Shown here: in pieces, positions 1 to 64,000 of the stretch
Position numbering within the stretch: the stretch's first letter is position 1
Layout of the letters: every line of letters begins with the position of its first letter
Origin: Candidatus Latescibacterota bacterium
Lineage (GTDB): Bacteria > Krumholzibacteriota > Krumholzibacteriia > WVZY01
Reading direction: 5' to 3'
Assembly: GCA_011772205.1 (NCBI GenBank)
Contig: WVZY01000071.1
Coordinates: 1-64,000 of the forward strand
DNA length: 64,000 nt
The notes under the pieces: generated by a model
Database searches by the model: none
Told to the model about the DNA's origin: nothing
The model's input: the letters and a program-made list of their open reading frames with translations, nothing else
Translations under genes and position numbers: made by a program

Positions 1-47
1 AATCCCGCGACGAACCTTCACTTCCGACTTGACAAAGGGCTTGCTCA
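1..47 (-). CDS. Possible 5' end of a gene running off the left edge
   Basis: On the minus strand an ATG at 47-45 opens a frame that stays open to the window edge (about 15 codons, starting M-S-K-P-F-V-K-S). A purine-rich GGAAAGG lies about nine bases upstream. Too little is visible to name a product; it could be chance. Confidence 0.25.
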
Positions 48-234
48 TGGATGCGAACCTTTCCGGTTGAGTTTCCTCGTGTTCTCAGAAACGTTCAGAT
101 TACTCCCATGTCTGCATAATCCCTAAACTCACCGAGCGTTAAATCAGGAAAAACTCGTCATTTCGCAGATTTTGCGGTATACTAAGAGCAGACGGAGGAT
201 TCGCAGTGTAATACAAGTTAGCTGGATGTGGCTC

Positions 235-693
235 ATGAAGGCATGGCTCTTGTTAATATTTGTTATGTGTGGGTGTTCATCGTTGGGATCGGCGCTTGAC
301 GAACTTTCGCAATCAGATAGAAGCGAGCCGACGGTTAAAGTGATAGTCAAGAAAAGTGCTCCCATCACCGAAGGGGACTCGATTATTACAGAGACCCCAT
401 GGCACATGGTATTTGGATCAGACCCAAATATAAAAGTTCGTCAGAGGGATTATGTCGGTTTTGTTGGCAGTCTGGACATCCTGTCCCTTGTCAACCTCAC
501 ACCAGATACACTGACTATCCGGGCTTTTGTCGACGACGAAGCCGAACTGACTACGTTGTATCGGGGCTTTATTGAAAAAGGCTTTTTTACGGTTAGGGTA
601 AGTCCGTCCTATCGTTTGAGAAAAGATAACGCTTTTTATGTCAATGTCACGGTGGGCGAGGAAACCAAAATCCCCAAAGTGATTTTGAAATAG
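235..693 (+). CDS. Small predicted lipoprotein of unknown function
   Basis: The chosen start (ATG at 235) gives a compact lipoprotein signal: M-K-A, a hydrophobic stretch, then a lipobox-like M-C-G-C, with Cys14 the likely lipidated residue. Longer starts at 172 and 226 would put a basic, less signal-like segment in front. The mature part is about 140 residues, mixed alpha/beta in character, without cysteines or recognisable catalytic motifs. I do not recognise the family. The next gene on the same strand is 400 bases away, so it is probably transcribed alone. Being an outer- or inner-membrane-anchored lipoprotein is inference from the signal only. Confidence 0.55.
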   Translation: MKAWLLLIFVMCGCSSLGSALDELSQSDRSEPTVKVIVKKSAPITEGDSIITETPWHMVFGSDPNIKVRQRDYVGFVGSLDILSLVNLTPDTLTIRAFVDDEAELTTLYRGFIEKGFFTVRVSPSYRLRKDNAFYVNVTVGEETKIPKVILK

Positions 694-1093
694 ATCTCGG
701 GGATGAGATCGCGCGATCGTATAGGAGTGCACAACATGATGGCTCAGTTGTGCGGATATAGGATTCAACTAACTAGGCGCTGCTACTGAGGCGCGGGAGC
801 GCCGGAGATGTATCGGGTAAATGAATTGATCAGAGGTATCAGCACTGTAAGAGGGCGCCGCAGCAGAGCGCCAGTGCGTTAGGCGTTGGAATGAAGCGGC
901 CACCAGACGTTACGCCACCCTTTCTCCACGAATCATCCCTCCCCGGGGAGGACTCGAACCCTGTCATTTGAACTCCGGCCATAGACGTTAGGCAGCTCAT
1001 CCCTCCGGAAAATTTCATCGGAACCTTCAGGGAAACATTCTGTCCAAACAGCAGAAATGGAGATACGAGATCCTTGTTCCTTGAGGTGCTAAC
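694..1093. other. Non-coding stretch of 400 bases
   Basis: No convincing gene on either strand. It contains two GTTAGGC words (about 878 and 989) and a CCTCCCCGGGGAGG-like palindrome near 950. The bases just before 1094 presumably hold the promoter of the serpin-like gene, but no clear -10/-35 pair stands out. Confidence 0.5.
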
Positions 1094-2182
1094 ATGCATA
1101 TTTTCAAAAAGTTACTCACCGGCTTAACTGTTCTTTTAAGCTGTGCCCTCCCAGCGATCCTCGTGGCCGCAGAGACCCCAGCAGAGTCGATCCATCTGGG
1201 GAACACTCACGTAACCCCGCACATCGAAGTGGCAATGGAACCAGGCCGAAATATCGTTTTTTGCTCCACATTTCAAATCACATGGAATCTCATGAAGAAC
1301 GACATCATCGAAGAAGACATTCAGCTGGAAAAACCTCTGGATCTGGTCCGGTTCCTGAACCACGGGCTCACAACGAAAGAAGACATTTCAGAAGAGGATT
1401 ATCTCGCGATGGCGGGCTACGGCGCAGATGATATCACCAACAAGATCAATCGAGCTCTGAGAAGGAAATTCGGCAGCGATGCCCCGGTGGTCCACAGCAA
1501 ATATAACAAAGCTGATGTCATTTTTGCTTACGCATTTCTCATGAAGGAACTTCTGTTTGAGCACGCATTCGAGGATTTCAAGGACCCAATCACATTCTAT
1601 GGACACACAAATGAAGCACAAGTAGAAGCATTCGGCATCTTCAAATGTTCCGGACAGCGCCACAGGAAACTGCGTGATCAAGTAGAGATCATCGACTACA
1701 TGAACCATCATGATTTTATTATTCGTCTCAAATCGAAGCATCCAGACGATGAGATCATCCTTGCCAACGTCGAGCCGGGAAGAACCCTTCTCGCGACATT
1801 TGAAAAGGTGAATTGGCGAATCGCCAAATGCAGGCGATACGCCAAGCCGGAATCCATTGGAGAGAACGACATCCTGCAGATACCGAAATTCGACTTGTCC
1901 ATCGATCACAGCTACGAACCTCTTCTGGACCTTTATTTGGTGAACAAGGGGTTTGAAGACTATTTCGTAGCTGAAGCCAGGCAGGATATCAGGTTCCGGC
2001 TGGACGAGTGCGGGGCAACGTCCAAATCCGAGGCAATATTTGCCCTCAAAAAAGGCCCGCCCGTCGATTTCAGAGCACTCAATTTTCAACAATCCGTTTA
2101 TGCTGTATCTCAAGAAAAAGGATGGTCAATACCCTTATCTTGCCTTGTGGGTGGAGAATGCCGATTTGATGGTTGGAAGTGA
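1094..2182 (+). CDS. Secreted serpin-like protein, 3' end frameshifted
   Basis: The 362-codon frame starts with a Sec signal peptide (M-H-I-F-K-K, hydrophobic core, A-A-E around residue 27). The body shows a faint serpin pattern: N-I-V-F near residue 53 like the serpin N-x-x-x-S-P helix, A-D-V-I-F like the 'AN-alpha-YFKG' strand, I-P-K-F-D-L-S like 'LPKFxIxxxYxL', and D-E-C-G-A-T-S-K-S-E-A where serpins carry the E-E-G-T-E-A-A-A hinge. After the hinge this frame loses similarity and stops at 2182. The +1 frame instead reads F-N-N-P-F-M-L-Y-L-K and L-W-V-E-N-A-D-L to a stop at 2193-2195, matching the serpin C-terminal 'PFLFxI' strands. The intact gene therefore probably ended at 2195; the six-A run at about 2050 is the likeliest slip point. 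Serpins inhibit serine or cysteine proteases through this loop. It sits 11 bases before the sigma gene. Confidence 0.6.
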   Translation: MHIFKKLLTGLTVLLSCALPAILVAAETPAESIHLGNTHVTPHIEVAMEPGRNIVFCSTFQITWNLMKNDIIEEDIQLEKPLDLVRFLNHGLTTKEDISEEDYLAMAGYGADDITNKINRALRRKFGSDAPVVHSKYNKADVIFAYAFLMKELLFEHAFEDFKDPITFYGHTNEAQVEAFGIFKCSGQRHRKLRDQVEIIDYMNHHDFIIRLKSKHPDDEIILANVEPGRTLLATFEKVNWRIAKCRRYAKPESIGENDILQIPKFDLSIDHSYEPLLDLYLVNKGFEDYFVAEARQDIRFRLDECGATSKSEAIFALKKGPPVDFRALNFQQSVYAVSQEKGWSIPLSCLVGGECRFDGWK

Positions 2183-2206
2183 CGAATTGTGGTAAAATGG
2201 TTCTAA

Positions 2207-2815
2207 ATGCATAAACAACGAGATACGCAGAACAATATCGAGCTCGAAAGCATAAGACTTGCAAAATCGTTTCTCGCAGATGATCGAAACGCATTCAACA
2301 AACTGATACTCCTGCACAAAAGGTCGGTATTCAATCTGTGCTATCGATTTCTGGGTGATTACGATGATGCCGATGACTGTGCACAGGAGGTGTTTATCAA
2401 GGTAAGTCGTTCACTGAAGAGTTTTAGATTCGAGTCGAGTTTCAGCACGTGGCTTTACCGGATTACTGTGAACACCTGCAAAAACAGACTGAACTCGCTG
2501 GAGTATCGGCTCAAATCGCGGAGAGTCAGAATAGACGCAGCAAGACATATGGATAATGAATCGAAGCAAATTGATATCGAGGACAAGTCACCTTCCCCGG
2601 CGACCGAGCTCATAAGAAAGGAAATCGACCGATTGATTCAGGGTGCCATCAACGCATTGCCCGCCAAGCAGAAACTTGTTGTCGTGCTGCGTGACATCGA
2701 AGGCAAGTCCTACGAAGAGATCGTTGAAATTACGGGATTCAAGCTTGGGACCGTCAAGTCAAAGCTATCGAGAGCGAGGCAGCAGTTGAAAGAAGCACTG
2801 GAAGGAAAGATCTGA
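2207..2815 (+). CDS. ECF-type RNA polymerase sigma factor (RpoE-like)
   Basis: A 202-residue sigma-70 family protein with only regions 2 and 4, as in extracytoplasmic-function sigma factors. Region 2 is at about residues 30-95 (D-D-A-D-D-C-A-Q-E-V-F then F-S-T-W-L-Y-R-I-T-V-N). Region 4 is at about 145-195 (L-P-A-K-Q-K, then Y-E-E-I and G-T-V-K-S-K-L-S-R-A-R as the DNA-reading helix). It binds core polymerase and directs it to stress promoters. The anti-sigma factor follows after a single base, so the pair is one operon, probably including the serpin-like gene just upstream. No strong Shine-Dalgarno precedes the ATG. Confidence 0.92.
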   Translation: MHKQRDTQNNIELESIRLAKSFLADDRNAFNKLILLHKRSVFNLCYRFLGDYDDADDCAQEVFIKVSRSLKSFRFESSFSTWLYRITVNTCKNRLNSLEYRLKSRRVRIDAARHMDNESKQIDIEDKSPSPATELIRKEIDRLIQGAINALPAKQKLVVVLRDIEGKSYEEIVEITGFKLGTVKSKLSRARQQLKEALEGKI

Positions 2816-2816
2816 A

Positions 2817-3575
2817 ATGGACTGCCGAGAATCAAAGAATCTACTGTCGGAGTATATCGATGGTATTTTGCCGGAAACAAAAGCATCAATGGTTAGGGAT
2901 CACATCGCCCGCTGTCCGGATTGCTTACATGCATACGAGTCTATGATAACGATAATAAAACACATGAATCAGATGGAGAGCGTAGAAGAGCCGGCGGATT
3001 TTGTAGAAAGTGTAAACGCCAGACTCGAAAAGCGGTTCCATTTGGAGGGATTCATTCGGCGTCTCTTTTTGCCTGCGCGGATCAAGATCCCGCTCGAGCT
3101 GGCCGGAGTCGCCGCAGCGGCCGTACTGATATTTTATTTTGCAGGGATCAGGGATGGCCAGGCTCTGTATGAGGTCACAGTGTCTACCACAATGTCTATG
3201 GACACGTATGACAAGAGCTCGGAAGTCACCGAAACAAAAGTCGAGAGAGCCGCCCAGCCTGCTCCAATAGCCATGGGAAAGCGTGCAGCTGAAAAACTCG
3301 GAACGTCCGAGCCCAGGAGCAAGAAAGGGCCTGACAAAAAGCCAACGCTTCAGGATGTCATCAATTCACTGGAAGGGAAGGTGATCGAGTTAGAATATCT
3401 TGAAGGTACTAATATTATAATAGCCATGACCGTGGAAATACGAGCAGATAGATATCAAACTCTTCTTCAGGAACTAGCCAGATTGGGTGAGATCCAGACA
3501 GCTTCTCTCGAGGTATCCAAGGACAGCAAAGAATTTATTAGGGTGCAGATCACGTTCCAGCACTCTGGACCCTAA
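2817..3575 (+). CDS. Zinc-finger transmembrane anti-sigma factor
   Basis: The N-terminus has the zf-HC2 anti-sigma signature: Cys3, His29, Cys33 and Cys36 (H-x3-C-x2-C), which clamps an ECF sigma factor at the membrane. A single membrane segment follows at about residues 90-108 (A-G-V-A-A-A-A-V-L-I-F-Y-F). The periplasmic part of about 145 residues is low-complexity and Lys/Pro-rich, then ends in a compact domain (about 175-250) with R-Y-Q-T-L-L-Q-E-L, reminiscent of DUF4349-like sensor domains. It starts one base after the sigma stop with an AAGGAAAG ribosome site, so the two are made in coupled amounts. The signal that releases the sigma is unknown. Confidence 0.85.
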   Translation: MDCRESKNLLSEYIDGILPETKASMVRDHIARCPDCLHAYESMITIIKHMNQMESVEEPADFVESVNARLEKRFHLEGFIRRLFLPARIKIPLELAGVAAAAVLIFYFAGIRDGQALYEVTVSTTMSMDTYDKSSEVTETKVERAAQPAPIAMGKRAAEKLGTSEPRSKKGPDKKPTLQDVINSLEGKVIELEYLEGTNIIIAMTVEIRADRYQTLLQELARLGEIQTASLEVSKDSKEFIRVQITFQHSGP

Positions 3576-3585
3576 CAGTTCCATA

Positions 3586-5199
3586 TCAAGTTGATGGTTC
3601 CACTGCTTGAACCACTTTATTGCTAAAATTGAATATTCGTGGATTTGGCTCCGGCTCCCCGCGTTCCAAATACTCTAATACCTTTGGAGGCAGTTGGTCG
3701 TAGAAACTGCCCATTCCCTCTTTGATTTTATTCAGGAAAAATGTTGGCGGCTTAATGCTTACCCCCGAATAGAAAGCTTCGAACTCACGGTCAGTTGCGA
3801 AATGGTTGCGTATTTCGACAAGCTTCCTTGCACCACCGCCTTTGTCCGAGGAAATTGTTCGGAGCAAGTTCATCCACCTCGGGAATGAGTGTTTGTTGGC
3901 TCTAAAGCGTTTCCATACCATGCGGGATGAAAAAGAAAATCTCACCAGATCGATCAAGTTATTGTAGAACTCTACATAAGAATAATTTTTGAACCTCACA
4001 TTGGAAATGGAATATCCATCGAGAAAAGGAAAAGGTATGTCGATAACCCTCTCTTCAAGCTGGTATTGATGATTGAGCGGAGCTGCGTTGCCGAATGATG
4101 TCAGAACAAGGTAATTGGGATATACCCCGGGCGCCAACTCGACAAATCTCTTGGTCAAATCGAAAGGCTCCTGCCCATCATCGGAGTCCAAGCCAAAAAT
4201 AGAATTTGTTTGCACATACGGAATGTAGTGTGAAATCAGGCGTGCCTGCTCGGCAACCGATTCGACTTTTTCCAATCCTACATTTCGACTCTGCTTGGAT
4301 TTATCATTGAACTCAAACCACGATTCGATCCCCGGGGACATCACAAGAAAGTTGTTTTTGTTCAGCCGCTTTAGATGAGGCTCGCTTAACAGAGACAGAC
4401 TGCTTTCTGCGGAAAACCTAAGTGTCCCGGATTTGACTACCGACTCGATGATCTCCATATAATCGTCAAACCGAACACCGAAGTTGGGATCGTACCAAGC
4501 TACGATAGGCGGGTTTGGCTTTTCTTGAAGAAATTTCAGATCCTCACGAATCTGGTCGTAGGGCAAGGTTTGATAATCGACCTCTGAGTCCACACAAAAA
4601 CTGCACCTGTAAGGACAACCGAAACTGCCGATGATCGGCACAACATGGATAATGCGGCTTTTGTCCAAATTCTGCTGGATGAATTTCCACCTTTCACGCA
4701 CCCCGGGTAACTCTCGAGGATGATACTCTGCATTGAGCACCACTCCTTCATTTGGGTGCGGTGAAAAGTCTTGCAGCAGATCGTGGATGATCGTCCGATC
4801 AGTCAGACCGATGACGTAATCGAAATAGTCTTTTGCATCTTCTGCGTATGCCCGGGCGTGTGGCCCTCCAAGGACAGTAACAACATTTCGCTTACGATAG
4901 ATGTTCGAAATACTATAGGCGAGGAACGCGGCCTGAGTGAAGGCGCTTATGAAGAGGATATCAATGTCATCCGGAAGTTCGCTATACAGATTCTCAAAAC
5001 CAGTATAGGTAACAAAATGGGCTTCATGACCCATCTGCTCGACCCAGACCGCAACAACCTGCGGCATGATCGAAGCGTAATTTGGATTTACCAGCTTGGC
5101 AAACAGCTTGCCGGTCGGCCGAGTAGCGATCAGATCAACGATCCCAACTTTCAAAAATTTACGATTGGTTCGTTGCTCTATGGGTTGATTGAGTTTCAT
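3586..5199 (-). CDS. B12-binding-type radical SAM protein
   Basis: A 537-residue protein with an N-terminal cobalamin-binding-like Rossmann domain (about residues 15-170; V-T-V-L-G-G-P-H-A is the usual phosphate-loop strand). A radical SAM core follows, with the iron-sulfur motif C-P-Y-R-C-S-F-C (CxxxCxxC) at about 194-201. The domain order is that of class B enzymes such as methyltransferases and cyclases. The D-x-H-x-x-G cobalamin ligand motif is not evident, so B12 may be bound base-off or not at all. The C-terminal 200 residues are aromatic-rich and not recognised. It converges on the anti-sigma gene (10 bases between stops) and looks monocistronic. The substrate cannot be told from context. 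Confidence 0.82.
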   Translation of the reverse strand: MKLNQPIEQRTNRKFLKVGIVDLIATRPTGKLFAKLVNPNYASIMPQVVAVWVEQMGHEAHFVTYTGFENLYSELPDDIDILFISAFTQAAFLAYSISNIYRKRNVVTVLGGPHARAYAEDAKDYFDYVIGLTDRTIIHDLLQDFSPHPNEGVVLNAEYHPRELPGVRERWKFIQQNLDKSRIIHVVPIIGSFGCPYRCSFCVDSEVDYQTLPYDQIREDLKFLQEKPNPPIVAWYDPNFGVRFDDYMEIIESVVKSGTLRFSAESSLSLLSEPHLKRLNKNNFLVMSPGIESWFEFNDKSKQSRNVGLEKVESVAEQARLISHYIPYVQTNSIFGLDSDDGQEPFDLTKRFVELAPGVYPNYLVLTSFGNAAPLNHQYQLEERVIDIPFPFLDGYSISNVRFKNYSYVEFYNNLIDLVRFSFSSRMVWKRFRANKHSFPRWMNLLRTISSDKGGGARKLVEIRNHFATDREFEAFYSGVSIKPPTFFLNKIKEGMGSFYDQLPPKVLEYLERGEPEPNPRIFNFSNKVVQAVEPST

Positions 5200-5294
5200 G
5201 TCAACGATCTATCAAATGCAGCTGCTCCTTTGATCTGCTGTCTTGAGTTTTTTAGACAATACCCTCGGCGATTTTGAATCGGCGCATTTGGCGG

Positions 5295-5729
5295 CTAGTC
5301 AATCTCTTCGAGGTGGATATCGAAAATCAGATCTTCCCCAGCTAAAGGGTGATTCGCGTCTAGAGTTACCGTCTCCGTTGAGATATTGGTTACCGTCACT
5401 ATAAAGATGTGCTCATCCCGTTTAAGCTCCAGCTGCTCGCCAACCTGTGGATCGATCCCGGTTGGAAATTCATTTCGATCGACAATCAATACGAGGTCCT
5501 CGCGATGGGGGCCAAAGGCTTCGTCTGAGGGAACATTGACGGTTTTGGATTCTCCTGGATTCATCCCAACGATTGCCTTCTCAAATCCCGGAATCAAGCT
5601 GCCGTCACCGATTTTGAACTGCATCGGCTCATCTTCGCCGGAACTCCCAAATACAGTCCCATCCTCTAATCTGCCTGTATAGTGAACTTTGACGAGATCG
5701 CCCTTTTTAGCCTTTGCCATCGCGCTCAT
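5295..5729 (-). CDS. FKBP-type peptidyl-prolyl isomerase, SlyD-like
   Basis: This folding helper isomerises Xaa-Pro bonds. The start is the ATG at 5729, preceded by GGAAGGAAAA; an upstream in-frame extension to 5756 has no ribosome site. The 144-residue product shows the FKBP opening (V-K-V-H-Y-T-G-R-L-E-D-G-T-V-F), an insert-in-flap chaperone domain, and the N-H-P-L-A-G-E-D-L motif of the SlyD branch near the end. It lacks the His/Cys-rich nickel-binding tail of E. coli SlyD. It lies 96 bases downstream of the radical SAM gene and about 60 bases after the RRM gene on the same strand. Confidence 0.9.
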   Translation of the reverse strand: MSAMAKAKKGDLVKVHYTGRLEDGTVFGSSGEDEPMQFKIGDGSLIPGFEKAIVGMNPGESKTVNVPSDEAFGPHREDLVLIVDRNEFPTGIDPQVGEQLELKRDEHIFIVTVTNISTETVTLDANHPLAGEDLIFDIHLEEID

Positions 5730-5786
5730 TTTTCCTTCCGGTTGACAACGAACCAAAGCTCCAAGCTGATGGACTTTCCTGTTGCT

Positions 5787-6053
5787 TTAATATCTCCGCT
5801 TGGGCCTTCCTTCTCTGCGCTTCATCGGTCGCGCTTCATCGACACGAATATTCCTCCCTTGAAAATCGTAATTGTTCAGCGCTTCCTTGGCCGCCTCAGC
5901 TTCTGACGGGCTGGACATCTCCACAAAGCCAAAACCTTTCCTTTCTATGATGTTGACCTCTACGACCTGCCCATATTGTGAGAATAGCTCAGTCACTTCC
6001 TCGCTCGTTGCAGAATAAGGGAGATTTCCCACATAAAGCTTGCTACCTTGCAT
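5787..6053 (-). CDS. Single-RRM RNA-binding protein
   Basis: An 88-residue protein made of one RNA recognition motif plus a short basic tail. RNP2 is L-Y-V-G-N-L (residues 6-11) and RNP1 is K-G-F-G-F-V-E-M (about 39-46), with the aromatic residues that stack on RNA bases intact. Such glycine-poor, single-RRM proteins occur in cyanobacteria and many other bacteria and are often cold-induced or act on mRNA. An AAGGAG site precedes the ATG. A long leader (about 220 bases up to the hairpin at 6274-6309) could carry its regulation. A paralogue lies at 33778. Confidence 0.93.
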   Translation of the reverse strand: MQGSKLYVGNLPYSATSEEVTELFSQYGQVVEVNIIERKGFGFVEMSSPSEAEAAKEALNNYDFQGRNIRVDEARPMKRREGRPKRRY

Positions 6054-6273
6054 CGCGATCTCCTTTTCCCTCGCATAGCAGCCTCATTACACAGTGAATT
6101 CGCTGCTACACATCCTGTCCTGTCCCGTACTACTCGATCCGGGCCAACGTTCGCCGTTGAGAATGGCGTCTATATCATCGGAGCTCCGGTACCACCGTAT
6201 CTCCCGACTGCTGAATATCGGGCCACTTGGGCGGCCTATGCTCAATCAGTTTCGAAAGCCGCGGGCCCGATAG

Positions 6274-6309
6274 ATTATAAAAAGAGACCTGTGCCATGAG
6301 CCAGGTCTC
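6274..6309 (-). terminator. Intrinsic terminator, minus strand
   Basis: A perfect 8-bp stem, GAGACCTG (6284-6291) and CAGGTCTC (6302-6309), with a 10-base loop. On the minus strand it is followed by TTTTTATAAT. It would end transcripts coming from higher coordinates, before the RRM leader. Confidence 0.75.
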
Positions 6310-6820
6310 ATTTCCTCGTCTGATCTCTGGATTTTTTACACACATCTCTGGGTGTGCCTCTCACTGGCCCCAAGGGTAATTCGTCGTCAAACCTGTGTCA
6401 ATGGGGTATGTAAGCAAAAGGGAAATGTATTCAGCCCACCGCCGGGGCCACATCGATCGTAATACCTCGTATACATGTGCCGCCAAAAGGATTAGCCCAG
6501 GTTTCTCTCCTGTTTTTGCGGTCGCAGCACGGCCAAAATGGGTCGCGCGGGCACCACGTGTTGCAATCTAAGCTTATGTATTATAATAATTTAAGCACCA
6601 TCTCTCCCGGCGGGCGTCTCGGATCGCAGGGTGCGGGTCCCATCAAAACCGGTGATCATAATATGCGGCAAAGGCCCGCATGACGGTTTCACCAGGACCC
6701 TGTGGCCAGGCCAATTGGGTGCGGTCGTCCTCAGCAGTCGGATAATCCAGATCGGGATCCTTCCGGATTTCCTGAATTTCCCTCTACGCCGATTCAAGTG
6801 CAAGAGATCCGGTGGTATTG
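6310..6820. other. Non-coding stretch of about 510 bases
   Basis: It lies between the gamma-glutamyltransferase stop and the minus-strand terminator. No gene is convincing. A minus-strand open frame of about 48 codons ending near 6440 is rich in Cys, Trp and Pro but has no start codon. An AT-rich TATTATAATAATTTAAG stretch at about 6575-6595 could be a promoter for a short minus-strand RNA ending at the terminator. Confidence 0.4.
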
Positions 6821-8437
6821 CTAAATCCGCGGCCCCCCTGCCGAGCCGTCCCGACGAGGGTCGGCAGCGCCATGAAAAAGCCTTCCTTCACGCTGCACCG
6901 CTTGCACGCAGCCCATGTAAAACGAATACGGATCGCGTGCATCGATGCTGAATCCCAATTTCTCGAGTTTCGGTACGATGTTCGGATTCATCCGATCCAG
7001 CTCGAGAGAAACCTTGCCGCCGAGAGAGCAGTGAAGCCTCGGCGCTGCAATGGCTTCGTACAAGGAATATCCATGTAGGAGGCGAACGAGAACTTGAAGA
7101 ATCGATGGGGTGATGCGATCGCTTCCGGTCGACCCGATCACCAGCCATGGGCGTCTTCCACGGAAAATGATAGTCGGCGCAACACTCGCCCAAGGAACGG
7201 CACCTGGCCGCATATAATAAGGATGACTGAGGTCGGTATATTCGAAGGCATTCATATAGTTGTTATATAGAAATCCTAACTCTTTGCTGGCAACACAAGC
7301 GCCAAATACATTCTCAATCGACTGCGTGAGAGCGACGGCGCTTCCGTTCCGATCCATCACGGAAACATGCGTCGTTTCACCATATCCACGGATCCGGTTA
7401 CGCGTTTGCCGGGCTATTTTCTTTGCATAATCGAGATCAAGCATTCTCCGCTCCTCGACTTGAGCGTAAAAGTTCGGGTCGAACGGACGGTCCCGTCGGT
7501 CAATAAAAGCCCGGCGAATGACTTCAGCTAAAAACACCGCTCCAGAGGATTTATCAGGATTGTAATGTTTGAACTGCAAATGGTTAAATATGTTGAGCAT
7601 CTCAATCAGCGTCCGACCGGCTCCCGGCGGTGGCATCGTAAACAATCGATCCGAACCCATCCTGCAAGTAATGGGGCGCCTCACGATAGGCCATGGAATC
7701 TGCGCGAGATCGTCTTTACGGATAAGGCCGTCATTCTGATTCATGTCACGGTGAATAGATACTGCGATGCTGCCCTTGTAGAATTCTTCGACGCCCCTTC
7801 GAGCAATCCGGCGGAGCGTTTCAGCAAGAGCGGGCTGACAAAATCGATGTCCCACCTGTGGAGATTTCTTATTATCGATGAGGAACAAAGCGGCCGCTGG
7901 GCCTGCCTTCAGGCTTCTTCGCGTCCGTTTGGTGAGCGACCGCTGTAGCGGCGTTATGTCATAACCTTCGTCAGCAAGTCGGATTGCCGGCTCCAGTACC
8001 CGTTTGAGCTCCATACTGCCGTAGTTACGGAGCGCATAGTCCAGAACTGCCGGTGTACTGGGTACCGTCGCAGCTTTGTAACCCGTCCTGACTTCCTCGC
8101 GCGTGAGTGAGTTAGGTAAGGCACGATATGGTGCTCGTGAAGAACCGTCCAAAGCAATTTTCTTTAGCGTGGGAGCGTGATAAATGAGCATCAATGTCTG
8201 CCCGCCCAATCCCGAAGCGGCCGGCTCACACACACAAAGGGCGAAGGCGGCAGCAATGGCTGCGTCGACTGCATTCCCTCCCTCTGAGAGCATTTGTATC
8301 CCGACCTCGGTGGCACAATGATGCGCCGTAGCCACCATTCCGTATCGAGATACCGAGGCCCTCTCGAGGCTGCGCCACGGAAAAGCAGTAGGCCCAACGG
8401 GCAAGGTCTCTAGATCATCCTGTTTTATTTGCGACAT
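6821..8437 (-). CDS. Gamma-glutamyltransferase family protein
   Basis: An N-terminal-nucleophile hydrolase of the Ggt family (538 residues), which cleaves or transfers gamma-glutamyl groups, for example from glutathione. The family's self-cleavage site is visible as G-E-T-T-H-V-S, the second Thr being the expected nucleophile, and G-S-T-G-S-D-R-I as the glycine-rich substrate loop. N-G-G-N-A-V-D-A-A-I and P-P-P-G-A-G-R-T-L are also conserved. No signal peptide is seen, unlike many periplasmic Ggt proteins, so it may be cytoplasmic. The start at 8437 is preceded by GGAG and lies one base after the stop of the upstream fusion gene (TAG-A-ATG), so the two are translationally coupled. An alternative ATG at 8449 would overlap. 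Confidence 0.92.
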   Translation of the reverse strand: MSQIKQDDLETLPVGPTAFPWRSLERASVSRYGMVATAHHCATEVGIQMLSEGGNAVDAAIAAAFALCVCEPAASGLGGQTLMLIYHAPTLKKIALDGSSRAPYRALPNSLTREEVRTGYKAATVPSTPAVLDYALRNYGSMELKRVLEPAIRLADEGYDITPLQRSLTKRTRRSLKAGPAAALFLIDNKKSPQVGHRFCQPALAETLRRIARRGVEEFYKGSIAVSIHRDMNQNDGLIRKDDLAQIPWPIVRRPITCRMGSDRLFTMPPPGAGRTLIEMLNIFNHLQFKHYNPDKSSGAVFLAEVIRRAFIDRRDRPFDPNFYAQVEERRMLDLDYAKKIARQTRNRIRGYGETTHVSVMDRNGSAVALTQSIENVFGACVASKELGFLYNNYMNAFEYTDLSHPYYMRPGAVPWASVAPTIIFRGRRPWLVIGSTGSDRITPSILQVLVRLLHGYSLYEAIAAPRLHCSLGGKVSLELDRMNPNIVPKLEKLGFSIDARDPYSFYMGCVQAVQREGRLFHGAADPRRDGSAGGPRI

Positions 8438-8438
8438 T

Positions 8439-10589
8439 CTATGCTCCATCAGCGCGCAACAGTAATTGTGCCAGCAACAAGGTCCTTTGTATGAGACTAA
8501 TTCGTTTAACACATTCGTGCGGCGTGTATAAATTCCTTGCCATTGGTCCCAGACCGCAAATTACAGCGGTTTTTCCCGTTACCAATCCGCCGACTGACGG
8601 CCACGCCGATGACTCACTTTGAATATCGATTTCCCATTCAGCGGCGGTCTGCAGAATTGCTTTCGCAAGCTGCTTGTTTGCCAGTCGATCTTTCATAGGA
8701 GGTCTATCGGATACTATCTTCAGATCCCACCGAACCACGTTCTTGCCGAGTGCCTCGCGAATGCGCTTTTCCAATCCATCGGCTTTCTTTGCATCCAGAT
8801 AACTCATTAGCAGAGTAGCGTCGATCCGATGAGGAACGAGCAACGGGAAACCCACTACCTTAACATCGACAGCCGCTACAGAGAGACGATCTTTTCTCGA
8901 TGCGAGTTTTGAAATCGCTCCGAGCTTTTCGCCAAACCAAAGAAGCGCTTCCGGCTGTTTGATCGCCTGCCCCATTCTCCTCGGCCGCCCTTCGATGTGC
9001 AGTGCGTATTTCCGCTGTCCTCGCCGCTGATGGATGAAACAGTCGCCTGCGATCCCTGGACGAAGAACGATAACTTGCTTCGCACGCGCCGCAGCACGGC
9101 GTATCACTTCCTTGCTGTATAATGCATCCCTTCCTTCGTCTATATAGAACAGTACTCCGAGGCGACGGTTCCGCAGCTGTCTTTGAGCGCGTATAGATTG
9201 TAGTGCAAACTCCAGCATGACCAGCGGTGCTCTAGAAATCCCGACTCCCTCCCCATACAACCATTCGGGCTCCAACCGGAACGCCTCTACCGGAGACTCC
9301 CTGGGTATTGGAACATCGAGGTGAAGCACGAGAAGGGTTCCAGCATCCAATCCTTTCTTCGTCTGCCACGTCCACGCGGAATGCTCGTTGGATAGCTCCT
9401 CCTGCGGAGCCAATCCCAACTGCTCCAGCACCACTTCGAACTTCTTGCGAGCTTCCCGCAATCCCACCGGATCGGATGTTCGGCTGGATAGCCGGATCCA
9501 TTCCCTCAAACGCTTCTCGATCCGGTCACGACGCTGAGTGATATAGGAGAAAACAAATCTACCCGGATCCTGAATCTTCCGCGGGATCTCTGGGGGATGG
9601 GGCGTTCCGAAATAACGGGCGCTTGCCACGTCGACAAGGCGATTGACAAGTGCGGCATAATCCAGTCCTGCTGCCTTAGCAGCATGCGTATATGACCCGT
9701 GTTCTCCAAGACTCGGCAAGCTGTTTACCTCGAGTACATAAAGTCTACCTTCATGATCGAGGCGCATGTCCACGCGTGCGCAGTCGAAGCAGCCTAATGC
9801 GGAAAAAGCATCTCGGGCGATCTTCTGTGCCTTTTCAAGCTGGGCCTTCGATAAACGTGCAGGACAATGCACACGGATGCTGCGATTGGAAGTCCCCGTT
9901 TTATCCTCATACCGGTAGATCTTTGGACCTGTTCGACCGAAATTAATCTCGGCGGCAGGCAGCACCTCGACAGGACTGTTGCCAATAAGGCCGACGTTTA
10001 TCTCACGGCCGGCGACGTATCTCTCCACGAGTACAGGTTGGGAAAATTTATTGAAGATATTATCTGCAGCTTCGCGGAGTTCCTTCAGGTTTCTCACTAT
10101 TCGGATGCCAAATGACACTGCCTCGTTCTTCGGCTTCACGATTAAAGGATAATCGAGTTCAGGGGGATCGAATCCTCTTTCCTTTAGAACGGCGAATTCT
10201 GGAGTTGGAATTCCATGCTGACTGAAGATTATTTTGGAAACAACCTTGTCGAGGGCGAGAGAGTGGGCCAGTGGGCCGGAGCCGACGTAGGGGATGCCCA
10301 CCATCTCGAGTATGCTCGGCACATGCGTGTAACGTGCCTGACCCTGGATACCGTAGGATAAATTGAAAACCATCCCCGGATTTTCACCCCTCAGTACCCG
10401 CGGCATGAACTGTTCGAGTTTATCCACGAGCTCCTTATCACCCTCGATCGCGACTGCTTGATGGCCTCCCGATTTGAGGGCGTCGAGGATTCGCCGAATC
10501 GTTTTTAAGCCTATCTTCTCCTGATTGGGTATCCCGAAAAGATTAATGACACTCTTGCTGTCTCGGTTATAGACTACTGCGACTTTCAT
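8439..10589 (-). CDS. Fused D-Ala-D-Ala ligase-like ATP-grasp and M20 peptidase-like protein
   Basis: Residues 1-330 form an ATP-grasp ligase of the D-alanine:D-alanine type: Y-V-G-S-G-P-L-A-H-S-L-A-L-D-K, the nucleotide strand L-I-V-K-P-K-N-E, E-R-Y-V-A-G-R-E-I-N, and the metal-binding end V-L-E-V-N-S-L-P. Residues 340-716 resemble the M20 zinc carboxypeptidase family: L-V-L-H-L-D in place of the G-H-x-D motif, G-E-G-V-G-I-S-R-A-P where a G-x-G-x-x-D-x-K-G is expected, Y-I-D-E-G-R-D-A in place of the E-E motif, and a late T-P-H-E histidine. The bridging Asp and the catalytic Glu pair look altered, so that half may bind rather than cut. It is the first gene of a two-gene unit with gamma-glutamyltransferase. 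Together they suggest making and breaking an unusual amide, possibly a gamma-glutamyl or D-amino-acid peptide; this is inference. Confidence 0.85.
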   Translation of the reverse strand: MKVAVVYNRDSKSVINLFGIPNQEKIGLKTIRRILDALKSGGHQAVAIEGDKELVDKLEQFMPRVLRGENPGMVFNLSYGIQGQARYTHVPSILEMVGIPYVGSGPLAHSLALDKVVSKIIFSQHGIPTPEFAVLKERGFDPPELDYPLIVKPKNEAVSFGIRIVRNLKELREAADNIFNKFSQPVLVERYVAGREINVGLIGNSPVEVLPAAEINFGRTGPKIYRYEDKTGTSNRSIRVHCPARLSKAQLEKAQKIARDAFSALGCFDCARVDMRLDHEGRLYVLEVNSLPSLGEHGSYTHAAKAAGLDYAALVNRLVDVASARYFGTPHPPEIPRKIQDPGRFVFSYITQRRDRIEKRLREWIRLSSRTSDPVGLREARKKFEVVLEQLGLAPQEELSNEHSAWTWQTKKGLDAGTLLVLHLDVPIPRESPVEAFRLEPEWLYGEGVGISRAPLVMLEFALQSIRAQRQLRNRRLGVLFYIDEGRDALYSKEVIRRAAARAKQVIVLRPGIAGDCFIHQRRGQRKYALHIEGRPRRMGQAIKQPEALLWFGEKLGAISKLASRKDRLSVAAVDVKVVGFPLLVPHRIDATLLMSYLDAKKADGLEKRIREALGKNVVRWDLKIVSDRPPMKDRLANKQLAKAILQTAAEWEIDIQSESSAWPSVGGLVTGKTAVICGLGPMARNLYTPHECVKRISLIQRTLLLAQLLLRADGA

Positions 10590-11051
10590 GCTTCCTCTTT
10601 TAATAATTGGTTATAAATATATCACAATCGTGACACTACTGTATATGTGATCCATAAATTTCTTTCTGTTTAATTGTGCTTACAAGACCATATTTCCCTC
10701 CCCTGCGTAGCTTTGCCAGTTCATAGCTTACTAGTGAAGCAGCACTAATAAAAAATGCCTTGGCGTGCACAATCGCCAAATATCAGGTAAGAAGCCTTGC
10801 ATGATACAATTACTGATTGAATCTTGGCTTCTGTATGCTACTCCCATCACAGAAACTCGTCCAGTTATCCTCTAGGCAATTGAAAATACTGGTTTTAGCC
10901 CAAGTTTTAGCACAATTCAGATGAGATTATAACCATTAAAGGTTAAGATAATAATGCCAAATTTTGGCACTTTGCCGAGGTCAAAAGCATAATATATTTA
11001 TAAGGCGCAATTGTTTTTTCCCCCGGCTTCCCAGAAGCCTTCTCTTCCGCA
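10590..11051. promoter_or_regulatory. AT-rich divergent intergenic region with short repeats
   Basis: This 460-base region separates the fusion gene (minus) from the TamA-like gene (plus). It holds a TCAC-AATC-GTGA palindrome at 10622-10633, about 33 bases before the fusion gene start, an imperfect 12-base tandem repeat at 10892-10915, and a TGCCAA-ATT-TTGGCA palindrome at 10955-10969. A plausible plus-strand promoter is TTGCCG followed by TAATAT near 10972-10998. No gene is seen. Confidence 0.5.
10892..10915 (+). repeat. 12-base tandem repeat, two copies
   Basis: GTTTTAGCCCAA is followed directly by GTTTTAGCACAA, differing at one position. It lies about 40 bases upstream of a perfect TGCCAA/TTGGCA palindrome, suggesting protein-binding sites controlling the TamA-like gene. 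Confidence 0.6.
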
Positions 11052-12872
11052 ATGATAAAGAAGATCGCGCGAAGCACCCTTCAATATGCTCTGGTGTTGG
11101 TTCTTGCACATCAATGCTCTAGTTTTGCATTCGCCCAAGGCTCACTGGAAGCTGACAATTACAAGGGATGGAGACTCTCTTCTCTCGAGATCGAAGGTTT
11201 GGATAAAGGTCTGACTTCTGAGCTCAAGCGGGGTTTGGTGATTCCCAGCCAATTTTCGCGCTTTCGGAGACGCGGGCCTGTCTTCTATCCAAAAAGTCTC
11301 ACTGAAGATATAAAGCGAGCACAACTGTTCCTCGCTAGACGCGGCTTTCCCTATGCAACGATCAAGCCTAGATTCGAGCCGCACCCTACGAAGGAAACAT
11401 TTTCCTTGATTTTTAATATAATTCCCGGATCTCCGGTTGCGATCGAATCTATTACATTAGAAGGATTTCCATCATCAGTTGAAAGTGCGGCGCGTGTTAC
11501 GCCTGGCCTAGGTAAGGGAGACGTATTTTCAGAGATTCGTGTAGAACGGACGAGGGCTTCTCTGGAGTCGATGCTCAAGCATGCGGGCTTCGCACATGCA
11601 CGTGTCACCACAGATCTGTGGAGGATTGATTCCACGCACGTGAAGCTCGGCTTCGATGCGGAACCGGGAGCCATGTACTTGATTGATGACATCCTTGTTG
11701 AAGGTGCAAATCAGGATTTGGTTCCTCTGATTCGAAAAACCTCAGGAGTAAAAAGAGGCGCACGATACTCCCCGCTCATCCTGCAGGAGGCGCAAGACAA
11801 TCTCCGCTTACTCGATTTGTTCCGGCAGATCCGCCTGACAACTCAAGAAGCTGCACCAGACTCGCTGGATGTGCTTGCAGACCTCGTCCTTCGAAAGCCG
11901 AGGTCGTTCGAAACAGGAATCGGCTACTGGACGGACGACCAGATCCGCGTTCGTGCGAACTGGATTCACCGTAATCTCTTCCGGGCAGGGCGGGGATTTT
12001 CAGTCGGAGGATCCGCTTCCAGGTTTTTGCAGACGGCCAATGTTTCTCTGTGGTGGCCGGCGCTCATAGGGGCGCGCACGCGTGAGGTGCTATCTGCAAA
12101 AGTCGAGAGTCAGCTCGAAGACAGCTATGATCTTCTAAGCATCGGAGGAGAATTATCATCTATCTACCGGCATTCCCTTGCTACGACGATGCGTTTCGGC
12201 ATTTCCGTATCCAACGTCGATGTCTCGATCGATACGGAAATGAGCGATGCATTCATTGAGCAAGGTGGATTGCTCACTGTCGTTTCTTTTCGATGGACTC
12301 GCAGCAGCGTCGATAATCGAGTATCCCCAAAAAGCGGAACGACAACTTGGGTGCACACGGAATGGGCACCCAACGGATTCGTATCCGAGAACCACTTCTT
12401 ATCTTTAGAGACCTCCGGCGCCCTTTTCAGACCATTGTCGAATCGTACCGTTTTGGCCATCCGGATCGCCGGGGGCATTGCTTCACCCACTGGCGAATCA
12501 TTAGACCTCCTGCCGAACAAACGCTTCTATTCGGGTGGCGCCAGCTCGATGCGCGGCTTCAAAAGAAAGAAGCTTGGCCCATTGGATACGAACGGTTTTC
12601 CTCTGGGCGGCGAAATAAAGCTGGAGGCATCCGTCGAATTGCGCACTCCGCTGGTGTGGCGGTTCCGCGGGGCGCTATTTATAGATGCAGGTCAAGTGTG
12701 GCGGTACATCGAGGACATCTCGGCTGATGATTTAGAAATTGCATCTGGCCCCGGTTTGAGGCTGCAAACGCCGGTGGGACCCGTTCGTGCCGATCTCGCT
12801 CGTCGGGTGAGAAAAACGGAGGCCACCCAGCCGCTGTGGGTGTTTCATTTGTCCATTGGATATCCGTTCTGA
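11052..12872 (+). CDS. TamA/BamA-like Omp85 outer-membrane assembly protein
   Basis: A 606-residue Omp85-superfamily protein with a Sec signal peptide (cleavage near F-A-F-A-Q, residue 29). POTRA domains fill about residues 40-290, with G-x-x-Y-S at the end of a POTRA. The C-terminal 16-strand barrel-type region carries the conserved G-G-A-S-S-M-R-G-F-K-R loop, the Omp85 'VRGY/F' signature that enters the barrel. The chain ends in an aromatic residue (Y-P-F), as outer-membrane barrels do. TamA works with TamB in inserting outer-membrane proteins and moving lipids. The TamB-like gene follows at once, which supports TamA over BamA or a two-partner transporter. Confidence 0.88.
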   Translation: MIKKIARSTLQYALVLVLAHQCSSFAFAQGSLEADNYKGWRLSSLEIEGLDKGLTSELKRGLVIPSQFSRFRRRGPVFYPKSLTEDIKRAQLFLARRGFPYATIKPRFEPHPTKETFSLIFNIIPGSPVAIESITLEGFPSSVESAARVTPGLGKGDVFSEIRVERTRASLESMLKHAGFAHARVTTDLWRIDSTHVKLGFDAEPGAMYLIDDILVEGANQDLVPLIRKTSGVKRGARYSPLILQEAQDNLRLLDLFRQIRLTTQEAAPDSLDVLADLVLRKPRSFETGIGYWTDDQIRVRANWIHRNLFRAGRGFSVGGSASRFLQTANVSLWWPALIGARTREVLSAKVESQLEDSYDLLSIGGELSSIYRHSLATTMRFGISVSNVDVSIDTEMSDAFIEQGGLLTVVSFRWTRSSVDNRVSPKSGTTTWVHTEWAPNGFVSENHFLSLETSGALFRPLSNRTVLAIRIAGGIASPTGESLDLLPNKRFYSGGASSMRGFKRKKLGPLDTNGFPLGGEIKLEASVELRTPLVWRFRGALFIDAGQVWRYIEDISADDLEIASGPGLRLQTPVGPVRADLARRVRKTEATQPLWVFHLSIGYPF

Positions 12873-12924
12873 GGGGATGCCAACAATTGCCCGTAAAGAT
12901 ATCCGATCCAATGGTAGAAGCGCA

Positions 12925-15900
12925 ATGAGCCAACAAAACAAGAAGACTCGAAAAGCAGTGAAAATTTTAATAATCATTGGCATTGCATTCGTTGGGATCG
13001 GATTGATGCTCATCCTCCTTTTTAACATAAGGCCCGTGCGCAATCAGTTGCTAGCCTGGATTCTAAATAAGGCTGATGCATCAATGACCGGCACGATACA
13101 AGTGGGTGAGGCAATGTGGTCTTCGCCCGGCACGATTGAACTATCGAATTTAATCTGGACAGACGAAAGCGATACGCTTCTTTCAGCTGATCGCTTTATC
13201 ATTGCCGTGAAGCTGCTGCCACTATTTAAAAGGGACGCGAGAATTACAGAGCTAATCCTAGAGGGGCTTTCGGCCGATGTGCCATCTATCCGCAATCGCA
13301 TGCCATACACAGCACCGAGCAAGAACAACTCTGAAAAACGTTCTATCTTGAACTTGCTTCTGCGCAAAGGATCTGTACCAGGCCTGCCCTCGATCTCGGT
13401 CGGCAGCTTGAGAATCGCGGGCAGGGCTATCGATATCGATGAAAAGACATTACTGAGCGCTTTGGATATCTCTGCAAGCTTTGATCTCTCCCGAGGGCGT
13501 GCACCCAAGTTCCATTTGAATCGGCTCTCAGTGATCGACAGCGTTATTGGCTGGAGGATCGATCACGCCCATGCAGAGATAAACCTGGAGCATGGCAGGA
13601 TGGAAGGCAGTGGCAAGGGACGTTTCGCACCCGGCTGGCCATTTTATTTATCTCTGAGTTCCCCGAAAGAAAATCGATTTTTGCTGACAGTATCGCTGCG
13701 TGATGGATTTGCGCCCCCCGATGCACCCGGTTTGACCATAAACGCTCAAATTGAACGGCTTGGGTTCGACTTGCAAACAGTGAAATTCGAAATGCTCTTG
13801 AAGTCTCCGGACACCGACGATCTGATCCGGATACCAGATCTTGTAGAGCGACTAAAAGCTACCAATCCATTGGAAGGGATAACTACCTCGATCGATGGAT
13901 CGTTGCGATTCCGACCTGCTCTCTCAGGCGTTGCAACAATCGATGTGAACCAGAATGCATGGTTGCAGGGCGCACATGCGAGGCTCGATTTTCAAAGGCA
14001 ACGATTTCATGTGGACTCACTCTGGGTAAGCCTGCCCGATCTCGCAGCAAATGGAAACGCTGCGCTGGCAAATGATTCCATCAGAGCACGGATCGAGACG
14101 AACGTCCGGGGGATGCAATGGCTGCTCAACATTCTGCCTCGCTTCCGAGCTCCGGATGCGCTGCGCGCTGACGCAGTTATGACAATGAATGGGAAAATAG
14201 ACGCTCCGCATACCAAACTTCAAATCAATGCAAAGGCCCATAAGGGTGCGTTCGAACTCGAATCCCTCAACATTGATGCCGAGCTACCCGGCGACCGCAG
14301 TCTTCCGGCCATGCTTCGACTGGAAGCCGAAGCTCGGGATTTAGCGCTTTCGACGAACGCGGATATTGAATGGCGCGGCAAACAAACCATCCATCTCGCT
14401 CCGCTCGTCCTGCAGGAAGCCTCGGATCGGAAGCGGCGAGGCCTTTATGGAGCGAAAACGGGTCGAATCGAATACAAAAATGGATCTCTATCCGTCGACA
14501 ACCTGAGCGTCATTGGAATTCTTGGCAATGTTCGCATGGATGGAAAAATCGACAAGAACATGCGGGGATCTTATCGAATACAGTGCACCTGGCCTCGGTT
14601 GCCAGAAATATCCACTCGATTCCTCGAATTGCCTCCGGCTCACGTGGATTCACTTCGCGCTCGCTGGCGGATGGACGCCCCATTTTTCTTGAACATCAAT
14701 GGCCGGGTGGCCTCTACAGGGGGATTCCCAAAAAGTCGAGCTACGGGCACCCTCGCACTGCCGGGACCGAGGGTATTCACCGAACTGTTTCCCCAGGATG
14801 CCCGGCTCGACGATCTTGGGTCGCTCCGGGGCAATCTCGCGCTTGAAATAGCCCAATCCCACGATGGGCCTCGGTATAGTTTTTCCCTTGATCTGAATCC
14901 GACCGAGTGGATCGACTCCTCGGCAATCGTGTTTCACGGACAAGGGCGCACCCTCGAAATCGATTCCGTTGGTATCGCATTCGAAGACGTAGATCTTGGA
15001 GTCGAGGGCACGCTGAAAAATAATGTGTCGGATGTAAGAGGCAAGTTGAACGTGCAGAGCGCCCGGTTGCTCCATCGTCTGAATCCCCGGAACGAGGATT
15101 TGGACATCAGCATTCTTGCTCGGGCGGTGCTAAAAGGAAAAACTGCATCACCGGATCTATCCTCATCTTTCATCGCGAGTTTGTCTGGACCCAATTATCG
15201 CATCCCGAAATTTTCTGGGAACGTGCAATGGTCGGACAGCGGCTTTGCAGCGGAGATCAATGCCCTGGAAGGATTGATGGCGTCGACTCTGCATCTGGCT
15301 GAATTTAGCTCTACCTATAGATCGTCCGTGAACCAAAAATCCATGTTTCCAGGCCGATTTATTCTCCATATGCGCGGAGAAGGACTCGATTACGTTCACT
15401 CAGCAACCATTGATAGAAAAACAGACCTGTGGACACTTCAATGTGACTCTTTGAAGCTAGCACTCCGCAACCGGGACATCCGCACTTCCCGACCCTTCTG
15501 CATCAGCTACTCGCCCGAGAAATACAAGATAGAAGTAGAGGATTTTCATCTGGCAGGCACACTCGGAAGTATCCGTGCATCTGGATATGCCGGATCGGAC
15601 AGCGCAGACTTGACAATCGATGCCGATGAGACGCTCCCCGAAGTACCTCCCTCTCTCAAAATGCCTCCAGAACTCTGGCCTGATCGATTTACCGCTCGCT
15701 TGATTATCGGTCACAAAAACCGCCTGAGTGCTTTTGCGAACGTACGGGGGTTGATATTCCCAGATAATCGGCGCCCCGAAGTTACGATGAATGTCTTAGC
15801 CAGAAATGACACCATCGATGCAGTGCTATCGGTAACCGATAAAAGCGATTCCATTGCCACTATCAAGCTTCTCCTCCCCATATCGCTATCAGTATTACCA

Positions 15901-17478
15901 CCCAAGGCGGAAGCTCGAGATGGAAATGTTCATTGCGAGGCTTTACTGAATGATGTCCCCCTTCCAACGGGAGGATTCAAACAATATGCATCGGCATCCC
16001 AAATTGCCCGTCTCAACGGCCGCCTGCACGTCGAAGGCCAGTCGAGCCACCCATCTGCATCCATGAAAGCGTGCATCACGTTTCCAGCATGGCCGAAGTT
16101 ATCGGCATACAGATTGGATTTCGAAGCAAGCCTTGCTCCCAAGAGAACAACTCTTGTTGCTCCCGGCCAAAACAGCGGCGATGATACTCGGCAATCTCCA
16201 GAGCAAAAACCAGATCACAACGATGGGCTGCGAGGTTCTATGACTTTGAGCAGGCAGAATCAAATGTTGTTGCGAACACGTTTTGATTACCCTTTGGCTT
16301 GGTCGCTTTTTCCGCCACTAATGGAACCCGATAGGAACCGCGAAATGCAGCTCCATCTCAAATCAGAGGAACTTGACTTATCGGATTTTGATGGTTTTCT
16401 CCCTCCAAATGTTGGGCTTGAAGGCCAGGGAAAAATCGACTTTGCTGCTTCCGGCCCCATAGATTGCCCCAACCTGAACGGTGAATTTGCAGTTCGCCAG
16501 CTGAGAATCAATCTCGCTGATGGCACGCGTGTATCCGCTCAAGCGGACATTCGATTCCAAGGAACTGCTAAGCGTCCTTCTTTAACGGGGAATATCGAAA
16601 TTCAAAATGGTATTTTACGCATTCCTGATCCGCCGAAGAATTTTCATCCAAAAGAAGGAACGGCAATCCTCTGGGAACAACAACCCCCAGGATCCGAAAA
16701 GCAACAACCGCACGAAACCGGACGCGGAAAATCAAAATCCAGAAAAAAAGAGACTGATATCGAAATTGCTGCGGACGTTACCATCAAAATTCCTTCTGGA
16801 CTTTGGATCCGCGGTCAGGGGCTCGGCGTTGAACTCTCCGGTGAGCTGCGTATAGTTCAGAAGGGTTCTTACCCAACGCTCACGGGCAACTTGCGTGCCG
16901 TTAGAGGCCACCTGGTCTTTATCGGCCGGACATTCCAGATGGAACGCGGTTCTGTTGTTTTCTACGGCGAGGATGAGGTGAATCCATCACTGAACATCGC
17001 CATGTCAAGCAACGTGGAAGGAACTCTCATCCGTGTCGCTTTTCGCGGCACGCTTCAAAAGCCCGAGCTTGTCCTGACATCAGAACCCGAGATGACGGAG
17101 GGTGACATCATGTCCGTTCTTCTGTTCGGAAAATCACTCGAAGAGCTCGATCACGACCAGATGAACTTGCTTCAGCGACGGGCCAGCGACATTGTGACTT
17201 CTTTTGGCCTGGCGCAGCTTGAATCTCGTTTGTCACGTCAATTGGGCGTCGATATGGTCAGTTTTCGAAAAGGAAGCAGAGACGACAAACGCACGTCTGT
17301 GATAATAGGCAAATATATAAGCCGTCGAGCACTGCTGAAATACGAACAGGTCCTCGAAGAGCAGGCGAGCTTCTTTGTGAATCTGGAATACTTTCTGACC
17401 AGGAATTTCAAGATTGAAACGCTTCTCGGGAAACAAAATCAATCTGGCATCGAATTCGATTGGTCCAAAGAGTATTGA
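12925..17478 (+). CDS. TamB-like translocation/assembly module protein (DUF490)
   Basis: A very long protein (about 1,517 residues) with one N-terminal membrane anchor (I-L-I-I-I-G-I-A-F-V-G-I-G-L) and a long, beta-rich, repetitive periplasmic part, as in AsmA/TamB bridge proteins that carry lipids between membranes. The last 300 residues match the TamB C-terminal domain: G-N-L-R-A-V-R-G, F-Q-M-E-R-G-S-V-V-F-Y-G, and E-G-D-I-M-S-V-L-L-F-G-K near the end. I chose the ATG at 12925 because the anchor then begins after about 15 residues. ATG 12877 (behind GAGGGG, but with almost no spacing) and a start at 12856 overlapping the TamA-like gene are alternatives. Confidence 0.88.
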   Translation: MSQQNKKTRKAVKILIIIGIAFVGIGLMLILLFNIRPVRNQLLAWILNKADASMTGTIQVGEAMWSSPGTIELSNLIWTDESDTLLSADRFIIAVKLLPLFKRDARITELILEGLSADVPSIRNRMPYTAPSKNNSEKRSILNLLLRKGSVPGLPSISVGSLRIAGRAIDIDEKTLLSALDISASFDLSRGRAPKFHLNRLSVIDSVIGWRIDHAHAEINLEHGRMEGSGKGRFAPGWPFYLSLSSPKENRFLLTVSLRDGFAPPDAPGLTINAQIERLGFDLQTVKFEMLLKSPDTDDLIRIPDLVERLKATNPLEGITTSIDGSLRFRPALSGVATIDVNQNAWLQGAHARLDFQRQRFHVDSLWVSLPDLAANGNAALANDSIRARIETNVRGMQWLLNILPRFRAPDALRADAVMTMNGKIDAPHTKLQINAKAHKGAFELESLNIDAELPGDRSLPAMLRLEAEARDLALSTNADIEWRGKQTIHLAPLVLQEASDRKRRGLYGAKTGRIEYKNGSLSVDNLSVIGILGNVRMDGKIDKNMRGSYRIQCTWPRLPEISTRFLELPPAHVDSLRARWRMDAPFFLNINGRVASTGGFPKSRATGTLALPGPRVFTELFPQDARLDDLGSLRGNLALEIAQSHDGPRYSFSLDLNPTEWIDSSAIVFHGQGRTLEIDSVGIAFEDVDLGVEGTLKNNVSDVRGKLNVQSARLLHRLNPRNEDLDISILARAVLKGKTASPDLSSSFIASLSGPNYRIPKFSGNVQWSDSGFAAEINALEGLMASTLHLAEFSSTYRSSVNQKSMFPGRFILHMRGEGLDYVHSATIDRKTDLWTLQCDSLKLALRNRDIRTSRPFCISYSPEKYKIEVEDFHLAGTLGSIRASGYAGSDSADLTIDADETLPEVPPSLKMPPELWPDRFTARLIIGHKNRLSAFANVRGLIFPDNRRPEVTMNVLARNDTIDAVLSVTDKSDSIATIKLLLPISLSVLPPKAEARDGNVHCEALLNDVPLPTGGFKQYASASQIARLNGRLHVEGQSSHPSASMKACITFPAWPKLSAYRLDFEASLAPKRTTLVAPGQNSGDDTRQSPEQKPDHNDGLRGSMTLSRQNQMLLRTRFDYPLAWSLFPPLMEPDRNREMQLHLKSEELDLSDFDGFLPPNVGLEGQGKIDFAASGPIDCPNLNGEFAVRQLRINLADGTRVSAQADIRFQGTAKRPSLTGNIEIQNGILRIPDPPKNFHPKEGTAILWEQQPPGSEKQQPHETGRGKSKSRKKETDIEIAADVTIKIPSGLWIRGQGLGVELSGELRIVQKGSYPTLTGNLRAVRGHLVFIGRTFQMERGSVVFYGEDEVNPSLNIAMSSNVEGTLIRVAFRGTLQKPELVLTSEPEMTEGDIMSVLLFGKSLEELDHDQMNLLQRRASDIVTSFGLAQLESRLSRQLGVDMVSFRKGSRDDKRTSVIIGKYISRRALLKYEQVLEEQASFFVNLEYFLTRNFKIETLLGKQNQSGIEFDWSKEY

Positions 17479-17697
17479 TGAATTCTCGGTCGAGTTTGAT
17501 ACCTAACGCATGCTGATAGTCGCTGAATTCTTCCCTTTAGCATCGATCCATTCTATTCACTCCTGCCATTGAAAATACGAAGCAGCCACGTGAGAATTTG
17601 TAATAGATTTTCAGTACGCAATGGATTATAAAGTAAAAAATGGAATGAGAGACGTATGTAGTTACTAGTTTCCCCTCTTTACCAAAGGAGGCCTTGG

Positions 17698-18576
17698 ATG
17701 AGTGATATTTTCCAGTTAGTGCGAGAAGTTTTGCAATACCGGCTTTTCGAGATATCCGGCACTGCCGTCAATCTGATGACTCTCCTCACTTTTGCATTGA
17801 TTATAGCTTTCACTTTTCTTATCTCTCACCTCCTGCAAAAGGCCCTCTACAGATTTTTCCGTACCCGTGGGGTAAAAGACGAAGCTTCTTTGGGAGTAAC
17901 GACTCGACTGCTGCACTATTTGATCTTGGCAATCGGTCTCGGCGTGGGTATTCACACACTGGGGATCAACTTGACAGCCCTCTTTGCTGCCGGTGCTATT
18001 TTTGCCGTAGGCATTGGATTCGCCATGCAGAATATCGCTCAAAATTTTGTATCGGGTATCATTCTCCTCGCCGAGAGAACGATAAAACCAAGTGATATTC
18101 TGGAAGTAGAGGGTCGGATCGTTCGAGTGGTCAGATTGGGCGCGCGAGCAACCGTGGCCCGCACGTTGGACGAGGAGGATCTCATCATCCCCAACTCCAT
18201 CCTGGTTCAGTCCGTCCTCAAAAACTACACCCTGCGGGATGCCTTGTACCGACTGAGGGCGCCCGTTGGCGTCATCTACGGTTCGGACATGGCATTAGTG
18301 AGGCAAGTCCTCGAAGAAACTGCCAGAGATCTGCCCTGGCGCGCTGAGGACACGGATCCCGTGGTATTTTTGACGGAATTCGGGGATTCCTCGGTGAATT
18401 TCGAGGTTTCCGTCTGGGTCGACAATCCATGGCAAATGCGAGGTCTCAGGTCAAAGCTGAATGAAGCGATTTGGTGGGGGCTAAAGGGCGCCGGCATCAC
18501 GATCGCCTTCCCGCAGTTGGACGTTCACTTCGATCCTCCGGTGGTCGAATCGCTGCGTACTATGAGCCGCTCATGA
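17698..18576 (+). CDS. MscS-family mechanosensitive ion channel
   Basis: A 292-residue small-conductance channel. Three membrane segments lie in the first 125 residues. The pore-lining TM3 is A-A-G-A-I-F-A-V-G-I-G-F-A-M-Q-N-I-A, with the Gly/Ala packing pattern and the following N-F-V-S-G of MscS. The beta domain has the family's I-I-P-N-S motif (about 165). Such channels open under membrane tension and release solutes in osmotic downshock. A textbook AAAGGAGG precedes the ATG. The gene converges on another MscS gene 64 bases away. Confidence 0.93.
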   Translation: MSDIFQLVREVLQYRLFEISGTAVNLMTLLTFALIIAFTFLISHLLQKALYRFFRTRGVKDEASLGVTTRLLHYLILAIGLGVGIHTLGINLTALFAAGAIFAVGIGFAMQNIAQNFVSGIILLAERTIKPSDILEVEGRIVRVVRLGARATVARTLDEEDLIIPNSILVQSVLKNYTLRDALYRLRAPVGVIYGSDMALVRQVLEETARDLPWRAEDTDPVVFLTEFGDSSVNFEVSVWVDNPWQMRGLRSKLNEAIWWGLKGAGITIAFPQLDVHFDPPVVESLRTMSRS

Positions 18577-18640
18577 AAAAGGGAATGCCTGCATTAGCAT
18601 GATTTACCGCGTTGCGCGATGATGACTTGTAAGCTTTGGC

Positions 18641-19537
18641 TCATACTGCTCGTTCGCCAGCCACCGCCACATTGAGAGGCGCTGCTTCTCCTTTCTTGCC
18701 CTGACCCATATATAAAGTACGGTGAGGGAAAGGAATCTCGATCCCCACTTGATCGAATTTTCTCTTCAACCGGCGGTTGAACTCGCGACCTATCCGCCAT
18801 TGCTTTATCGGCTTGGTCATGATGCGAGCTTTGATGATCACGGCCGAATCCGCAAACTCATCCAAACCGAGAATTTCAATAGGCTCGAGGATATCGTCTT
18901 TGTAATCTTCATCGCTGCGAAGCTCTTCATCCACCTCTTTAACGACGCTGATGACTTCGTCCACATCCTCACGATAGGCCACGCCTATATCGAAAACATA
19001 ACGCGAAAAATCTTTGGTCATATTCGTGACGATGTCAATCTGACTGTTACGGACGTAATGCACGTTTCCCGCGAGATCACGTAAAACGGTCATTCGAATA
19101 TTGACTTTCTCTACCAGCCCGCCTTTGCCAGCAACATGAACCACATCGCCGACTCGAACTTGATCCTCGATAAGAATGAAGAATCCGCTGATAACATCTT
19201 GCACGAGCCGCTGAGCACCGAAGCCAACGGCTAAACCGATAACTCCCGCAGCGGCCAAGATTGGGCCAATTTCGATCCCGAGCTGTCCCAAAATCATTAT
19301 TCCTGCGGTGATCAGTATGCCGATGCTAAGCACATAGCGCACAAGAGAACTCAATGTCTCAGCCCTTTTTTCCCCTTCAACTCCGGGTTTTTTCTTCTGA
19401 ACTGTGGAAAAGAGCCGTTTTGCCACTACCTTTACAATTCTCAAAGCGACGAAGCCGAGAATAACGATGAGTAGAACCTTCAAACCACTGCTAGTAAGCC
19501 ATTGAAGAACCTGCTGGTAAAGAGCTTCGAAATTCAT
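18641..19537 (-). CDS. MscS-family mechanosensitive ion channel, second copy
   Basis: A 298-residue MscS homologue of a different subgroup from its convergent neighbour. It has an N-terminal helix, then membrane segments at about 20-38, 65-87 and 92-115, and the pore helix A-A-A-G-V-I-G-L-A-V-G-F-G-A-Q-R-L-V, closer to YbdG/YggB-type channels. The beta domain has V-R-N-S-Q-I instead of I-P-N-S. The start follows AAAGGAG. It is 38 bases downstream of corA on the same strand, so the two may be co-transcribed as an ion/osmotic unit. Confidence 0.93.
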   Translation of the reverse strand: MNFEALYQQVLQWLTSSGLKVLLIVILGFVALRIVKVVAKRLFSTVQKKKPGVEGEKRAETLSSLVRYVLSIGILITAGIMILGQLGIEIGPILAAAGVIGLAVGFGAQRLVQDVISGFFILIEDQVRVGDVVHVAGKGGLVEKVNIRMTVLRDLAGNVHYVRNSQIDIVTNMTKDFSRYVFDIGVAYREDVDEVISVVKEVDEELRSDEDYKDDILEPIEILGLDEFADSAVIIKARIMTKPIKQWRIGREFNRRLKRKFDQVGIEIPFPHRTLYMGQGKKGEAAPLNVAVAGERAV

Positions 19538-19575
19538 CGCTTACTCCTTTGCATAAGTGAAACCTCAACTTCGGA

Positions 19576-20640
19576 TTATATCCACCGCTTTCTCCGAAAG
19601 TAAGTCAACATGCCAAAAAATACTCCGGCAATGATCGCCCATACGATGGGATAGCTCCATCTCCACTTGAGTTCCGGCATGAATTCGAAGTTCATTCCAT
19701 AAATGCCGGCGACAAAAGTAATAGGAATGAAGATCGTAGCAATTATGGTCAGCACCTTCATGACCTCATTCATTTTATTGCTGATGCTTGAAAGATACAG
19801 ATCTTGCATTCCGGATGTCACGTCCCTGAAGGATTCGACAGCATCGATAACTTGTATCGTGTGGTCGTACACATCTCGCAAGAACACTCCCATACCTTTT
19901 CGGATCAGCTTGGTTTCACCGCGCTCCAGAGAGCTTATCACTTCGCGAAGGGGCCAGATGGATTTTCGCAGGAAGATCATTTCCCTTTTCACCTGATGAA
20001 TTTGCTCAAGCTGCGAAGGCGCTGGATTATCCACAAGACCTTCTTCGAGAGACTCGACCTGTTCCCCAAATTTTTCGAGAATCACGAAGTAATTGTCCAC
20101 TATGGCATCTATAAGCGCGTAAGCAAGATAATCGGCACCCATTTTCCGGATGCGCACTTTCGCCTTCCGAATCCGCTCCCGAACTGGCTCGAAAAGGTCG
20201 CCCGGTCTCTCTTGAAACGAAAGAACGTAGTTGAAGCCCAGTACTATACTGACTTGCTCTGCTGTCACGAGATTCTTATCCACGTCGTGATGGAGCATCT
20301 TCAGAACAATGTAGATATACTTCTGGTGATCCTCCATTTTTGGTCTTTGATGGGTATTTACGATATCCTCTAGAATAAGCGGATGGAGACCGAAGTGGTC
20401 ACCGAGCTCTTCTAGAACTTTCGTTTCATGCAATCCATTGACGTTGATCCACGATACATGCTTAGTATCCTTGTATGGAAAGCACTCTTCAGCTGAAGCG
20501 AGTTCTTTTTCCTCAAAATGGATTTCATCGTAATTGATAACCGAGATGGTGACCTTTTCCACTTTTTTCTCGCCGGCATATTCCACTGTGCCCGGTGGAA
20601 GTGCCAGCTTCTTCTGAACTCTCCGAAAAAATCTCGTCAT
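19576..20640 (-). CDS. corA: CorA-type magnesium/cobalt transporter
   Basis: A 354-residue CorA family channel: a large cytoplasmic alpha/beta funnel (about 1-290) with the long stalk helix, then two C-terminal membrane helices. The family signature Y-G-M-N-F lies at the end of the first helix (about residue 320), forming the ion selectivity filter. The short basic tail R-R-K-R-W-I is also typical. CorA takes up Mg2+ down the membrane potential. The start follows AAGGAGG. The next gene on the strand is an MscS channel. Confidence 0.95.
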   Translation of the reverse strand: MTRFFRRVQKKLALPPGTVEYAGEKKVEKVTISVINYDEIHFEEKELASAEECFPYKDTKHVSWINVNGLHETKVLEELGDHFGLHPLILEDIVNTHQRPKMEDHQKYIYIVLKMLHHDVDKNLVTAEQVSIVLGFNYVLSFQERPGDLFEPVRERIRKAKVRIRKMGADYLAYALIDAIVDNYFVILEKFGEQVESLEEGLVDNPAPSQLEQIHQVKREMIFLRKSIWPLREVISSLERGETKLIRKGMGVFLRDVYDHTIQVIDAVESFRDVTSGMQDLYLSSISNKMNEVMKVLTIIATIFIPITFVAGIYGMNFEFMPELKWRWSYPIVWAIIAGVFFGMLTYFRRKRWI

Positions 20641-20803
20641 CAGAACCGACCTCCTTGCAATGGGAGCTCCAAAGTCACATAATGATCATTATTGCATAGT
20701 GATTGAGAGGAGACGAAATGCTGCCCACTTAAAAGCCATATCCAATGCTCAAAAAGTCAGCGTTGGAGTTAAGTATATTCCTTTCGATGGTGCGAGGCAA
20801 TCA

Positions 20804-22288
20804 ATGTTCGGCATTTTGAAGCCAAAAGAAACAGTAAGTGAAGCTGAAGTTGGACATGGCCTGCAAATGCTCCTGCACGATGGAGTGTGCTCGCAGATCA
20901 TGGGCGTCGTCACAGGCGGGGCTTTCCTCGTAGCGTTTGCCTTGCTCCTGGGAGCTTCGAACGTGGTCATAGGCTTGCTTGCGGCCATTGGTCCCCTCAC
21001 CCAAATTTTACAGATCCCCGCCATTCTGCTCGTCGATAGAATCGCCCTTCGCAAAGCGCTTGTCGTCATCAGCTCCTTTTTCAGCCGAGTGGCTTGGCTC
21101 GCGGTTGCAGCTCTCCCGTGGATTGTGGGCGAAACCCTGCGGCTACCCATTTTGGTGATTTGTCTGTTCTTTTACTTCAGCCTCGGAACGATATCGAGCT
21201 GCGCCTTCAATTCCTGGATGAGGGACTTCGTACCTCAAGACATTATGGGAAGCTACTTCGGAAAACGTATGGCTGTATCGATCGCCGTTGGAGCCGTACT
21301 CACTTTGCTGGCCGGAGTCGGGATCGAGGCCGGCAAGACTATTTTCCCTGCACAGTACCCGCTGTACAGCATTTTGTTTCTCATCGGTGCTGCTTCGGGC
21401 CTCACCGGCGTGGCATTCCTGGCCCGCATACCCGAGCCTAGAATGCCACCACAGACATCAAAAGGGATCATCACCGTCCTCGGAGAGCCGTTTCGAAACA
21501 AGAACTTCCGAGCATTGCTCATATTCCTCGGGACCTGGAACTTTGCCATTAACCTGGCCGCACCTTTTTTCGTGGTCTATATGATCAAGAGGCTCGAAAT
21601 GAGTATGGCACTGGTACTCGCCCTGTCCGTACTCAGCCAAATGGCCAACGTCATGTTTCTGCGCCTGTGGGGCCGCCTGGGAGATCGTTACAGCAATAAA
21701 TCCGTTCTAGCAGTATCCGGACCGCTCTTTATCGTGAGCATCATCATGTGGCCATTCCTTACTCTCCCGGAAAAACATGTTCTCACTCTGCCGCTCCTCG
21801 TGATCATTCACATCCTGGCCGGAATGTCCACTGCCGGAGTCACGCTGTGCACGGGAAACATCGCTTTGAAAACAGCGCCAAAAGGCAAGGCGACATCCTA
21901 CCTCGCTTCTAACGCGCTCGTGAATGGAATCGCCGCGACATTGGCGCCCATTATTGCCGGTGTGGCAGCCGATCGGTTTTCCGGGGAGCAATTGACACTT
22001 GCTTTTCGGTGGATAGTGACGGAGACAGGAGTGACGCGCTTCGAAGTGCCCGCATTGGCGCTCAGTGGCCTAGATTTCCTGTTCGTGATAGCTTTTCTCC
22101 TGGGCCTCTATGCGATATACCGCCTTCCGTCCGTGAGAGAAGAAGGAGAGGTAGAAGAGAAGATCGTGGTTACGGAGCTTTACAGCGAAGTCCGCAAAGC
22201 TTTCCGGCATGTTTCGAACGTAGCAGGACTGCGCCACCTGACCTATTTCCCCTATGAAAAGATCAAGGAAATGATCCAAAAGCGGTAA
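20804..22288 (+). CDS. Major facilitator superfamily transporter
   Basis: A 12-helix MFS protein of about 494 residues. The first helices contain G-V-C-S-Q-I-M-G-V-V-T-G-G-A-F-L-V-A-F, and the 6/7 loop is at about residue 215. Residues R-L-W-G-R-L-G-D-R-Y between later helices match the MFS loop motif G-x-L-x-D-R. The frame opens at 20660, but I place the start at ATG 20804, since residues before it look like translated leader. It reads divergently from corA. The substrate is unknown; the basic and acidic C-terminal tail of about 60 residues is unusual. Confidence 0.85.
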   Translation: MFGILKPKETVSEAEVGHGLQMLLHDGVCSQIMGVVTGGAFLVAFALLLGASNVVIGLLAAIGPLTQILQIPAILLVDRIALRKALVVISSFFSRVAWLAVAALPWIVGETLRLPILVICLFFYFSLGTISSCAFNSWMRDFVPQDIMGSYFGKRMAVSIAVGAVLTLLAGVGIEAGKTIFPAQYPLYSILFLIGAASGLTGVAFLARIPEPRMPPQTSKGIITVLGEPFRNKNFRALLIFLGTWNFAINLAAPFFVVYMIKRLEMSMALVLALSVLSQMANVMFLRLWGRLGDRYSNKSVLAVSGPLFIVSIIMWPFLTLPEKHVLTLPLLVIIHILAGMSTAGVTLCTGNIALKTAPKGKATSYLASNALVNGIAATLAPIIAGVAADRFSGEQLTLAFRWIVTETGVTRFEVPALALSGLDFLFVIAFLLGLYAIYRLPSVREEGEVEEKIVVTELYSEVRKAFRHVSNVAGLRHLTYFPYEKIKEMIQKR

Positions 22289-22431
22289 TGCCCCGCTGCA
22301 TCACGGCTCCGCGAAAATGCCGTTACGCAAACCACAGCTAAAAACCTCAGGCAAGTTGTGACTTCCTGGCCAACATGCCATCCAGGCGAGCTCGGGTTGT
22401 TTTGAGCGCCGTCTTCCCGCGAGAGCGAGAT

Positions 22432-23079
22432 TTAGCTGGCGGCGGTTTGAAGAATTCGAACCGTTGGGGCTGATTGCACCAACCGTTCAAGGGTGTCTCG
22501 TGCCAAAGCCGGCCCCAACGCTTCCGAGGGCATGTAGGCAACCAGCAATGCGCGCTGCGTCCCCGGTGTCACTTTCACTCTTTCGTTTCCGGTGATCGGG
22601 CAATCGAGAGGACCGGCCGCATCGCAAAGGAGCGGTTTCCCCTCCAGGCGAAAGGGTCCCCGAAGCGATTCGTAGCTCTCACCAGGCCTGCCCGCTCGAA
22701 ATACAAACGGGGGCTCGAACGTGCCCTCCGACATCACGCAACATGGAACGGCCAATTCCACCGACAGACAGTTGTTGATGTCGACAATGGGATGTATGAC
22801 TGGGAGTTCCTCTCCCTTCAGAATCCTGCGCAGCAATGCTTCGGAAGCAGGCCGGTAACGCGTCGGATCACAACCCGATGCACGAAACAGCCGTCGCAGG
22901 GCCGCCACCGTCGGATGGGTAGATAAGCTTTGAAGATCGAAGCGCTCCCGAGCGCTTCGAGAAACCTGCCGGAGCAATACCGCCAAAGGCTCATCGTCTC
23001 CGGCCGACAGCTCCAGCTCGGCCCAGAACAGCGTCCAGCCCTCGAGTTCTTTTTGGACATCAAATGGAGGTGACTGCAT
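22432..23079 (-). CDS. B3/B4 tRNA-binding domain protein (PheT-like editing domain)
   Basis: A 215-residue stand-alone B3/B4 domain, the module that phenylalanyl-tRNA synthetase beta uses to hydrolyse mischarged Tyr-tRNA. Visible family features are S-R-Y-like R-Y-R-P-A-S-E-A-L-L-R-R (about 84-95), V-D-I-N-N-C-L-S-V-E (about 110) and the D-A-A-G-P-L-D-C-P-I-T turn. Free-standing members (COG3382) probably edit or bind tRNA. The ATG at 23079 is preferred to the longer frame reaching 23211, whose extra N-terminus is not domain-like. It is transcribed alone. Confidence 0.82.
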   Translation of the reverse strand: MQSPPFDVQKELEGWTLFWAELELSAGDDEPLAVLLRQVSRSARERFDLQSLSTHPTVAALRRLFRASGCDPTRYRPASEALLRRILKGEELPVIHPIVDINNCLSVELAVPCCVMSEGTFEPPFVFRAGRPGESYESLRGPFRLEGKPLLCDAAGPLDCPITGNERVKVTPGTQRALLVAYMPSEALGPALARDTLERLVQSAPTVRILQTAAS

Positions 23080-23524
23080 CGAGAGAATTATAGCCGCATG
23101 AGCACAAATAGGCCAGATCGCTATACCCACAGAGGATTCAGGCGAGCTGAAACCTCCTGCAGCATGCCGTTGTCGCAACAGACCAGAACCGGCTTTGTCT
23201 CGATTGCACAATGAGATCCTACCGTTTCATTCTTCTTTGATTCAGCTCCTGCTTCAACGCTTCGATCTCACACAACAAAATCCATTGCAATATAATAAAT
23301 TATGATGTCGTATCGAAGTTTTCCGATGACTCCTCAGGTTGATGGCTTTTGAGCAGCTCCCTGGGAGATAAACAGATCCTGAAAAGCATAAAGCATCAAG
23401 ACGGTGTAAGCTTATGGACTTTGTGTTTTCAATCACCTATTTTAGGCGTATTCCTGCGGCACGGCGGCTGCGCGTTCCGCCGGGCAGCTCTCACTGACTT
23501 ACAGGTTGAACACACGACCATCGA
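23080..23524. other. Non-coding stretch of about 445 bases
   Basis: It lies between the divergent B3/B4 gene and the truncated oxidoreductase. An AT-rich patch (about 23280-23305, ATAATAAATTATGATG) may hold a promoter. No gene or structured RNA was recognised. Confidence 0.4.
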
Positions 23525-23839
23525 ATGGCTATGAATCCGAATCCGTATCCGCGTCCACTGTATTCTGCGGCAATTATTGGCGCCGGGATATCAGGGCTCA
23601 CTGCGGGAAGACATCTTTCCAGTAGCAACTTTAGGGTCAGAATTTTCGAAAAAGCCAGGGGGCCCGGGGGCCGCATGTCCACACGGCGGGAGGGCACCTA
23701 TCAATTTGACCATGGTGCCCAGTTCCTCACCGCGCGCGACGATCGATTTCGGCGAGTACTAAAGCAATGGAGGAATCGAGGCATCATTGATGAATGGGAT
23801 GCGCCCATCGTAATTCTGAAAAATGAGGACATCAGCTGA
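23525..23839 (+). pseudogene. Truncated FAD-dependent oxidoreductase (renalase/amine-oxidase-like)
   Basis: Only the FAD-binding N-terminus is left. The dinucleotide fold I-I-G-A-G-I-S-G-L-T-A-G sits at about residue 17, followed by F-E-K-A-R-G-P-G-G-R-M-S-T-R-R and the F-D-H-G-A-Q-F motif of renalase-like NAD(P)/FAD proteins. Full-length relatives are about 330 residues; this stops at 104, just after W-D-A-P-I-V. No frame in the 110 bases before the next gene continues the family, so the 3' two-thirds were lost by deletion rather than by a single frameshift. It is unlikely to be functional. Confidence 0.75.
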
Positions 23840-23948
23840 AGTGCCGATGATGATGACTATTCGGTACTCGGCGTTTGAAGTTTTCGAATTCTTTGCTTTT
23901 GATCTATCAACCCTCGCAAAGCCGGTAAGCGACCAAGGAGGAACATAT

Positions 23949-24746
23949 ATGCTGGTATCGCAGCATTCATTCGATCCCATCGCTCGTCCCTGCATAATAA
24001 TAATTAGTGCGATGCTGGTGCTACTGATGCAATCAAGCGTCTCTCACGCAGCTGCATCGCAACTCGGCGGACTCAGGATCGATGTCGAAGCAGGACCAAT
24101 TTGGCAGAGCAGGAATGATGTCGAAATTCCCAATGACGGCACAGCGACACGCTTCTCTCTAGCGGACCTGATTGGAAACGCGCCTTCACTATTTTATCGG
24201 ATCTCATTAGCATACGATTTAACTGAAAGACACGGCTTCCGGCTCCTGCTCGCACCGCTAACCATCTCCGGGAGTGGCAGCCCCCTTGATACTATTAACT
24301 TTGAAGGGCGGACCTTTGAGAAAGGCATTCCGGTAGATGCGGAATATCGCTTCAATTCTTATCGACTTACATATCGCTACCTCCTCCATAACGGAGAACG
24401 TTGGCGCTGGCACATCGGATTCACTGCAAAGATTCGCGATGCGAAAATCTCGCTATCGCAACTTGCAACATCGACAGCGAATAGCAATGTCGGTTTTGTT
24501 CCGCTCTTCCACTTCTCTATCGAATGGAAATCATCAAAAAGGTGGTGGGCAGTACTGGATGCCGATGCCCTGGCGGCGCCACAGGGCCGGGCAGAAGACG
24601 TAGCGTTCAGAATCGGTTACGATGTCACCGACAACATGTATTTGAGCGCCGGATACCGGATGCTGGAAGGCGGCGCAGATGTTGACGACGTGTACACATT
24701 CGCTTGGCTACACTATGCAGCCGCCGCGGTTGGCTATCGTTTTTAG
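23949..24746 (+). CDS. Predicted outer-membrane beta-barrel protein
   Basis: The start at 23949 has an ideal AAGGAGG and gives a signal peptide ending at S-H-A-A-A (about residue 37). The mature part alternates aromatic and polar residues in strand-length blocks (for example F-R-L-L-L-A-P-L, Y-R-L-T-Y-R-Y-L-L, W-W-A-V-L-D-A-D-A-L) and ends in V-G-Y-R-F, the terminal-Phe signal read by the BAM machinery. At about 265 residues it would make an 8- to 12-strand barrel like OmpW/OmpA-type or DUF3575-like porins. No specific family was recognised. It reads alone, downstream of the truncated oxidoreductase. Confidence 0.75.
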   Translation: MLVSQHSFDPIARPCIIIISAMLVLLMQSSVSHAAASQLGGLRIDVEAGPIWQSRNDVEIPNDGTATRFSLADLIGNAPSLFYRISLAYDLTERHGFRLLLAPLTISGSGSPLDTINFEGRTFEKGIPVDAEYRFNSYRLTYRYLLHNGERWRWHIGFTAKIRDAKISLSQLATSTANSNVGFVPLFHFSIEWKSSKRWWAVLDADALAAPQGRAEDVAFRIGYDVTDNMYLSAGYRMLEGGADVDDVYTFAWLHYAAAAVGYRF

Positions 24747-24919
24747 CAAACACCGTTGAGCTACCTATAAGTCCGAAATCCGCGCATGAATCGTCCTTAT
24801 TAAATCTGACCGTTCGGACAATTACCCCTGGCGCGCTGTTCTGCGACAAATCTGCGGGGATGGATCTGCCGGTGAAGAACTAGCTGGTTTAATTTTGTTT
24901 CGAGTCATTAGAGGCACAA

Positions 24920-25936
24920 TCAGTAGCTGAACTTCCCCAGGTCGACCTTTCCGCGGAAGGTCCAGTAGATGATCGTTGTATAAGCGAGGACGAACGGCAT
25001 GCCAATGAAAGCAATGTTCCTCATGATGCCGAGCGTCTTTTGTGAGGAGGAGGAGTTATAGATCGTCAAACTCCAGTCCGCGTTCAAACTGGAGTAAATG
25101 AGATTGGGGAAAAGAGCCATACCAAATAGAAAAACAAGAGCCGCAATCGTTGCCGCGGACGATACAAAAGCGTAGAACGGACGTTTATGATAAATGGCCC
25201 TCGGAATGTTTGCAATGGCGAGGATGTTGAGCAGAACAACCACCGATGCGAGCGGGTACTGCGTGAAGTTGCTGATAGCATGTGGAATGGTTGCCAGAGT
25301 GACAGCCGTGGTGATGATGTACGCCGTGAGGAACACGCTAAATGTCCGCCACATCCATGCGTGGATTCTCGCCTGAAAATCTCCTTCGGTCTTCAGGTAG
25401 AGATAAATGGAGCCGTGCATCAAGAACGTTGTCACCACCAGCACTCCTACGAGCAAGCCATACGGCTGCAGCAAATCGAGCAGATCCCCTTGAAATTCCA
25501 TGTCCGGCCCGATGGGAAGCCCCATCATCGAATCTCCGACGGCCACTCCGAACAAAAAGGTGGCCAGGCCGCTGGCTCCAAAGAATGCGACATCCCATGC
25601 TCGCCGCCAGGTCGTCGAATCGCGCTTGCTGCGGAACTCCATTGATACCGCCCTGAATATGAGGGCAAAGAGAAGCAGCATGAAGGGCAGATAAAACGCG
25701 GAGAATGCCGTAGCATACGTATGGGGAAACGCCGCAAATAACGCCCCGCCGAAAGTGACGAGCCATACCTCGTTACCATCCCATAACGGCCCAATGGAAT
25801 TCATGACGATGCGGCGCTCGAGATCGGTCCGCGCGCGAAGGTGCAGCATGCCAACGCCCAGGTCGAATCCGTCCAGGATGGCGTAGCCCGTTAGGAGAAC
25901 ACCGAGAAGCCCAAACCACAGCAAGTTGAGATCCAT
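24920..25936 (-). CDS. cydB: Cytochrome bd ubiquinol oxidase subunit II
   Basis: A 338-residue, eight-helix membrane protein of the CydB/AppC-partner family. The N-terminus W-F-G-L-L-G-V-L-L-T-G-Y-A-I-L-D-G-F-D-L-G-V-G and the loop G-P-L-W-D-G-N-E-V-W-L are diagnostic. It forms the structural partner of CydA in the quinol-oxidising terminal oxidase, which reduces O2 to water with high affinity and no proton pumping. It follows cydA by six bases in one operon. Confidence 0.97.
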   Translation of the reverse strand: MDLNLLWFGLLGVLLTGYAILDGFDLGVGMLHLRARTDLERRIVMNSIGPLWDGNEVWLVTFGGALFAAFPHTYATAFSAFYLPFMLLLFALIFRAVSMEFRSKRDSTTWRRAWDVAFFGASGLATFLFGVAVGDSMMGLPIGPDMEFQGDLLDLLQPYGLLVGVLVVTTFLMHGSIYLYLKTEGDFQARIHAWMWRTFSVFLTAYIITTAVTLATIPHAISNFTQYPLASVVVLLNILAIANIPRAIYHKRPFYAFVSSAATIAALVFLFGMALFPNLIYSSLNADWSLTIYNSSSSQKTLGIMRNIAFIGMPFVLAYTTIIYWTFRGKVDLGKFSY

Positions 25937-25942
25937 AAAAAT

Positions 25943-27397
25943 CTAGCTCCCCTTCCGTTCGGCAGGCTCGGCTGTTGCTCCCGTCATTGAAGTCTCACCC
26001 GGTGCCGCCCGCACAGCGGCAGCATCGATCCAGCTCCACTTCTCGCTGTCCGGTTCGACTTCCGACAGTTCGTCCCCCGGCCCCGCTTTGATTTTTCTGT
26101 TCAACACAGTAATCCATACGAGGAACAGAAAAATATAAATGACGGCAAAAAGCACGATCGAGGCAAGTACTTGCTCGGCTCGTACGACTTTGGACAGCGC
26201 GTCGCTCGTCCTGAGCAGCTTGTGCACGATCCAGGGTTGCCGCCCCACCTCGGCAGCCACCCAACCGCCTTGGTTGGCAAGAAATGGCCCCACGACGGAG
26301 AAAACGAACACCCACAGAAGCCAGCGTGTCGCAAACAATGTGCGGCGCCAATAGAAAAACCATGCAAGGAGGCACAAGAAGATGAAGTACATGCCCAGGG
26401 CAATCATTAGGTGATACGTATAGAACGGGACGGACACGGGTGGTCGATCCGCCTCCGAAAATGCATCCAAACCCGTAATGGGCTTCGAGGCATCCCCGGA
26501 GACCAACCAGCTCAACAGCCCTGGAATGGCCAGGCTGTATTTGACCGCTTCCTCCTCTTCATCGACGATCCCCCACAGTGTCATTGGACTTCCACCCGTT
26601 CCGGTGTGAAAGTGGCCTTCGAACGCGGCAAGTTTGGCCGGCTGAGTGTCCGAGACGGTAACGGCCTGGAAATGACCCGATACCAAGGCGGCGAATGAGA
26701 AGATCGTGGCAACGATCAAACCCAGGACAAACGTCTTTCGGGCAAGATCCAAATGGCGCTTTTTGAGCACGTAGAAGGCGGAAACGCTCATCACGAAAAA
26801 GCCCCCGAGGATATAGGCCCCGATGAGAACGTGGAGCAAGCGGTGCACGGTCGACGGATTGAACACCATCGTCCAGAAATCCGTGATTTCCGCACGGGCA
26901 CGAATCCCTTCGCCGACAATATGGAAACCGGCCGGAGTCTGCTGCCAGGAGTTCGCTACGACAATCCATATTGCCGAAAAAACGGCGCCAAGGGCGACCA
27001 TCAACGTCGAGAACCAATGCATGCGGTCCGAGACGCGATCCCACCCAAACACGAGTACCGCTAGAAATCCAGATTCCAGGAAGAATGCAAAGATGCCTTC
27101 CGCTGCCAAGGCCGATCCGAAGACATCGCCCACATAGCGGGAGTATGTCGCCCAGTTGGTGCCGAATTGAAACTCCATGACGATCCCCGATGCAACGCCC
27201 ATGGCGAAGCTCACGGCAAATATCTTCGTCCAGAACTTGGCCATGGCACGGTAGCGGGGATCCTTTGTCACCATGTAAGTGGACTCCATGATGACAAGGA
27301 GCGCTCCCAACCCAATGGTTAGAGGGGGGAATATGTAATGAAACATTATCGTGAGCGAGAACTGAAGGCGGGATAGAAGAAGCGTATGGACCTCCAC
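25943..27397 (-). CDS. cydA: Cytochrome bd ubiquinol oxidase subunit I
   Basis: A 484-residue haem-carrying subunit. The N-terminal L-S-R-L-Q-F-S-L-T-I-M-F-H-Y-I-F-P-P has the high-spin haem b595/d-side His, and G-R-Q-P-W-I-V is the conserved quinol-site sequence. The region between helices 6 and 7 is short, so this is the short Q-loop type (like cyanide-insensitive oxidase CioA) rather than the E. coli long form. The start is a GTG at 27397 behind GAGAAGGA. No cydX-like small subunit or cydCD was found nearby. It supports growth at low oxygen. Confidence 0.96.
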   Translation of the reverse strand: MEVHTLLLSRLQFSLTIMFHYIFPPLTIGLGALLVIMESTYMVTKDPRYRAMAKFWTKIFAVSFAMGVASGIVMEFQFGTNWATYSRYVGDVFGSALAAEGIFAFFLESGFLAVLVFGWDRVSDRMHWFSTLMVALGAVFSAIWIVVANSWQQTPAGFHIVGEGIRARAEITDFWTMVFNPSTVHRLLHVLIGAYILGGFFVMSVSAFYVLKKRHLDLARKTFVLGLIVATIFSFAALVSGHFQAVTVSDTQPAKLAAFEGHFHTGTGGSPMTLWGIVDEEEEAVKYSLAIPGLLSWLVSGDASKPITGLDAFSEADRPPVSVPFYTYHLMIALGMYFIFLCLLAWFFYWRRTLFATRWLLWVFVFSVVGPFLANQGGWVAAEVGRQPWIVHKLLRTSDALSKVVRAEQVLASIVLFAVIYIFLFLVWITVLNRKIKAGPGDELSEVEPDSEKWSWIDAAAVRAAPGETSMTGATAEPAERKGS

Positions 27398-27626
27398 GAT
27401 ATCCTTCTCCTCATGTCGTGCCCGGATGCCGTTTCAATATCGAACTTATATATAATTGAGAAGCGGCCGGCCTGTAAAGGTCAAATGATTGTATGATCCC
27501 ACTTTGGCGACTATCGGATATCTTTCCTTTTTCAACGGTTCAAGTGGTGCTATTATTACTCCATCCAGAACAAATTACTAGCCGCTACCATTATTTGGTT
27601 TTTACCACAAAGGCATTGGAGACAAC

Positions 27627-29093
27627 ATGCTTATGAATCAAAACCATAATCCTTCAATAAACCACTTTTGGAGAAAAATCCTTTTCTCGATTCTGCTGCT
27701 GGTTATCCCATTCCTTTTCATCACCTGTTCGACCCGGGAACAAATCCAGATATTATATCCGGAAGCCCACTGGCTAAAATATGAAACACCCGAAGAAGCG
27801 GGGTGGTCCTCTGAGCTCCTGGAGCAGGCAAAGACTCTGTGGAAAGAGATCGATTCCGCAGCTTTCATGGTCATCCACGACGGCGCAATTGTCGCGGCCT
27901 GGGGAGACGTGACCCAGCGATTCATGTGTCACTCGGTACGCAAGAGTTTCTTGAGCGCCCTTTATGGAATTCACGTTGCCGAAGGAACCATCGACATCAA
28001 TAAAACCCTCGGGGAATTGGGCATCGATGATGACCCCCCCCTAACCCAAGTAGAGAAACAAGCAGAAATCATCCATCTGCTCAAATCCCGATCCGGCGTT
28101 TATCACGCGGCAGCTTACGAAACCCCGGGCATGAAAGAACGCCGGCCTGCACGGGGCAGCAAGACTCCCGGTGAGTTCTGGTACTACAACAACTGGGATT
28201 TCAATGCGTTGTGCACCATTTTCGAGCAGGAGACTCAAAAAAAGATCTTCGAAGAATTCAAAAGGCGCATTGCGGATCCCTTGCAAATGGAAGATTTCCG
28301 GCTCATGGATACGTATTACCATTTGGAAAAGCAGCACTCGATCCATCCTGCCTACCCATTCAAGATGTCAGCGCGGGATATGGCCCGCTTCGGGCTTCTG
28401 TTTCTAAGAGACGGAAGATGGAAAGATCTCCAAATTATTCCAGCGGAATGGATCGAACAAAGCAGCCGTTCATATTCAACCGTGCCTGACAGGGAGGGAT
28501 ACGGCTATAGCTACATGTGGTGGGTGATAACGGATCAACAAGATAAAAAATGGGGCATGTATTCAGCACTGGGAGTAGGTCGGCAAATGATCGCGGTTCT
28601 CCCGCGTTACAACGTTGTATTTGTCAACAGGGCCGATACATATTTGGGAGAGATGACGGATAGGGAGAAACTGCACCAATTGATGGATCTGATTCTCGAG
28701 GCAAGAACGTCGGCCCCAAAATCGCAGCCGAAGTTAGTGCCTTTCGAAATTCCTGCCGGACCTGCAAAAACACTCTCTCAGATGATTCGCCTCGAAGATT
28801 ACGAAGCAACATTGAAGCTCGATCACGAGGAGGTCTTCGTCGAATCGATTCCTTATGTGGTTGGAGACGTGATAGGAGATACAATCCGTATTCAACAAAA
28901 GGGACCAAACCTGCTGGTAACGGACAATCTCGGTCAGAGATTGATTTTTCTCCCTCACTCCAAAACCCAATTCGAATGGGAAGATTCAAGAATCCCTGTT
29001 TTCTTCGAGTTCGACGATAAGGGAAATCTCTCGCGCATCACCCTGGATGCATCTCCGGCTTGGAAGGTTACGGGTAAAGCCATATTTCCTTGA
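27627..29093 (+). CDS. Serine hydrolase of the class C beta-lactamase family, lipoprotein
   Basis: A 488-residue penicillin-binding-protein/beta-lactamase-fold hydrolase. The N-terminal hydrophobic segment ends L-F-I-T-C-S, a probable lipobox with Cys34 lipidated. S-V-R-K at about residue 103 is the S-x-x-K catalytic motif and Y-N-N at about 188 is the Y-x-N motif. A C-terminal 100-residue all-beta domain (DUF3471-like) follows the hydrolase. Relatives include esterases, D-aminopeptidases and 6-aminohexanoate-dimer hydrolase; the substrate is not predictable. It is monocistronic and converges on the peroxiredoxin gene, 37 bases apart. Confidence 0.85.
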   Translation: MLMNQNHNPSINHFWRKILFSILLLVIPFLFITCSTREQIQILYPEAHWLKYETPEEAGWSSELLEQAKTLWKEIDSAAFMVIHDGAIVAAWGDVTQRFMCHSVRKSFLSALYGIHVAEGTIDINKTLGELGIDDDPPLTQVEKQAEIIHLLKSRSGVYHAAAYETPGMKERRPARGSKTPGEFWYYNNWDFNALCTIFEQETQKKIFEEFKRRIADPLQMEDFRLMDTYYHLEKQHSIHPAYPFKMSARDMARFGLLFLRDGRWKDLQIIPAEWIEQSSRSYSTVPDREGYGYSYMWWVITDQQDKKWGMYSALGVGRQMIAVLPRYNVVFVNRADTYLGEMTDREKLHQLMDLILEARTSAPKSQPKLVPFEIPAGPAKTLSQMIRLEDYEATLKLDHEEVFVESIPYVVGDVIGDTIRIQQKGPNLLVTDNLGQRLIFLPHSKTQFEWEDSRIPVFFEFDDKGNLSRITLDASPAWKVTGKAIFP

Positions 29094-29130
29094 GTGGATG
29101 TCCCCCCTTACCTCATCAACCCGTGCCGTT

Positions 29131-29730
29131 TCATTTTTTCGCATACTTAGAGAGATAATCGATCACTCCCTCTGCGGTCCCCTCCATACCTTCTTCTCCT
29201 TTTTCCCAATTGGCCGGGCACAAACGACCACGCTCCTCGTAGTAGCGGAGCGCATCGAGCATGCGCAAGGTCTCGGCAACGCTGCGGCCGAGCGGAAGAT
29301 CGTTTAGTACGGCATGGCGGACAATACCCTGGCGATCGATCAAAAAGAGCCCGCGCAATGCCACTTCATCGTCGAGAAGCACACCATAACTCCGCGCTAT
29401 ATCCTTCTTCAAATCGGAAACAAGAGGATACCGGATCGGACCGATGCCACCTTTTTCGACCGGTGTCTTCTTCCATGCAAGATGCGTATGGGCCGAATCA
29501 ACAGACACTCCAACCACGGCTGCATCGCGGGCCTTGAACTCGTTCAGCTTCTCGTCGAAAGCGAGTATCTCAGAAAGGCAAACGAACGTGAAATCCAAAG
29601 GATAAAAGAAGAGAATCACGTAATTGCCCCGCAGGGATGACAGAGTGAACTCGGGTTCCAGCCGGTCATCCTCCATAACGGCATTGGCTTTAAAATCCGG
29701 GGCTTCCTTTGTAATGAGATGTGACATCAT
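29131..29730 (-). CDS. Typical 2-Cys peroxiredoxin (AhpC/Prx1 type)
   Basis: A 199-residue thiol peroxidase that reduces H2O2 and organic peroxides. The peroxidatic Cys51 lies in Y-P-L-D-F-T-F-V-C-L-S-E, with the P-x3-T-x2-C catalytic set intact, but the usual Pro after the Cys (V-C-P) is Leu. The resolving Cys is in R-L-C-P-A-N-W near 170. It is the last gene of a minus-strand cluster: thioredoxin, a 57-residue small protein, then this enzyme. A thioredoxin reducing a peroxiredoxin is the expected electron route. Both ATGs at 29730 and 29727 fit the GGAG site. Confidence 0.94.
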   Translation of the reverse strand: MMSHLITKEAPDFKANAVMEDDRLEPEFTLSSLRGNYVILFFYPLDFTFVCLSEILAFDEKLNEFKARDAAVVGVSVDSAHTHLAWKKTPVEKGGIGPIRYPLVSDLKKDIARSYGVLLDDEVALRGLFLIDRQGIVRHAVLNDLPLGRSVAETLRMLDALRYYEERGRLCPANWEKGEEGMEGTAEGVIDYLSKYAKK

Positions 29731-29822
29731 TTCACTCCAATCCAGATTTGGTTAACTATGAGCCCAAGACAATTCGGGCATCGCAACCGATATCGAAGTG
29801 CGACGCCCGAACGGAGCCGTCG

Positions 29823-29847
29823 CTGAGGGCGCTGGGAGCACCCTCAG
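29823..29847 (-). other. mRNA hairpin upstream of the peroxiredoxin gene
   Basis: CTGAGGG (29823-29829) pairs with CCCTCAG (29841-29847), with an inner GCT/AGC extension and a GGG loop. No T-run follows on the minus strand, so it is not a terminator. It sits about 95 bases before the peroxiredoxin start and may set processing or differential expression. Confidence 0.4.
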
Positions 29848-29867
29848 CTAAATGATGGAAATACTGA

Positions 29868-30041
29868 CTACTCGTTCTGCGGATTCATCGACTCGTCGAC
29901 GCAGATCATCTTCAGCTGATCCTCGGTCGGATCCTCGAGCCGCTCGAGAGCCGCCACTGGGCAGAGGTAGGTCGTTCCCGACTCTGCCTTGATCCACTTC
30001 ACGCTGAGCTCTTGCTTGTAGGTTTTGCTTTCGTCACTCAT
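29868..30041 (-). CDS. Conserved-looking 57-residue small protein of a redox cluster
   Basis: A short gene with a perfect AAGGAGG five to seven bases before its ATG. The product starts M-S-D-E-S-K-T-Y-K-Q, then V-K-W-I-K, T-T-Y-L-C-P-V, P-T-E-D-Q-L-K, I-C-V-D-E-S and ends N-P-Q-N-E. It is acidic, without membrane segment or signal, and has two cysteines (27 and 47) that could bind metal or form a disulfide. The codon use and ribosome site look real. It lies between thioredoxin and peroxiredoxin genes on the same strand, so a redox-related role is inferred. I cannot name the family. Confidence 0.75.
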   Translation of the reverse strand: MSDESKTYKQELSVKWIKAESGTTYLCPVAALERLEDPTEDQLKMICVDESMNPQNE

Positions 30042-30175
30042 TTCATTCCTCCTTCTTTATGGTCTAAATCGACCAGGAACGCGGCAGGCAACATCACCTG
30101 CCTTGGTTTTCACAATAATATTTGCAGCACCATTTCTGATTTGCGCTTGTTGCGCTGCTGGTGCTGTTCGCTGCC

Positions 30176-30541
30176 TCAATCATCCCTCTCGGCTGCAATC
30201 TGAGCACGAACGTAATCCATGTCGAGGGATTGTGCCTGGCGAATGATGTCCTCCAGCTGCTCCTCCTCGAAGTAACCCGGCTGCCGGAACAGCAGGATAC
30301 CTTCACGGTACAGCAGTAGCGTCGGTATGTGATCGACGCCGAGCGCCGAAACGAGACTTTTTTCCTTCCGGGTGTCGAGCTTGCCAAAGGTGTTCTCCGG
30401 ATACCGAGCCGCCACCTTCTCGTAGATCGGGGCGAAAGGCTTACACGCGGCACACCAGGGCGCCCAGCAATCGACAAGAGCGATCCCTCCGTTCAACACG
30501 GTTGACTCGAAGTTGTCTTCATTCAGCGCTATGACGGCCAC
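30176..30541 (-). CDS. Thioredoxin-fold protein with WCAAC active site
   Basis: A 121-residue cytoplasmic thioredoxin. The active-site motif is W-A-P-W-C-A-A-C (Cys30 and Cys33) in place of the classical W-C-G-P-C, which should shift its redox potential. The cis-proline is in D-H-I-P-T-L-L. Cys25 in V-D-C-W-A replaces the usual Phe. The start is a GTG at 30541 behind GGAGGTGAT. It precedes the small protein and peroxiredoxin, so it likely supplies electrons to that peroxidase. The C-terminal 20 residues extend the fold. Confidence 0.9.
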   Translation of the reverse strand: MAVIALNEDNFESTVLNGGIALVDCWAPWCAACKPFAPIYEKVAARYPENTFGKLDTRKEKSLVSALGVDHIPTLLLYREGILLFRQPGYFEEEQLEDIIRQAQSLDMDYVRAQIAAERDD

Positions 30542-30848
30542 GTTCGATCACCTCCAAGCTGCCAGAAACTGTTAACGGCTTCATCGCACGACGAACGAGT
30601 GAGGGCGAACAGGAATTCCAGGTTAATATAGGGCGGTTGAACTACAACGGAAAGACGTCTGCTCCAATCGCCCTGAGCTATGCTGCCAACTGTCACCGTT
30701 GCGTATGGTCTATCTGTCGCAAGCAGGCTTACTTTCTTACAACCAAGGTGCCTGCGAACTGTTTCTGAGTTCCGGGGACTTGCTCGGCCGCACAATGCTA
30801 TGATTTTATTGTAGATAGAGGCGTGAGGGCGCTGGGGAGGGGCTCCAG
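30542..30848. other. Non-coding gap of about 300 bases
   Basis: It lies between the kinase-like gene stop and the thioredoxin start, both on the minus strand. An open minus frame through it has no family features or ribosome site. It presumably carries the thioredoxin promoter. Confidence 0.4.
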
Positions 30849-32987
30849 TCACTCCAATTTTTCCAACAGAGCCTTGAAACGAGGATGGCTGCGAAGTGAA
30901 TCAAAATCACTATCCCTTTCGACCCAATCCTTATGGCAGCATCCTGCACTCAGAGCCCTCTCGAGCTGAGTGATTGCCTCCTCCCCCCAGCCCGTCAAGG
31001 CAAAGACACAAGCGGCACCATAGAGAATCATTGGATCCTCAGGATCGATTGACAAAGCGCGTTCTATCCACTTAAAAGCCTGTTCCTTCTCTCCGGCCAC
31101 GGCCAATCCTATTGCGCTCATGTACAGAGCGCGCGCATCATCTGGGTTCAAATCCAGGTGCTTCTTGACATTCGCCAAGCCGCGTTCCAGAGATTCTTTT
31201 GCTTGTTCATCGAGATTCAATCCTCTATACGTCTGCGAAAGTAGGAGGGGGGCGTCAAAGTTCTCCGGATCTTTCCGACAGGCTTGATCGAACAGTCTTG
31301 CTGCCTTCTCGAGGTGTCCTCGGCTGTAACAAGTACGTGCATATGATTCATAAGCTGCAAAAAGATTGGGATTCAATCGAATCGCTGTTTCGAACTCTCT
31401 CTCAGCCTCGTCGTACTGCGCACCGCGGTAGAATGCGAGTCCGCGGGCGACGTGTCCTTCAGCGAGTTCCAGATCAAGATCGAGGGCTTTTTGACTCAGA
31501 GACATGGCTTTCTCGAGATTGGCTCTATTACTATCGAAAAAACTGAAAAGATAAGAGTAGCAGTCCGCCATTCCAGCATATGCAAGCGCATAGGTCGGAT
31601 CTCTTTCTATAGCGTGTTCATACATCTCGAGTGCAAAATTGATCCCTCTACGGTGCGTTTGACGATAGAACTGACGACCGCGGAGGTAAAAATCATAAGC
31701 CTGATAGTCCTTAGTAGAAACCTTTGCGAGAACACGCTCGTCTTTTTCGCTCAATTCGACTTTCAAAGCTTGTACGACGTTCTCTGCGATCTCGTCCTGG
31801 ATTGCGAAAACGTCCTCCAATTCACGATGGTATCGCTCGGACCAGAGTTGATAACCATCGTCTACATTGGTTAGCTTTACCGTAATTTGGAGCTGCTTGC
31901 CTTCCTTACTCACACTTCCTTCTAGCAGTGTTTTCACACCCAGCTTTTTCCCCATTTCACGAATGTTTTCCGCACCACCTTTGAAAGCAAAAGCCGATGT
32001 TCTGGCTGCCACGCGAAGTCCCTCAATCTGGTTGAGAGCATTCGTGATCTCTTCAGCCATCCCATCGCAGAAATACCCCTGATCTTCACAGGGACTCATG
32101 TCTACAAATGGGAGCACTGCTATTGAAGGCTGCTTTTTCACCCTTGAAGGTTGTACTACAATCGTTCTGCTTATTATGCCTCTCCTCAGAATCTCTAAAT
32201 CCACAAGTAAATCTCTTATCCGCTGATACCGCTGATCCGGCTCCTTTTCCATGGCTTTACTGACGATTTCCGCTAATTCAACGGGAACATTCGGATGAAG
32301 ATCGGATAACGCTGCGGGGTCCTCATTTAAAATTGAATACATAACAGCCTGCGCGTACACCCCTTTGAAAGGCAGTTCTCCCGTTACCATTTCATACAGG
32401 CACACTCCCAGTGACCAGATATCCGACCGGTGGTCCGGCGACTCCCCACGACACTGCTCGGGAGACATGTATGCCGCCGCACCCCCAGCTGTAATTAGAT
32501 CATGATTCTCAATACTATTGGAAACGGCAGCTAATCCGAAACGCATGATTTTCACATGGCCGTCATCAAGAACCATGATATTCGAACACTTAATATCGCG
32601 GTGAATTATGCCCTTGTCGTGTGCAGCTTCCAGACCCGTGGCAATTTCGATGGCGATACGCGCGGCTTCTTCTATGGCCAGTGGACCCGAGCGAATTTTC
32701 TCCTGAAGTGTGATCCCCGGTGCATAAACCATGGCCACGCAAATCTGATCCTCCTCTTCCACTATTTCGTAAATAGCGCTTATATTGGGGTGGTCCAGCG
32801 AGGCAGCCGCCTGGACCTCTCTGAGAATGTGATCGATTTGTGTCTTGTCGATAAAAGCGTCCGTACGGAGGAACTGCAGCGCAACGATGCGTTTGAGCTT
32901 CGTGTCTTCCGCTTTATAAAGGATACCCATCTCCTCTTCACCGAGTTCTTCGAGGATCTTATAGTGAGCGATGGTCCTGCCGATCAT
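30849..32987 (-). CDS. Ser/Thr kinase-like protein (probable pseudokinase) with TolB-like and TPR domains
   Basis: A 712-residue protein. Residues 1-265 have the Hanks-type kinase fold: H-R-D at 129-131 with I-K-C-S-N, S-P-E-Q and D-I-W-S-L-G. Three catalytic elements are changed: the glycine loop reads G-E-E-E-M-G (16-21) instead of G-E-G-G-M-G, the ATP lysine of strand 3 is Gln38 (V-A-L-Q-F), and D-F-G is R-F-G (149-151). Residues about 275-420 are the TolB N-terminal/adenylate-cyclase-associated domain (S-I-A-V-L-P-F-V-D-M-S). Residues about 440-710 are TPR repeats. The start at 32987 follows GGAGG; an extension to 33038 is unlikely. It may sense nucleotides or scaffold partners rather than phosphorylate. 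Confidence 0.88.
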   Translation of the reverse strand: MIGRTIAHYKILEELGEEEMGILYKAEDTKLKRIVALQFLRTDAFIDKTQIDHILREVQAAASLDHPNISAIYEIVEEEDQICVAMVYAPGITLQEKIRSGPLAIEEAARIAIEIATGLEAAHDKGIIHRDIKCSNIMVLDDGHVKIMRFGLAAVSNSIENHDLITAGGAAAYMSPEQCRGESPDHRSDIWSLGVCLYEMVTGELPFKGVYAQAVMYSILNEDPAALSDLHPNVPVELAEIVSKAMEKEPDQRYQRIRDLLVDLEILRRGIISRTIVVQPSRVKKQPSIAVLPFVDMSPCEDQGYFCDGMAEEITNALNQIEGLRVAARTSAFAFKGGAENIREMGKKLGVKTLLEGSVSKEGKQLQITVKLTNVDDGYQLWSERYHRELEDVFAIQDEIAENVVQALKVELSEKDERVLAKVSTKDYQAYDFYLRGRQFYRQTHRRGINFALEMYEHAIERDPTYALAYAGMADCYSYLFSFFDSNRANLEKAMSLSQKALDLDLELAEGHVARGLAFYRGAQYDEAEREFETAIRLNPNLFAAYESYARTCYSRGHLEKAARLFDQACRKDPENFDAPLLLSQTYRGLNLDEQAKESLERGLANVKKHLDLNPDDARALYMSAIGLAVAGEKEQAFKWIERALSIDPEDPMILYGAACVFALTGWGEEAITQLERALSAGCCHKDWVERDSDFDSLRSHPRFKALLEKLE

Positions 32988-33038
32988 ATGGCCTCCACAG
33001 CATGAGAAGAAGCAGTGCGCAAGCGTAGTGTGACGCAT

Positions 33039-33543
33039 GATCGTTCATTAATATTACCCGCATGAGGATGGCTTGTCAAAAATGAATGCTCGAGAACAAG
33101 TTAGGAAGTTATTGCTTGCTTCTAGGGTCTGCTGCTATTCGAGCCAAAGCGAATTGGGGAGATCTACCCCTGGATTCCTGGTTCTATGTTTTGGACCCGG
33201 AATGGAGGCATGTCAATCCAGACAGCGGATAACAGTTTTGCAGGTTCTTCCCGAGCATCAACATGATTGTCGTTTCAAATGCCGGAAACTTCGATTACAA
33301 ATCGGAACGCTTTCTGTCCGAGATGATCGAGAAATACATCCTTCCGGCCGTGCTTCAAAACAAAAAATGAATAAAATCTAGCAACGCTGGATTCGTGGGA
33401 GCTCCCGGAGGGGCTCACCGGCTCGTCCGTTACGGTAGTACCTCTGGCGTCCGCCTTGCCCGGCTCGGCACCGCAAGGCGCACGGACTCCCGAGAACCAC
33501 ACCGCTTGAGTGACGAAGTTCTGTATTTCCCCCAATTTAATTC
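33039..33543. other. Intergenic region of about 500 bases with a gene remnant
   Basis: Only a hydrolase-like C-terminal remnant at 33245-33370 was found. The rest, including a GC-rich patch at 33390-33510, shows no gene. Confidence 0.45.
33245..33370 (+). pseudogene. Remnant of a serine hydrolase C-terminus
   Basis: One frame reads F-F-P-S-I-N-M-I-V-V-S-N-A-G-N, then F-L-S-E-M-I-E-K-Y-I-L-P-A-V-L and stops at 33370. The V-V-S-N-A-G and Y-I-L-P-A-V pattern is that of the last 40 residues of class C beta-lactamase-fold esterases. Upstream, weaker family-like words appear in other frames (W-T-R-N-G-G-M at about 33190-33215), so the gene is broken by several shifts. It is not closely similar to the intact hydrolase at 27.6 kb. 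Confidence 0.5.
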
Positions 33544-33777
33544 TTGCCAACTCCCGGTCGATGCGTTATAATGCGCTCACTCAGCCAATTCTCCTGCCAC
33601 GTTCATCTTACAGAGATTGCCCCGCTGTTTAGAGAGTCGGTTGCGGAGTTGTATTGCCGAGTTAATCAGAAGGGCAAATGCTTTTCTGCAAGTTCACAAG
33701 ATCGGCCAGATGTGTTTGAGTTCAGATACGCGGCCGAAAGTCTGTTGTCAAAAGGGGCAGCAAGGGAGTCTCTTTTC

Positions 33778-34035
33778 ATGGCTACCAAGAAGATCTTCGT
33801 TGGCAACCTGCCTTTTAGCGCTACGCACGAGGAGGTCCGCGAGCTATTTTCCGCGCACGGGGCAGTGCACGATGTTAACCTCATCAATGACCGCGAAACC
33901 GGCCGTCCGAGAGGATTTGGATTTGTCGAAATGGACGAGCAGGGAGCCATCGCGGCCATGCGCGCTCTCGACGGGTATGAATTCGAAGGGCGCGACCTCA
34001 GAGTCAACGAAGCCACTGAACGACGCCGCCGGTAG
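33778..34035 (+). CDS. Single-RRM RNA-binding protein, second copy
   Basis: An 85-residue RRM protein, paralogous to the one at 5787. RNP2 is I-F-V-G-N-L (6-11) and RNP1 is R-G-F-G-F-V-E-M (about 43-50), and both share S-A-T-x-E-E-V-x-E-L-F-S. The start at 33778 follows AGGGAG; the frame continues upstream to 33544 but that part is not RRM-like. The tail is a short Arg run. A 12-bp GC-rich hairpin lies 37 bases after the stop. Confidence 0.92.
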   Translation: MATKKIFVGNLPFSATHEEVRELFSAHGAVHDVNLINDRETGRPRGFGFVEMDEQGAIAAMRALDGYEFEGRDLRVNEATERRRR

Positions 34036-34071
34036 CTTAAGCCATTGCGTCGTTAGTAAAAGCTTATTTCA

Positions 34072-34118
34072 AACGGGCGGGCGGACTACGGGCCTATGAA
34101 GGCAATCGCCCGCCCGTT
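34072..34118 (+). terminator. Strong GC-rich hairpin after the RRM gene
   Basis: AACGGGCGGGCG (34072-34083) and CGCCCGCCCGTT (34107-34118) form a perfect 12-bp stem with a 23-base loop. There is no clear T-run on either side, so termination is plausible but not certain; it may stabilise the 3' end of the message. Confidence 0.5.
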
Positions 34119-34346
34119 GGTACGTCTTGGCTCAAGCATCGTCGCCTGTTTGTCCTAAGATTAACTTGGACTTCGGAGCAATAAGTTTACAAATACGAGC
34201 CCCGGCCGAATCCTCAGATGGGACGCTTCGCGCCCCTTCCCCGTTTAGTACCGAGACTTCGCTAAATTGTTTTGATCAATTCCCCGATCTGGACGCCTTG
34301 CGAACCTTCCAGCCACAACTTCAACAGTTCGATAAACCGTTCAATA

Positions 34347-34421
34347 TGGCTCCGGGGGCAGGATTCGAACCTGCGATATCCACGTTAACAGCGTGGTGTT
34401 GTGCCACTCAACTACCCCGGA
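34347..34421 (-). tRNA. tRNA-Asn(GTT)
   Basis: The minus strand folds as a complete tRNA. The acceptor TCCGGGG (34421-34415) pairs with CCCCGGA (34357-34351). The anticodon stem CCACG/CGTGG encloses loop CTGTTAA, giving anticodon GTT, and the T-arm is GCAGG-TTCGAAT-CCTGC. The discriminator base is G (34350) and the CCA end is encoded at 34349-34347. Confidence 0.96.
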
Positions 34422-34506
34422 GTGTCATTAGATATTGTATCAGCGATAAAGAAAGGTGCCAAGCGGGACGGAGATAATATCTTGTGAGTTGGATGATCCT
34501 GATATC

Positions 34507-35556
34507 TTACCCCGAGACCGTTTTATCCAGCCGACTTGAGACTCGAAGCTCAGACCGTCGTTCAAATGTCCTCGAAATATCACCTGGCTTAGTCTGGTAG
34601 TCGTCGATGCCCGCTTGGCACACAATCCGATGCGTCCTCGATAATTTCGTATCGGCTCCTGCGCAATTGATCAAGACGATCCCCGCGACGATGACGCCAG
34701 TTGCGATCACTGTCGCCCAACCGATGACCTCACCGCCAATGAGCCATCCCAGCACAACAGCCACGAGTGGATTGACGAACGCATAGCTACCGACAAGCGC
34801 GGGATCGACAACGCGTATAAGCCAGTTGTACGCACTGAACGCAACGAGTGATCCAAAACAAATTAAATAAAATAACGAGACAACCGACCGTTGGGAGACT
34901 TCGCTGACCTCGATCCGCCCCCATTCACCTGAGACGCCAGCGGCGACCATCAACCACACACCGCCCGCGACGAGCTGCATGCCGGCAGACAGTCCGGCGT
35001 GGTCAGGAAGCAGGGCGCGCCTCGCATAGAGAGAACCCGCCGCCCAAGATGCCGAGCTCGCCACGAGCGCCATTAACGGCACGAGCGGCAAAGCGCCTCC
35101 ATCCGCGATTCCCAGTGGGGAGAGCATCGCCACGCCGATGAATCCCAGCGCTAGACCGCTCAGCATCCGCCAGTTGGATGGCTGTCGAGAATGCAGCCAT
35201 CGAAGGAGCACCATCCACGCTGGAATGGTGGCAAGTACCAGAGCGGCAGCACCGGAACTCACCCGCTGCTCCGCCCAGCTCAACAGCCCGTGTCCGCCGA
35301 GGAAAAGGAGCCCGCCGGCCAGCGCGGCTGATACCCAATGCTCGGGCCGAACGTTTCTCAAGCGCCGCCCCGCCGCAAAGAGCAGCATCGCTCCTGCGAG
35401 CAGCGACCGCGTCCCCGACATGACGAGAGGTGGCAGCGTTTCCACCGCGTAGCGGATGGCGAGGTACGTCGAGCCCCATAAGAAGTAGATGGCAGCGAAG
35501 GCAAGCAGCACCAGTACCGCCTTCGGTGGATCCCCTTCGGCGCGTTGAGAAGTCAT
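34507..35556 (-). CDS. EamA/DMT-family drug/metabolite transporter
   Basis: A 349-residue, ten-helix exporter of the EamA type (YedA/RhaT-like), with two repeats. The first repeat opens F-A-A-I-Y-F-L-W-G-S-T-Y-L-A-I-R-Y-A and the second ends V-N-P-L-V-A-V-V-L-G-W-L-I-G-G-E, the typical DMT signature. It would export small molecules or amino-acid-like compounds. A 45-residue polar tail after the last helix is longer than usual. It overlaps the stop of the small monooxygenase-like gene (ATGA), and the pair is divergent from a CGNR regulator. Confidence 0.9.
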   Translation of the reverse strand: MTSQRAEGDPPKAVLVLLAFAAIYFLWGSTYLAIRYAVETLPPLVMSGTRSLLAGAMLLFAAGRRLRNVRPEHWVSAALAGGLLFLGGHGLLSWAEQRVSSGAAALVLATIPAWMVLLRWLHSRQPSNWRMLSGLALGFIGVAMLSPLGIADGGALPLVPLMALVASSASWAAGSLYARRALLPDHAGLSAGMQLVAGGVWLMVAAGVSGEWGRIEVSEVSQRSVVSLFYLICFGSLVAFSAYNWLIRVVDPALVGSYAFVNPLVAVVLGWLIGGEVIGWATVIATGVIVAGIVLINCAGADTKLSRTHRIVCQAGIDDYQTKPGDISRTFERRSELRVSSRLDKTVSG

Positions 35557-35867
35557 TTTTCCATCGAGAGGTGGATGACAGTGTAGTGGGTGACGTTGTC
35601 CGGCATTTCGAGCAGGTACTTGTCATCCTCGGGGTAGTAGCGCGCCTTCTCCACATCGGCGCCGGCGAATCCACGAATGCTCTCCATCGAATCCCACAGC
35701 GAGATCACGATGAACTCAGCGTCATCACCATCTACGCGCCGTAGAAGCCATGCCCCCAGGTTCCCCTCAGAATGGCGGAGACCCTCAATCCCCGTCTCGA
35801 GAACATACCTTGAATAGGTCTCCGCGTGCTCGGCGCGTGTTCGCCCGATCCAAATTCTTGCTATCAT
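35553..35867 (-). CDS. Small antibiotic-biosynthesis-monooxygenase-like (ABM fold) protein
   Basis: A 104-residue protein with the dimeric ferredoxin-like pattern of ABM/DUF-type enzymes: M-I-A-R-I-W-I-G at the first strand, L-G-A-W-L-L-R-R, F-I-V-I-S-L-W-D-S-M-E-S-I-R-G-F-A, and Y-Y-P-E-D-D-K-Y-L-L-E. The W-D-S-x-E-x-x-x-x-F motif is the family hallmark. The start at 35867 follows AAGGAGG. Its stop overlaps the EamA start. It is probably an enzyme or ligand-binding protein handling the compound that the exporter removes. Confidence 0.82.
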   Translation of the reverse strand: MIARIWIGRTRAEHAETYSRYVLETGIEGLRHSEGNLGAWLLRRVDGDDAEFIVISLWDSMESIRGFAGADVEKARYYPEDDKYLLEMPDNVTHYTVIHLSMEK

Positions 35868-35914
35868 GTCAGTTACCCCTCCTTGCAATTGGAATTCTAA
35901 CCATCAATAAACTC

Positions 35915-35955
35915 TTGACAAGTTATACTATATATGCTAACATATAACCTGTCAA
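35915..35955. promoter_or_regulatory. Palindromic divergent promoter/operator of the CGNR regulator
   Basis: TTGACAAGTTATA (35915-35927) and TATAACCTGTCAA (35943-35955) form a near-perfect 13-base inverted repeat (12 of 13) with a 15-base spacer. Each arm holds a consensus -35 (TTGACA) pointing outwards across the other. On the minus strand TTGACA-N17-TATAGT is an almost ideal sigma-70 promoter for the monooxygenase-like/EamA pair. On the plus strand TTGACA-N17-TAACAT serves the regulator. Confidence 0.78.
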
Positions 35956-36002
35956 TTGTATTTTGACGGTTAGGTCAAGTTGTTTTGATCAGCTAGGCAC
36001 AC

Positions 36003-36635
36003 ATGAGCGAATCTCTAACGCTCGACATGCTGGACCGATGCGGTAACGCCGCATGCCTCGATTTCGTCAACACGGTTCACTCACGTGTTGAGCAAGACAC
36101 CCACGACTACCTGGGAACGTACAACGATCTCATTCGTTGGGGACGGGACGGTGGACTTGTCTCCGGCAGGGAATACCGGGATTTGGCCAAAGCGGCCAAG
36201 ACGGACCCGCGCTCAGCAAGCCGCGTGCTGAGACAGGCGCTGGAGTTGCGCGAGCTTCTCTACCGGATTTTCTCATCGGTTGCGCGGGAAGCCAAGCCAA
36301 CGTCCGGAGACGTCACCGCCTTCAATCGCCGGCTCTCCGTGCTCGGCCGCCGTCGCCTGCAGCGTACCACCACCGGAATCGAATGGACGTGGGAGGAGAA
36401 CAGCCAGGCGCTCGACCGTCCGTTGTGGCCGGTCGTGTTGTCCGCAGCCGAGCTTTTATCATCACCGCAACTCCCACGCGTCAAAGAATGTCCCGCACCC
36501 GACGGGTGCGGGTGGCTGTTCCTCGACACCAGCAAGAACGGAATGCGGCGCTGGTGCAACATGCGCACGTGTGGCAACATCGCCAAGGCCAGACGCTACT
36601 ACCGGCGCCACACCAAGAGCGACCGCAAGCGATAG
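36003..36635 (+). CDS. CGNR zinc-finger/ABATE-domain regulator
   Basis: A 210-residue protein with an N-terminal ABATE-type domain (L-D-F-V-N-T-V at about 19-25) and a C-terminal zinc-ribbon DNA-binding domain: C-P-A-P-D-G-C-G-W-L-F-L-D-T-S, then R-R-W-C-N-M-R-T-C-G-N and A-R-R-Y-Y-R-R-H. The naming C-G-N-R motif reads C-G-N-I here. Such proteins are presumed stress-responsive transcription factors. It is divergent from the monooxygenase-like/EamA operon across a palindromic promoter, so it very likely represses both itself and that operon. A bidirectional terminator follows. Confidence 0.88.
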   Translation: MSESLTLDMLDRCGNAACLDFVNTVHSRVEQDTHDYLGTYNDLIRWGRDGGLVSGREYRDLAKAAKTDPRSASRVLRQALELRELLYRIFSSVAREAKPTSGDVTAFNRRLSVLGRRRLQRTTTGIEWTWEENSQALDRPLWPVVLSAAELLSSPQLPRVKECPAPDGCGWLFLDTSKNGMRRWCNMRTCGNIAKARRYYRRHTKSDRKR

Positions 36636-36727
36636 AGTAGCTTTCTCAGCTGCCGCTTCCCAGGTGAGGACGACATGTCATCGCAAGTCCAATGCCCCCT
36701 ATCGAGGAAATCCAAGATCCAAGCAAA

Positions 36728-36770
36728 ACAAAATGCCCCGGTCCCGGATTTCCAGGACGGGGCATTTTTT
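36728..36770. terminator. Bidirectional intrinsic terminator
   Basis: AAAATGCCCCG-G-TCC (about 36730-36744) pairs with GGACGGGGCATTTTT (36755-36769), with a one-base bulge. It is flanked by A and T runs, so it works on both strands between the convergent CGNR and TPR genes. Confidence 0.9.
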
Positions 36771-36807
36771 CTGTCTGCTCCCGCATCGACCGAGGTAACA
36801 ACCCGGA

Positions 36808-37884
36808 TTACTGTTCCTGGCTGTTTTCGGTTGAGTCGGCATCACTGACGCCGGCATCGCTGACCACAACGCTGTCCGCTCCCGGCTCGACAAATGTGGA
36901 CGCCTCGTTATCAAGCTTCGTGATGCTCCAGCTCTTGATCTCTTCGATGAAGTTCTGCGCAATAACCTCGAGCTCCACCGGCTCGAGTCCGGGATCTTCG
37001 ACCACTGCCTCGACACGGGCCAGATTGGCAACGGCGTTTTCATACGACTCATTGATAGCGATTGCCGCCAGGTACGCCTCCTCGGCGGCCCGAAAATGTC
37101 CAGTATGCTCGAGTACCATGCCCAGGTTGTTCCGAAAGACCGCAATGTCATCTCTCAGCTCGACGGCACGCGCCAGGGGCGGTAGTGCCTGATCGAAGCG
37201 CCCTTCCTCGATCAATACGAGAGCCATGTTGTTCATCGACCACGCATCCTCGTTATCGATCTGTATCGCTTGCCGATAAGCATCGATCGCCTCTTCAGCT
37301 TTTCCCAGCTGGTAATATGCCCGGCCTCTGAGACGGTATGCGACGTTCGATTCCGGATCGAGCGCCATGGCTTCGTTGATCTTGCCCATTGCTTCTTTTG
37401 GCCGGCTCATTTCCAGGAGCACGCGGCTCAAGTTTAGCAAGCTCTTCACATGAAGCGGATCGAGCTCCAGCGCCTGCTCGAAAGCATCTTCTGCAAACTC
37501 ATGCTCGCCTTGTTTCCATGCCGAAAGACCCAGCATGTAGTAACCCCATGGATTCTCGCTCTTGCGATCGGTGTACAATGTGAACAGCTCCATCGCATCG
37601 TCATAGCGCTTCTCATGGAAAGCGGCTTCCGCTTCTTCGAAAGTAACCTCCTTCGGCGGCTCCAGTTTCGAGACTACGGCTGCTTCTGTTTCGCCAGCGA
37701 TGCGCGTCGTATCGACTTCCGGAGCAGCTGGCACCGTCGACACCGGCCTGCTCTCCTTTGCGGTCCGGACAGCGACGTCCTCCTTATCACCGCTGCAGCC
37801 GACCACGGCCATGAAAGCTGCCAGCGCCGCGACACAAGCAATACCAACAATCACGACGCCTCGGATTTTGAATGTGGACAACAT
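36808..37884 (-). CDS. TPR-repeat lipoprotein under sigma-54 control
   Basis: A 358-residue lipoprotein: the lipobox is V-V-G-C with Cys30 lipidated. After a Pro/Thr-rich spacer come about six TPR units (residues 80-290; for example W-G-Y-Y-M-L-G-L-S-A-W-K-Q-G, A-F-E-Q-A-L-E-L-D-P, N-N-M-A-L-V-L-I-E-E-G). The tail is acidic. TPR lipoproteins act as periplasmic scaffolds. AAGGAGG precedes the ATG. A GG-N10-GC promoter lies about 70 bases upstream, and two identical-arm palindromes lie further upstream. It is the gene after the NtrC-type regulator, so it is a likely direct target. Confidence 0.87.
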   Translation of the reverse strand: MLSTFKIRGVVIVGIACVAALAAFMAVVGCSGDKEDVAVRTAKESRPVSTVPAAPEVDTTRIAGETEAAVVSKLEPPKEVTFEEAEAAFHEKRYDDAMELFTLYTDRKSENPWGYYMLGLSAWKQGEHEFAEDAFEQALELDPLHVKSLLNLSRVLLEMSRPKEAMGKINEAMALDPESNVAYRLRGRAYYQLGKAEEAIDAYRQAIQIDNEDAWSMNNMALVLIEEGRFDQALPPLARAVELRDDIAVFRNNLGMVLEHTGHFRAAEEAYLAAIAINESYENAVANLARVEAVVEDPGLEPVELEVIAQNFIEEIKSWSITKLDNEASTFVEPGADSVVVSDAGVSDADSTENSQEQ

Positions 37885-37953
37885 GGTGAGCCTCCTTTCT
37901 GGTTCGAGCCCTTATGGGCTGCGCTCACTGACCTGCCTTCGAAGCACCTATAA

Positions 37954-37970
37954 GGCAAGGTGAGGACCAA
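37954..37970 (-). promoter_or_regulatory. Sigma-54 (-24/-12) promoter of the TPR lipoprotein
   Basis: On the minus strand TTGGTCC-TCACC-TTGCC matches TGGCAC-N5-TTGCW at the invariant GG (37968-37967) and GC (37956-37955), which are exactly ten bases apart. The predicted start of transcription is near 37943, about 60 bases before the ATG. Confidence 0.75.
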
Positions 37971-38066
37971 ACGGCAGATAGGACGACGGCCATGCTGTAA
38001 CTATTTGTTTCATAATGAATTGGAAATTCGGCAGATCATTGAAGGGTTGCTTCTCAGAAGTGATTT

Positions 38067-38116
38067 GTGTCCAGATGGACACGTGTTTGATCGCCAAATT
38101 GTGTCCGGGCGGACAC
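38067..38116 (-). promoter_or_regulatory. Two palindromic upstream activator sites
   Basis: GTGTCC-AGAT-GGACAC (38067-38082) and GTGTCC-GGGC-GGACAC (38101-38116) have identical perfect 6-base arms, and their centres are 34 bases apart, about three helical turns. They lie about 125-175 bases upstream of the predicted sigma-54 start point, the usual place for enhancer-binding proteins, and just after the stop of the regulator gene. Confidence 0.8.
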
Positions 38117-38122
38117 GTACGA

Positions 38123-39478
38123 TTAGGGGCGTTTGATCTTGTGGCGTCGCATAATCTTGAGCAAGCTGGCATGGTCGGCGAGCCCGAGATCTTTCGCCGT
38201 GCGGGTAATGTGCCAATCGTTACGCTCGAGAGCCGCAATGATGATCTGCCGTTCAGCCTCCACCTTCAGCTCTTGCAATGTCTTGAGCTGCGGACTGCTT
38301 TTGGGCGCGACACCTCCTCGCACCTCGATGGGCACTTGATCGAACCGGATCATGTCGGCGTCGGCAGCGATAATCATGCGCTCGATGACGTTCCTTAGCT
38401 CGCGAACGTTGTTGTGCTTCCACTCATAAGCCATCAAACAGTCAAGCACTTCGGGATGGATCCGCTTTCTGCGGACGCCGAACCGGGCACAAGTACCGGC
38501 TAGGAAGTGCTCGGTGAGTTCCTGAATGTCCGATTGGCGATCTCGCAGCGGCGGTACGCGGACGATATGCACGTTCAATCGGTAATAGAGATCCTGCCGG
38601 AATCGCCCAGCACCTACATCGGATTCCAGGTCGCGGTTGGTCGCAGCAACCACTCTGGCGTCTACTTTAATGCTGCGCTCACCACCCAACCGAGTCACCT
38701 GCCGTTCCTCGATTACCCGAAGCAGCTTGGCCTGTGCCGACAGGGGCAAGTCGCCAATTTCATCGAGAAACAACGTTCCCCCGGTGGCCAACTCGAAGGC
38801 TCCTTTGTGCGTACGATTCGCCCCGGTGAAAGCCCCCCTTTCGTGGCCGAACAACTCGCTTTCGATCAAGTTCTCTGGAAGCGCAGCACAGTTGATCGCT
38901 ACGAAGGGCCTCTTCGGATCGGATCCCAGACGATGGAGCTCCCGGGCGACGAGCTCCTTCCCCGTACCGCTTTCGCCAACTATCAGCACGGGGCTGGGGA
39001 TGTGCGCCACACGGGCGACCTGTTCTCTCAACCGCTGCATCGGCTGGCTCGAGCCGATGAGGGGCGTCTCCGTTCCCAGATCCCTCTTGAGTGTCTCAAT
39101 CTCGGCCTCCAGCCTCACCCGCTCGAGGGCGTTCTCTACCTCCCGAGCCACCCGCTCCATCGATTCCGCCTTGTCGATGAAACTGGTTGCGCCGAGCTTG
39201 ATCGCCTTGACGCATCGATCGTAGTCGCCCGTTCCCGTATAGACGATGACGGGGATTTGTATGCTTTGATTTTTCAGTGTACGGAGTACTTCAAAACCAT
39301 CGACACCGGGCATCTCGAGATCCAGAATCATGCAGTCCACTGCCTCGCTCGCGATGATGTCGAGCGCCTCTTTTCCTCCTGTCGCGACCAGCGTCTCGTA
39401 ACCCCCGACTCTCTTCAAGTCGTAGGCGTACTGTTCCGCCAGGGCTTGAACATCATCGACAACTAATACCAGCGTCAT
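38123..39478 (-). CDS. NtrC-family sigma-54-dependent response regulator
   Basis: A 451-residue three-domain activator. The receiver domain (1-120) has Asp8-Asp9 and the phosphoacceptor Asp53 in M-I-L-D-L-E-M-P. The AAA+ ATPase has Walker A G-E-S-G-T-G-K-E, the sigma-54-contacting G-A-F-T-G-A, and Walker B L-F-L-D-E-I-G-D. The C-terminal Fis-type helix-turn-helix ends in I-M-R-R-H-K-I. The start at 39478 follows GGGAG with good spacing. The kinase gene lies 41 bases upstream. Palindromes just downstream of its stop fit as its binding sites. Confidence 0.95.
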   Translation of the reverse strand: MTLVLVVDDVQALAEQYAYDLKRVGGYETLVATGGKEALDIIASEAVDCMILDLEMPGVDGFEVLRTLKNQSIQIPVIVYTGTGDYDRCVKAIKLGATSFIDKAESMERVAREVENALERVRLEAEIETLKRDLGTETPLIGSSQPMQRLREQVARVAHIPSPVLIVGESGTGKELVARELHRLGSDPKRPFVAINCAALPENLIESELFGHERGAFTGANRTHKGAFELATGGTLFLDEIGDLPLSAQAKLLRVIEERQVTRLGGERSIKVDARVVAATNRDLESDVGAGRFRQDLYYRLNVHIVRVPPLRDRQSDIQELTEHFLAGTCARFGVRRKRIHPEVLDCLMAYEWKHNNVRELRNVIERMIIAADADMIRFDQVPIEVRGGVAPKSSPQLKTLQELKVEAERQIIIAALERNDWHITRTAKDLGLADHASLLKIMRRHKIKRP

Positions 39479-39519
39479 TTGCATAACTCCCAAAACGTGA
39501 TTGCCGGCCTCTCCAAACT

Positions 39520-41259
39520 CTACGCCGTGCCTGCTCCCGGCAGATCAATGATGAAGCGACTCCCTTTCCCTTCCTCGCTCTCTACATGGATGGAGCCATC
39601 GAGATCCATGACGAGTCTCCGGACTATCGATAGGCCCAAACCCGAACCATTGTCCTTTGTCGTATAGAAATCGTCGAAGACTTTCGCTTGCTGATCAGCG
39701 CTCATGCCAATTCCCGTATCGGCTACCGTAATCCGTACCCGCGGTCGATCGGCCTCCCCCGCAACGAGCTCCGTTGAAATGGCGACATTCCCCGGCCGCG
39801 ACTCGAGACTATCGATGGCGTTGTTCACAAGGTTCTCGAGCACTCGCCGTAATGAGACGGGATCGCCGAGAACGACAGCCTTGTTGCTGAGGTTCATCAG
39901 AAGGTCCACTTGGCTCGAACCCCGGAGATCCGTCGCAACTCGCTGGACAACATCGTTCACGTCGCATGGCCGGTTTTCGCTTCGTGGATACAGGCGCGCA
40001 TAGTTGGATGCAAGATCCTCCAGATAGGAGATGCTGGAATCAAGCGTGCTCTGTCTTTCTTCGAAGACATCCGGCAGCTGTTTCGGATTGCTCCGCGCCA
40101 ATTCTATTAGATGGCGAAACACATTGCGGATTGGTGTGAGTCCATTCTTGATATCGTGGTTCACTTGCCTCGCAAGCTCTCCCAGTGTCGCACGACGCTC
40201 AGCGTCCTTGATCCGGACTGCGCTCGCGCGCAGTCTCTCCGTCATGGCGCCAAGCAGCCGCGAGAGGGAGCCGATTTCATCTTTGCGGCGAGTTTCAAAA
40301 TCGATGTCCAAGCGATCGAGATCGATGCGTGATGTCTTGTCGGCAAGCTCTACGAGCGGCCGGCTGATCCGTGAGGCAAGCCAGCCCACTAACATAACAG
40401 CGAGAATACCGGCAGCAGCCACTGCTACCAGAAACCATCGATCGATGCTGCCGCGCAGAGCCTCCAACTCGGTAAGCCGGTGAGTCACTCGGAACTGTGC
40501 GAGTGCTAACTCTCCACGTTTCGAATCAATGAAAGGAACACTCAGCTCTCGCGCAATCGCGCTCGCCGGAGCAGCATCACGCAACGTTTCCACTCCCGGC
40601 TGTACATCATCTCCTGATTCAGATCGGTCCATACCGGAAGTCAGCATGCCTCCCGGATAGACTAGCGCCACCGTGAGCTCGGCCTCACGTGCCAGCCGAG
40701 CAAGAAAACGGCGTTCCACCCTCAATCCAGCGACGATCGTGAACCGTTTGTTCCCCATCTGAAAGGAGTCGGCACGAGCCAGAGCGAGAAAAGGTGCGTC
40801 CGGAGCCCGCGCTTGCACCAGCGCTATGCCCTCGGGCGTGGAAGCCAGCAGTGTCGGCAGCTCCGGCTCCATCCGATCGTACTCGTTGCGGAAATGTCCG
40901 GAACTGATGATGCGGCCGGCTTCATCCTGGATCTGGAGCATAGACAGTCCGGTGAGCTGCATTGCATTCCCCGCGTAGTCGAGAAGGTAACGCCGCTCCT
41001 CCTGGGCGCGATCCACTGCAGCCCGGCGAAATCGATTATCGTCGACTACGGCCTTCCGAATGACAGCAAGTGACGTGCTAATTGCTTCACTCTCCTGCGC
41101 CAGATCCTCCTCGATAACTGCAACCAGCGATTCGACCCGGCGCTCGTACTGAGCCGTGAGTCGATCCGTCATTTCATCGCGAACGAACAGTGCAAGCGCG
41201 ATCAGGGGGAGAAGCACGGCCAGGAGAAATGTAACGAGCAGCCGGGTGCGGAACGTCAC
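39520..41259 (-). CDS. Membrane sensor histidine kinase with HAMP
   Basis: A 579-residue kinase. Membrane helices at about 7-25 and 272-293 flank a periplasmic sensor of about 245 residues. A HAMP domain (about 294-345) follows, then an H-box R-Q-V-N-H-D-I-K-N-G-L-T-P, an N-box N-L-V-N-N-A-I-D, and G boxes D-T-G-I-G-M and G-S-G-L-G-L-S. The H-x-x-K-N pattern is that of NtrB/DctB-like kinases that drive sigma-54 regulators. The GTG start at 41259 lies six bases after the binding-protein stop and uses a ribosome site within that gene's end. The periplasmic sensor may be read out through the adjacent binding protein. Confidence 0.93.
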   Translation of the reverse strand: MTFRTRLLVTFLLAVLLPLIALALFVRDEMTDRLTAQYERRVESLVAVIEEDLAQESEAISTSLAVIRKAVVDDNRFRRAAVDRAQEERRYLLDYAGNAMQLTGLSMLQIQDEAGRIISSGHFRNEYDRMEPELPTLLASTPEGIALVQARAPDAPFLALARADSFQMGNKRFTIVAGLRVERRFLARLAREAELTVALVYPGGMLTSGMDRSESGDDVQPGVETLRDAAPASAIARELSVPFIDSKRGELALAQFRVTHRLTELEALRGSIDRWFLVAVAAAGILAVMLVGWLASRISRPLVELADKTSRIDLDRLDIDFETRRKDEIGSLSRLLGAMTERLRASAVRIKDAERRATLGELARQVNHDIKNGLTPIRNVFRHLIELARSNPKQLPDVFEERQSTLDSSISYLEDLASNYARLYPRSENRPCDVNDVVQRVATDLRGSSQVDLLMNLSNKAVVLGDPVSLRRVLENLVNNAIDSLESRPGNVAISTELVAGEADRPRVRITVADTGIGMSADQQAKVFDDFYTTKDNGSGLGLSIVRRLVMDLDGSIHVESEEGKGSRFIIDLPGAGTA

Positions 41260-41265
41260 GATGAA

Positions 41266-42780
41266 TTACCTCCCCTGCGGCATCACGTTCACTAAGAGGA
41301 TGTTGCCGTACCAATCGGCTATCAATCCAATCTTCCCGCTAGCTGCGATCACGTGCAGGCGCGTGTCCACGAGCGGAATCAGAGCCTTGGAAAAATCGTC
41401 TCCTAGGTTCGCAAGCCACTGTGCGCTGCTTATCAACTTGCGCGCTTCAGCACATGGATCGGGCGGCCGCCGTGGAATCGATATAATGTAGGCGAAGTCG
41501 CTACCGTTTAAAAGGCTCGAGAGCAGTTCGCCCTCTGTAACTCCCTCAGCGATCACTCCGGGAGCGTCACTGCCCAGACCCGGGACTGCAAAGGCGATTG
41601 CCCTCGCCTCGGGAGAAACGGTGGGATCCGTCGCCGCAAGAGCGACGATCCGTTCGGCGAGGTCCCGGGCGATGGGATCATTCGAATCATAAAGGATGCG
41701 GCGCAAATCTGATAACGAATATGGACCTTCCGGCACGGGTGGAAAATCCGAGACAGCAGCGGACAGTTCATAGCACTCATTATGGAGATCATCCCACCAA
41801 GACGGGGGCCGATAACCTCGGGCATCGCCTCTCACTGCATCCCGCGCTAGTCTTTCCGAAAGATCCGGAGAGATCGTTCCAAGCTTGCCCCCCCACCGGA
41901 GTTTCTCGACGCGGGATGTCGAGAGGAGCACATATGCCCTGTCCCACGGCAGCGGAACGGTCGTGAACTGTGGCCGGCTTGTTGCGTACTCGATCACGGC
42001 TGGATCGGTCGTGATCATCACATCGATCCCACCTTCGAGCAGATCTCGTGCGTCGTACATGGACGTTTCGAGGAACCGGACAACGGGTCTCTCCGCACCG
42101 TAAGCTGGGTGAACCGTAATCGTGCGCTTGGCGATCCCAGCGAATCTTCTCTCCGATGTTACAATCCGATAAGGCCCGGAACCTAGAGGCCAGCGCGAGG
42201 CCCAGGAGGGCTTCGCCACCGCAAACGCAGACGCGGAAAGCGCACGCGGAACCTTTCGATGCATGTGTTTGAAGTAAACGTTCAAAACCCGATCACCGCC
42301 GACGGCGAGCGAATCGATACCGGCAGCGCTGTATGAATCGATACCGGCGTTGAGTGTCATTGATTCGTCTGCAGCGCGCTCCCAGCTTCTCGCCACGTCG
42401 TGTGCAGTCACGGGAGTCCCGTCCCAAAAGCGTGCGTCCTCACGCAACTCAAACGTCCAGCAACGGCCTCTTTCTTCGCGTCTCCATGATTCAGCGAGGC
42501 CCGGTTGCACCTTATCCAGGCAATTGACGATGATCAAGGTCTCGTAAAGATGATGGAAAAGCAGCTGCTCACTGGCATTGCGCGCACGCGGGGCGTGTTC
42601 GGGCTCAACGGCATCCAACAGCGCTACGGTTATTGAGTCCGCTGCTTCTGCCGGTCCGAGTAAAATTTCACATCCCGGTGGGAGCATCCACAGCGGCTTT
42701 GTCACTGGCGGCTTCCCGCAGGCGGCCAAGACAGCGAGCGTCACCGCACCAATCGTTCTCAATAAAACTGATACACGCAT
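41266..42780 (-). CDS. Oligopeptide-type solute-binding lipoprotein (SBP_bac_5) without permease
   Basis: A 504-residue lipoprotein (L-A-A-C-G-K, Cys21) with the family 5 periplasmic binding-protein layout: a long beta-rich domain with L-A-E-S-W-R and W-T-F-E-L-R-E-D-A-R-F-W-D-G-T-P-V-T-A-H-D-V, the classic DppA/OppA signature. Usually such genes sit with four ABC transporter genes. Here none is present, and the gene is the first of an operon with a histidine kinase and an NtrC-type regulator. The inference is that it is a sensor subunit that presents a peptide or other ligand to the kinase. No strong ribosome site precedes its ATG. Confidence 0.88.
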   Translation of the reverse strand: MRVSVLLRTIGAVTLAVLAACGKPPVTKPLWMLPPGCEILLGPAEAADSITVALLDAVEPEHAPRARNASEQLLFHHLYETLIIVNCLDKVQPGLAESWRREERGRCWTFELREDARFWDGTPVTAHDVARSWERAADESMTLNAGIDSYSAAGIDSLAVGGDRVLNVYFKHMHRKVPRALSASAFAVAKPSWASRWPLGSGPYRIVTSERRFAGIAKRTITVHPAYGAERPVVRFLETSMYDARDLLEGGIDVMITTDPAVIEYATSRPQFTTVPLPWDRAYVLLSTSRVEKLRWGGKLGTISPDLSERLARDAVRGDARGYRPPSWWDDLHNECYELSAAVSDFPPVPEGPYSLSDLRRILYDSNDPIARDLAERIVALAATDPTVSPEARAIAFAVPGLGSDAPGVIAEGVTEGELLSSLLNGSDFAYIISIPRRPPDPCAEARKLISSAQWLANLGDDFSKALIPLVDTRLHVIAASGKIGLIADWYGNILLVNVMPQGR

Positions 42781-43011
42781 AATGGGTTAGGAGCTCTAGG
42801 ATTCCCTGTTTCCTGTAAGAGATGATAATAGGATGAGAAGACCTGTCAATGGTATTACGAATTGGCCCTGATCCCTCAAGAATAACAGTAGGATGTTGTG
42901 CTCGAACTCAACCATGTGCAAAAACGGGATGAGACTCGACAAAATTATGTATTTGGCATTTTCTGACTTCTCGCTCTATCATCGATTCTCATAGAAAGGA
43001 GGGGCCGTGAA

Positions 43012-43761
43012 ATGAGCGAACAAGAGGCGAGTTTTCCGAAATTAACGATCCGCGAGCTTTTCCATCCACCGCTACAAGACCGCCGAAGCTTCATCAAGAT
43101 GATGGTCATTGGTGGTTTGACCATTACGGTCGGAGGTGTGGTCATACCACGCCTGCGATTCGGGGTTGCACATGCCGAGAGCCCGCAGTTCAGTATGATC
43201 CTGGTGGATTTCAATAAATGTACGGGTTGTCGAACATGTGAAACCGTATGCGGGCAATATAATCACAAAGCGGTCGTGAACGGTGAGCAATTGTTGGGCC
43301 TGGGAAATCCATATTTATCTAACATCCGCGTATATTCCTTCAACCCGGATGTGGATGTCCCCATTGTCTGTGTGATGTGCCGGGACAACCCTTGTATCGA
43401 AGCCTGCCCTGTTGAAGAGGACGAGGACGGACGGAGGGCGTTGTACAGGGATCCAAAAACTCTAGCCATAAAAAACGATCCCGAGAGATGTATCACCTGC
43501 GGTGCTTGCGCCGAAGCCTGCCGGACCCAGCGTGTGGAAGCGATTGTCCCGAATCCAAAGACAAATCGTCCGGAGAGGATGTGCACATTATGCGATGGCG
43601 ATCCTCAGTGCGTTAAGTACTGTCCCTATGGTGCCCTCGATCATATTGTTGGAGGATATATCGGAGGGAGCCATTACGGATTGCCTGCAGAAAAGATTGC
43701 AAAGGAGCTGATCGAACGATGGTATGGCGTTAAGCTGGGGAAAGGGGGTGCGAGAGGATGA
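43012..43761 (+). CDS. Tat-exported-type four-cluster ferredoxin subunit
   Basis: A 249-residue iron-sulfur protein. A twin-arginine signal D-R-R-S-F-I-K (about 24-30) precedes a hydrophobic segment ending A-H-A. Four [4Fe-4S] binding sets follow: C-T-G-C-R-T-C-E-T-V-C, C-V-M-C-R-D-N-P-C-I-E-A-C, C-I-T-C-G-A-C-A-E-A-C and C-T-L-C-D-G-D-P-Q-C-V-K-Y-C, the DmsB/HycB pattern. It carries electrons to or from the aldehyde oxidoreductase whose start overlaps its stop by four bases. A strong AAAGGAGG precedes the ATG. Confidence 0.93.
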   Translation: MSEQEASFPKLTIRELFHPPLQDRRSFIKMMVIGGLTITVGGVVIPRLRFGVAHAESPQFSMILVDFNKCTGCRTCETVCGQYNHKAVVNGEQLLGLGNPYLSNIRVYSFNPDVDVPIVCVMCRDNPCIEACPVEEDEDGRRALYRDPKTLAIKNDPERCITCGACAEACRTQRVEAIVPNPKTNRPERMCTLCDGDPQCVKYCPYGALDHIVGGYIGGSHYGLPAEKIAKELIERWYGVKLGKGGARG

Positions 43762-45560
43762 AAAGCCTTAGTGGATATCACGGTGTAGTTCTGGATGTCG
43801 ATCTTTCTTCAGGAAAGATCAACCGGAAGGAAATCGATCCCAAAGATTTCCGGAATTTTATTGGTGGAAGGGGACTCGGTATCAAGCTCCTCTGGGATGC
43901 CCTTCGGAAACCCGGCGTTGATCCCCTTTCGCCAGAGAATCCGCTCCTGCTCATGCCCGGAGCTTTCTCCGGTTTCCCGCTTCCTTCGGCATCTCGGACA
44001 TGTGTCGTGACGAAATCGCCCATCACAACTCCCAAGAAATCGAAACATAAGCACGCGTCCACTATAACTTATTCAAACATGGGTGGCTTTTTCGGCCCTG
44101 AAATTCGCTTCGCCGGTTACGACGGCATAATGGTCCGCGGTAGCGCGGATCGACCCGTATACCTCTTCATCGATGACGATCGCGTGGAAATACGGAAGGC
44201 CCAGAAGTTCTGGGGGATGGGCACAGACGAATTCGATCGTGCCTTTATCGATGAATTAGGAGACCGCCGCATCCGATCATGCTACATAGGTCCGGCGGGC
44301 GAAAACCTCGTTCCGTACGCCTGCATTATCAATACGACGGCGAGAGCAGCCGGCAGAGGCGGAACGGGATGCGTCATGGGGTCCAAGAATCTGAAGGCGG
44401 TTGCCGTCCGGGGCTCCAGACAACCGGATGTGGCTATGCACAAGCGGTTCCTGGAGTTGCTCGAAGAATCACGCAAAGGATTTGAAGGCACTCCCAGTAC
44501 AGAGAACTGGCGACGATATGGTACAGGATCGGCATTGATCTGGGCCAGCGATATCGGTGCCCAGGCGGTTAAGAACTACCGGGAAGGCACTTACATCCAT
44601 GCGGATAAGATAGGTGGAGTCGCCGCCAGGCGGAAAATCTGGCAGCGCGACTTTGCTTGTTTCGTTTGTCCTTTAGCGTGCAAAAAGTCGGGAAGAGCGC
44701 CCCTCGGGCCCTACGCGGGCATCGTGCACGACGGCCCGGAGTATGAAACGGGCACGATGCTCGGGGCCAACCTGTTAATCGACGACATGGAAGGAATGAT
44801 GAAAGCCATCTGGCACGGGGACGACTTCGGATTGGACATCATATCTGTAGGGAACGTTATAGGCTTTCTAATGGAAGCATACGACAAGGGACTGATTGAC
44901 CTTGATGTCCTCGATGGAATCGACCTCAAGTGGGGAAACGTCGATGCCGTCATCCAAATGCTGCACAAAATCGCTCATCGCGAGGGGATTGGGGAAAAGG
45001 CAAGCAAGGGAGTGCATTACCTGGCTGAAGAGATCGGCCGGGAGAGTCATAAATTCGCCGCTCATTGCAAAGGCCATTCGCTTGCCGCCTGGAATTGCCA
45101 CTATCGCCCGACGCAGGCACTTTGCTATGTGACGGCGAATAGAGGGGCATGCCATTTGAACGGCCACTCAGCGGAGGATCAAAACTCCACAGCGCTTGTC
45201 GACTCGACGGGAGTATGTCTCTTTGCCCATCGGGGATACCGCGAGAATGCCCTGGCCGATATTATGGAGGCGATCACAACGCGTGAATGGTCCTCCGAAG
45301 AGTACTCGAAAGCAGGTGAGCGGATTTACAACCTTGAAAAGAGCTTCAATTTCCGCGAAGGTTTTCGCCGCGAGGACGATGTGATTGCCGATAGATTCTT
45401 CGAGGAACCGTTGACAATCGGAAGGCGGAAAGGCGCTGTTCTCGACCGAGGCCAATTCGAAGAAATGATGAATGCGTATTATGCAGAGCGCGGTTGGGAT
45501 TCGAAAACGACCCAGCCATCAAAGGATCGCTTGAAAGCTCTCGGGCTGGATTTCGTCTAA
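43758..45560 (+). CDS. Tungsten-type aldehyde ferredoxin oxidoreductase
   Basis: A 600-residue AOR-family enzyme that oxidises aldehydes (or reduces acids) with a tungsten/molybdenum bis-pterin and one [4Fe-4S] cluster. The cluster ligands are C-F-V-C-P-L-A-C (about 294-301) and the Cys in D-S-T-G-V-C-L-F (about 490). The N-terminal domain 1 has the G-G-R-G-L-G motif typical of AOR. No export signal is visible, although its ferredoxin partner has a Tat signal. The two are overlapped (ATGA), so they form one complex. The exact aldehyde cannot be told; the nearest uses are aromatic or aliphatic aldehyde metabolism in anaerobes. Confidence 0.94.
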   Translation: MKSLSGYHGVVLDVDLSSGKINRKEIDPKDFRNFIGGRGLGIKLLWDALRKPGVDPLSPENPLLLMPGAFSGFPLPSASRTCVVTKSPITTPKKSKHKHASTITYSNMGGFFGPEIRFAGYDGIMVRGSADRPVYLFIDDDRVEIRKAQKFWGMGTDEFDRAFIDELGDRRIRSCYIGPAGENLVPYACIINTTARAAGRGGTGCVMGSKNLKAVAVRGSRQPDVAMHKRFLELLEESRKGFEGTPSTENWRRYGTGSALIWASDIGAQAVKNYREGTYIHADKIGGVAARRKIWQRDFACFVCPLACKKSGRAPLGPYAGIVHDGPEYETGTMLGANLLIDDMEGMMKAIWHGDDFGLDIISVGNVIGFLMEAYDKGLIDLDVLDGIDLKWGNVDAVIQMLHKIAHREGIGEKASKGVHYLAEEIGRESHKFAAHCKGHSLAAWNCHYRPTQALCYVTANRGACHLNGHSAEDQNSTALVDSTGVCLFAHRGYRENALADIMEAITTREWSSEEYSKAGERIYNLEKSFNFREGFRREDDVIADRFFEEPLTIGRRKGAVLDRGQFEEMMNAYYAERGWDSKTTQPSKDRLKALGLDFV

Positions 45561-45606
45561 AGCAAAGTACTGATCGGCCCGGGAATTTTACAGGCTCGGC
45601 CGAACG

Positions 45607-47184
45607 TCAACACAGCCTCCGCCGCCACAGAAAGGCGGAAAATCCCAGCACGATCGACATCGCCAGATAAATCAACGGAATGGATCCCTCGACCGCAGCA
45701 TCGGTAGCGCCAAGGAAATCGAGGAGCGGTAAGCCATTGACGGGTCCGATGTACCAGATAATTAAGTAAATCACCTCGAATAGTTTCCTGGAACCGCTCA
45801 GTGTTCCCAAAGCCAACGCGAAGGTTGGCACAAAAAGCACTCCGACCAACAATGCTTTGAAATGATCGCCCTCACCGACAAGGAGGGCCCGTATTAGCAT
45901 TCCACCGCCGGCCAGCAAGGCGACTGTCAAACCGGCTGCCCAAATCGCGGGAAACTGGCGAGACAATGGATAGGCCGACGAGAAGACAAGTTGGCCGGTG
46001 TTGAAACGAGCCTCGCGCGTTCCCATGGCGGACCAGATCGGCAGCGGCCATATCCAGGCTGCCGGAAGAGCGTACAACCGCGCATAGTCGTACGGCACCG
46101 CCAGCTGCACCGCGACCAGCCCGACGGCGATGGCGTACCAGGACCAATGATATCCCTTTAGCATCAAGCGCAGCTCGGCCGTCAACATCCGCAAGAAGTT
46201 GAACCTGAACTGTACGGCGGGCATGTCGCTCCAGCTCCGGGCTGACGGACGATGGCCGCTGACAACTTCCGCAGCAGGTAACGATTTTTTCGCTCGCCTT
46301 CGAGATCTTATGCGGCCTGTCCGCGCCGGGTCGAAGCGATTGAAGCTGACAGTGGCCACGGCAACCATGCATATGGCACACCCAATCCAGAGCAGTCTCA
46401 ACGGCACCATCTCGAGGGACCAATCGATACCTTCCCAGCGAAACAAGTTCATCGCACCGTCGGTCGCGCCTTCAATCAAACCGACGAACCCAACCTCGAT
46501 TCCCAGTTTGGCCTCAGGATACGCGGCCAGGGCGGCCTCCTCCATGCTGGGAATGAACATGCCGAAGCCGCCGAAATCCAGGAATGGATTCTCGAGCAGC
46601 AGGTGGTTCAAGAAGGCAAACTCGGCGATGAATATGTAAAGGATGTTCCCCACGGTGCCCCGCAGCCACCTGATGGATTCGAACAGCACGGCCATCGCCG
46701 CTACCAGTGCCATCACCGGCAGGCAGACGAACAGGAAAGGGGCGACGAGGGCCCACAGGTTGAAGCCGCCTTCGACGTGACTGAGCAATTGCATCACCAC
46801 AGCAGTGGCCATAAGAACTGCAGCCATGAAGGTCAGCACTGCGAAATTGCTGATGAACTTGGAGGTCAGGTAGGCGAGGTTACTGAGCGGAGTTGCTGCG
46901 AGGATCTGGCCGACGCCGGTGCGGCGGTCGCGACTGAGCGAATTCTTGACTAGATAGAAGCCGAAAAAGGCGAGCATCATCGTGCTGGCACTGCCCATCA
47001 GGCTGCCCACCCAGGCGGAATTGTAAACGCCCCGGTATTCTCCCAGGCGTAAAGTCCATTTGCCGGTGATCACGAGGTAGCCGAAGAATAGCGTGGCCAG
47101 TAGCGTTATCAAGAAGCTGTACCGACGCGTACGCTCGCGAAAGTCGCCCAGAATCAGCTGGTACATTTTGCTGAGTGTTTGCAT
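45607..47184 (-). CDS. ABC-2-type transporter permease
   Basis: A large membrane protein (about 525 residues) with around twelve helices in two sets separated by a charged cytoplasmic loop (residues about 290-330, rich in Arg/Lys). This is the layout of fused ABC-2 permeases that export lipids, antibiotics or Na+. It has no domain naming a substrate. The ATG at 47184 shares its A with the TGA of the ATPase gene (TGATG), so the two are translationally coupled. Confidence 0.85.
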   Translation of the reverse strand: MQTLSKMYQLILGDFRERTRRYSFLITLLATLFFGYLVITGKWTLRLGEYRGVYNSAWVGSLMGSASTMMLAFFGFYLVKNSLSRDRRTGVGQILAATPLSNLAYLTSKFISNFAVLTFMAAVLMATAVVMQLLSHVEGGFNLWALVAPFLFVCLPVMALVAAMAVLFESIRWLRGTVGNILYIFIAEFAFLNHLLLENPFLDFGGFGMFIPSMEEAALAAYPEAKLGIEVGFVGLIEGATDGAMNLFRWEGIDWSLEMVPLRLLWIGCAICMVAVATVSFNRFDPARTGRIRSRRRAKKSLPAAEVVSGHRPSARSWSDMPAVQFRFNFLRMLTAELRLMLKGYHWSWYAIAVGLVAVQLAVPYDYARLYALPAAWIWPLPIWSAMGTREARFNTGQLVFSSAYPLSRQFPAIWAAGLTVALLAGGGMLIRALLVGEGDHFKALLVGVLFVPTFALALGTLSGSRKLFEVIYLIIWYIGPVNGLPLLDFLGATDAAVEGSIPLIYLAMSIVLGFSAFLWRRRLC

Positions 47185-48065
47185 CAAACGGCCTCGGTCC
47201 GTTTCCCCGCCAGCATGTAAAGGTAAGCATCTTCCATGGTGGGTGTGAGCGGAGCCGCCGATTTTCCCGGCGACTCATCCGCCACGATCCTGATCCTGAC
47301 GCCGTCTCTGGTTCTGACGGTGCCGCTGAGGACGAACCGCTGTTTGGCGTCGGCCAACTCTGAACTGGCAATCGTCATTTCCCAGGTTTTCCCTTCCACG
47401 GTTCGCAACAAATCCTCGGGAGCGGCGTGAACTTGCAGACTGCCTTCCTTGATCACGGCAATCGAGGTGGCCGCCGCCTCGACATCGGAGACAATGTGTG
47501 AGGACAGGATCACGATCCGATCCCCGGACAGCTCCGCCAGGAGGTTCCGGAAGCGAACCCTTTCCTCCGGATCGAGACCGGCCGTTGGCTCATCGACGAT
47601 CAGCAGCTTGGGATCGTTGAGAAGCGCCTGTGCGATGCCAACCCGCTGTTTCATACCGCCGGATAGTGCTCCCAGCGGGCGTTTTCGGGCGTCGACCATA
47701 TTCACCAATTCCAGCAGCTGGTCGATTCTCTCGCGTGCTGAGCGCCCACTGATGCCACGCGCAGAGGCCAGGTATCTAAGGAATTCCACCGCGTTCAGGT
47801 TGGGATAGATTCCGAAATCCTGGGGAAGGTACCCGAGTACTTTTCTCACGCGGTTGGGCGATCTGGCGATATCGATCCCATCCCACTTCACCCGGCCGGT
47901 GGTCGCTTTGGTGACTGTTGCCAGGATACGCATCAGGGTCGATTTTCCCGCCCCATTGGGCCCGATCAAGCCGAGAATCCCCGGACCCAAATCCAGACTG
48001 AAGTCCTTGATCCCCCACACATTGCCCTTGTACCGCTTGCCCACTTCACGAATTTCAAGATTCAA
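47184..48065 (-). CDS. ABC transporter ATP-binding protein
   Basis: A 293-residue ATPase. Walker A is G-P-N-G-A-G-K-S-T (about 37-45), the Q-loop is L-P-Q-D-F-G, the signature is L-S-G-G-M-K-Q-R, Walker B is L-L-I-V-D-E-P-T and the switch His is in L-S-S-H-I. The C-terminal 70 residues resemble the extra domain of ABC-2 exporters of the antibiotic/NatA type. The start is a TTG at 48065 behind AAGGAG. It drives the permease encoded immediately downstream. Confidence 0.95.
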   Translation of the reverse strand: MNLEIREVGKRYKGNVWGIKDFSLDLGPGILGLIGPNGAGKSTLMRILATVTKATTGRVKWDGIDIARSPNRVRKVLGYLPQDFGIYPNLNAVEFLRYLASARGISGRSARERIDQLLELVNMVDARKRPLGALSGGMKQRVGIAQALLNDPKLLIVDEPTAGLDPEERVRFRNLLAELSGDRIVILSSHIVSDVEAAATSIAVIKEGSLQVHAAPEDLLRTVEGKTWEMTIASSELADAKQRFVLSGTVRTRDGVRIRIVADESPGKSAAPLTPTMEDAYLYMLAGKRTEAV

Positions 48066-48438
48066 GCTGCCGCTCCTTGTCTATAAGTCACTTAGCTGGT
48101 ACCGCCTTTACCGATGCCGCACCCATCGTGTTTTGTAAAAAGTACGAACGAGGCACGCCCCAGTTGCCCTCATGTTAGGAGGCGCTTATCTGATACAATT
48201 TGACATACATCCTTTTCCGAGAATTGTCTATCGCAAGAAATCGACGCTGAATAGAGAGCTGAACGAGATGGATCGACCGGGCGCTCCCAGCACTCCTCGC
48301 CATCGGATACCGAAGTAAAGGGTGAGAGCTTCCCGGATATGCCCGGCGAGGTCGGGATCCGCATATCTCCATTTGAAAGTCCGATGGAACTCCGCTACGA
48401 TTTGCATCGTAGAACGCTTGCTTTCTGTTCATGATCCA
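48066..48438. other. Divergent intergenic region of about 370 bases
   Basis: It separates the minus-strand ABC exporter from the plus-strand radical SAM gene. No gene, terminator or clear operator was recognised; promoters for both sides are presumably here. Confidence 0.4.
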
Positions 48439-49146
48439 ATGTACGATCCCCTCGCATTGGCAGCCGAGACCGAGAAGCTGGTAGTCCGGGGTGATGAGCG
48501 CAAGTATTATCGGTTCCGGGCTGCGCGCTTTTATGGCGGTATTGCCACCGCCGACTGCGTAGGCTGCTGCTTGAAGTGTGCTTTCTGCTGGGCGTGGAAC
48601 AAGGTGGCCAATCCGAGCGGCGCCGGCAATTTCTATGGACCCAACCAAGTGGCGCACAAGATCACGGCCATCGCTAAAAAACACAACTTTCATCGAGCCC
48701 GCTTGAGCGGAAACGAACCAACCATCGCCCGGTCGCACCTGGTATCTCTCCTTGAGCGTCTGCCTCGAGACATCACGTTCATACTGGAAACAAACGGCAT
48801 ACTCCTGGGACACGAGCGGGACTACGCCCAGGCTCTCGGTCCTTTTCCAAATCTTCATGTGCGGGTGAGCATCAAAGGCTGCAGCGAGGATGAGTTCTCA
48901 CAGATTACCGGGGCCGAGCCCCAGGCGTTCGGCCTTCAGCTCAAGGCCCTGGAACATCTTCTGGAGGCAGGTGTCAGAAGTCACCCCGCCGTCGTGGTGA
49001 GCTTTTCAGACAATCGCTCGGTGGACTCACTCAAGGAGCGCTTGCACAGACTCCACCCCGATTTTTCAGATTTTGAAGCCGAAGAGATCTTTCTGAATCC
49101 CGCCATCGAGAAGCGCCTCGACCGGCGAGGGCTGCAGCTGACCTGA
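48439..49146 (+). CDS. Radical SAM protein of unclear substrate
   Basis: A 235-residue compact radical SAM enzyme. The cluster motif reads C-V-G-C-C-L-K-C-A-F-C; the CxxxCxxC set is Cys-(CLK)-Cys-(AF)-Cys at about residues 41-48. It is followed by L-S-G-N-E-P-T-I, the G-E-P motif that binds SAM, and E-T-N-G-I. The length and the short C-terminal part without a second cluster resemble activating enzymes or YfkB-like proteins. The start at 48439 is chosen because the frame upstream to 48322 is not domain-like; no clear ribosome site. The CocE-type hydrolase follows after 20 bases. Confidence 0.8.
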   Translation: MYDPLALAAETEKLVVRGDERKYYRFRAARFYGGIATADCVGCCLKCAFCWAWNKVANPSGAGNFYGPNQVAHKITAIAKKHNFHRARLSGNEPTIARSHLVSLLERLPRDITFILETNGILLGHERDYAQALGPFPNLHVRVSIKGCSEDEFSQITGAEPQAFGLQLKALEHLLEAGVRSHPAVVVSFSDNRSVDSLKERLHRLHPDFSDFEAEEIFLNPAIEKRLDRRGLQLT

Positions 49147-49166
49147 ACACAAAAAAGGGGTGTACC

Positions 49167-50894
49167 ATGCGCAAACTAAGCTTGATGGTATTCATTGTTT
49201 TCCGGCTTGTTCTGCCGAACCTCCTGCAAGCTCAAGATACTTATTCGGTAAAAATCGATTTCAACCAGCGCGTCAAAATGCGAGACGGCGTGGAGCTATC
49301 GGCTGACGTCTACCGTCCCGACGCAGAGGGACGTTTCCCGGTAATACTTTCGCGTACTCCGTACAACAAGAACGGATGGCGTCCGTTGAGCTTTGGAAAG
49401 CACTTCGCCTCGCATGGATATGTTTATGTGGAAATGGATGTGCGTGGAAGGGGTGATTCCGACGGGACTTTCGTGCCGTATCGAAACGATGGCATCGACG
49501 GTTGTGACGCCATCGAATGGTGTGCGAAACAGTTGTGGTCGAGTGGCAAGGTGGGCACCATCGGTGGTTCTTACCTCGGACGAATTCAATACCTGACGGC
49601 GATCCATCAGCCGCCGCACCTCACGACAATGATCGTAATGGTAACGCCGTCGGATCCTTTCGTGGAATTTCCCACGGGCTTGCCGCTCCCAATGGGGATC
49701 AGCTGGTATCACTATACTGCAGGCCGCATGAATCAAAACATGGACGCGGTCGATTGGTCGAAGCTCCAACTCCATCTGCCCATCTATACAATGGATGAAG
49801 CTTCAGGCAGGCCAAACCCGTATTGGAAGGAAATGATCGATCACGCCCGGCTGGACGAGTGGTGGGCACCCCTCCGCTACCAGGACAAGTTCGATCGCGT
49901 TATTGTTCCCGTTCTCCACGTCTCCGGTTGGTACGATGACGAGCAGATCGGCACACCACTGAATTTCATCGGAATGACGACCAAAGGAAAAACCAAAGAA
50001 ATCCGCCGCAGTCAAAAGCTGCTGATGGGACCCTGGCCGCACGGCATTCTGAGGGCCAAGCGGAAACTGGGCGACATCGACTTCGGCCCAACGGCGGTAA
50101 TGGATCTGGAGGGATATTTCTTGCGCTGGTTCGAGTACTGGTTGAAAGGGACCGACAACGGCATTATGGACGAACCTCCAGTTCACATATTTGTGATGGG
50201 GGAGAACCGCTGGCTCGATGAAAACGAGTGGCCGTTGGCCGGAACGAAGTGGACCAAGTATTACTTGCACAGCGGAGGGAGCGCCAACAGCCTGTTCGGC
50301 GACGGCCTGCTGTCGACCGGGGAACCTTCCGCGGAACCGCACGACGGTTATACCTGCGACCCGGCTGATCCCGTGCCTTTTATTACCGATCCGGAGTTCA
50401 AACAGATCGGAGGCCCTGATGATTACCGCCCGGTCGAACGGCGCGACGACGTGCTCGTGTACACGAGCGCGATTCTGGAGGAAGACGTCACGGTCTGCGG
50501 TCCCATACGTGTGAAGCTCTACGCTGCTTCATCAGCATCTGATACGGACTTCATGGCGAAACTGTTAGATGTCTGGTCCAACGGATTTGCCCAGCGTCTT
50601 ACCGACGGCATGGTGCGGGCGCGTTTTCGAGATGGGATGGACCACCCTTCCCTGATCGAAAAGGGAAAAATCTATTTGTACGACATCGATCTCTGGAACA
50701 CCTGCCAGACTTTCAAGAAAGGGCACAGAATTAGGCTCGAGATCTCATCGAGCGCTTTTCCGAAGTACGATCGCAATCCAAACACCGGTGAGGAGCTGGG
50801 TAAAACGGCGCGAATGCAGACCGCAAAGCAGACGATCTACCACGATGGTGAGCATCCATCGCACGTGGTGCTGCCGATTGTGCCAAGCAAATGA
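49167..50894 (+). CDS. CocE/NonD-family hydrolase (X-Pro dipeptidyl-peptidase-like)
   Basis: A 575-residue secreted hydrolase; the signal peptide ends at L-Q-A-Q-D (about 23). The alpha/beta-hydrolase domain has the nucleophile elbow G-G-S-Y-L-G (Ser about 137), preceded by D-V-R-G-R-G-D-S-D-G. The C-terminal jelly-roll domain with V-T-V-C-G-P-I-R-V-K-L-Y is typical of S15/CocE enzymes that cut Xaa-Pro peptides, esters or glutaryl amides. A GGGG-type ribosome site precedes the ATG. It converges on the disrupted phosphoesterase. Confidence 0.9.
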   Translation: MRKLSLMVFIVFRLVLPNLLQAQDTYSVKIDFNQRVKMRDGVELSADVYRPDAEGRFPVILSRTPYNKNGWRPLSFGKHFASHGYVYVEMDVRGRGDSDGTFVPYRNDGIDGCDAIEWCAKQLWSSGKVGTIGGSYLGRIQYLTAIHQPPHLTTMIVMVTPSDPFVEFPTGLPLPMGISWYHYTAGRMNQNMDAVDWSKLQLHLPIYTMDEASGRPNPYWKEMIDHARLDEWWAPLRYQDKFDRVIVPVLHVSGWYDDEQIGTPLNFIGMTTKGKTKEIRRSQKLLMGPWPHGILRAKRKLGDIDFGPTAVMDLEGYFLRWFEYWLKGTDNGIMDEPPVHIFVMGENRWLDENEWPLAGTKWTKYYLHSGGSANSLFGDGLLSTGEPSAEPHDGYTCDPADPVPFITDPEFKQIGGPDDYRPVERRDDVLVYTSAILEEDVTVCGPIRVKLYAASSASDTDFMAKLLDVWSNGFAQRLTDGMVRARFRDGMDHPSLIEKGKIYLYDIDLWNTCQTFKKGHRIRLEISSSAFPKYDRNPNTGEELGKTARMQTAKQTIYHDGEHPSHVVLPIVPSK

Positions 50895-50919
50895 ACGCGC
50901 GAGAATCGGAGCAACACGC

Positions 50920-52099
50920 CTAATGTTTTCCCGGGGCAAGCTCTACACCGCGCCGCTCGTACATGATGTACGCCTCGAGAGCGATCATGTCGGGATCATC
51001 CAGCTCCAGCGGGGCTCCCTCCTCCAGTAATGGGTTTGCGGGGGGATTCGACGGGCCGGATCCTGATACGCGCGGTCCTCGGGCTTCCCCGTCTTTGGAT
51101 TGAACGCTACGGTGCGGTTGGTGTTGTTATACAAGTTGTGCTCCATTGCCACCCGCCCGTTTTCCATGTCAATGAACTGCCAGCCGGTGGCGTCGCGCTC
51201 CAAGAACGGATCGGCCCGGTTCATGGGCACGGTCAGTTTGGGCAGGTGGCTCTTTGCCTGCGCATAGCTCTGCGGGTACGGCCACGGCCAGGCGGTCGCC
51301 ATAACCGCATGAAAGCTGATGTTGCCAATCTGGTTGTACTGGATTTGGTGCACGTGCCCTAGACCACGGTAACATCTTCGAACGGTTTCAGCAGAGCTTG
51401 TACCTCTTCCGCGTCTTCGGTCCAGAAATTCCATCCTTTATAAATCTTCTGGATGGGTGAGTGCGAGAACAGCACGATGGGAGTTTCCTTATCCACCTTC
51501 GCGAGGTCTTTACGAAGCCACTCGCGCCGCTTTTCCCCAACCATGAACGGCGACCCATTGGGATTGTCGAGCCCGGTCATTTCGAGCATCCGCTGTTCGG
51601 CGGTGGGCCAACGTTCATGCGTCCACTCATCATATGTGAGAATGCTGTTGAGTGTGATGAAGTGTACGCCTTTGTGGTCCCAGCTGTAGTAATGCGGTCC
51701 GAATAGCTTCGACCAAGAGTCGCCCAGATCGAGGTAGTAATCGTGTTTCCCCATCACGCAGTACGTCTTGTAGTCGAGCTTTTTCAGCATCTCGGCTCCG
51801 TAGTCGAGCTCTTCCTTCTTGCCGAGTTGCGCGAGGTCGTCCCCGAATACTACAAAATCGGGCTTGGGAGTGAGCAGGTTGGTTTCGGCGACGGCGCGTA
51901 TAAGCCCACGGTTCCAATTGCGCACGAAATTCGCACCGGTGATCTGTTGGATGTGGGCGTCAGAGATGTACGCGAAGGTGAAGTTCTTGCGGCGATCGGC
52001 GAATGCGAGCTCGACCATGCTCACTGTGAGGCAGCTCGCCGCCGCAAGCGCGCCTGCGCACTTGAGAAAGTCACGACGGTTCAGGCGATAATCGCTCAT
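50920..52099 (-). pseudogene. Tat-signal metallophosphoesterase broken by two frameshifts
   Basis: The first frame (52099 to 51359) has a Tat signal R-R-D-F-L-K and the calcineurin-like fold: Y-I-S-D-A-H-I, F-G-D-D-L, G-K-H-D and F-S-H-S-P. It stops after F-E-D-V-T-V-V. The next catalytic motif, G-H-V-H-Q, lies directly after in another frame (50985-51434). A second shift near 51015 moves from Y-W-R to G-A-P-L-E-L-D-D-P-D-M, ending A-P-G-K-H at 50920. Each shift corresponds to one missing base, and the corrected chain would be about 393 residues. Either the gene is dead or the assembly has two indels. It follows the di-haem peroxidase by 11 bases. Confidence 0.82.
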
Positions 52100-52110
52100 G
52101 GATGCCTCCT

Positions 52111-53262
52111 TTACTTTTTACCGGCCTCATCGGCCAGGTGTGCGAACTCGGGGATGGTAAGCGCTTCCATGAACGCCACCAGATCGTCGATTTCCTTGTC
52201 GGTCAGCTGGAGCGGTCGGATGCCGCCGCTGAGGAAGTCGTTCACGGGATCGCCCTCATTGGTCACACCGCCGTTGTTGTAGTGCACCACGACGTCGCGC
52301 AGCGTTTCCAAGCTGCCGTCGTGCATGTAGGGTGCGGTGAGGGCCACGTTGCGCAGCGTGGGGGTTTTGAAGGCACCGAGATCGTCGAAGGTCCGGGCGA
52401 CGGCGAAGCGGCTCAACTCCGACGATTTTTTGTCAGTCAGGACTTTGACGTTGACTTCCGTCGCCGTGGCCTCGGCGCGGAGAAACTCACGAGCGAGACG
52501 GGGAATATCCTTTTGGATATTGTTGATTCCGACGCCGACATTGTGGAACCGGTTGTCGGTGAACAACGCTTGGGTCTGTTCGACGACATGGCACGAAACA
52601 CAGCGTCCCTGATTGATGAAAATCTCGAATCCGCGCCTTTGCGATTCAGTGAGGGCACCTTCTTCTCCGCCGTAATACCAACGGTCGAAAGGAGTATTTG
52701 CCACTACTTGCGCGCGCTCGAAGGCCGCAATTGCTTGCGTCACTTCTTTCATAGTGACATCTTTGCCCGTCTTCCCAAACACGGACTTGAATGCCTTCAC
52801 GTATTTCGGATCCGAGCGAACGATCTCGAGAATCGGTTCGTGATCCTCCAGTCCCATCTCCACCGGATTCACGAAGGGGTGAAGCGCTTGGTCTTCCAGG
52901 CTCGGCGACCGGCCGTCCCAGAACATCGTTTCCATATACACTCCATTCAGAACCGTGGGCGCATTGCGCGTCCCCGTAAGCTTGTTGATACCTTCGGAGA
53001 CTGTTAACGGGCTATCGGTGAACGCTTTCTCCTCCGCGTGGCATGTGGCACAGCTCACCTCGCCGGTCGCGCTGAAACGTTTGTCGTTGAGCAGAGTCTT
53101 TCCGAGCTCGATCTTGGCAACCGCTTGTGGATTGTCTTCCGGAATGGGAACCGGCGGGAGACCAAGGGGCGGGCCTTCGCTTTGCGCAACGCCGCCCTGC
53201 ACAATGATCACACCGAAGAGCACTCCTGCTCCCAGGAGAACGCAGATCAATAAGGCTTTCAT
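52111..53262 (-). CDS. Di-haem cytochrome c peroxidase family protein
   Basis: A 383-residue periplasmic protein with an N-terminal signal/anchor (residues 1-22) and two c-haem motifs: C-A-T-C-H (about 77) and C-V-S-C-H (about 223), both with L-G-K-x-L-F/L-N-D-like surroundings (L-G-K-T-L-L-N-D). It belongs to the CCP/MauG family (bacterial cytochrome c peroxidase), which reduces H2O2 with electrons from cytochrome c or oxidises other substrates. A GAGGTGAT site precedes the ATG. It is the first gene of a pair with the disrupted phosphoesterase. Confidence 0.93.
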   Translation of the reverse strand: MKALLICVLLGAGVLFGVIIVQGGVAQSEGPPLGLPPVPIPEDNPQAVAKIELGKTLLNDKRFSATGEVSCATCHAEEKAFTDSPLTVSEGINKLTGTRNAPTVLNGVYMETMFWDGRSPSLEDQALHPFVNPVEMGLEDHEPILEIVRSDPKYVKAFKSVFGKTGKDVTMKEVTQAIAAFERAQVVANTPFDRWYYGGEEGALTESQRRGFEIFINQGRCVSCHVVEQTQALFTDNRFHNVGVGINNIQKDIPRLAREFLRAEATATEVNVKVLTDKKSSELSRFAVARTFDDLGAFKTPTLRNVALTAPYMHDGSLETLRDVVVHYNNGGVTNEGDPVNDFLSGGIRPLQLTDKEIDDLVAFMEALTIPEFAHLADEAGKK

Positions 53263-53450
53263 AGCATCACCTCATTTTACAATGTAAGCTTTAGGGCAAA
53301 GCAGAAGGAGCGTCAGTCATTATTGGCTGACTGCATCAGAGGGTATCCCAACAGAAACGCAGAATAGATCAAAGACTACAGTCGAATATATGGCAAGAAC
53401 ATATTAGACAGAGATTTTAGAACATAATGCATCTTTACATACTTGCTAAG

Positions 53451-55844
53451 CTATTTGCTCATCGAGTAGGGTGCGCAATCAATTTGTGATGCCCATTCTG
53501 TATTGGGTCCCGGTCCCAACTCGAAAACAAGTCGGCCGCCATTTATTACATCCTCGTGATGAATATAGCTACGTTTATGCTCTTTGCCATTCAATGTTAC
53601 CGATTGGATATAAATGTTTTCCTCATTTAGATTCCTTGCTTCGACCACAAATTCTTTTCCATTTTCCAGATGAATGACCGCTTTCTCGACGCATGGACTT
53701 CCAATCACGTATTCGTTGCTTCCAGGACAGACCGGGTAAAATCCCATCGAGCTAAAAATGTACCAGGCGGACATTTGGCCGCAGTCATCGTTGCCGCAAA
53801 GGCCATCAGGCGAGTTCCTATACATTGATTTTACTATTTGATGAATTCTTTCCTGGGTTTTCCATGGCACCCCAGCATAACAGTACAAATAAGGAACGTG
53901 GTGACTCGGCTCGTTGCCGTGGACATAATTGCCAATAATGCCAGCCTTGTCGATATCTTCGCTGTGAACATAACTGTCTTCTGAAATTTCCATTACGAAC
54001 AACGAATCGAGCCAAGTAACCAGCTTCTCCTTTCCACCTAATAATTGAATAAAACCACTCACATCATGAGGCACATAGAGGGAATAATTCCATGCATTAC
54101 CTTCGATATATCCCTGTCCCGATGTGCTCAATGGATCGAAAGGGGTTATCCAACGGCCATCAGAGTTTTTAGCACGCAAGAATTTTGTCTTATCATCATA
54201 AAGGTTTTTGTAGTTTCCCGCTCTTTTCTTGAATGCTTCGGCAATGTCATTGTTACCAATTGCCTCGGCAAATCTGTATATTGTCCAATCATCGTAGGCA
54301 TATTCCAGCGTCTTGGAAGCGGAATTGGTGTTGAGATCCTCAGGCACATAACCATACTTTTTGTAATACCCGATCCCATCATACTTGTCATATGAAGCGC
54401 TCGAGATGACCGCTTCGAAAGCTTTTTCTATATCAAATCCCCGAATACCTTTCATATAGGCATCAACGATAACCGGAACGCTGTGATAGCCGACCATGCA
54501 CCAATTATCATTGGCATGATGCGACCAGACGGGGAGCAGTTTGTGAACGCTCTGATCATAATGGGCAAGCATGGAATGTATCATGTCGCTCGTTCGTTGC
54601 TGCTGAAAGATTGTTAGCAAGGGGTGAAGGGCTCTGTACGTATCCCACAAAGAAAAAATCGTATAGTTCGTGAATTCGTTCGATTGATGAATGTTCTGAT
54701 CCAATCCGCGATATTCCCCATTGACATCGGAATAAACGACGGGACTCAAAAAACAGTGATACATTGCCGTATAGAATATTGTCTTCTTATCTTTACTGCC
54801 TTCAATGGTGAGTTTTGATAGTTCGTTGTTCCAGAGGTTCTTCGCCTTACTCTTGATTTCATTGAAATTCCACTGGGGAATTTCTGCGTTCAGGTTTTCC
54901 AGAGCATTCTGGGTACTGACTCCAGACAAGGCAAGCTTGATCAGGATTTCCTCTTCATCTTCCGTATCGAAATCAAAAAACGCCTTTACTTTCCTGCCCG
55001 CCCTTTCCGGGAAATTGTCGTTTTCATTCCATTTTCGCCAGAAGTCTCTGTATACCAATTTTTCTTCGTTTCTCAGGCCATACGATTTAAACGGCTTCGA
55101 AAATGCCATCGCGAAATATATATATCTGGTTCTGGCCCAGCCGTGTGTCTGCCTGAAACCGGTCACCAGCGTGTCACTTTCTACCCGGACGGACGACCAC
55201 ACGACCTTTCCCTCGTAGTTATATATACCGGTGGTCAAATCGAGAATGACATGGGCCTTTTCCGTCCTTGGAAACGTGTACTTATGAAATCCTACTCGTT
55301 CCGTCGCTGTCAGCTCTACATCGATGCCGTAATCCTCCAGCTCAACGCCGTAATATCCCGGATGCGCTGTTTCGCTGCTATGCGAATATCTCGACCGGTA
55401 CCCGCTATCCGGATTGCCTTTCGTCCCGGGATTCAGCTTGAGGTCGCCAACAGTCGGCATGATCAAAAAGTCCCCTAAATCAGAATGACCGGTCCCATGA
55501 AAATGCGTATGGCTAAAGCCAACTATTGTTTCATCATCATACTGGTATCCAGAACAATATCTGTAAACGTCAGGATTATAGCCTTTACCGTAGCTGTATA
55601 AGACTGTATCCGTCTCGGGGCTGAGCTGTACCATGCCGAATGGCACCGTTGCGCCCGGGTAGCAATGCCCCATATCCCTGGTACCTATAAATGGATTCAC
55701 ATAGTCGTATGGCGTTTTATCTTTTTGCATATTCGATGAAATCCCCTTCGGCCCACCGCTTTCTTCTGAAGTATCTGATTTCTCACTACAATTTGCAATT
55801 ATAGCGACAAAAATCATGCAAAAAAGGACCATCATGATTTTCAT
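53451..55844 (-). CDS. GH92 alpha-mannosidase lipoprotein
   Basis: A 797-residue glycoside hydrolase of family 92, which removes terminal alpha-1,2 (or other) mannose with Ca2+. The opening V-N-P-F-I-G-T-x-x-x-G-H and P-G-A-T-V-P-F-G-M-V-Q-L-S-P are diagnostic, as are E-G-N-A-W-N-Y-S and G-N-D-D-C-G-Q-M-S-A-W-Y near the catalytic Asp/Glu. The signal has a lipobox-like I-A-N-C (Cys19). The start at 55844 overlaps the stop of the GH47 gene (ATGA). The region is distinctly AT-rich compared with its flanks, suggesting acquisition. Confidence 0.94.
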   Translation of the reverse strand: MKIMMVLFCMIFVAIIANCSEKSDTSEESGGPKGISSNMQKDKTPYDYVNPFIGTRDMGHCYPGATVPFGMVQLSPETDTVLYSYGKGYNPDVYRYCSGYQYDDETIVGFSHTHFHGTGHSDLGDFLIMPTVGDLKLNPGTKGNPDSGYRSRYSHSSETAHPGYYGVELEDYGIDVELTATERVGFHKYTFPRTEKAHVILDLTTGIYNYEGKVVWSSVRVESDTLVTGFRQTHGWARTRYIYFAMAFSKPFKSYGLRNEEKLVYRDFWRKWNENDNFPERAGRKVKAFFDFDTEDEEEILIKLALSGVSTQNALENLNAEIPQWNFNEIKSKAKNLWNNELSKLTIEGSKDKKTIFYTAMYHCFLSPVVYSDVNGEYRGLDQNIHQSNEFTNYTIFSLWDTYRALHPLLTIFQQQRTSDMIHSMLAHYDQSVHKLLPVWSHHANDNWCMVGYHSVPVIVDAYMKGIRGFDIEKAFEAVISSASYDKYDGIGYYKKYGYVPEDLNTNSASKTLEYAYDDWTIYRFAEAIGNNDIAEAFKKRAGNYKNLYDDKTKFLRAKNSDGRWITPFDPLSTSGQGYIEGNAWNYSLYVPHDVSGFIQLLGGKEKLVTWLDSLFVMEISEDSYVHSEDIDKAGIIGNYVHGNEPSHHVPYLYCYAGVPWKTQERIHQIVKSMYRNSPDGLCGNDDCGQMSAWYIFSSMGFYPVCPGSNEYVIGSPCVEKAVIHLENGKEFVVEARNLNEENIYIQSVTLNGKEHKRSYIHHEDVINGGRLVFELGPGPNTEWASQIDCAPYSMSK

Positions 55845-57214
55845 TGAACTCTCCAAATCTTTAAGGGATGCGCCTCCGTATTGAATATGACCTCGTCGAA
55901 ATCAACTGTTTCTTTTGGAGCGAAAATCAAATAGAAATACTTCATCGTTTCAGCAAGAAAAAAGCTTTCCATTGCATCCTGTTGTTCTTTTGTTTTGACA
56001 CTTTTCAAGTGAGCATAGGCCACATCATTCCTGCAATATTTCACGAGATTCTCGAAATACTCTTTTCCCATCCCAAGATATTTGGAGTCTTCCGTAAAAT
56101 GATACAAGTAATAGACCGACTCGATATTCTCCGGCCGGAGAATGTAATAATCTGCGACGACTTCCATCGTCGAATAGTCGATCATTTCCGGTTCTATTTC
56201 GTATAACATCCACATTTTATAGCAGCTCTTCTGTAATTTTGCTGCCCGCTCGAGATCGCCGCTCAACGCCAGAACCGCAGGGAAAAAGGCATCCAGAGCC
56301 CCAAAATAAGTACTTGTTGTTTCCGTTGTATTCATGTCCACGCGGCGATACCAGAAGCCGCTCTCGGCCTCATCTGCTAAATGTTTGTTTACCGCTTTGA
56401 TACTTGTGTCCCACATCTTTTTTATATCTCGATCGCCGAACATTAGCCAGCTCTTCAATAAGTACTCATAATACGAGTCGATCCTTGCACTTATATGTGA
56501 TTCAGTATCTTGCCACTTCCCTGTTTCGACATTGATAGCGGTTCCCACCAAGTCATTATTTGAGCGCTTATTGAATAATGCTTGAACGGCCCGTTTTGCT
56601 TTTTGATAATAAATCGGATTGCCAGTTATCTTCGAAAGCGTTCCCCACTCGAGTAACAACGTTCCAATTTCTGCCGGGTTGTTCAGCGGGTCCTTTGTTT
56701 TACCGCTTGCTAGATTGACATAGCGATAGGGCATGCCGGTCCGTGAGTCGAATGCCGGCAGCAACCGGCTCGCCAGATCCACGGCCAATTTTAGAAACCT
56801 CTCATCACCGTCCAATTGATATGCAGACAATAGACTGCCTAACGATCTAATATTGATCTCGAATAGCTGTACATCCATGTCGATATCAAATGACAAGCTT
56901 TCAAGAATCAAGTTCTTGGCCTCTTCTGCTTCTCTGTCCAACCTCATGATTTTCATCGTGCTAAAGGCGTCTACCGGTGTCATCAATAGCGGTTTTTTAT
57001 GCCAATCACGATAGCCTTTTGATAGCGGTTTCAATTCATCGTGTCCCCATGCGTACTTTTTGTATCCCTCCCAAGCATGTAGAAACTCCGCCTTGACTCT
57101 TTCAGCAAGTAATTCTTTGTCCAGCGCCTCCTTTTTAACAGGAGCTTTACTCTCATCGTCGCTGCAGCCAAATGTCATGCAAACAAGCGCGATGATAAGA
57201 ATGAGTTTTTTCAA
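55841..57214 (-). CDS. GH47-type alpha-mannosidase lipoprotein
   Basis: A 457-residue (alpha/alpha)7-type protein matching class I alpha-1,2-mannosidase: E-I-N-I-R-S-L-G-S-L-L-S-A-Y-Q-L, R-Y-V-N-L, A-E-I-G-T-L-L-L-E-W, and the family-ending F-N-T-E-A-H-P-L whose Thr binds Ca2+. The TTG start at 57214 follows AAAGGAG and gives a lipobox signal T-F-G-C (Cys17). GH47 is common in eukaryotes and scattered in bacteria. Paired and overlapped with GH92, it would trim high-mannose glycans. It lies in the AT-rich segment. Confidence 0.88.
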   Translation of the reverse strand: MKKLILIIALVCMTFGCSDDESKAPVKKEALDKELLAERVKAEFLHAWEGYKKYAWGHDELKPLSKGYRDWHKKPLLMTPVDAFSTMKIMRLDREAEEAKNLILESLSFDIDMDVQLFEINIRSLGSLLSAYQLDGDERFLKLAVDLASRLLPAFDSRTGMPYRYVNLASGKTKDPLNNPAEIGTLLLEWGTLSKITGNPIYYQKAKRAVQALFNKRSNNDLVGTAINVETGKWQDTESHISARIDSYYEYLLKSWLMFGDRDIKKMWDTSIKAVNKHLADEAESGFWYRRVDMNTTETTSTYFGALDAFFPAVLALSGDLERAAKLQKSCYKMWMLYEIEPEMIDYSTMEVVADYYILRPENIESVYYLYHFTEDSKYLGMGKEYFENLVKYCRNDVAYAHLKSVKTKEQQDAMESFFLAETMKYFYLIFAPKETVDFDEVIFNTEAHPLKIWRVQ

Positions 57215-57465
57215 GATTAATACTCCTTTAAAACTAAAGATCCAGTGTTCGAAGTCGCCAATTAGCATAAGACACTGGTGTCCGCTGTGGGATGCAATCG
57301 TCGGGCATGGAGGCTTCGGACGCCTATATGCCCGTCAATGGCAAGAACTAGTAAGTATGTTCGTATTGTTGTTTAGCGGCCGTTTCTTCGTCAGTTCAAG
57401 CTAATATATGGTTCACGTTTCCTAGCGTCTCAGCGTTACTAGATTAAAATGCTGAACGGGGGTTC

Positions 57466-58197
57466 CTACATTTTGCGGATACGCACTTCGATGTCCTTAT
57501 TGTCTTTGAGCAATTCCACAAGCTTGGACGTATCGGTATCTCCATAATGATAAGGGTATAACACTTTCGGTTGGAACGCGCTGACCGCATCAGCGACCAT
57601 CTCCGGTGTCATGGTATACGGCAGGTTCATCGGCAAAAATGCGCAGTCAATGTTTTTCAACGCTTTCATTCCCGGCGTATTCTCCGTGTCGCCCGCAATA
57701 TAGACTCGCTTGTCACCAAATGTCAGCACATAGCCGTTTCCCTCGCCCTTCGGGTGATAGAACTGCCCGCTATCGCGCTTGTGCACGAGATTGTAAGCCG
57801 GTACGGCTTCAACTTTGATCCCGTCCACCATCCGGACATCACCATTCTTCATGATGATGGCTCCCTCAACTTTTTCTGCACATGTTTCGGTGAGGACCAC
57901 GACTGTTTTCTTGGTACGCATCTCTTTCAGCGCCTTCAAATCGAGATGATCACCGTGATGATGGGTAATAAAAATCAAATCGGCTTTTGGCAGTTTTGAA
58001 TAATCGGCCAATCGGCTGAAGGGATCGATATGGATGATCTTCCCGCCAAACGTAAACATGAGTGTTCCGTGACCGATGAAGGTGATTTCCAGGTCACCAG
58101 CAGATGTTTGTATGACGTCTTTTTCAAAGGGCTCCTTGGCAATCACGGCAAGGGCAAAAAATAGAACAAAGAGCATGAGTATGAATCCGACTCGCAT
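57466..58197 (-). CDS. MBL-fold metal-dependent hydrolase, exported
   Basis: A 243-residue metallo-beta-lactamase-fold protein of the UlaG/YtnP type, with an N-terminal signal segment (F-I-L-M-L-F-V-L-F-F-A-L-A). The metal motif is T-H-H-H-G-D-H-L-D (HxHxDH), with later D-T-E (A-G-D-T-E) and H in Y-P-Y-H-Y-G. These hydrolyse esters, lactones or phosphodiesters; the substrate is not predictable. The start at 58197 has a purine-rich AAGGAAGGGGG that is partly part of a kinase gene relic. Confidence 0.85.
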   Translation of the reverse strand: MRVGFILMLFVLFFALAVIAKEPFEKDVIQTSAGDLEITFIGHGTLMFTFGGKIIHIDPFSRLADYSKLPKADLIFITHHHGDHLDLKALKEMRTKKTVVVLTETCAEKVEGAIIMKNGDVRMVDGIKVEAVPAYNLVHKRDSGQFYHPKGEGNGYVLTFGDKRVYIAGDTENTPGMKALKNIDCAFLPMNLPYTMTPEMVADAVSAFQPKVLYPYHYGDTDTSKLVELLKDNKDIEVRIRKM

Positions 58198-58250
58198 CGT
58201 AGCCCCCTTCCTTCGAGGATTTTGTAGTGAGATACGGTTTGTCCGATCAT
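58143..58250 (-). pseudogene. 5' relic of a Ser/Thr kinase gene
   Basis: From ATG 58250 the minus strand reads M-I-G-Q-T-V-S-H-Y-K-I-L-E-G-R-G, the exact start pattern of the kinase at 32987 (M-I-G-R-T-I-A-H-Y-K-I-L-E-E-L-G). The similarity breaks off at residue 13-16, where the MBL gene's ribosome site begins. The frame stops at 58143. It looks like the stump of a deleted kinase whose leader now precedes the MBL gene. Confidence 0.6.
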
Positions 58251-58359
58251 CTTTTCCCTTTCGAGAGATCGGTGCACCGCAACGAGGAGCATCAGCCAAG
58301 GGTGGATACCCGCACCGCTCGATAATCGTTCGATTTCCACAGGAAGCGGTGCTTACCGG

Positions 58360-58866
58360 CTACGGTCCAAAGAACATCAGGCCGTCGCTCTCGAGGAACT
58401 TGTTTGCATCCTCTGTTTTGAGCCTCTCGATCTGGTTCCACTCCGCTTCGAGGATTGCGTAATGACTCCGTTCCATGTTGGCCATATACATTAGTATCGA
58501 CTTCGCATTTGGATCGTTTGTCTTTTCGGCTATTCCTGAATAGAAATCCTCGGCCATCTTTTCGGCCTTCATGCCGGCATCGAAAAGTTCCTTCAGCGTG
58601 GCTTCCTTACCGAGGACCTCGTCTATCATGGGGACGATCGTTTTAGGTGGAAGGGCGAGTTCCACTTCGGGAAACTTTTTTTCATATACTTCCTTGAGGA
58701 CCTTTTCATGACTTTCCTCTTGGGAGATCAGGAAGTTCATTTTCTCTTTCAGGTCCTCGCTGTCTATCATCTCCTTCATTTTCGTATAAAGCCTCACCGC
58801 ATCGATCTCTGATTTTATCGCAATGCCCAGGATCTCCAGAGTTGTAAGATCATTCTCCTTTTCCAT
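58360..58866 (-). CDS. Rubrerythrin/ferritin-like di-iron protein
   Basis: A 168-residue four-helix-bundle protein. The carboxylate/His iron ligands occur as E-I-D-A-V-R-L-Y (about 20), E-E-S-H-E (about 51-55), E-K-M-A-E-D-F-Y (about 105) and E-R-S-H (about 136), the two ExxH sets of the ferritin-like superfamily. It has no rubredoxin domain. Such proteins reduce peroxide or store iron in low-oxygen cells, consistent with the peroxiredoxin and cytochrome bd genes elsewhere. It is 163 bases upstream of the MBL gene on the same strand. Confidence 0.85.
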   Translation of the reverse strand: MEKENDLTTLEILGIAIKSEIDAVRLYTKMKEMIDSEDLKEKMNFLISQEESHEKVLKEVYEKKFPEVELALPPKTIVPMIDEVLGKEATLKELFDAGMKAEKMAEDFYSGIAEKTNDPNAKSILMYMANMERSHYAILEAEWNQIERLKTEDANKFLESDGLMFFGP

Positions 58867-59069
58867 CCTTCTGTCCTTTCAAAGTTAGTTCGTATCGTTT
58901 ATGCCGCCCAGACCACCCGCCTTGGGAACGGTTCCCCACGCCCGCTATCGCCAATATTCTAATAATTGATACTATTATAATATGAGACCAAGGTCGATGA
59001 CAAATGTTCGGCACTCATTGTTATACGGCGTTTTCCAATAAAAAGTGACTCTATCACGCCATTTCTGGT

Positions 59070-61292
59070 ATGCTCGATGGCGTAAAGGAGGTTCCCAGAC
59101 TGGATTCTAGACAACATCATAATCAGAACGCGGACCGCCCTCCAATGCCAACTGCCGTCGGCTCGGATCGGGGAAGCACCTGGTGGATGCAAACTCTCTC
59201 CCTGCTCGCCGTGGCGCTTCTCCTTTCCACCAACGTTTGTCTCTTCGGGACTTTTGAGATCTACGTTCCCAACAGAGCGGAGTTCGATTCGACCTACCGC
59301 GAGATGTTACCCCTCCTGCTGGGCTTTTGTCTGGGACTTTCAGCTTTTATCGTCATCGTCGGCTGGCTCCTCCCACGGCGACCCCGCAGCGTTTACAGAG
59401 CCATCCTTCTAGCCCTTGGAATGCTGCTGTGGATTCAGGGAAGCTTCCTCAAGTGGGGCTACGGAGAGTTCGACGGCAGGGGCGTCGCTTGGGCGAAGTT
59501 TACCTGGCAGGGATGGGTCGACGCGGCGATCTGGGTGGCATTTCTGATCCTGGCGATACGTTTTCACCGGCGCTTATCCCGGCATGCCTTGTTTGTGGCC
59601 CTCGCGTTCATCGTCATCCAGAGCGGCTTCATGGTCACGCGGGCGGTGATACAGCGGGACGGTATCGCGCCTGAAGAGAGCGCGAAAGAGAAGGATGCCG
59701 CCGTTCCTCAGGAGCTTTGCCAGCTTTCCAAATCCCTCAACGTGTTCCACATCATCATGGACGCTTTTCAAACAGACGTGTTTTTGGAGCTCGTGGAGGA
59801 AGAAGGCCTGATGGAAGACCTCGACGGATTTGTGATCTACAAAGACAACATGTCGGTTGGGGGAAGGACGGTCCTGTGCATTCCTGCCATTTTCTCGGGC
59901 AAGCTGTTCGACGGAACTCAAACGGAGTCCGAATACTTCCGTGATGCCATGAACAACAGCTTCCACAATGTGCTGTTTCGCAATAACTACATCGTCAACT
60001 TGATGCCCCACATTACAATGCAGATAACACGCTACACGAACCACTTTTCCGTGCGGTCCACATACGCGACGCCTCGCAGGACAAGAATATGGAGAACGAC
60101 CAGCTTTCTCATAGACGTCAGCATGTTCCGGCAGGTCCCGCATTTCGCGAAACGGTTTATCTACAACGATGAAAACTGGCGCCTGAGCTCCCTCGCCTCC
60201 GATCCTCCGAGTCATGCATCGTTTCATCAGAAAGCGTTCTTTAGCGATTACATCAGCAGGCTAGAAGCGGTTCACTCCGAGCCCGCCTACCATTTCGTGC
60301 ATCTCATGCCTCCGCATCCGCCTTTCGTGACCACCGCCGACGGAAAATATGCGGGCAGAGCCCTGCCCAACACGCGCGACAACTACAAGAACGAAGCGCG
60401 CTAACTTCTCAAACTGTTCATGCAGTTCCTCGGAAAGCTCAAGAGATTGAACCTTTATGACTCGTCGATCATTGTATTTCAGGGAGATCACGGCTGGAGC
60501 TTTGCGCCGATCTTCGAGGGACGGGAGTTCGCGCAGAAAACGGCCAAAATTTCGGCCCTTTTGATACTCAAGACCCGTTCCGCTCGTGGCCCTTTGCGCA
60601 TCTCATTGGCCCCGTCGACGATTGCGGATATTCCCGCCACACTCCTCGATCTTTTGCAACTGCCTCACTCGTATCCCGGAGAGTCACTCGTCCGCCTCGA
60701 TCCCTCGATACAGCGGGACCGCGAGTTCGTATTCGTGACGGATAGGTCGGGTCCCGCTCCATCCATTCACCGCTGGATGGTGGAGGGAAGTGTTTTCGAT
60801 ACCACCTCTTGGCATGAAATGGAACCGACGCTCATAGAGCGTGAGATCCGCAGCTACACGTGGGGTAGGAAGTTTGGGTTCGGCATTGCAGGAGACGGCG
60901 AACCCTACCTGACATCCGGCTGGAGCACGACCTCGGGAACCGTGCATTGGAACGACGGTAAATCGGCTGAGATGACTTTTGGTATCACTCCCCCCGACAG
61001 AGACGTCAATCTGAGCATCGTCTTCTTTGCCAACGTAGTACCCGGCAAAGTGGATAAGCAGCGCATCCGAATGAATGTCAATGGCATCGATGTGAAAGAG
61101 TTTGATTGCACGACGAAGGCCCCTCAGCGTTTCGATGTCGTCGTTCCCCGGCAAGTTCTCAATACGGATCAGATGATCATCTCGTTCGAGTTCCCGGATG
61201 CTGTGGCCCCCAGCGAGATCGGCTCGGGAACGGACACTCGCATGCTCGCTATGGGTATTTACAGCTTCGAAGCCCAACTGGTATACCGGTGA
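59070..61292 (+). pseudogene. Alkaline-phosphatase-superfamily membrane protein split by an in-frame stop
   Basis: The two open frames (59070-60404 and 60420-61292) are in the same reading frame and separated only by TAA at 60402-60404. Together they encode about 740 residues. The N-terminal third has five membrane helices (from about residue 45). The catalytic domain starts with N-V-F-H-I-I-M-D-A-F and has P-P-H-P-P-F and the metal site F-Q-G-D-H-G-W-S-F, as in LTA-synthase/sulfatase-type transferases. The stop falls in the helix before L-K-L-F-M-Q-F-L. The start is uncertain: an AAAGGAGG at 59086 points to a CTG codon at 59100, or ATG 59070 or 59145. Confidence 0.75.
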
Positions 61293-61454
61293 TGGCGAGG
61301 TGGAACGTTTTGTTCTTCAAAGTTAGAAGTGAAATGATTTCTGATATGATAGCCGCTTCAAGTACTGCGAAGGAAGCTTGGATGATTCCCCAAAAGCTTT
61401 TCGAGAGTGCTTCGTTAAAGCAGCTGTACTGACGTCCAAGCTGAAGGTCTTTTC

Positions 61455-62441
61455 CTAACTCTTCTCTGTTTTCAAGCTTTTCAAGGCCTCTTCCACAATC
61501 TCAACGATATCTGGATTGTCGCTCTGCAGAAGAGCCTCTAGGGATTCCTTTGCTTCTGGATGCCCGATTTGCCCGAGCAGATCAGCTGTGTCACCTCTGA
61601 AAGAGATGTCCTCGGTGCTCAATAGCGCAATCAATCGGTGGACGATGCTATCGAGAATATCCGGATTCTGGTCCAGTGCTTGCTCCGCCACGAGCAGCAA
61701 TCCCATTCGAATGGATAACGTGCTCTTTTCCCAGACCGATAAGAAAGATGCTTCAGCCTTAGGGTGATCAAGAAGTCTTTTTACGGCCAACTCGATGTTT
61801 CCCGTTGTAATCTGCGACAAAAAAGCTTCTTCCATATAACCATCCGTGTCTCTCGACAGTATCTTTAAAGCAAGATTCTCGGCTGGAACGACTTGGTAAA
61901 ACAGGAATTCACCGTCCAGCAAGGTCATTGGCACGGAGCGAATCTTGAAACGTTCAGCCACTTCCGAAAATACTTCAGCATCGATAATTGTCGTCTTAAT
62001 TTTTTTGCTGATCAACGCGAGCATATTGGCTGCACGAACAGCATGTGGACAATTCGGGCAGGCAGAAGCGATGAAAACCAGAATATCAACGGGTCGTTTC
62101 AGCTCGCGAAGACGTGACTTCAGATCTTCCGAAATATCAGCGCCGCTAGGTATCGTGCGAGCAAGCATTTCGAGGAATGGAGCGGCTTCCCGTCCTATGG
62201 GCAGAGCCAAATAGTTGATGAGACCGCTCCCTGGAAATCGAAATGTCAAAGCCGGAACGCCGGGCAAATCCTCGCCGCTTCCCGTAACGAGTTTGATCAT
62301 ATCCCCTCTCGATTTAGCGAGAGTATCAGCAATATCTTGGAGGGCTCGTGAAAACGCTGAATCTTCTTCGGAGGGATGGTGCGTAACTTCAAGGGGAAGT
62401 GCGCGCTCTCTTATTCTACCAATTATTTCTTTGAGATCCAT
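61455..62441 (-). CDS. Thioredoxin-like/HEAT-repeat fusion protein
   Basis: A 328-residue cytoplasmic protein. Residues about 20-205 resemble the double-thioredoxin fold of protein disulfide oxidoreductases and the AhpF N-terminal domain; the active site is A-C-P-N-C-P (Cys128, Cys131), with cis-Pro in R-S-V-P-M-T-L. Residues about 210-325 are helical HEAT-like repeats (L-L-G-Q-I-G-H-P-E-A-K-E-S-L-E-A-L-L). The combination suggests a redox enzyme with a protein-binding tail. It is not part of an obvious operon. Confidence 0.82.
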   Translation of the reverse strand: MDLKEIIGRIRERALPLEVTHHPSEEDSAFSRALQDIADTLAKSRGDMIKLVTGSGEDLPGVPALTFRFPGSGLINYLALPIGREAAPFLEMLARTIPSGADISEDLKSRLRELKRPVDILVFIASACPNCPHAVRAANMLALISKKIKTTIIDAEVFSEVAERFKIRSVPMTLLDGEFLFYQVVPAENLALKILSRDTDGYMEEAFLSQITTGNIELAVKRLLDHPKAEASFLSVWEKSTLSIRMGLLLVAEQALDQNPDILDSIVHRLIALLSTEDISFRGDTADLLGQIGHPEAKESLEALLQSDNPDIVEIVEEALKSLKTEKS

Positions 62442-62588
62442 GATATATCAAATGTATGCATCCAGAAGCGTTGAAACAAACGGGGTGGAAAATCAAGCAA
62501 CATTTTATCAAGTTACGCTGATGATTCAATATTACCACGATTGAATTTCCACCACAACTTCATCATTTTTTAAATTGCCTTCATTCTA

Positions 62589-62621
62589 TAAAAAGACCCC
62601 CACAAAAGTGAGGGTCTTTTT
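62589..62621 (-). terminator. Intrinsic terminator of the M16-like gene
   Basis: AAAAAGACCC-C-CAC, loop AAAA, then GTG-A-GGGTCTTTTT. The stem is flanked by A and T runs, so it works in both directions. It lies just after the M16-like stop on the minus strand. Confidence 0.92.
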
Positions 62622-62646
62622 CATGTCACATATTCCTAAGGTACCG

Positions 62647-64000
62647 TTACTTCACTTCCAACGTCATTGGATCGCGCAGAGGCAGGATTTTGATCTCACC
62701 GAAATCGGAAAAACGCTCGTCGTGTTTATCCGATCCTTTCTGCACCGCTTCCGGGTCACCAATGACCAAAAACACCAGCTTATCAGGATGCAAGTATTTT
62801 TGCGCAACAGCGAGGACATCATCCGGCGTTACAGCCTGTATGTTCTTCGTGTAGTCCTGCCAGTAATCATCCGGTCGACCGGTGTAGTCGTCACCCGCGA
62901 ACGTGTTGACGATGTTGTTTTTGCTGCTGAATGGATTGACAACGTCGCTGATGAAACTGGCTTTGGAATTATCGACGATTTCCGCTTCGCATTTTTCGGT
63001 ACGGATGCGTTTGATCTCATCGACAATAAGCCTGGTGCCGAACGCCCCCGTGGCGTGCTTGGTTTGGAACCACGCCCGAAATGTGCCGGGATACAAGACA
63101 GGGCGCTCGAAGGCGCTGCCGGCGTTGTAAGCCAGGCCCTCATCGGAACGCACCCGACGCACGATCCGCGACGTAAACCCGCCGCCACCGAGAAGGTCGT
63201 TCATCACCATCAGAGCATACTGATCGGGGATGTCCCGCTTGACGCCGACATGTCCCACACGGATGCGCGACTGGTTGACGTCCTCTTTCTTGACCATGTA
63301 CACCCCGGGTTTCGGATCGGGAATCTGATCGGGAATTTTTGGGAGATTCAACTGCTGATCGGGCCAACCGCTCAGCATGTTGTTCAGCTTGGCCAGGATG
63401 TCCTTGGTCTTGAAATCCCCGGAAACGGCGAAAATGAAGTTTTTCGGGAAGAAGTACTTCTTATGGAAGGCGACTAAGTCTTCGCGGGTGATCGACTTGA
63501 CCGATTGCTCCGTGCTGCGGTATGGAATCGTGCACGGGTGATCGCCATACATCAAGAACTGCCACTCGCGGGACTCGATGGAGGAAGTAGAAGCATTGCG
63601 TTGTTCCATCTCCGAGAGCATATCCGTGCGGTAGCGATCGATGGCCTTCTTATCGAACACCGGAGTGCGAAGCACCTTCTTTAGCAACTCCAAACCCTCG
63701 TCTATGTCTTTCGACAGACAAAACAGACGCGCCGTACCTCGTGAACCGCGAATATTGATGGAAATTTCCCCGGCCAGAAATGCGAGCCGCTCGTCCAGTT
63801 CCTTCGCGGTCATCCCCTGGACGCCGCCGTTGCGCATCAGGTAGCCGGTCATATCAGCCAGTCCAGCCTTTTCCAGCGGTTCATACATCGAACCGGTGCG
63901 AATCAGGACTGTCAAATCAAACGTGGGAACTTCCGGATTCTCCGCCACGCAGGCTTTAGCACCGCATTTCAGTGTATGCCGGTACTTATCCGGTTTGGGC
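62647..64000 (-). CDS. M16-family peptidase-like protein, 5' end outside the window
   Basis: The frame is open from the right edge (it reads Y-R-H-T-L-K-C-G-A-K-A just inside) to its stop at 62647, so about 450 residues are seen. It has the insulinase/processing-peptidase fold in two halves, with V-P-T-F-D-L-T-V-L-I-R-T-G-S and G-G-G-F-T-S-R-I-V-R-x-V-R. At the position of the zinc motif H-x-x-E-H it has L-A-D-M-T-G-Y, so this half is a non-catalytic M16B subunit or domain. Such proteins pair with an active subunit, probably encoded or continuing beyond the edge. A terminator follows. Confidence 0.88.
   Translation of the reverse strand, partial: PKPDKYRHTLKCGAKACVAENPEVPTFDLTVLIRTGSMYEPLEKAGLADMTGYLMRNGGVQGMTAKELDERLAFLAGEISINIRGSRGTARLFCLSKDIDEGLELLKKVLRTPVFDKKAIDRYRTDMLSEMEQRNASTSSIESREWQFLMYGDHPCTIPYRSTEQSVKSITREDLVAFHKKYFFPKNFIFAVSGDFKTKDILAKLNNMLSGWPDQQLNLPKIPDQIPDPKPGVYMVKKEDVNQSRIRVGHVGVKRDIPDQYALMVMNDLLGGGGFTSRIVRRVRSDEGLAYNAGSAFERPVLYPGTFRAWFQTKHATGAFGTRLIVDEIKRIRTEKCEAEIVDNSKASFISDVVNPFSSKNNIVNTFAGDDYTGRPDDYWQDYTKNIQAVTPDDVLAVAQKYLHPDKLVFLVIGDPEAVQKGSDKHDERFSDFGEIKILPLRDPMTLEVK

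Follow-up and report, generated by a model that had tools for sequence, protein, structure and literature searches.

The window analysed here is a 64,000-nucleotide stretch of a contig from a Candidatus Latescibacterota bacterium. On its minus strand, an open reading frame at 10589-8439 encodes a 716-residue protein in which an ATP-grasp ligase akin to D-Ala-D-Ala ligase (Ddl), yet distinct from it, is joined to an entire M20 (carboxypeptidase G2-like) fold, and the frame next to it encodes a homologue of gamma-glutamyltransferase (Ggt; Table 1). The coupling of the two genes, described in an earlier sequence-only reading, can be read directly: a single A (8438) separates the TAG stop of the fusion (8441-8439) from the ATG of the Ggt-like gene (8437-8435), and a GGAG at 8447-8444 is a plausible ribosome site for the latter.

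Table 1. Features of the fusion operon, in window coordinates
Feature	Coordinates	Strand	Basis
ATP-grasp (Ddl-like) amide ligase domain, fusion residues 1-330	9600..10589	-	Pfam PF07478, alignment with the genome's own Ddl, invariant columns
M20/carboxypeptidase G2-like domain with degraded metal ligands, fusion residues 346-716	8439..9554	-	Alignment, profile and fold matches
Lid/dimerisation subdomain within the M20 half, roughly residues 524-629	8703..9020	-	AlphaFold secondary structure
Translational coupling (GGAG, TAG stop, 1 base, ATG of Ggt-like gene)	8435..8447	-	Direct sequence reading
Ggt-like Ntn amidohydrolase, 538 aa	6821..8437	-	PF01019, TIGR00066, pocket table, N-terminus
Site of the FGase-like gene in relatives, no FGase here	6054..6820	-	Comparison with relatives

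The fusion and its operon in relatives

Both Pfam domains and both folds that had been read from the sequence are present in one chain. A Foldseek search with the AlphaFold model of the fusion, which is weak at the N-terminus of the ATP-grasp half (pLDDT <50 at residues 61-113), recovers DdlB (2.5e-19) together with carboxypeptidase G2 (2.8e-19, TMt 0.68). Full-length relatives rule out an assembly or frameshift artefact, which the sequence-only reading had allowed for, as the source of the fusion: at 55-60% identity, they occur in Planctomycetota, Nitrospirota, Myxococcota/'Deltaproteobacteria', SAR324 and Actinomycetota. One public scan gave 9 loci with the fusion full length or almost so in this identity range, with more genomes beyond the scan.

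The neighbours are also retained. Gene order in relatives is nearly always fusion, Ggt-like gene and a gene resembling N-formylglutamate amidohydrolase (FGase), a third member that the sequence-only reading missed, often with overlapping ends; at type A loci, the Ggt-like gene lies immediately downstream of the fusion in 14 of 15 cases and the FGase-like gene immediately follows it in 13 of 15. A Phycisphaerae copy (L006) has the fusion without either partner, indicating that the ligase can act without them. The operon in the window has lost its third gene: no FGase is found at this site or anywhere else in the window, and no remnant lies downstream of the Ggt-like gene. The genome's own FGase gene is on another contig (L039:9820-10515), adjoining a gene for an MscS mechanosensitive channel, and the same two genes are neighbours in a relative, G004 (L023). 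Searches of open-access literature did not find this gene combination, although parts of it may be described in older comparative-genomics work on amidoligases.

The ligase and M20 halves of the fusion

The ATP-grasp half matches Dala_Dala_lig_C (PF07478) over residues 122-319 with an E-value of 1.2e-42 (146 bits versus a cut-off of 24), and alignment with the genome's own Ddl shows that the ATP/Mg residues R272, D274, E287 and N289 are retained. The same alignment shows the donor-side residues of Ddl (H63/E68/E15-type, E. coli numbering) replaced. The signature is YGIQGQARYTHxPxxLE in place of HGxxGEDGxxQxxLE of Ddl, with the D-Ala-binding motif replaced, and Pfam does not find the Ddl N-terminal domain PF01820 in the fusion. 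Among the NCBIfam Ddl/Van models listed, the fusion falls below every cut-off (at best 194 versus 243 bits), and a true Ddl is encoded elsewhere in the genome. The label 'D-Ala-D-Ala-ligase-like' therefore describes the fold alone, given the loss of the donor residues and the separate Ddl. The fusion ligase probably joins two small molecules by an amide bond.

The M20 half keeps the fold and has lost the metal site. Its lid subdomain is modelled with the element order strand-helix-strand-strand-helix-strand. The Peptidase_M20 match (PF01546, residues 422-711, 3.5e-5) scores 24.2 bits against a cut-off of 24.6, as expected of a degraded copy. The HxD motif is partly kept, with its Asp and the first Glu of the EE pair (the general base) retained in most type A copies and its His changed to Gln in 6 of 15; the bridging Asp is replaced by I, S, V, G, R, A or T, EE becomes EG, the E200-type ligand is an invariant R510 and the last His is Y, G or N. 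Clades B and D have lost a different set of ligands. The altered motifs noted from the sequence are thus fixed, with degraded ligands in all 21 fusions examined and no relative having a complete site, whereas the ligands are intact in 4/4 standalone M20 genes in operons with sister ligases, a pattern that makes the M20 half very probably a pseudo-hydrolase, judging from sequence, and not the trimming enzyme that had been envisaged. The fused M20 halves all group in a single clade (support 99/99) in a tree from which distant M20 paralogues of the same genome, which gave long-branch noise, were left out. Mean conservation among type A copies is 68% in the ATP-grasp half versus 48% in the M20 half, fitting a catalytic ligase with a non-catalytic M20 partner.

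Partner enzymes and sister loci

The Ggt-like protein matches G_glu_transpept (PF01019) at 1e-118 and scores 350 bits on the Ggt equivalog model TIGR00066, versus a cut-off of 357.85. Its catalytic Thr355 is kept and is invariant among type A copies. The gamma-glutamyl pocket is another matter: the positions of R114, N411, Q430, D433 and S462 in E. coli Ggt are S, E, Y, A and A in type A proteins, with S463 kept. These substitutions are near-uniform at almost every position in the 12 type A copies examined (the L010 copy has D at the D433 equivalent), whereas the canonical Ggt of the same genome retains the pocket. The Ggt-like proteins form their own clade apart from canonical Ggts (support 99/97). 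They lack a signal peptide, as the sequence-only reading had it for the window protein: judged on the N-terminal extension alone and not on the mature helix, all type A copies carry polar extensions instead, mostly of about 30 residues.

Changes at the D433 equivalent of real Ggts abolish transpeptidation, and B. licheniformis Ggt R109S retains 85% of its activity (PMC8062742). The uniformly altered pocket makes the gamma-glutamyl transfer proposed earlier doubtful, although gamma-glutamyl hydrolysis may persist, given that some Ggts stay active despite single pocket changes. From these residues, amide hydrolysis would fit the enzyme better than transfer.

Related ligases occur in other settings. 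The same genome has a second, related fusion, also missed by the sequence-only reading, adjoining an intact M20 gene and a glutamate-2,3-aminomutase-like gene; loci of types C and D pair the same ATP-grasp subfamily with an intact M20 and a KamA-type aminomutase; and a Bradyrhizobium plasmid has a ligase of this subfamily with Ggt and an aminomutase. The KamA-type proteins of types C and D score highest, among the models, on TIGR04368 (572-600 bits versus a cut-off of 650), and in the L005 aminomutase the lysine-binding D293 and D330 are replaced by N and K. These loci suggested beta-glutamate, which is rejected for the window operon and cannot be the general substrate because, among 16 searched genomes of type A, seven (G080, G081, G082, G085, G086, G088 and G813) have no glutamate-2,3-aminomutase-like gene at E<=1e-60; most of the others have only weaker KamA matches.

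A proposed make-and-break pathway and its alternatives

With moderate confidence, we propose a cytosolic, ATP-dependent cycle that makes and breaks a small amide or dipeptide. The ATP-grasp half, as its fold and conserved residues suggest, would use ATP to turn a carboxylate into an acyl phosphate and couple an amine to it, giving a dipeptide or similar amide other than D-Ala-D-Ala. The M20 half, its two-metal site gone, would not hydrolyse anything; its part would be in dimerisation and ligand binding, and most likely it senses or presents whatever the ancestral domain used to hydrolyse. Translated together with the fusion, the Ggt-like Ntn enzyme would cleave an amide of the pathway by hydrolysis and not by gamma-glutamyl transfer, and the FGase-like metalloenzyme, usually encoded third in the operon, would strip a further acyl group or cleave the product. 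Aminomutase-like genes, carboxypeptidase G2-like M20 domains and the Ggt and FGase folds in relatives point to an acidic, glutamate-like building block. More tentatively, the M20 half may be a former hydrolase turned allosteric sensor that lost its metals after joining the ligase and still binds the amide product, the unrelated Ggt-like and FGase-like hydrolases having taken over the breaking. The 'unusual peptide pathway' of the sequence-only reading thus survives as a likely unusual amide or peptide unit, shorn of M20 trimming and gamma-glutamyl transfer.

The product could instead be a compatible solute, built from glutamate-like units by the ligase under salt stress and later recycled by the two amidohydrolases, perhaps in the manner of beta-amino-acid solutes or N-acetylglutaminylglutamine amide. 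The neighbouring FGase and MscS genes speak for it, as do the aminomutase-like genes beside sister ligases; beta-glutamate is established as a solute (PMC1224877), and eam genes are controlled by Na+ riboswitches (PMC9337991). However, the FGase-MscS adjacency is limited to two related genomes, the aminomutase is missing from many type A genomes, and there is no consistent link to a transporter or stress regulator, so we regard this as rather unlikely. Less likely again is a glutathione-like gamma-glutamyl cycle, in which a gamma-glutamyl peptide produced by the ATP-grasp half is degraded in the cytosol by the Ggt homologue through transpeptidation. The strong homology to Ggt and the tolerance of some Ggts for individual pocket changes speak for it, but here five binding residues have changed together and almost identically, the D433-type residue that transpeptidation requires is among them (PMC8062742), and the score stays under the equivalog cut-off.

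That the M20 half is still catalytic, through a rearranged metal site or without metal, so that the fusion makes and cuts its own product, is very improbable. The half is clearly constrained (>50 invariant columns across 10 sequences) and most type A copies keep the HxD Asp and first Glu, yet the bridging Asp, second Glu and E200-type ligand are gone, the HxD His is not constant, and the loss of different ligand sets between clades indicates drift, not the re-engineering of one site. Hardly credible is a D-Ala-D-Ala ligase variant serving the cell wall or antibiotic resistance: Ddl/Van ligases are the top fold and family matches, but the scores and donor site described above disagree, a true Ddl is present and the neighbourhood has no cell-wall genes.

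Under the make-and-break reading, the operon points to an undescribed pathway for a small amide metabolite, and its fixed partners across about six phyla suggest a portable pathway for a seemingly unnamed compound. Automated annotation would label the genes 'D-Ala-D-Ala ligase' and 'gamma-glutamyltransferase'; most likely they are neither. The fusion also offers a clean evolutionary case: a hydrolase joined to a synthetase lost its metal site, and its sister hydrolases next to sister ligases have stayed intact. If the sensor reading is true, a single protein would make the product and feel its level.

Among known systems, Ddl shares the ATP-grasp fold and ATP/Mg-binding residues, and DdlA and DdlB are the best PDB matches of the fusion, which differs in its sub-cut-off scores, its donor residues and the attached M20 half. 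Carboxypeptidase G2, the nearest solved structure of the M20 half, shares the whole catalytic and lid fold; in every fusion the two-metal site is degraded. Ggt, a T3 Ntn hydrolase, is homologous over its full length and shares the autoprocessing, catalytic Thr; the window protein departs from it in N-terminus, pocket and clade. Loss of the D433 role recalls class IV cephalosporin acylases, which have Asn at that position (PMC8062742). The FGase-like proteins exceed the PF05013 cut-off of FGase/HutG at 137-147 bits, but the L009 copy lies far under the HutG equivalog cut-off (TIGR02017, 59 versus 278.75 bits) and no histidine-degradation context is seen. Also close are the type C and D clusters, with the same ATP-grasp subfamily and an intact M20 partner, and the AblA/AblB N-acetyl-beta-lysine pathway; there an aminomutase supplies an unusual amino acid, whereas the window operon has no aminomutase and has Ggt-like and, in relatives, FGase-like enzymes instead. 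The NAGGN osmolyte operon comprises genes for an asparagine-synthetase-like protein, an ATP-grasp/acetyltransferase fusion and an M42 peptidase, none of which was noticed beside the window operon; it likewise sends a fused ATP-grasp dipeptide synthetase along with a hydrolase, with other domains and other partner enzymes.

The fusion and its operon

Our analysis confirms and extends the sequence-only reading of an ATP-grasp/M20-like fusion coupled to a Ggt. Residues 122–319 of the fusion match the D-Ala-D-Ala ligase C-terminal domain (1.2e-42) and residues 422–711 match Peptidase_M20, weakly and slightly below the cut-off (3.5e-5), within a single ORF whose relatives are full length or nearly so; TAG-A separates it from the Ggt-like ORF, and a gamma-glutamyltranspeptidase match (1e-118) spans the entire second protein. 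In a structure search with an AlphaFold model of the fusion, made from ten homologues (mean pLDDT 69; mostly 80–90 in the M20 part, poor in the N-terminal ATP-grasp part), DdlB and carboxypeptidase G2 match the one chain equally strongly. Carboxypeptidase G2 was also found by sequence profile, with the fusion (2e-10) and with the M20 half alone (5e-10).

A single scan covering about 85,000 species genomes yielded nine relatives, full length or nearly so, at 55–60% identity; they belong to Planctomycetota, Nitrospirota, Myxococcota/'Deltaproteobacteria', SAR324 and Actinomycetota. Genome surveys found the window-type fusion in 3/80 genomes of its own phylum, including a fragment ended by a contig edge (G002), and in 1/284, 5/243, 1/200 and 2/3 genomes of four other groups. 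The fusion is real and old, and this patchy occurrence suggests lateral transfer.

The window-type (type A) operon has three genes, with ends that commonly overlap: the Ggt-like gene directly follows the fusion in 14 of 15 loci, and in 13 of those 14 an FGase gene (N-formylglutamate amidohydrolase family, PF05013) comes directly after it. At the window operon this third gene is absent and no remnant was found; the same genome carries one FGase on a different contig, where an MscS-type channel gene comes next. This FGase closely resembles the operon type, and in a relative (G004) such an FGase–MscS pair stands after the Ggt-like gene. A Phycisphaerae copy (L006) has neither partner.

Features of the window and of compared loci
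Feature	Location	Strand	Remarks
Fusion ORF, 716 codons	window:10589-8439	minus	
Ggt-like ORF, 538 codons	window:8437-6821	minus	starts after TAG-A of fusion ORF
Radical SAM protein	window:3586-5199	minus	weak B12-binding domain match; close to operon, outside it
Omp85 + TamB	window:11052-17478		TamA/TamB-like pair, divergent from operon
Ggt-like gene	L014:10159-11874		split by in-frame stop; close relative L012 intact
Methyltransferase fused to Ddl-like ATP-grasp domain	L007:3011-4999		Nitrospirota genome; few genes from operon
Type B	L060-L064		ATP-grasp/pseudo-M20 fusion directly preceded by class I glutamine amidotransferase (190 aa)
Type C	L024, L025, L065		stand-alone ligase, KamA-type aminomutase, intact M20
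Type D	L005:901-14187		own genome, contig C25; aminomutase (two KamA-type radical SAM genes), intact M20, second fusion, DUF3857/transglutaminase protein; Ggt-like gene nearby
Bradyrhizobium barranii plasmid pBb323S2b operon	L082:4282-9047		KamA-family aminomutase-like, Ggt-like, 7TM protein, ATP-grasp ligase
7TM-transglutaminase domain (PF14402) fused to ATP-grasp of same subfamily	L026:7147-9117		TGA reported within match

The M20 half and the Ggt-like pocket

In an alignment with intact operon M20 genes, most of the metal site is gone from 21/21 fused M20 halves, bearing out the altered metal-ligand motifs noted earlier; the stand-alone genes retain all ligands. In type A, Arg takes the place of the E200-type ligand in every copy, and the bridging Asp, the last His and the second Glu of the EE pair are also gone; types B and D have losses at other positions. 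The fused halves group in a single clade (99/99), which fits one fusion event and then divergent decay. Mean type A identity is 68% in the ligase half versus 48% in the M20 half, where more than 50 columns remain invariant among ten sequences, so the M20 half is constrained, yet not as an M20 enzyme. We classify it as very probably a pseudo-hydrolase.

The catalytic Thr is invariant in the Ggt-like enzymes. Exchanges affect the positions by which E. coli Ggt binds the gamma-glutamyl group (R114→S, N411→E, Q430→Y, D433→A, S462→A, G484→S; L010 keeps the Asp at D433); the genome's own canonical Ggt (L068) has the native pocket except for Q430→E. Other Ggts tolerate some single changes of this sort or have them naturally, as with Glu423 and Glu442 of B. 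subtilis Ggt, but transpeptidation is abolished when the D433 equivalent is lost (PMC8062742). Operon, type D and Bradyrhizobium enzymes cluster apart from canonical Ggts (99/97) in a tree that carries a long-branch warning. No type A copy has a signal peptide, as had been read for the window. Judged by its residues, the enzyme is most likely not an ordinary Ggt. From the proposed making, trimming and transfer of an amide or gamma-glutamyl bond we retain a probable amide-forming ligase; M20 trimming and gamma-glutamyl transfer are unlikely given the lost ligands and changed pocket.

Related settings and the proposed pathway

The ATP-grasp subfamily signature, IQGxxRYTHxPxxLE, recurs in further gene settings. 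Type B is possibly an amidating variant, and the second fusion of type D is 37% identical to that of the window. Plasmid pBb323S2b is conjugative and from a soybean isolate; relatives of its ligase sit on other rhizobial plasmids, mostly without the KamA-family, Ggt-like and 7TM partners.

Type C and D aminomutases best match glutamate 2,3-aminomutase (572–600 bits, below the cut-off of 650), and that of L005 lacks both lysine-binding aspartates of lysine 2,3-aminomutase, so beta-glutamate looked attractive as a substrate. We do not propose it for the window, because in 7 of 16 genomes with the window-type operon no such enzyme passed the threshold applied, and most of the others have only weaker KamA matches. 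The N-terminal half of the fusion would form an amide at the expense of ATP from a probably acidic building block, the M20 half may serve ligand binding or dimerisation, and the Ggt-like and FGase-like enzymes would hydrolyse. That the product acts as an osmolyte seems unlikely, although the MscS neighbour of FGase in two genomes, together with analogy, points that way.

No description of this gene system was found in the open-access literature searched. Class IV cephalosporin acylases likewise deviate from Ggt at the D433-equivalent place (PMC8062742). The window system is a variant of the known 'ATP-grasp amidoligase operon with hydrolase partners'.

Follow-up and report, generated by a model that had tools for sequence, protein, structure and literature searches.

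A predicted single-target sigma-54 circuit with a binding lipoprotein, a histidine kinase, an NtrC-type regulator and a TPR protein in Krumholzibacteriota

Four adjoining genes from an uncultured bacterium, encoding a family-5 solute-binding lipoprotein (SBP), a sensor histidine kinase (HK), an NtrC-family response regulator (RR) and a membrane-anchored TPR protein, probably constitute a dedicated two-component sigma-54 circuit with a single target, the TPR gene, as its output. The original prediction had proposed a self-contained NtrC-type circuit of this kind. It was supported by the gene order, the occurrence of kinase and regulator as a pair of single-copy genes, a double enhancer that is unique in each genome and a promoter geometry that is constant across families; these features, together with the presence of the sigma factor, were demonstrated at the sequence level. 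The DNA originated from Candidatus Latescibacterota bacterium (GCA_011772205.1, contig WVZY01000071.1, positions 1-64,000, forward strand; GTDB lineage Bacteria; Krumholzibacteriota; Krumholzibacteriia; WVZY01). The window is this whole stretch of 64,000 nt, taken from a genome of about 4.13 Mb. The cassette spans 36808-42780 with all four genes on the minus strand in the order SBP-HK-RR-TPR. The genes were found at the positions predicted for them, and the Pfam domains agreed with each assignment. The features are as follows.

36722-36782, minus strand: intrinsic terminator behind the TPR gene (MFE of -33.5 kcal/mol, z = -5.3; stem and U-rich tail)
36808-37884, minus strand: membrane-anchored TPR protein, lipobox VVGC, TPR repeats (Pfam)
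37955-37969, minus strand: predicted -24/-12 (sigma-54) promoter of the TPR gene, TGGTCCTCACCTTGC
37998-38010, minus strand: AT-rich, IHF-like element AAACAAATAGTTA, matching 8 of 9 consensus positions
38067-38082: putative enhancer palindrome 2, promoter proximal, GTGTCC-AGAT-GGACAC, exact, 34 bp from palindrome 1
38101-38116: putative enhancer palindrome 1, distal, GTGTCC-GGGC-GGACAC, exact, 6 bp behind the RR stop codon
38123-39478, minus strand: NtrC-family response regulator; receiver, Sigma54_activat (GAFTGA) and HTH_8 (Pfam)
39520-41259, minus strand: sensor histidine kinase; HAMP and HATPase_c (Pfam), H-box NHDIKNGLTP
41266-42780, minus strand: family-5 solute-binding lipoprotein of 504 aa, lipobox LAAC, PF00496 (E = 1e-22)
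42822-42849, minus strand: predicted sigma-70-type promoter of the SBP-HK-RR operon, 41 bp upstream of the SBP start codon

The regulator, which starts at the ATG at 39478 rather than at a longer TTG frame, combines a receiver, an AAA+ domain with GAFTGA and a Fis-type HTH, as is characteristic of sigma-54 activators of the NtrC family. A palindromic enhancer lies upstream of its predicted target, a -24/-12 promoter is found at that target, and rpoN (sigma-54) is encoded in the genome. Comparison of 24 regulators showed that GAFTGA is kept with a single GAYTGA variant and that the receiver residues D8, D9, D53 and K103 are invariant. The recognition helix LGLADH[AS]SLLKIM[RK]R was near invariant in these sequences, as one would expect were the DNA site retained. 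Both palindromes were perfect, as had been predicted, and 34 bp apart. A genome-wide search for exact GTGTCC-N4-GGACAC, proposed originally as a way to define the regulon, returned two copies in 4.13 Mb, both upstream of the TPR gene at this locus. As far as exact sites show, the TPR gene would be the only target; single sites with several mismatches may exist elsewhere in the genome as weak sites. Conservation of the palindromes in relatives had been set beforehand as a test that could refute the prediction. We searched 80 genomes of the window's phylum (Krumholzibacteriota-type) for the 34-bp double site, allowing up to 3 mismatches and using a reversed control. The double site occurred once per genome in 11 of the 80 genomes, each time upstream of the orthologous TPR gene, and was absent from the control (0 sites); this comparison excludes a chance origin. 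The spacer sequence between the two palindromes was not conserved. A second form with a 25-bp spacing was present in family f8 (15 sites in 14 genomes), and a TPR gene was located within the fetched 3 kb in 12 of these 14 genomes. Three of the 15 sites, which carry 3 mismatches and are not accompanied by a TPR gene (L124, L130 and L131), may be due to chance. A double site at the TPR gene was observed in 21 of 46 genomes carrying the kinase or the regulator versus 2 of 34 noncarriers (Fisher p = 1e-4, with the genomes being non-independent). In the two exceptional noncarriers (G018 and G052), a contig end lies near the expected position of the regulator. The regulator is predicted to bind the palindromes.

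The GG-N10-GC promoter predicted at 37954-37970 was present, with its position shifted by about one base (37955-37969), and each of the 12 loci with the 34-bp spacing had such a box. The distance from palindrome 2 to the -24 box was 110 to 113 bp in 11 of these 12 loci (the window and ten others) and 99 bp in L083, and the proximal palindrome of the f8 loci was mostly placed 86 to 100 bp from the box. Between the -24 box and the TPR start codon, the distance ranged from 84 to 187 bp; the leader is variable, while the enhancer-promoter distance is near constant. The chance of finding an equally good -24/-12 match within the same interval of a shuffled region was 0.0005 to 0.022 per locus for the 110-113 loci. 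A combined pattern (GTGTCC-N6-ACAC, a gap of 65 to 95 bp and GG-N8-TTGC) was detected at 29 places in the 80 genomes and at none in the control; the gap misses the window (gap of 97), and the counts are therefore lower bounds for the 34-bp families. Most of the 29 places share a contig with the regulator or fall at the cassette or its TPR gene. Between enhancer and promoter, we observed an AT-rich element that the original prediction had not listed. Over 24 loci, the AT fraction peaked at 0.82 about 36 to 40 bp upstream of the -24 box. At a fixed offset, which was picked post hoc, the fit to the IHF consensus was matched by 0 of 2,000 local shuffles in the 34-bp group and gave p = 0.005 in the 25-bp group. 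The genome contains three genes of the HU/IHF family. We withheld a firm assignment to IHF: the position of the element is consistent with it, but most loci taken singly fit the consensus weakly.

A consensus scan identified a sigma-70-type promoter ahead of the SBP gene (TTGACA-16-TATCAT, 11 of 12 consensus matches). Transcription of the TPR gene from a sigma-70 promoter would have spoken against the circuit; the same scan found no such promoter within 36600-38200, which includes the region upstream of the TPR gene, whereas the operon has one. A non-consensus sigma-70 promoter may be present there. The promoter before the SBP gene, the lack of a consensus promoter before the TPR gene and the terminator behind it therefore point to two units: SBP, HK and RR would form one operon, and the TPR gene would be transcribed from its own predicted sigma-54 promoter behind the stop codon of the regulator.

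The cassette recurs within the class, with nearly unchanged spacings. With the SBP as query, we scanned 84,980 GTDB genomes by a method that detects close relatives only; such relatives fell within Candidatus Krumholzibacteriota, apart from two weak general matches. Among the 80 phylum genomes, the kinase orthologue was present in 44 and the regulator orthologue in 40, always as one copy, and both were located on one contig in nearly every carrier. The co-occurrence search suggested with the prediction yielded at least 17 genomes from five families with all four genes in the same order on a single contig (the window, L068, L070, L071, L074, L076, L078, L081, L082, L083, L085, L087, L088, L089, L091, L096 and L097). 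Several carriers are draft genomes in which contig ends fall at the cassette. Around window-type cassettes, no conservation of outer neighbours was detected beyond the four genes. One locus, L082 (G035), displayed an additional ORF of about 212 aa between kinase and regulator, degenerate palindromes with 5 mismatches over the two sites and, in the whole-genome search, a kinase match that contains one in-frame TAG; decay of the circuit in this genome is possible.

The kinase comprises a transmembrane segment, an extracytoplasmic sensor, a second transmembrane segment, HAMP, H-box and HATPase. The H-box (NHD..NG) was kept in 30 of 30 kinase sequences, and the intact catalytic residues suggest that HK phosphorylates RR. 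The sensor domain is the only part of the cassette that does not come from a known family. It gave no significant Pfam family match in the members scanned, and a profile of the domain returned only chance matches among PDB sequences. Foldseek matches with the whole kinase were dominated by the kinase core. In the structural model, the sensor part has alpha/beta elements preceded by a long helix, and the domain may be PDC-like. Within the window's group, the kinase domain contains a near-invariant motif, MLQIQD..GRIISSGHFRNE.

The SBP scored above the gathering threshold of PF00496, and the fold of its AF2 model (pLDDT of 87.7) agreed with family 5, resembling NikA, AapF, MppA, OppA and DppA. 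It shares fold and sequence family with these Cluster C binding proteins, although its identity to the solved structures is only about 11 to 17% over the aligned fold. Unlike them, it has no adjoining permease gene and is encoded together with a kinase; genes with PF00528 are located on other contigs of the genome. For proteins of the NikA/OppA type, the ligands are peptides, Ni chelates or signal molecules, so that the SBP may bind any of these classes. A secreted S49-family peptidase of about 860 aa is encoded between RR and the TPR enhancers in most f8 loci (L096:1741-4320, minus strand; L089, L090, L097, L101 and L103). In L104 (G036), an S49 homologue directly follows an SBP homologue, and neither a kinase nor a regulator orthologue was found in this genome. 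SBP homologues outside the circuit adjoin a gene for an M1-family aminopeptidase that has a FlgD_ig domain (L107:4543-6483 and L092:917-3214). The recurrence of such peptidase neighbours tilts the prediction towards a peptide-like ligand of the SBP.

The output had been described as a TPR lipoprotein. A lipobox is present in the window and in most members of families f1, f2, f6 and f7, but this description does not cover all relatives: in G075, G076 and the f8 members, the N terminus is hydrophobic and lacks the lipobox cysteine. Therefore, the conserved property is membrane anchoring and not lipidation. Control of envelope functions by sigma-54 is a general trend (PMC3162934), and the TPR protein probably acts as an envelope scaffold on the sensed process. 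The proposed circuit would operate as follows. The sigma-70 promoter would drive joint production of binding lipoprotein, kinase and regulator. A small ligand, most likely peptide-like, would load the SBP, and the loaded or the empty form would alter the activity of the extracytoplasmic domain of the kinase, which would then phosphorylate the regulator. The regulator would occupy both GTGTCC-N4-GGACAC sites immediately downstream of the gene encoding it and, with the DNA bent at the AT-rich element, would activate sigma-54 polymerase at the -24/-12 box. Judged by exact sites, transcription of the TPR gene and of nothing else in the genome would result, and the anchored TPR protein would act in the envelope. 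An extended version would be a closed-loop one-gene circuit typical of a bacterial class: the SBP would act as the ligand subunit for a kinase whose sensor is unclassified, and the TPR protein, besides being the sole output, would associate with the sensor complex. This version is speculative and rather doubtful as a whole.

Contact between SBP and kinase is suggested by the operon structure; it is possible, if somewhat unlikely, that the regulatory half works as proposed but the SBP is a co-transcribed ordinary or orphan transporter component, with the kinase itself sensing a ligand or the membrane state. SBP homologues without an adjoining kinase or regulator in some genomes (L092, L104, L105 and L107) would fit such a role, as would Opp/Dpp-type permeases elsewhere in the genome and the stronger divergence of the SBP among relatives (25 to 70% identity, compared to 36 to 78% for the kinase and 54 to 80% for the regulator). 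However, in nearly all carrier loci that were read, an SBP gene sits immediately ahead of the kinase gene, frequently separated from it by a few bases or none, no permease gene is located beside it in the window, and the near-invariant kinase motif is compatible with docking of the SBP. At the other end of the circuit, the TPR protein might be a feedback component that binds the SBP or the kinase sensor and dampens or amplifies the signal, which would close the loop without an effector. We consider this improbable. The protein is the only predicted target and probably shares its compartment with the SBP and the sensor domain, and no further co-conserved gene was found behind it in the relatives' loci; a class-wide circuit that produces only its own modulator would, however, need another, unseen output.

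The palindromes themselves could in principle be RNA hairpins serving as terminator or attenuator of the three-gene operon instead of DNA sites, given that they are able to fold as hairpins in RNA and, in 9 of 11 loci with the 34-bp spacing, lie within about 11 bp of the end of the RR gene. We rejected this highly improbable reading. The arm sequence itself is conserved beyond pairing, mismatches that break the pairing exist (GTGTCCAAAAAGACAC and GTGTCCAAGCAGACAC), no T run follows the palindromes, and both the palindrome spacing (34 or 25 bp) and the distance to the -24 box hardly vary. Moreover, most f8 palindromes are located 2 to 3 kb behind the regulator and yet upstream of the TPR gene.

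With respect to described systems, the PEP-CTERM regulatory system PrsK/PrsR/PrsT has the same trio of kinase, NtrC-type regulator and TPR protein, sometimes with a repeated motif and a -24/-12 promoter (PMC1569441), and its profiles TIGR02915, TIGR02916 and TIGR02917 match weakly. The scores were nevertheless below the curated cut-offs (359 versus 502.6, 83 versus 300 and 82 versus 312 bits, respectively), and Prs motif 1 has a TTTACA 3′ end and serves many PEP-CTERM targets (PMC1569441), in contrast to GTGTCC-N4-GGACAC here. No binding protein has been described for PrsK-PrsR-PrsT, whereas the present cassette has an SBP. A search for PEP-CTERM proteins in the genome gave no match, and control genomes were equally without a match. 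Membership in this system was rejected because of the scores and the different DNA motif; we regard the chance that it applies as extremely small. The regulator architecture is shared with NtrB/NtrC, AtoS/AtoC and ZraS/ZraR, which include the best profile matches: RR reached 381 bits with ntrC (TIGR01818) and 379 bits with AtoC, and HK reached 148 bits with AtoS, none attaining the curated cut-offs. RR is thus not NtrC itself, its score being below the TIGR01818 equivalog cut-off of 558.6, and the cassette differs from these systems in having its own sensor domain, DNA site, accessory SBP and single target. In Vibrio quorum sensing (LuxP-LuxQ-LuxU-LuxO), LuxO is an NtrC-family sigma-54 activator that drives several small RNAs, LuxP belongs to a different binding-protein family, and LuxQ, a hybrid kinase, signals by a phosphorelay via LuxU. 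In LuxPQ, a periplasmic binding protein passes information to a kinase through the extracytoplasmic domain of the latter (PMC8534201), and by analogy the cassette may work alike. Here, the binding protein is of family 5, the kinase is simple, the regulator gene adjoins and one target is predicted. The LuxPQ binding protein forms a complex with a tandem PDC sensor domain; the modelled sensor of the present kinase displays alpha/beta elements and has no sequence relative in Pfam or the PDB. Membership in LuxPQ was rejected, as the SBP_bac_5 protein has a NikA/OppA-like fold and not the ribose-binding-like fold of LuxP and as the kinase ends after HATPase without a receiver domain.

In the literature searched, we found no description of this combination, of its single target or of its class-wide conservation; strict term sets for SBP-kinase-sigma-54 systems retrieved none, and a published study on Krumholzibacteriota does not mention two-component systems. 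For an uncultured lineage, the cassette offers a pathway for which the sequence specifies the sensor, the DNA site, the promoter and the target, so that it could be rebuilt and tested in a laboratory strain. If the proposed role of the SBP is true, the known cases of kinases informed by binding proteins would be extended by one with a binding protein of family 5 and a sensor domain that is unclassified. The recognition helix and the palindrome form a testable specificity pair for NtrC-type regulators, and the retention of a regulator for one target across a class raises the question of the role of the TPR protein.

The wider window contained further loci of note. A divergent pair at 43012-45560, encoding a ferredoxin-like 4Fe-4S protein and an aldehyde ferredoxin oxidoreductase, adjoins the cassette; no homologue of the pair was found beside the cassette in the relatives' loci. 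Two adjacent ORFs on the same strand (59070-60404 and 60420-61292) resemble halves of one sulfatase-like membrane protein, the second having a GDHGW motif near its start; neither matched Pfam, and they possibly represent a split or broken gene. Finally, a GH92 glycosidase of the alpha-mannosidase family with a lipoprotein-like N terminus is encoded at 53451-55856.
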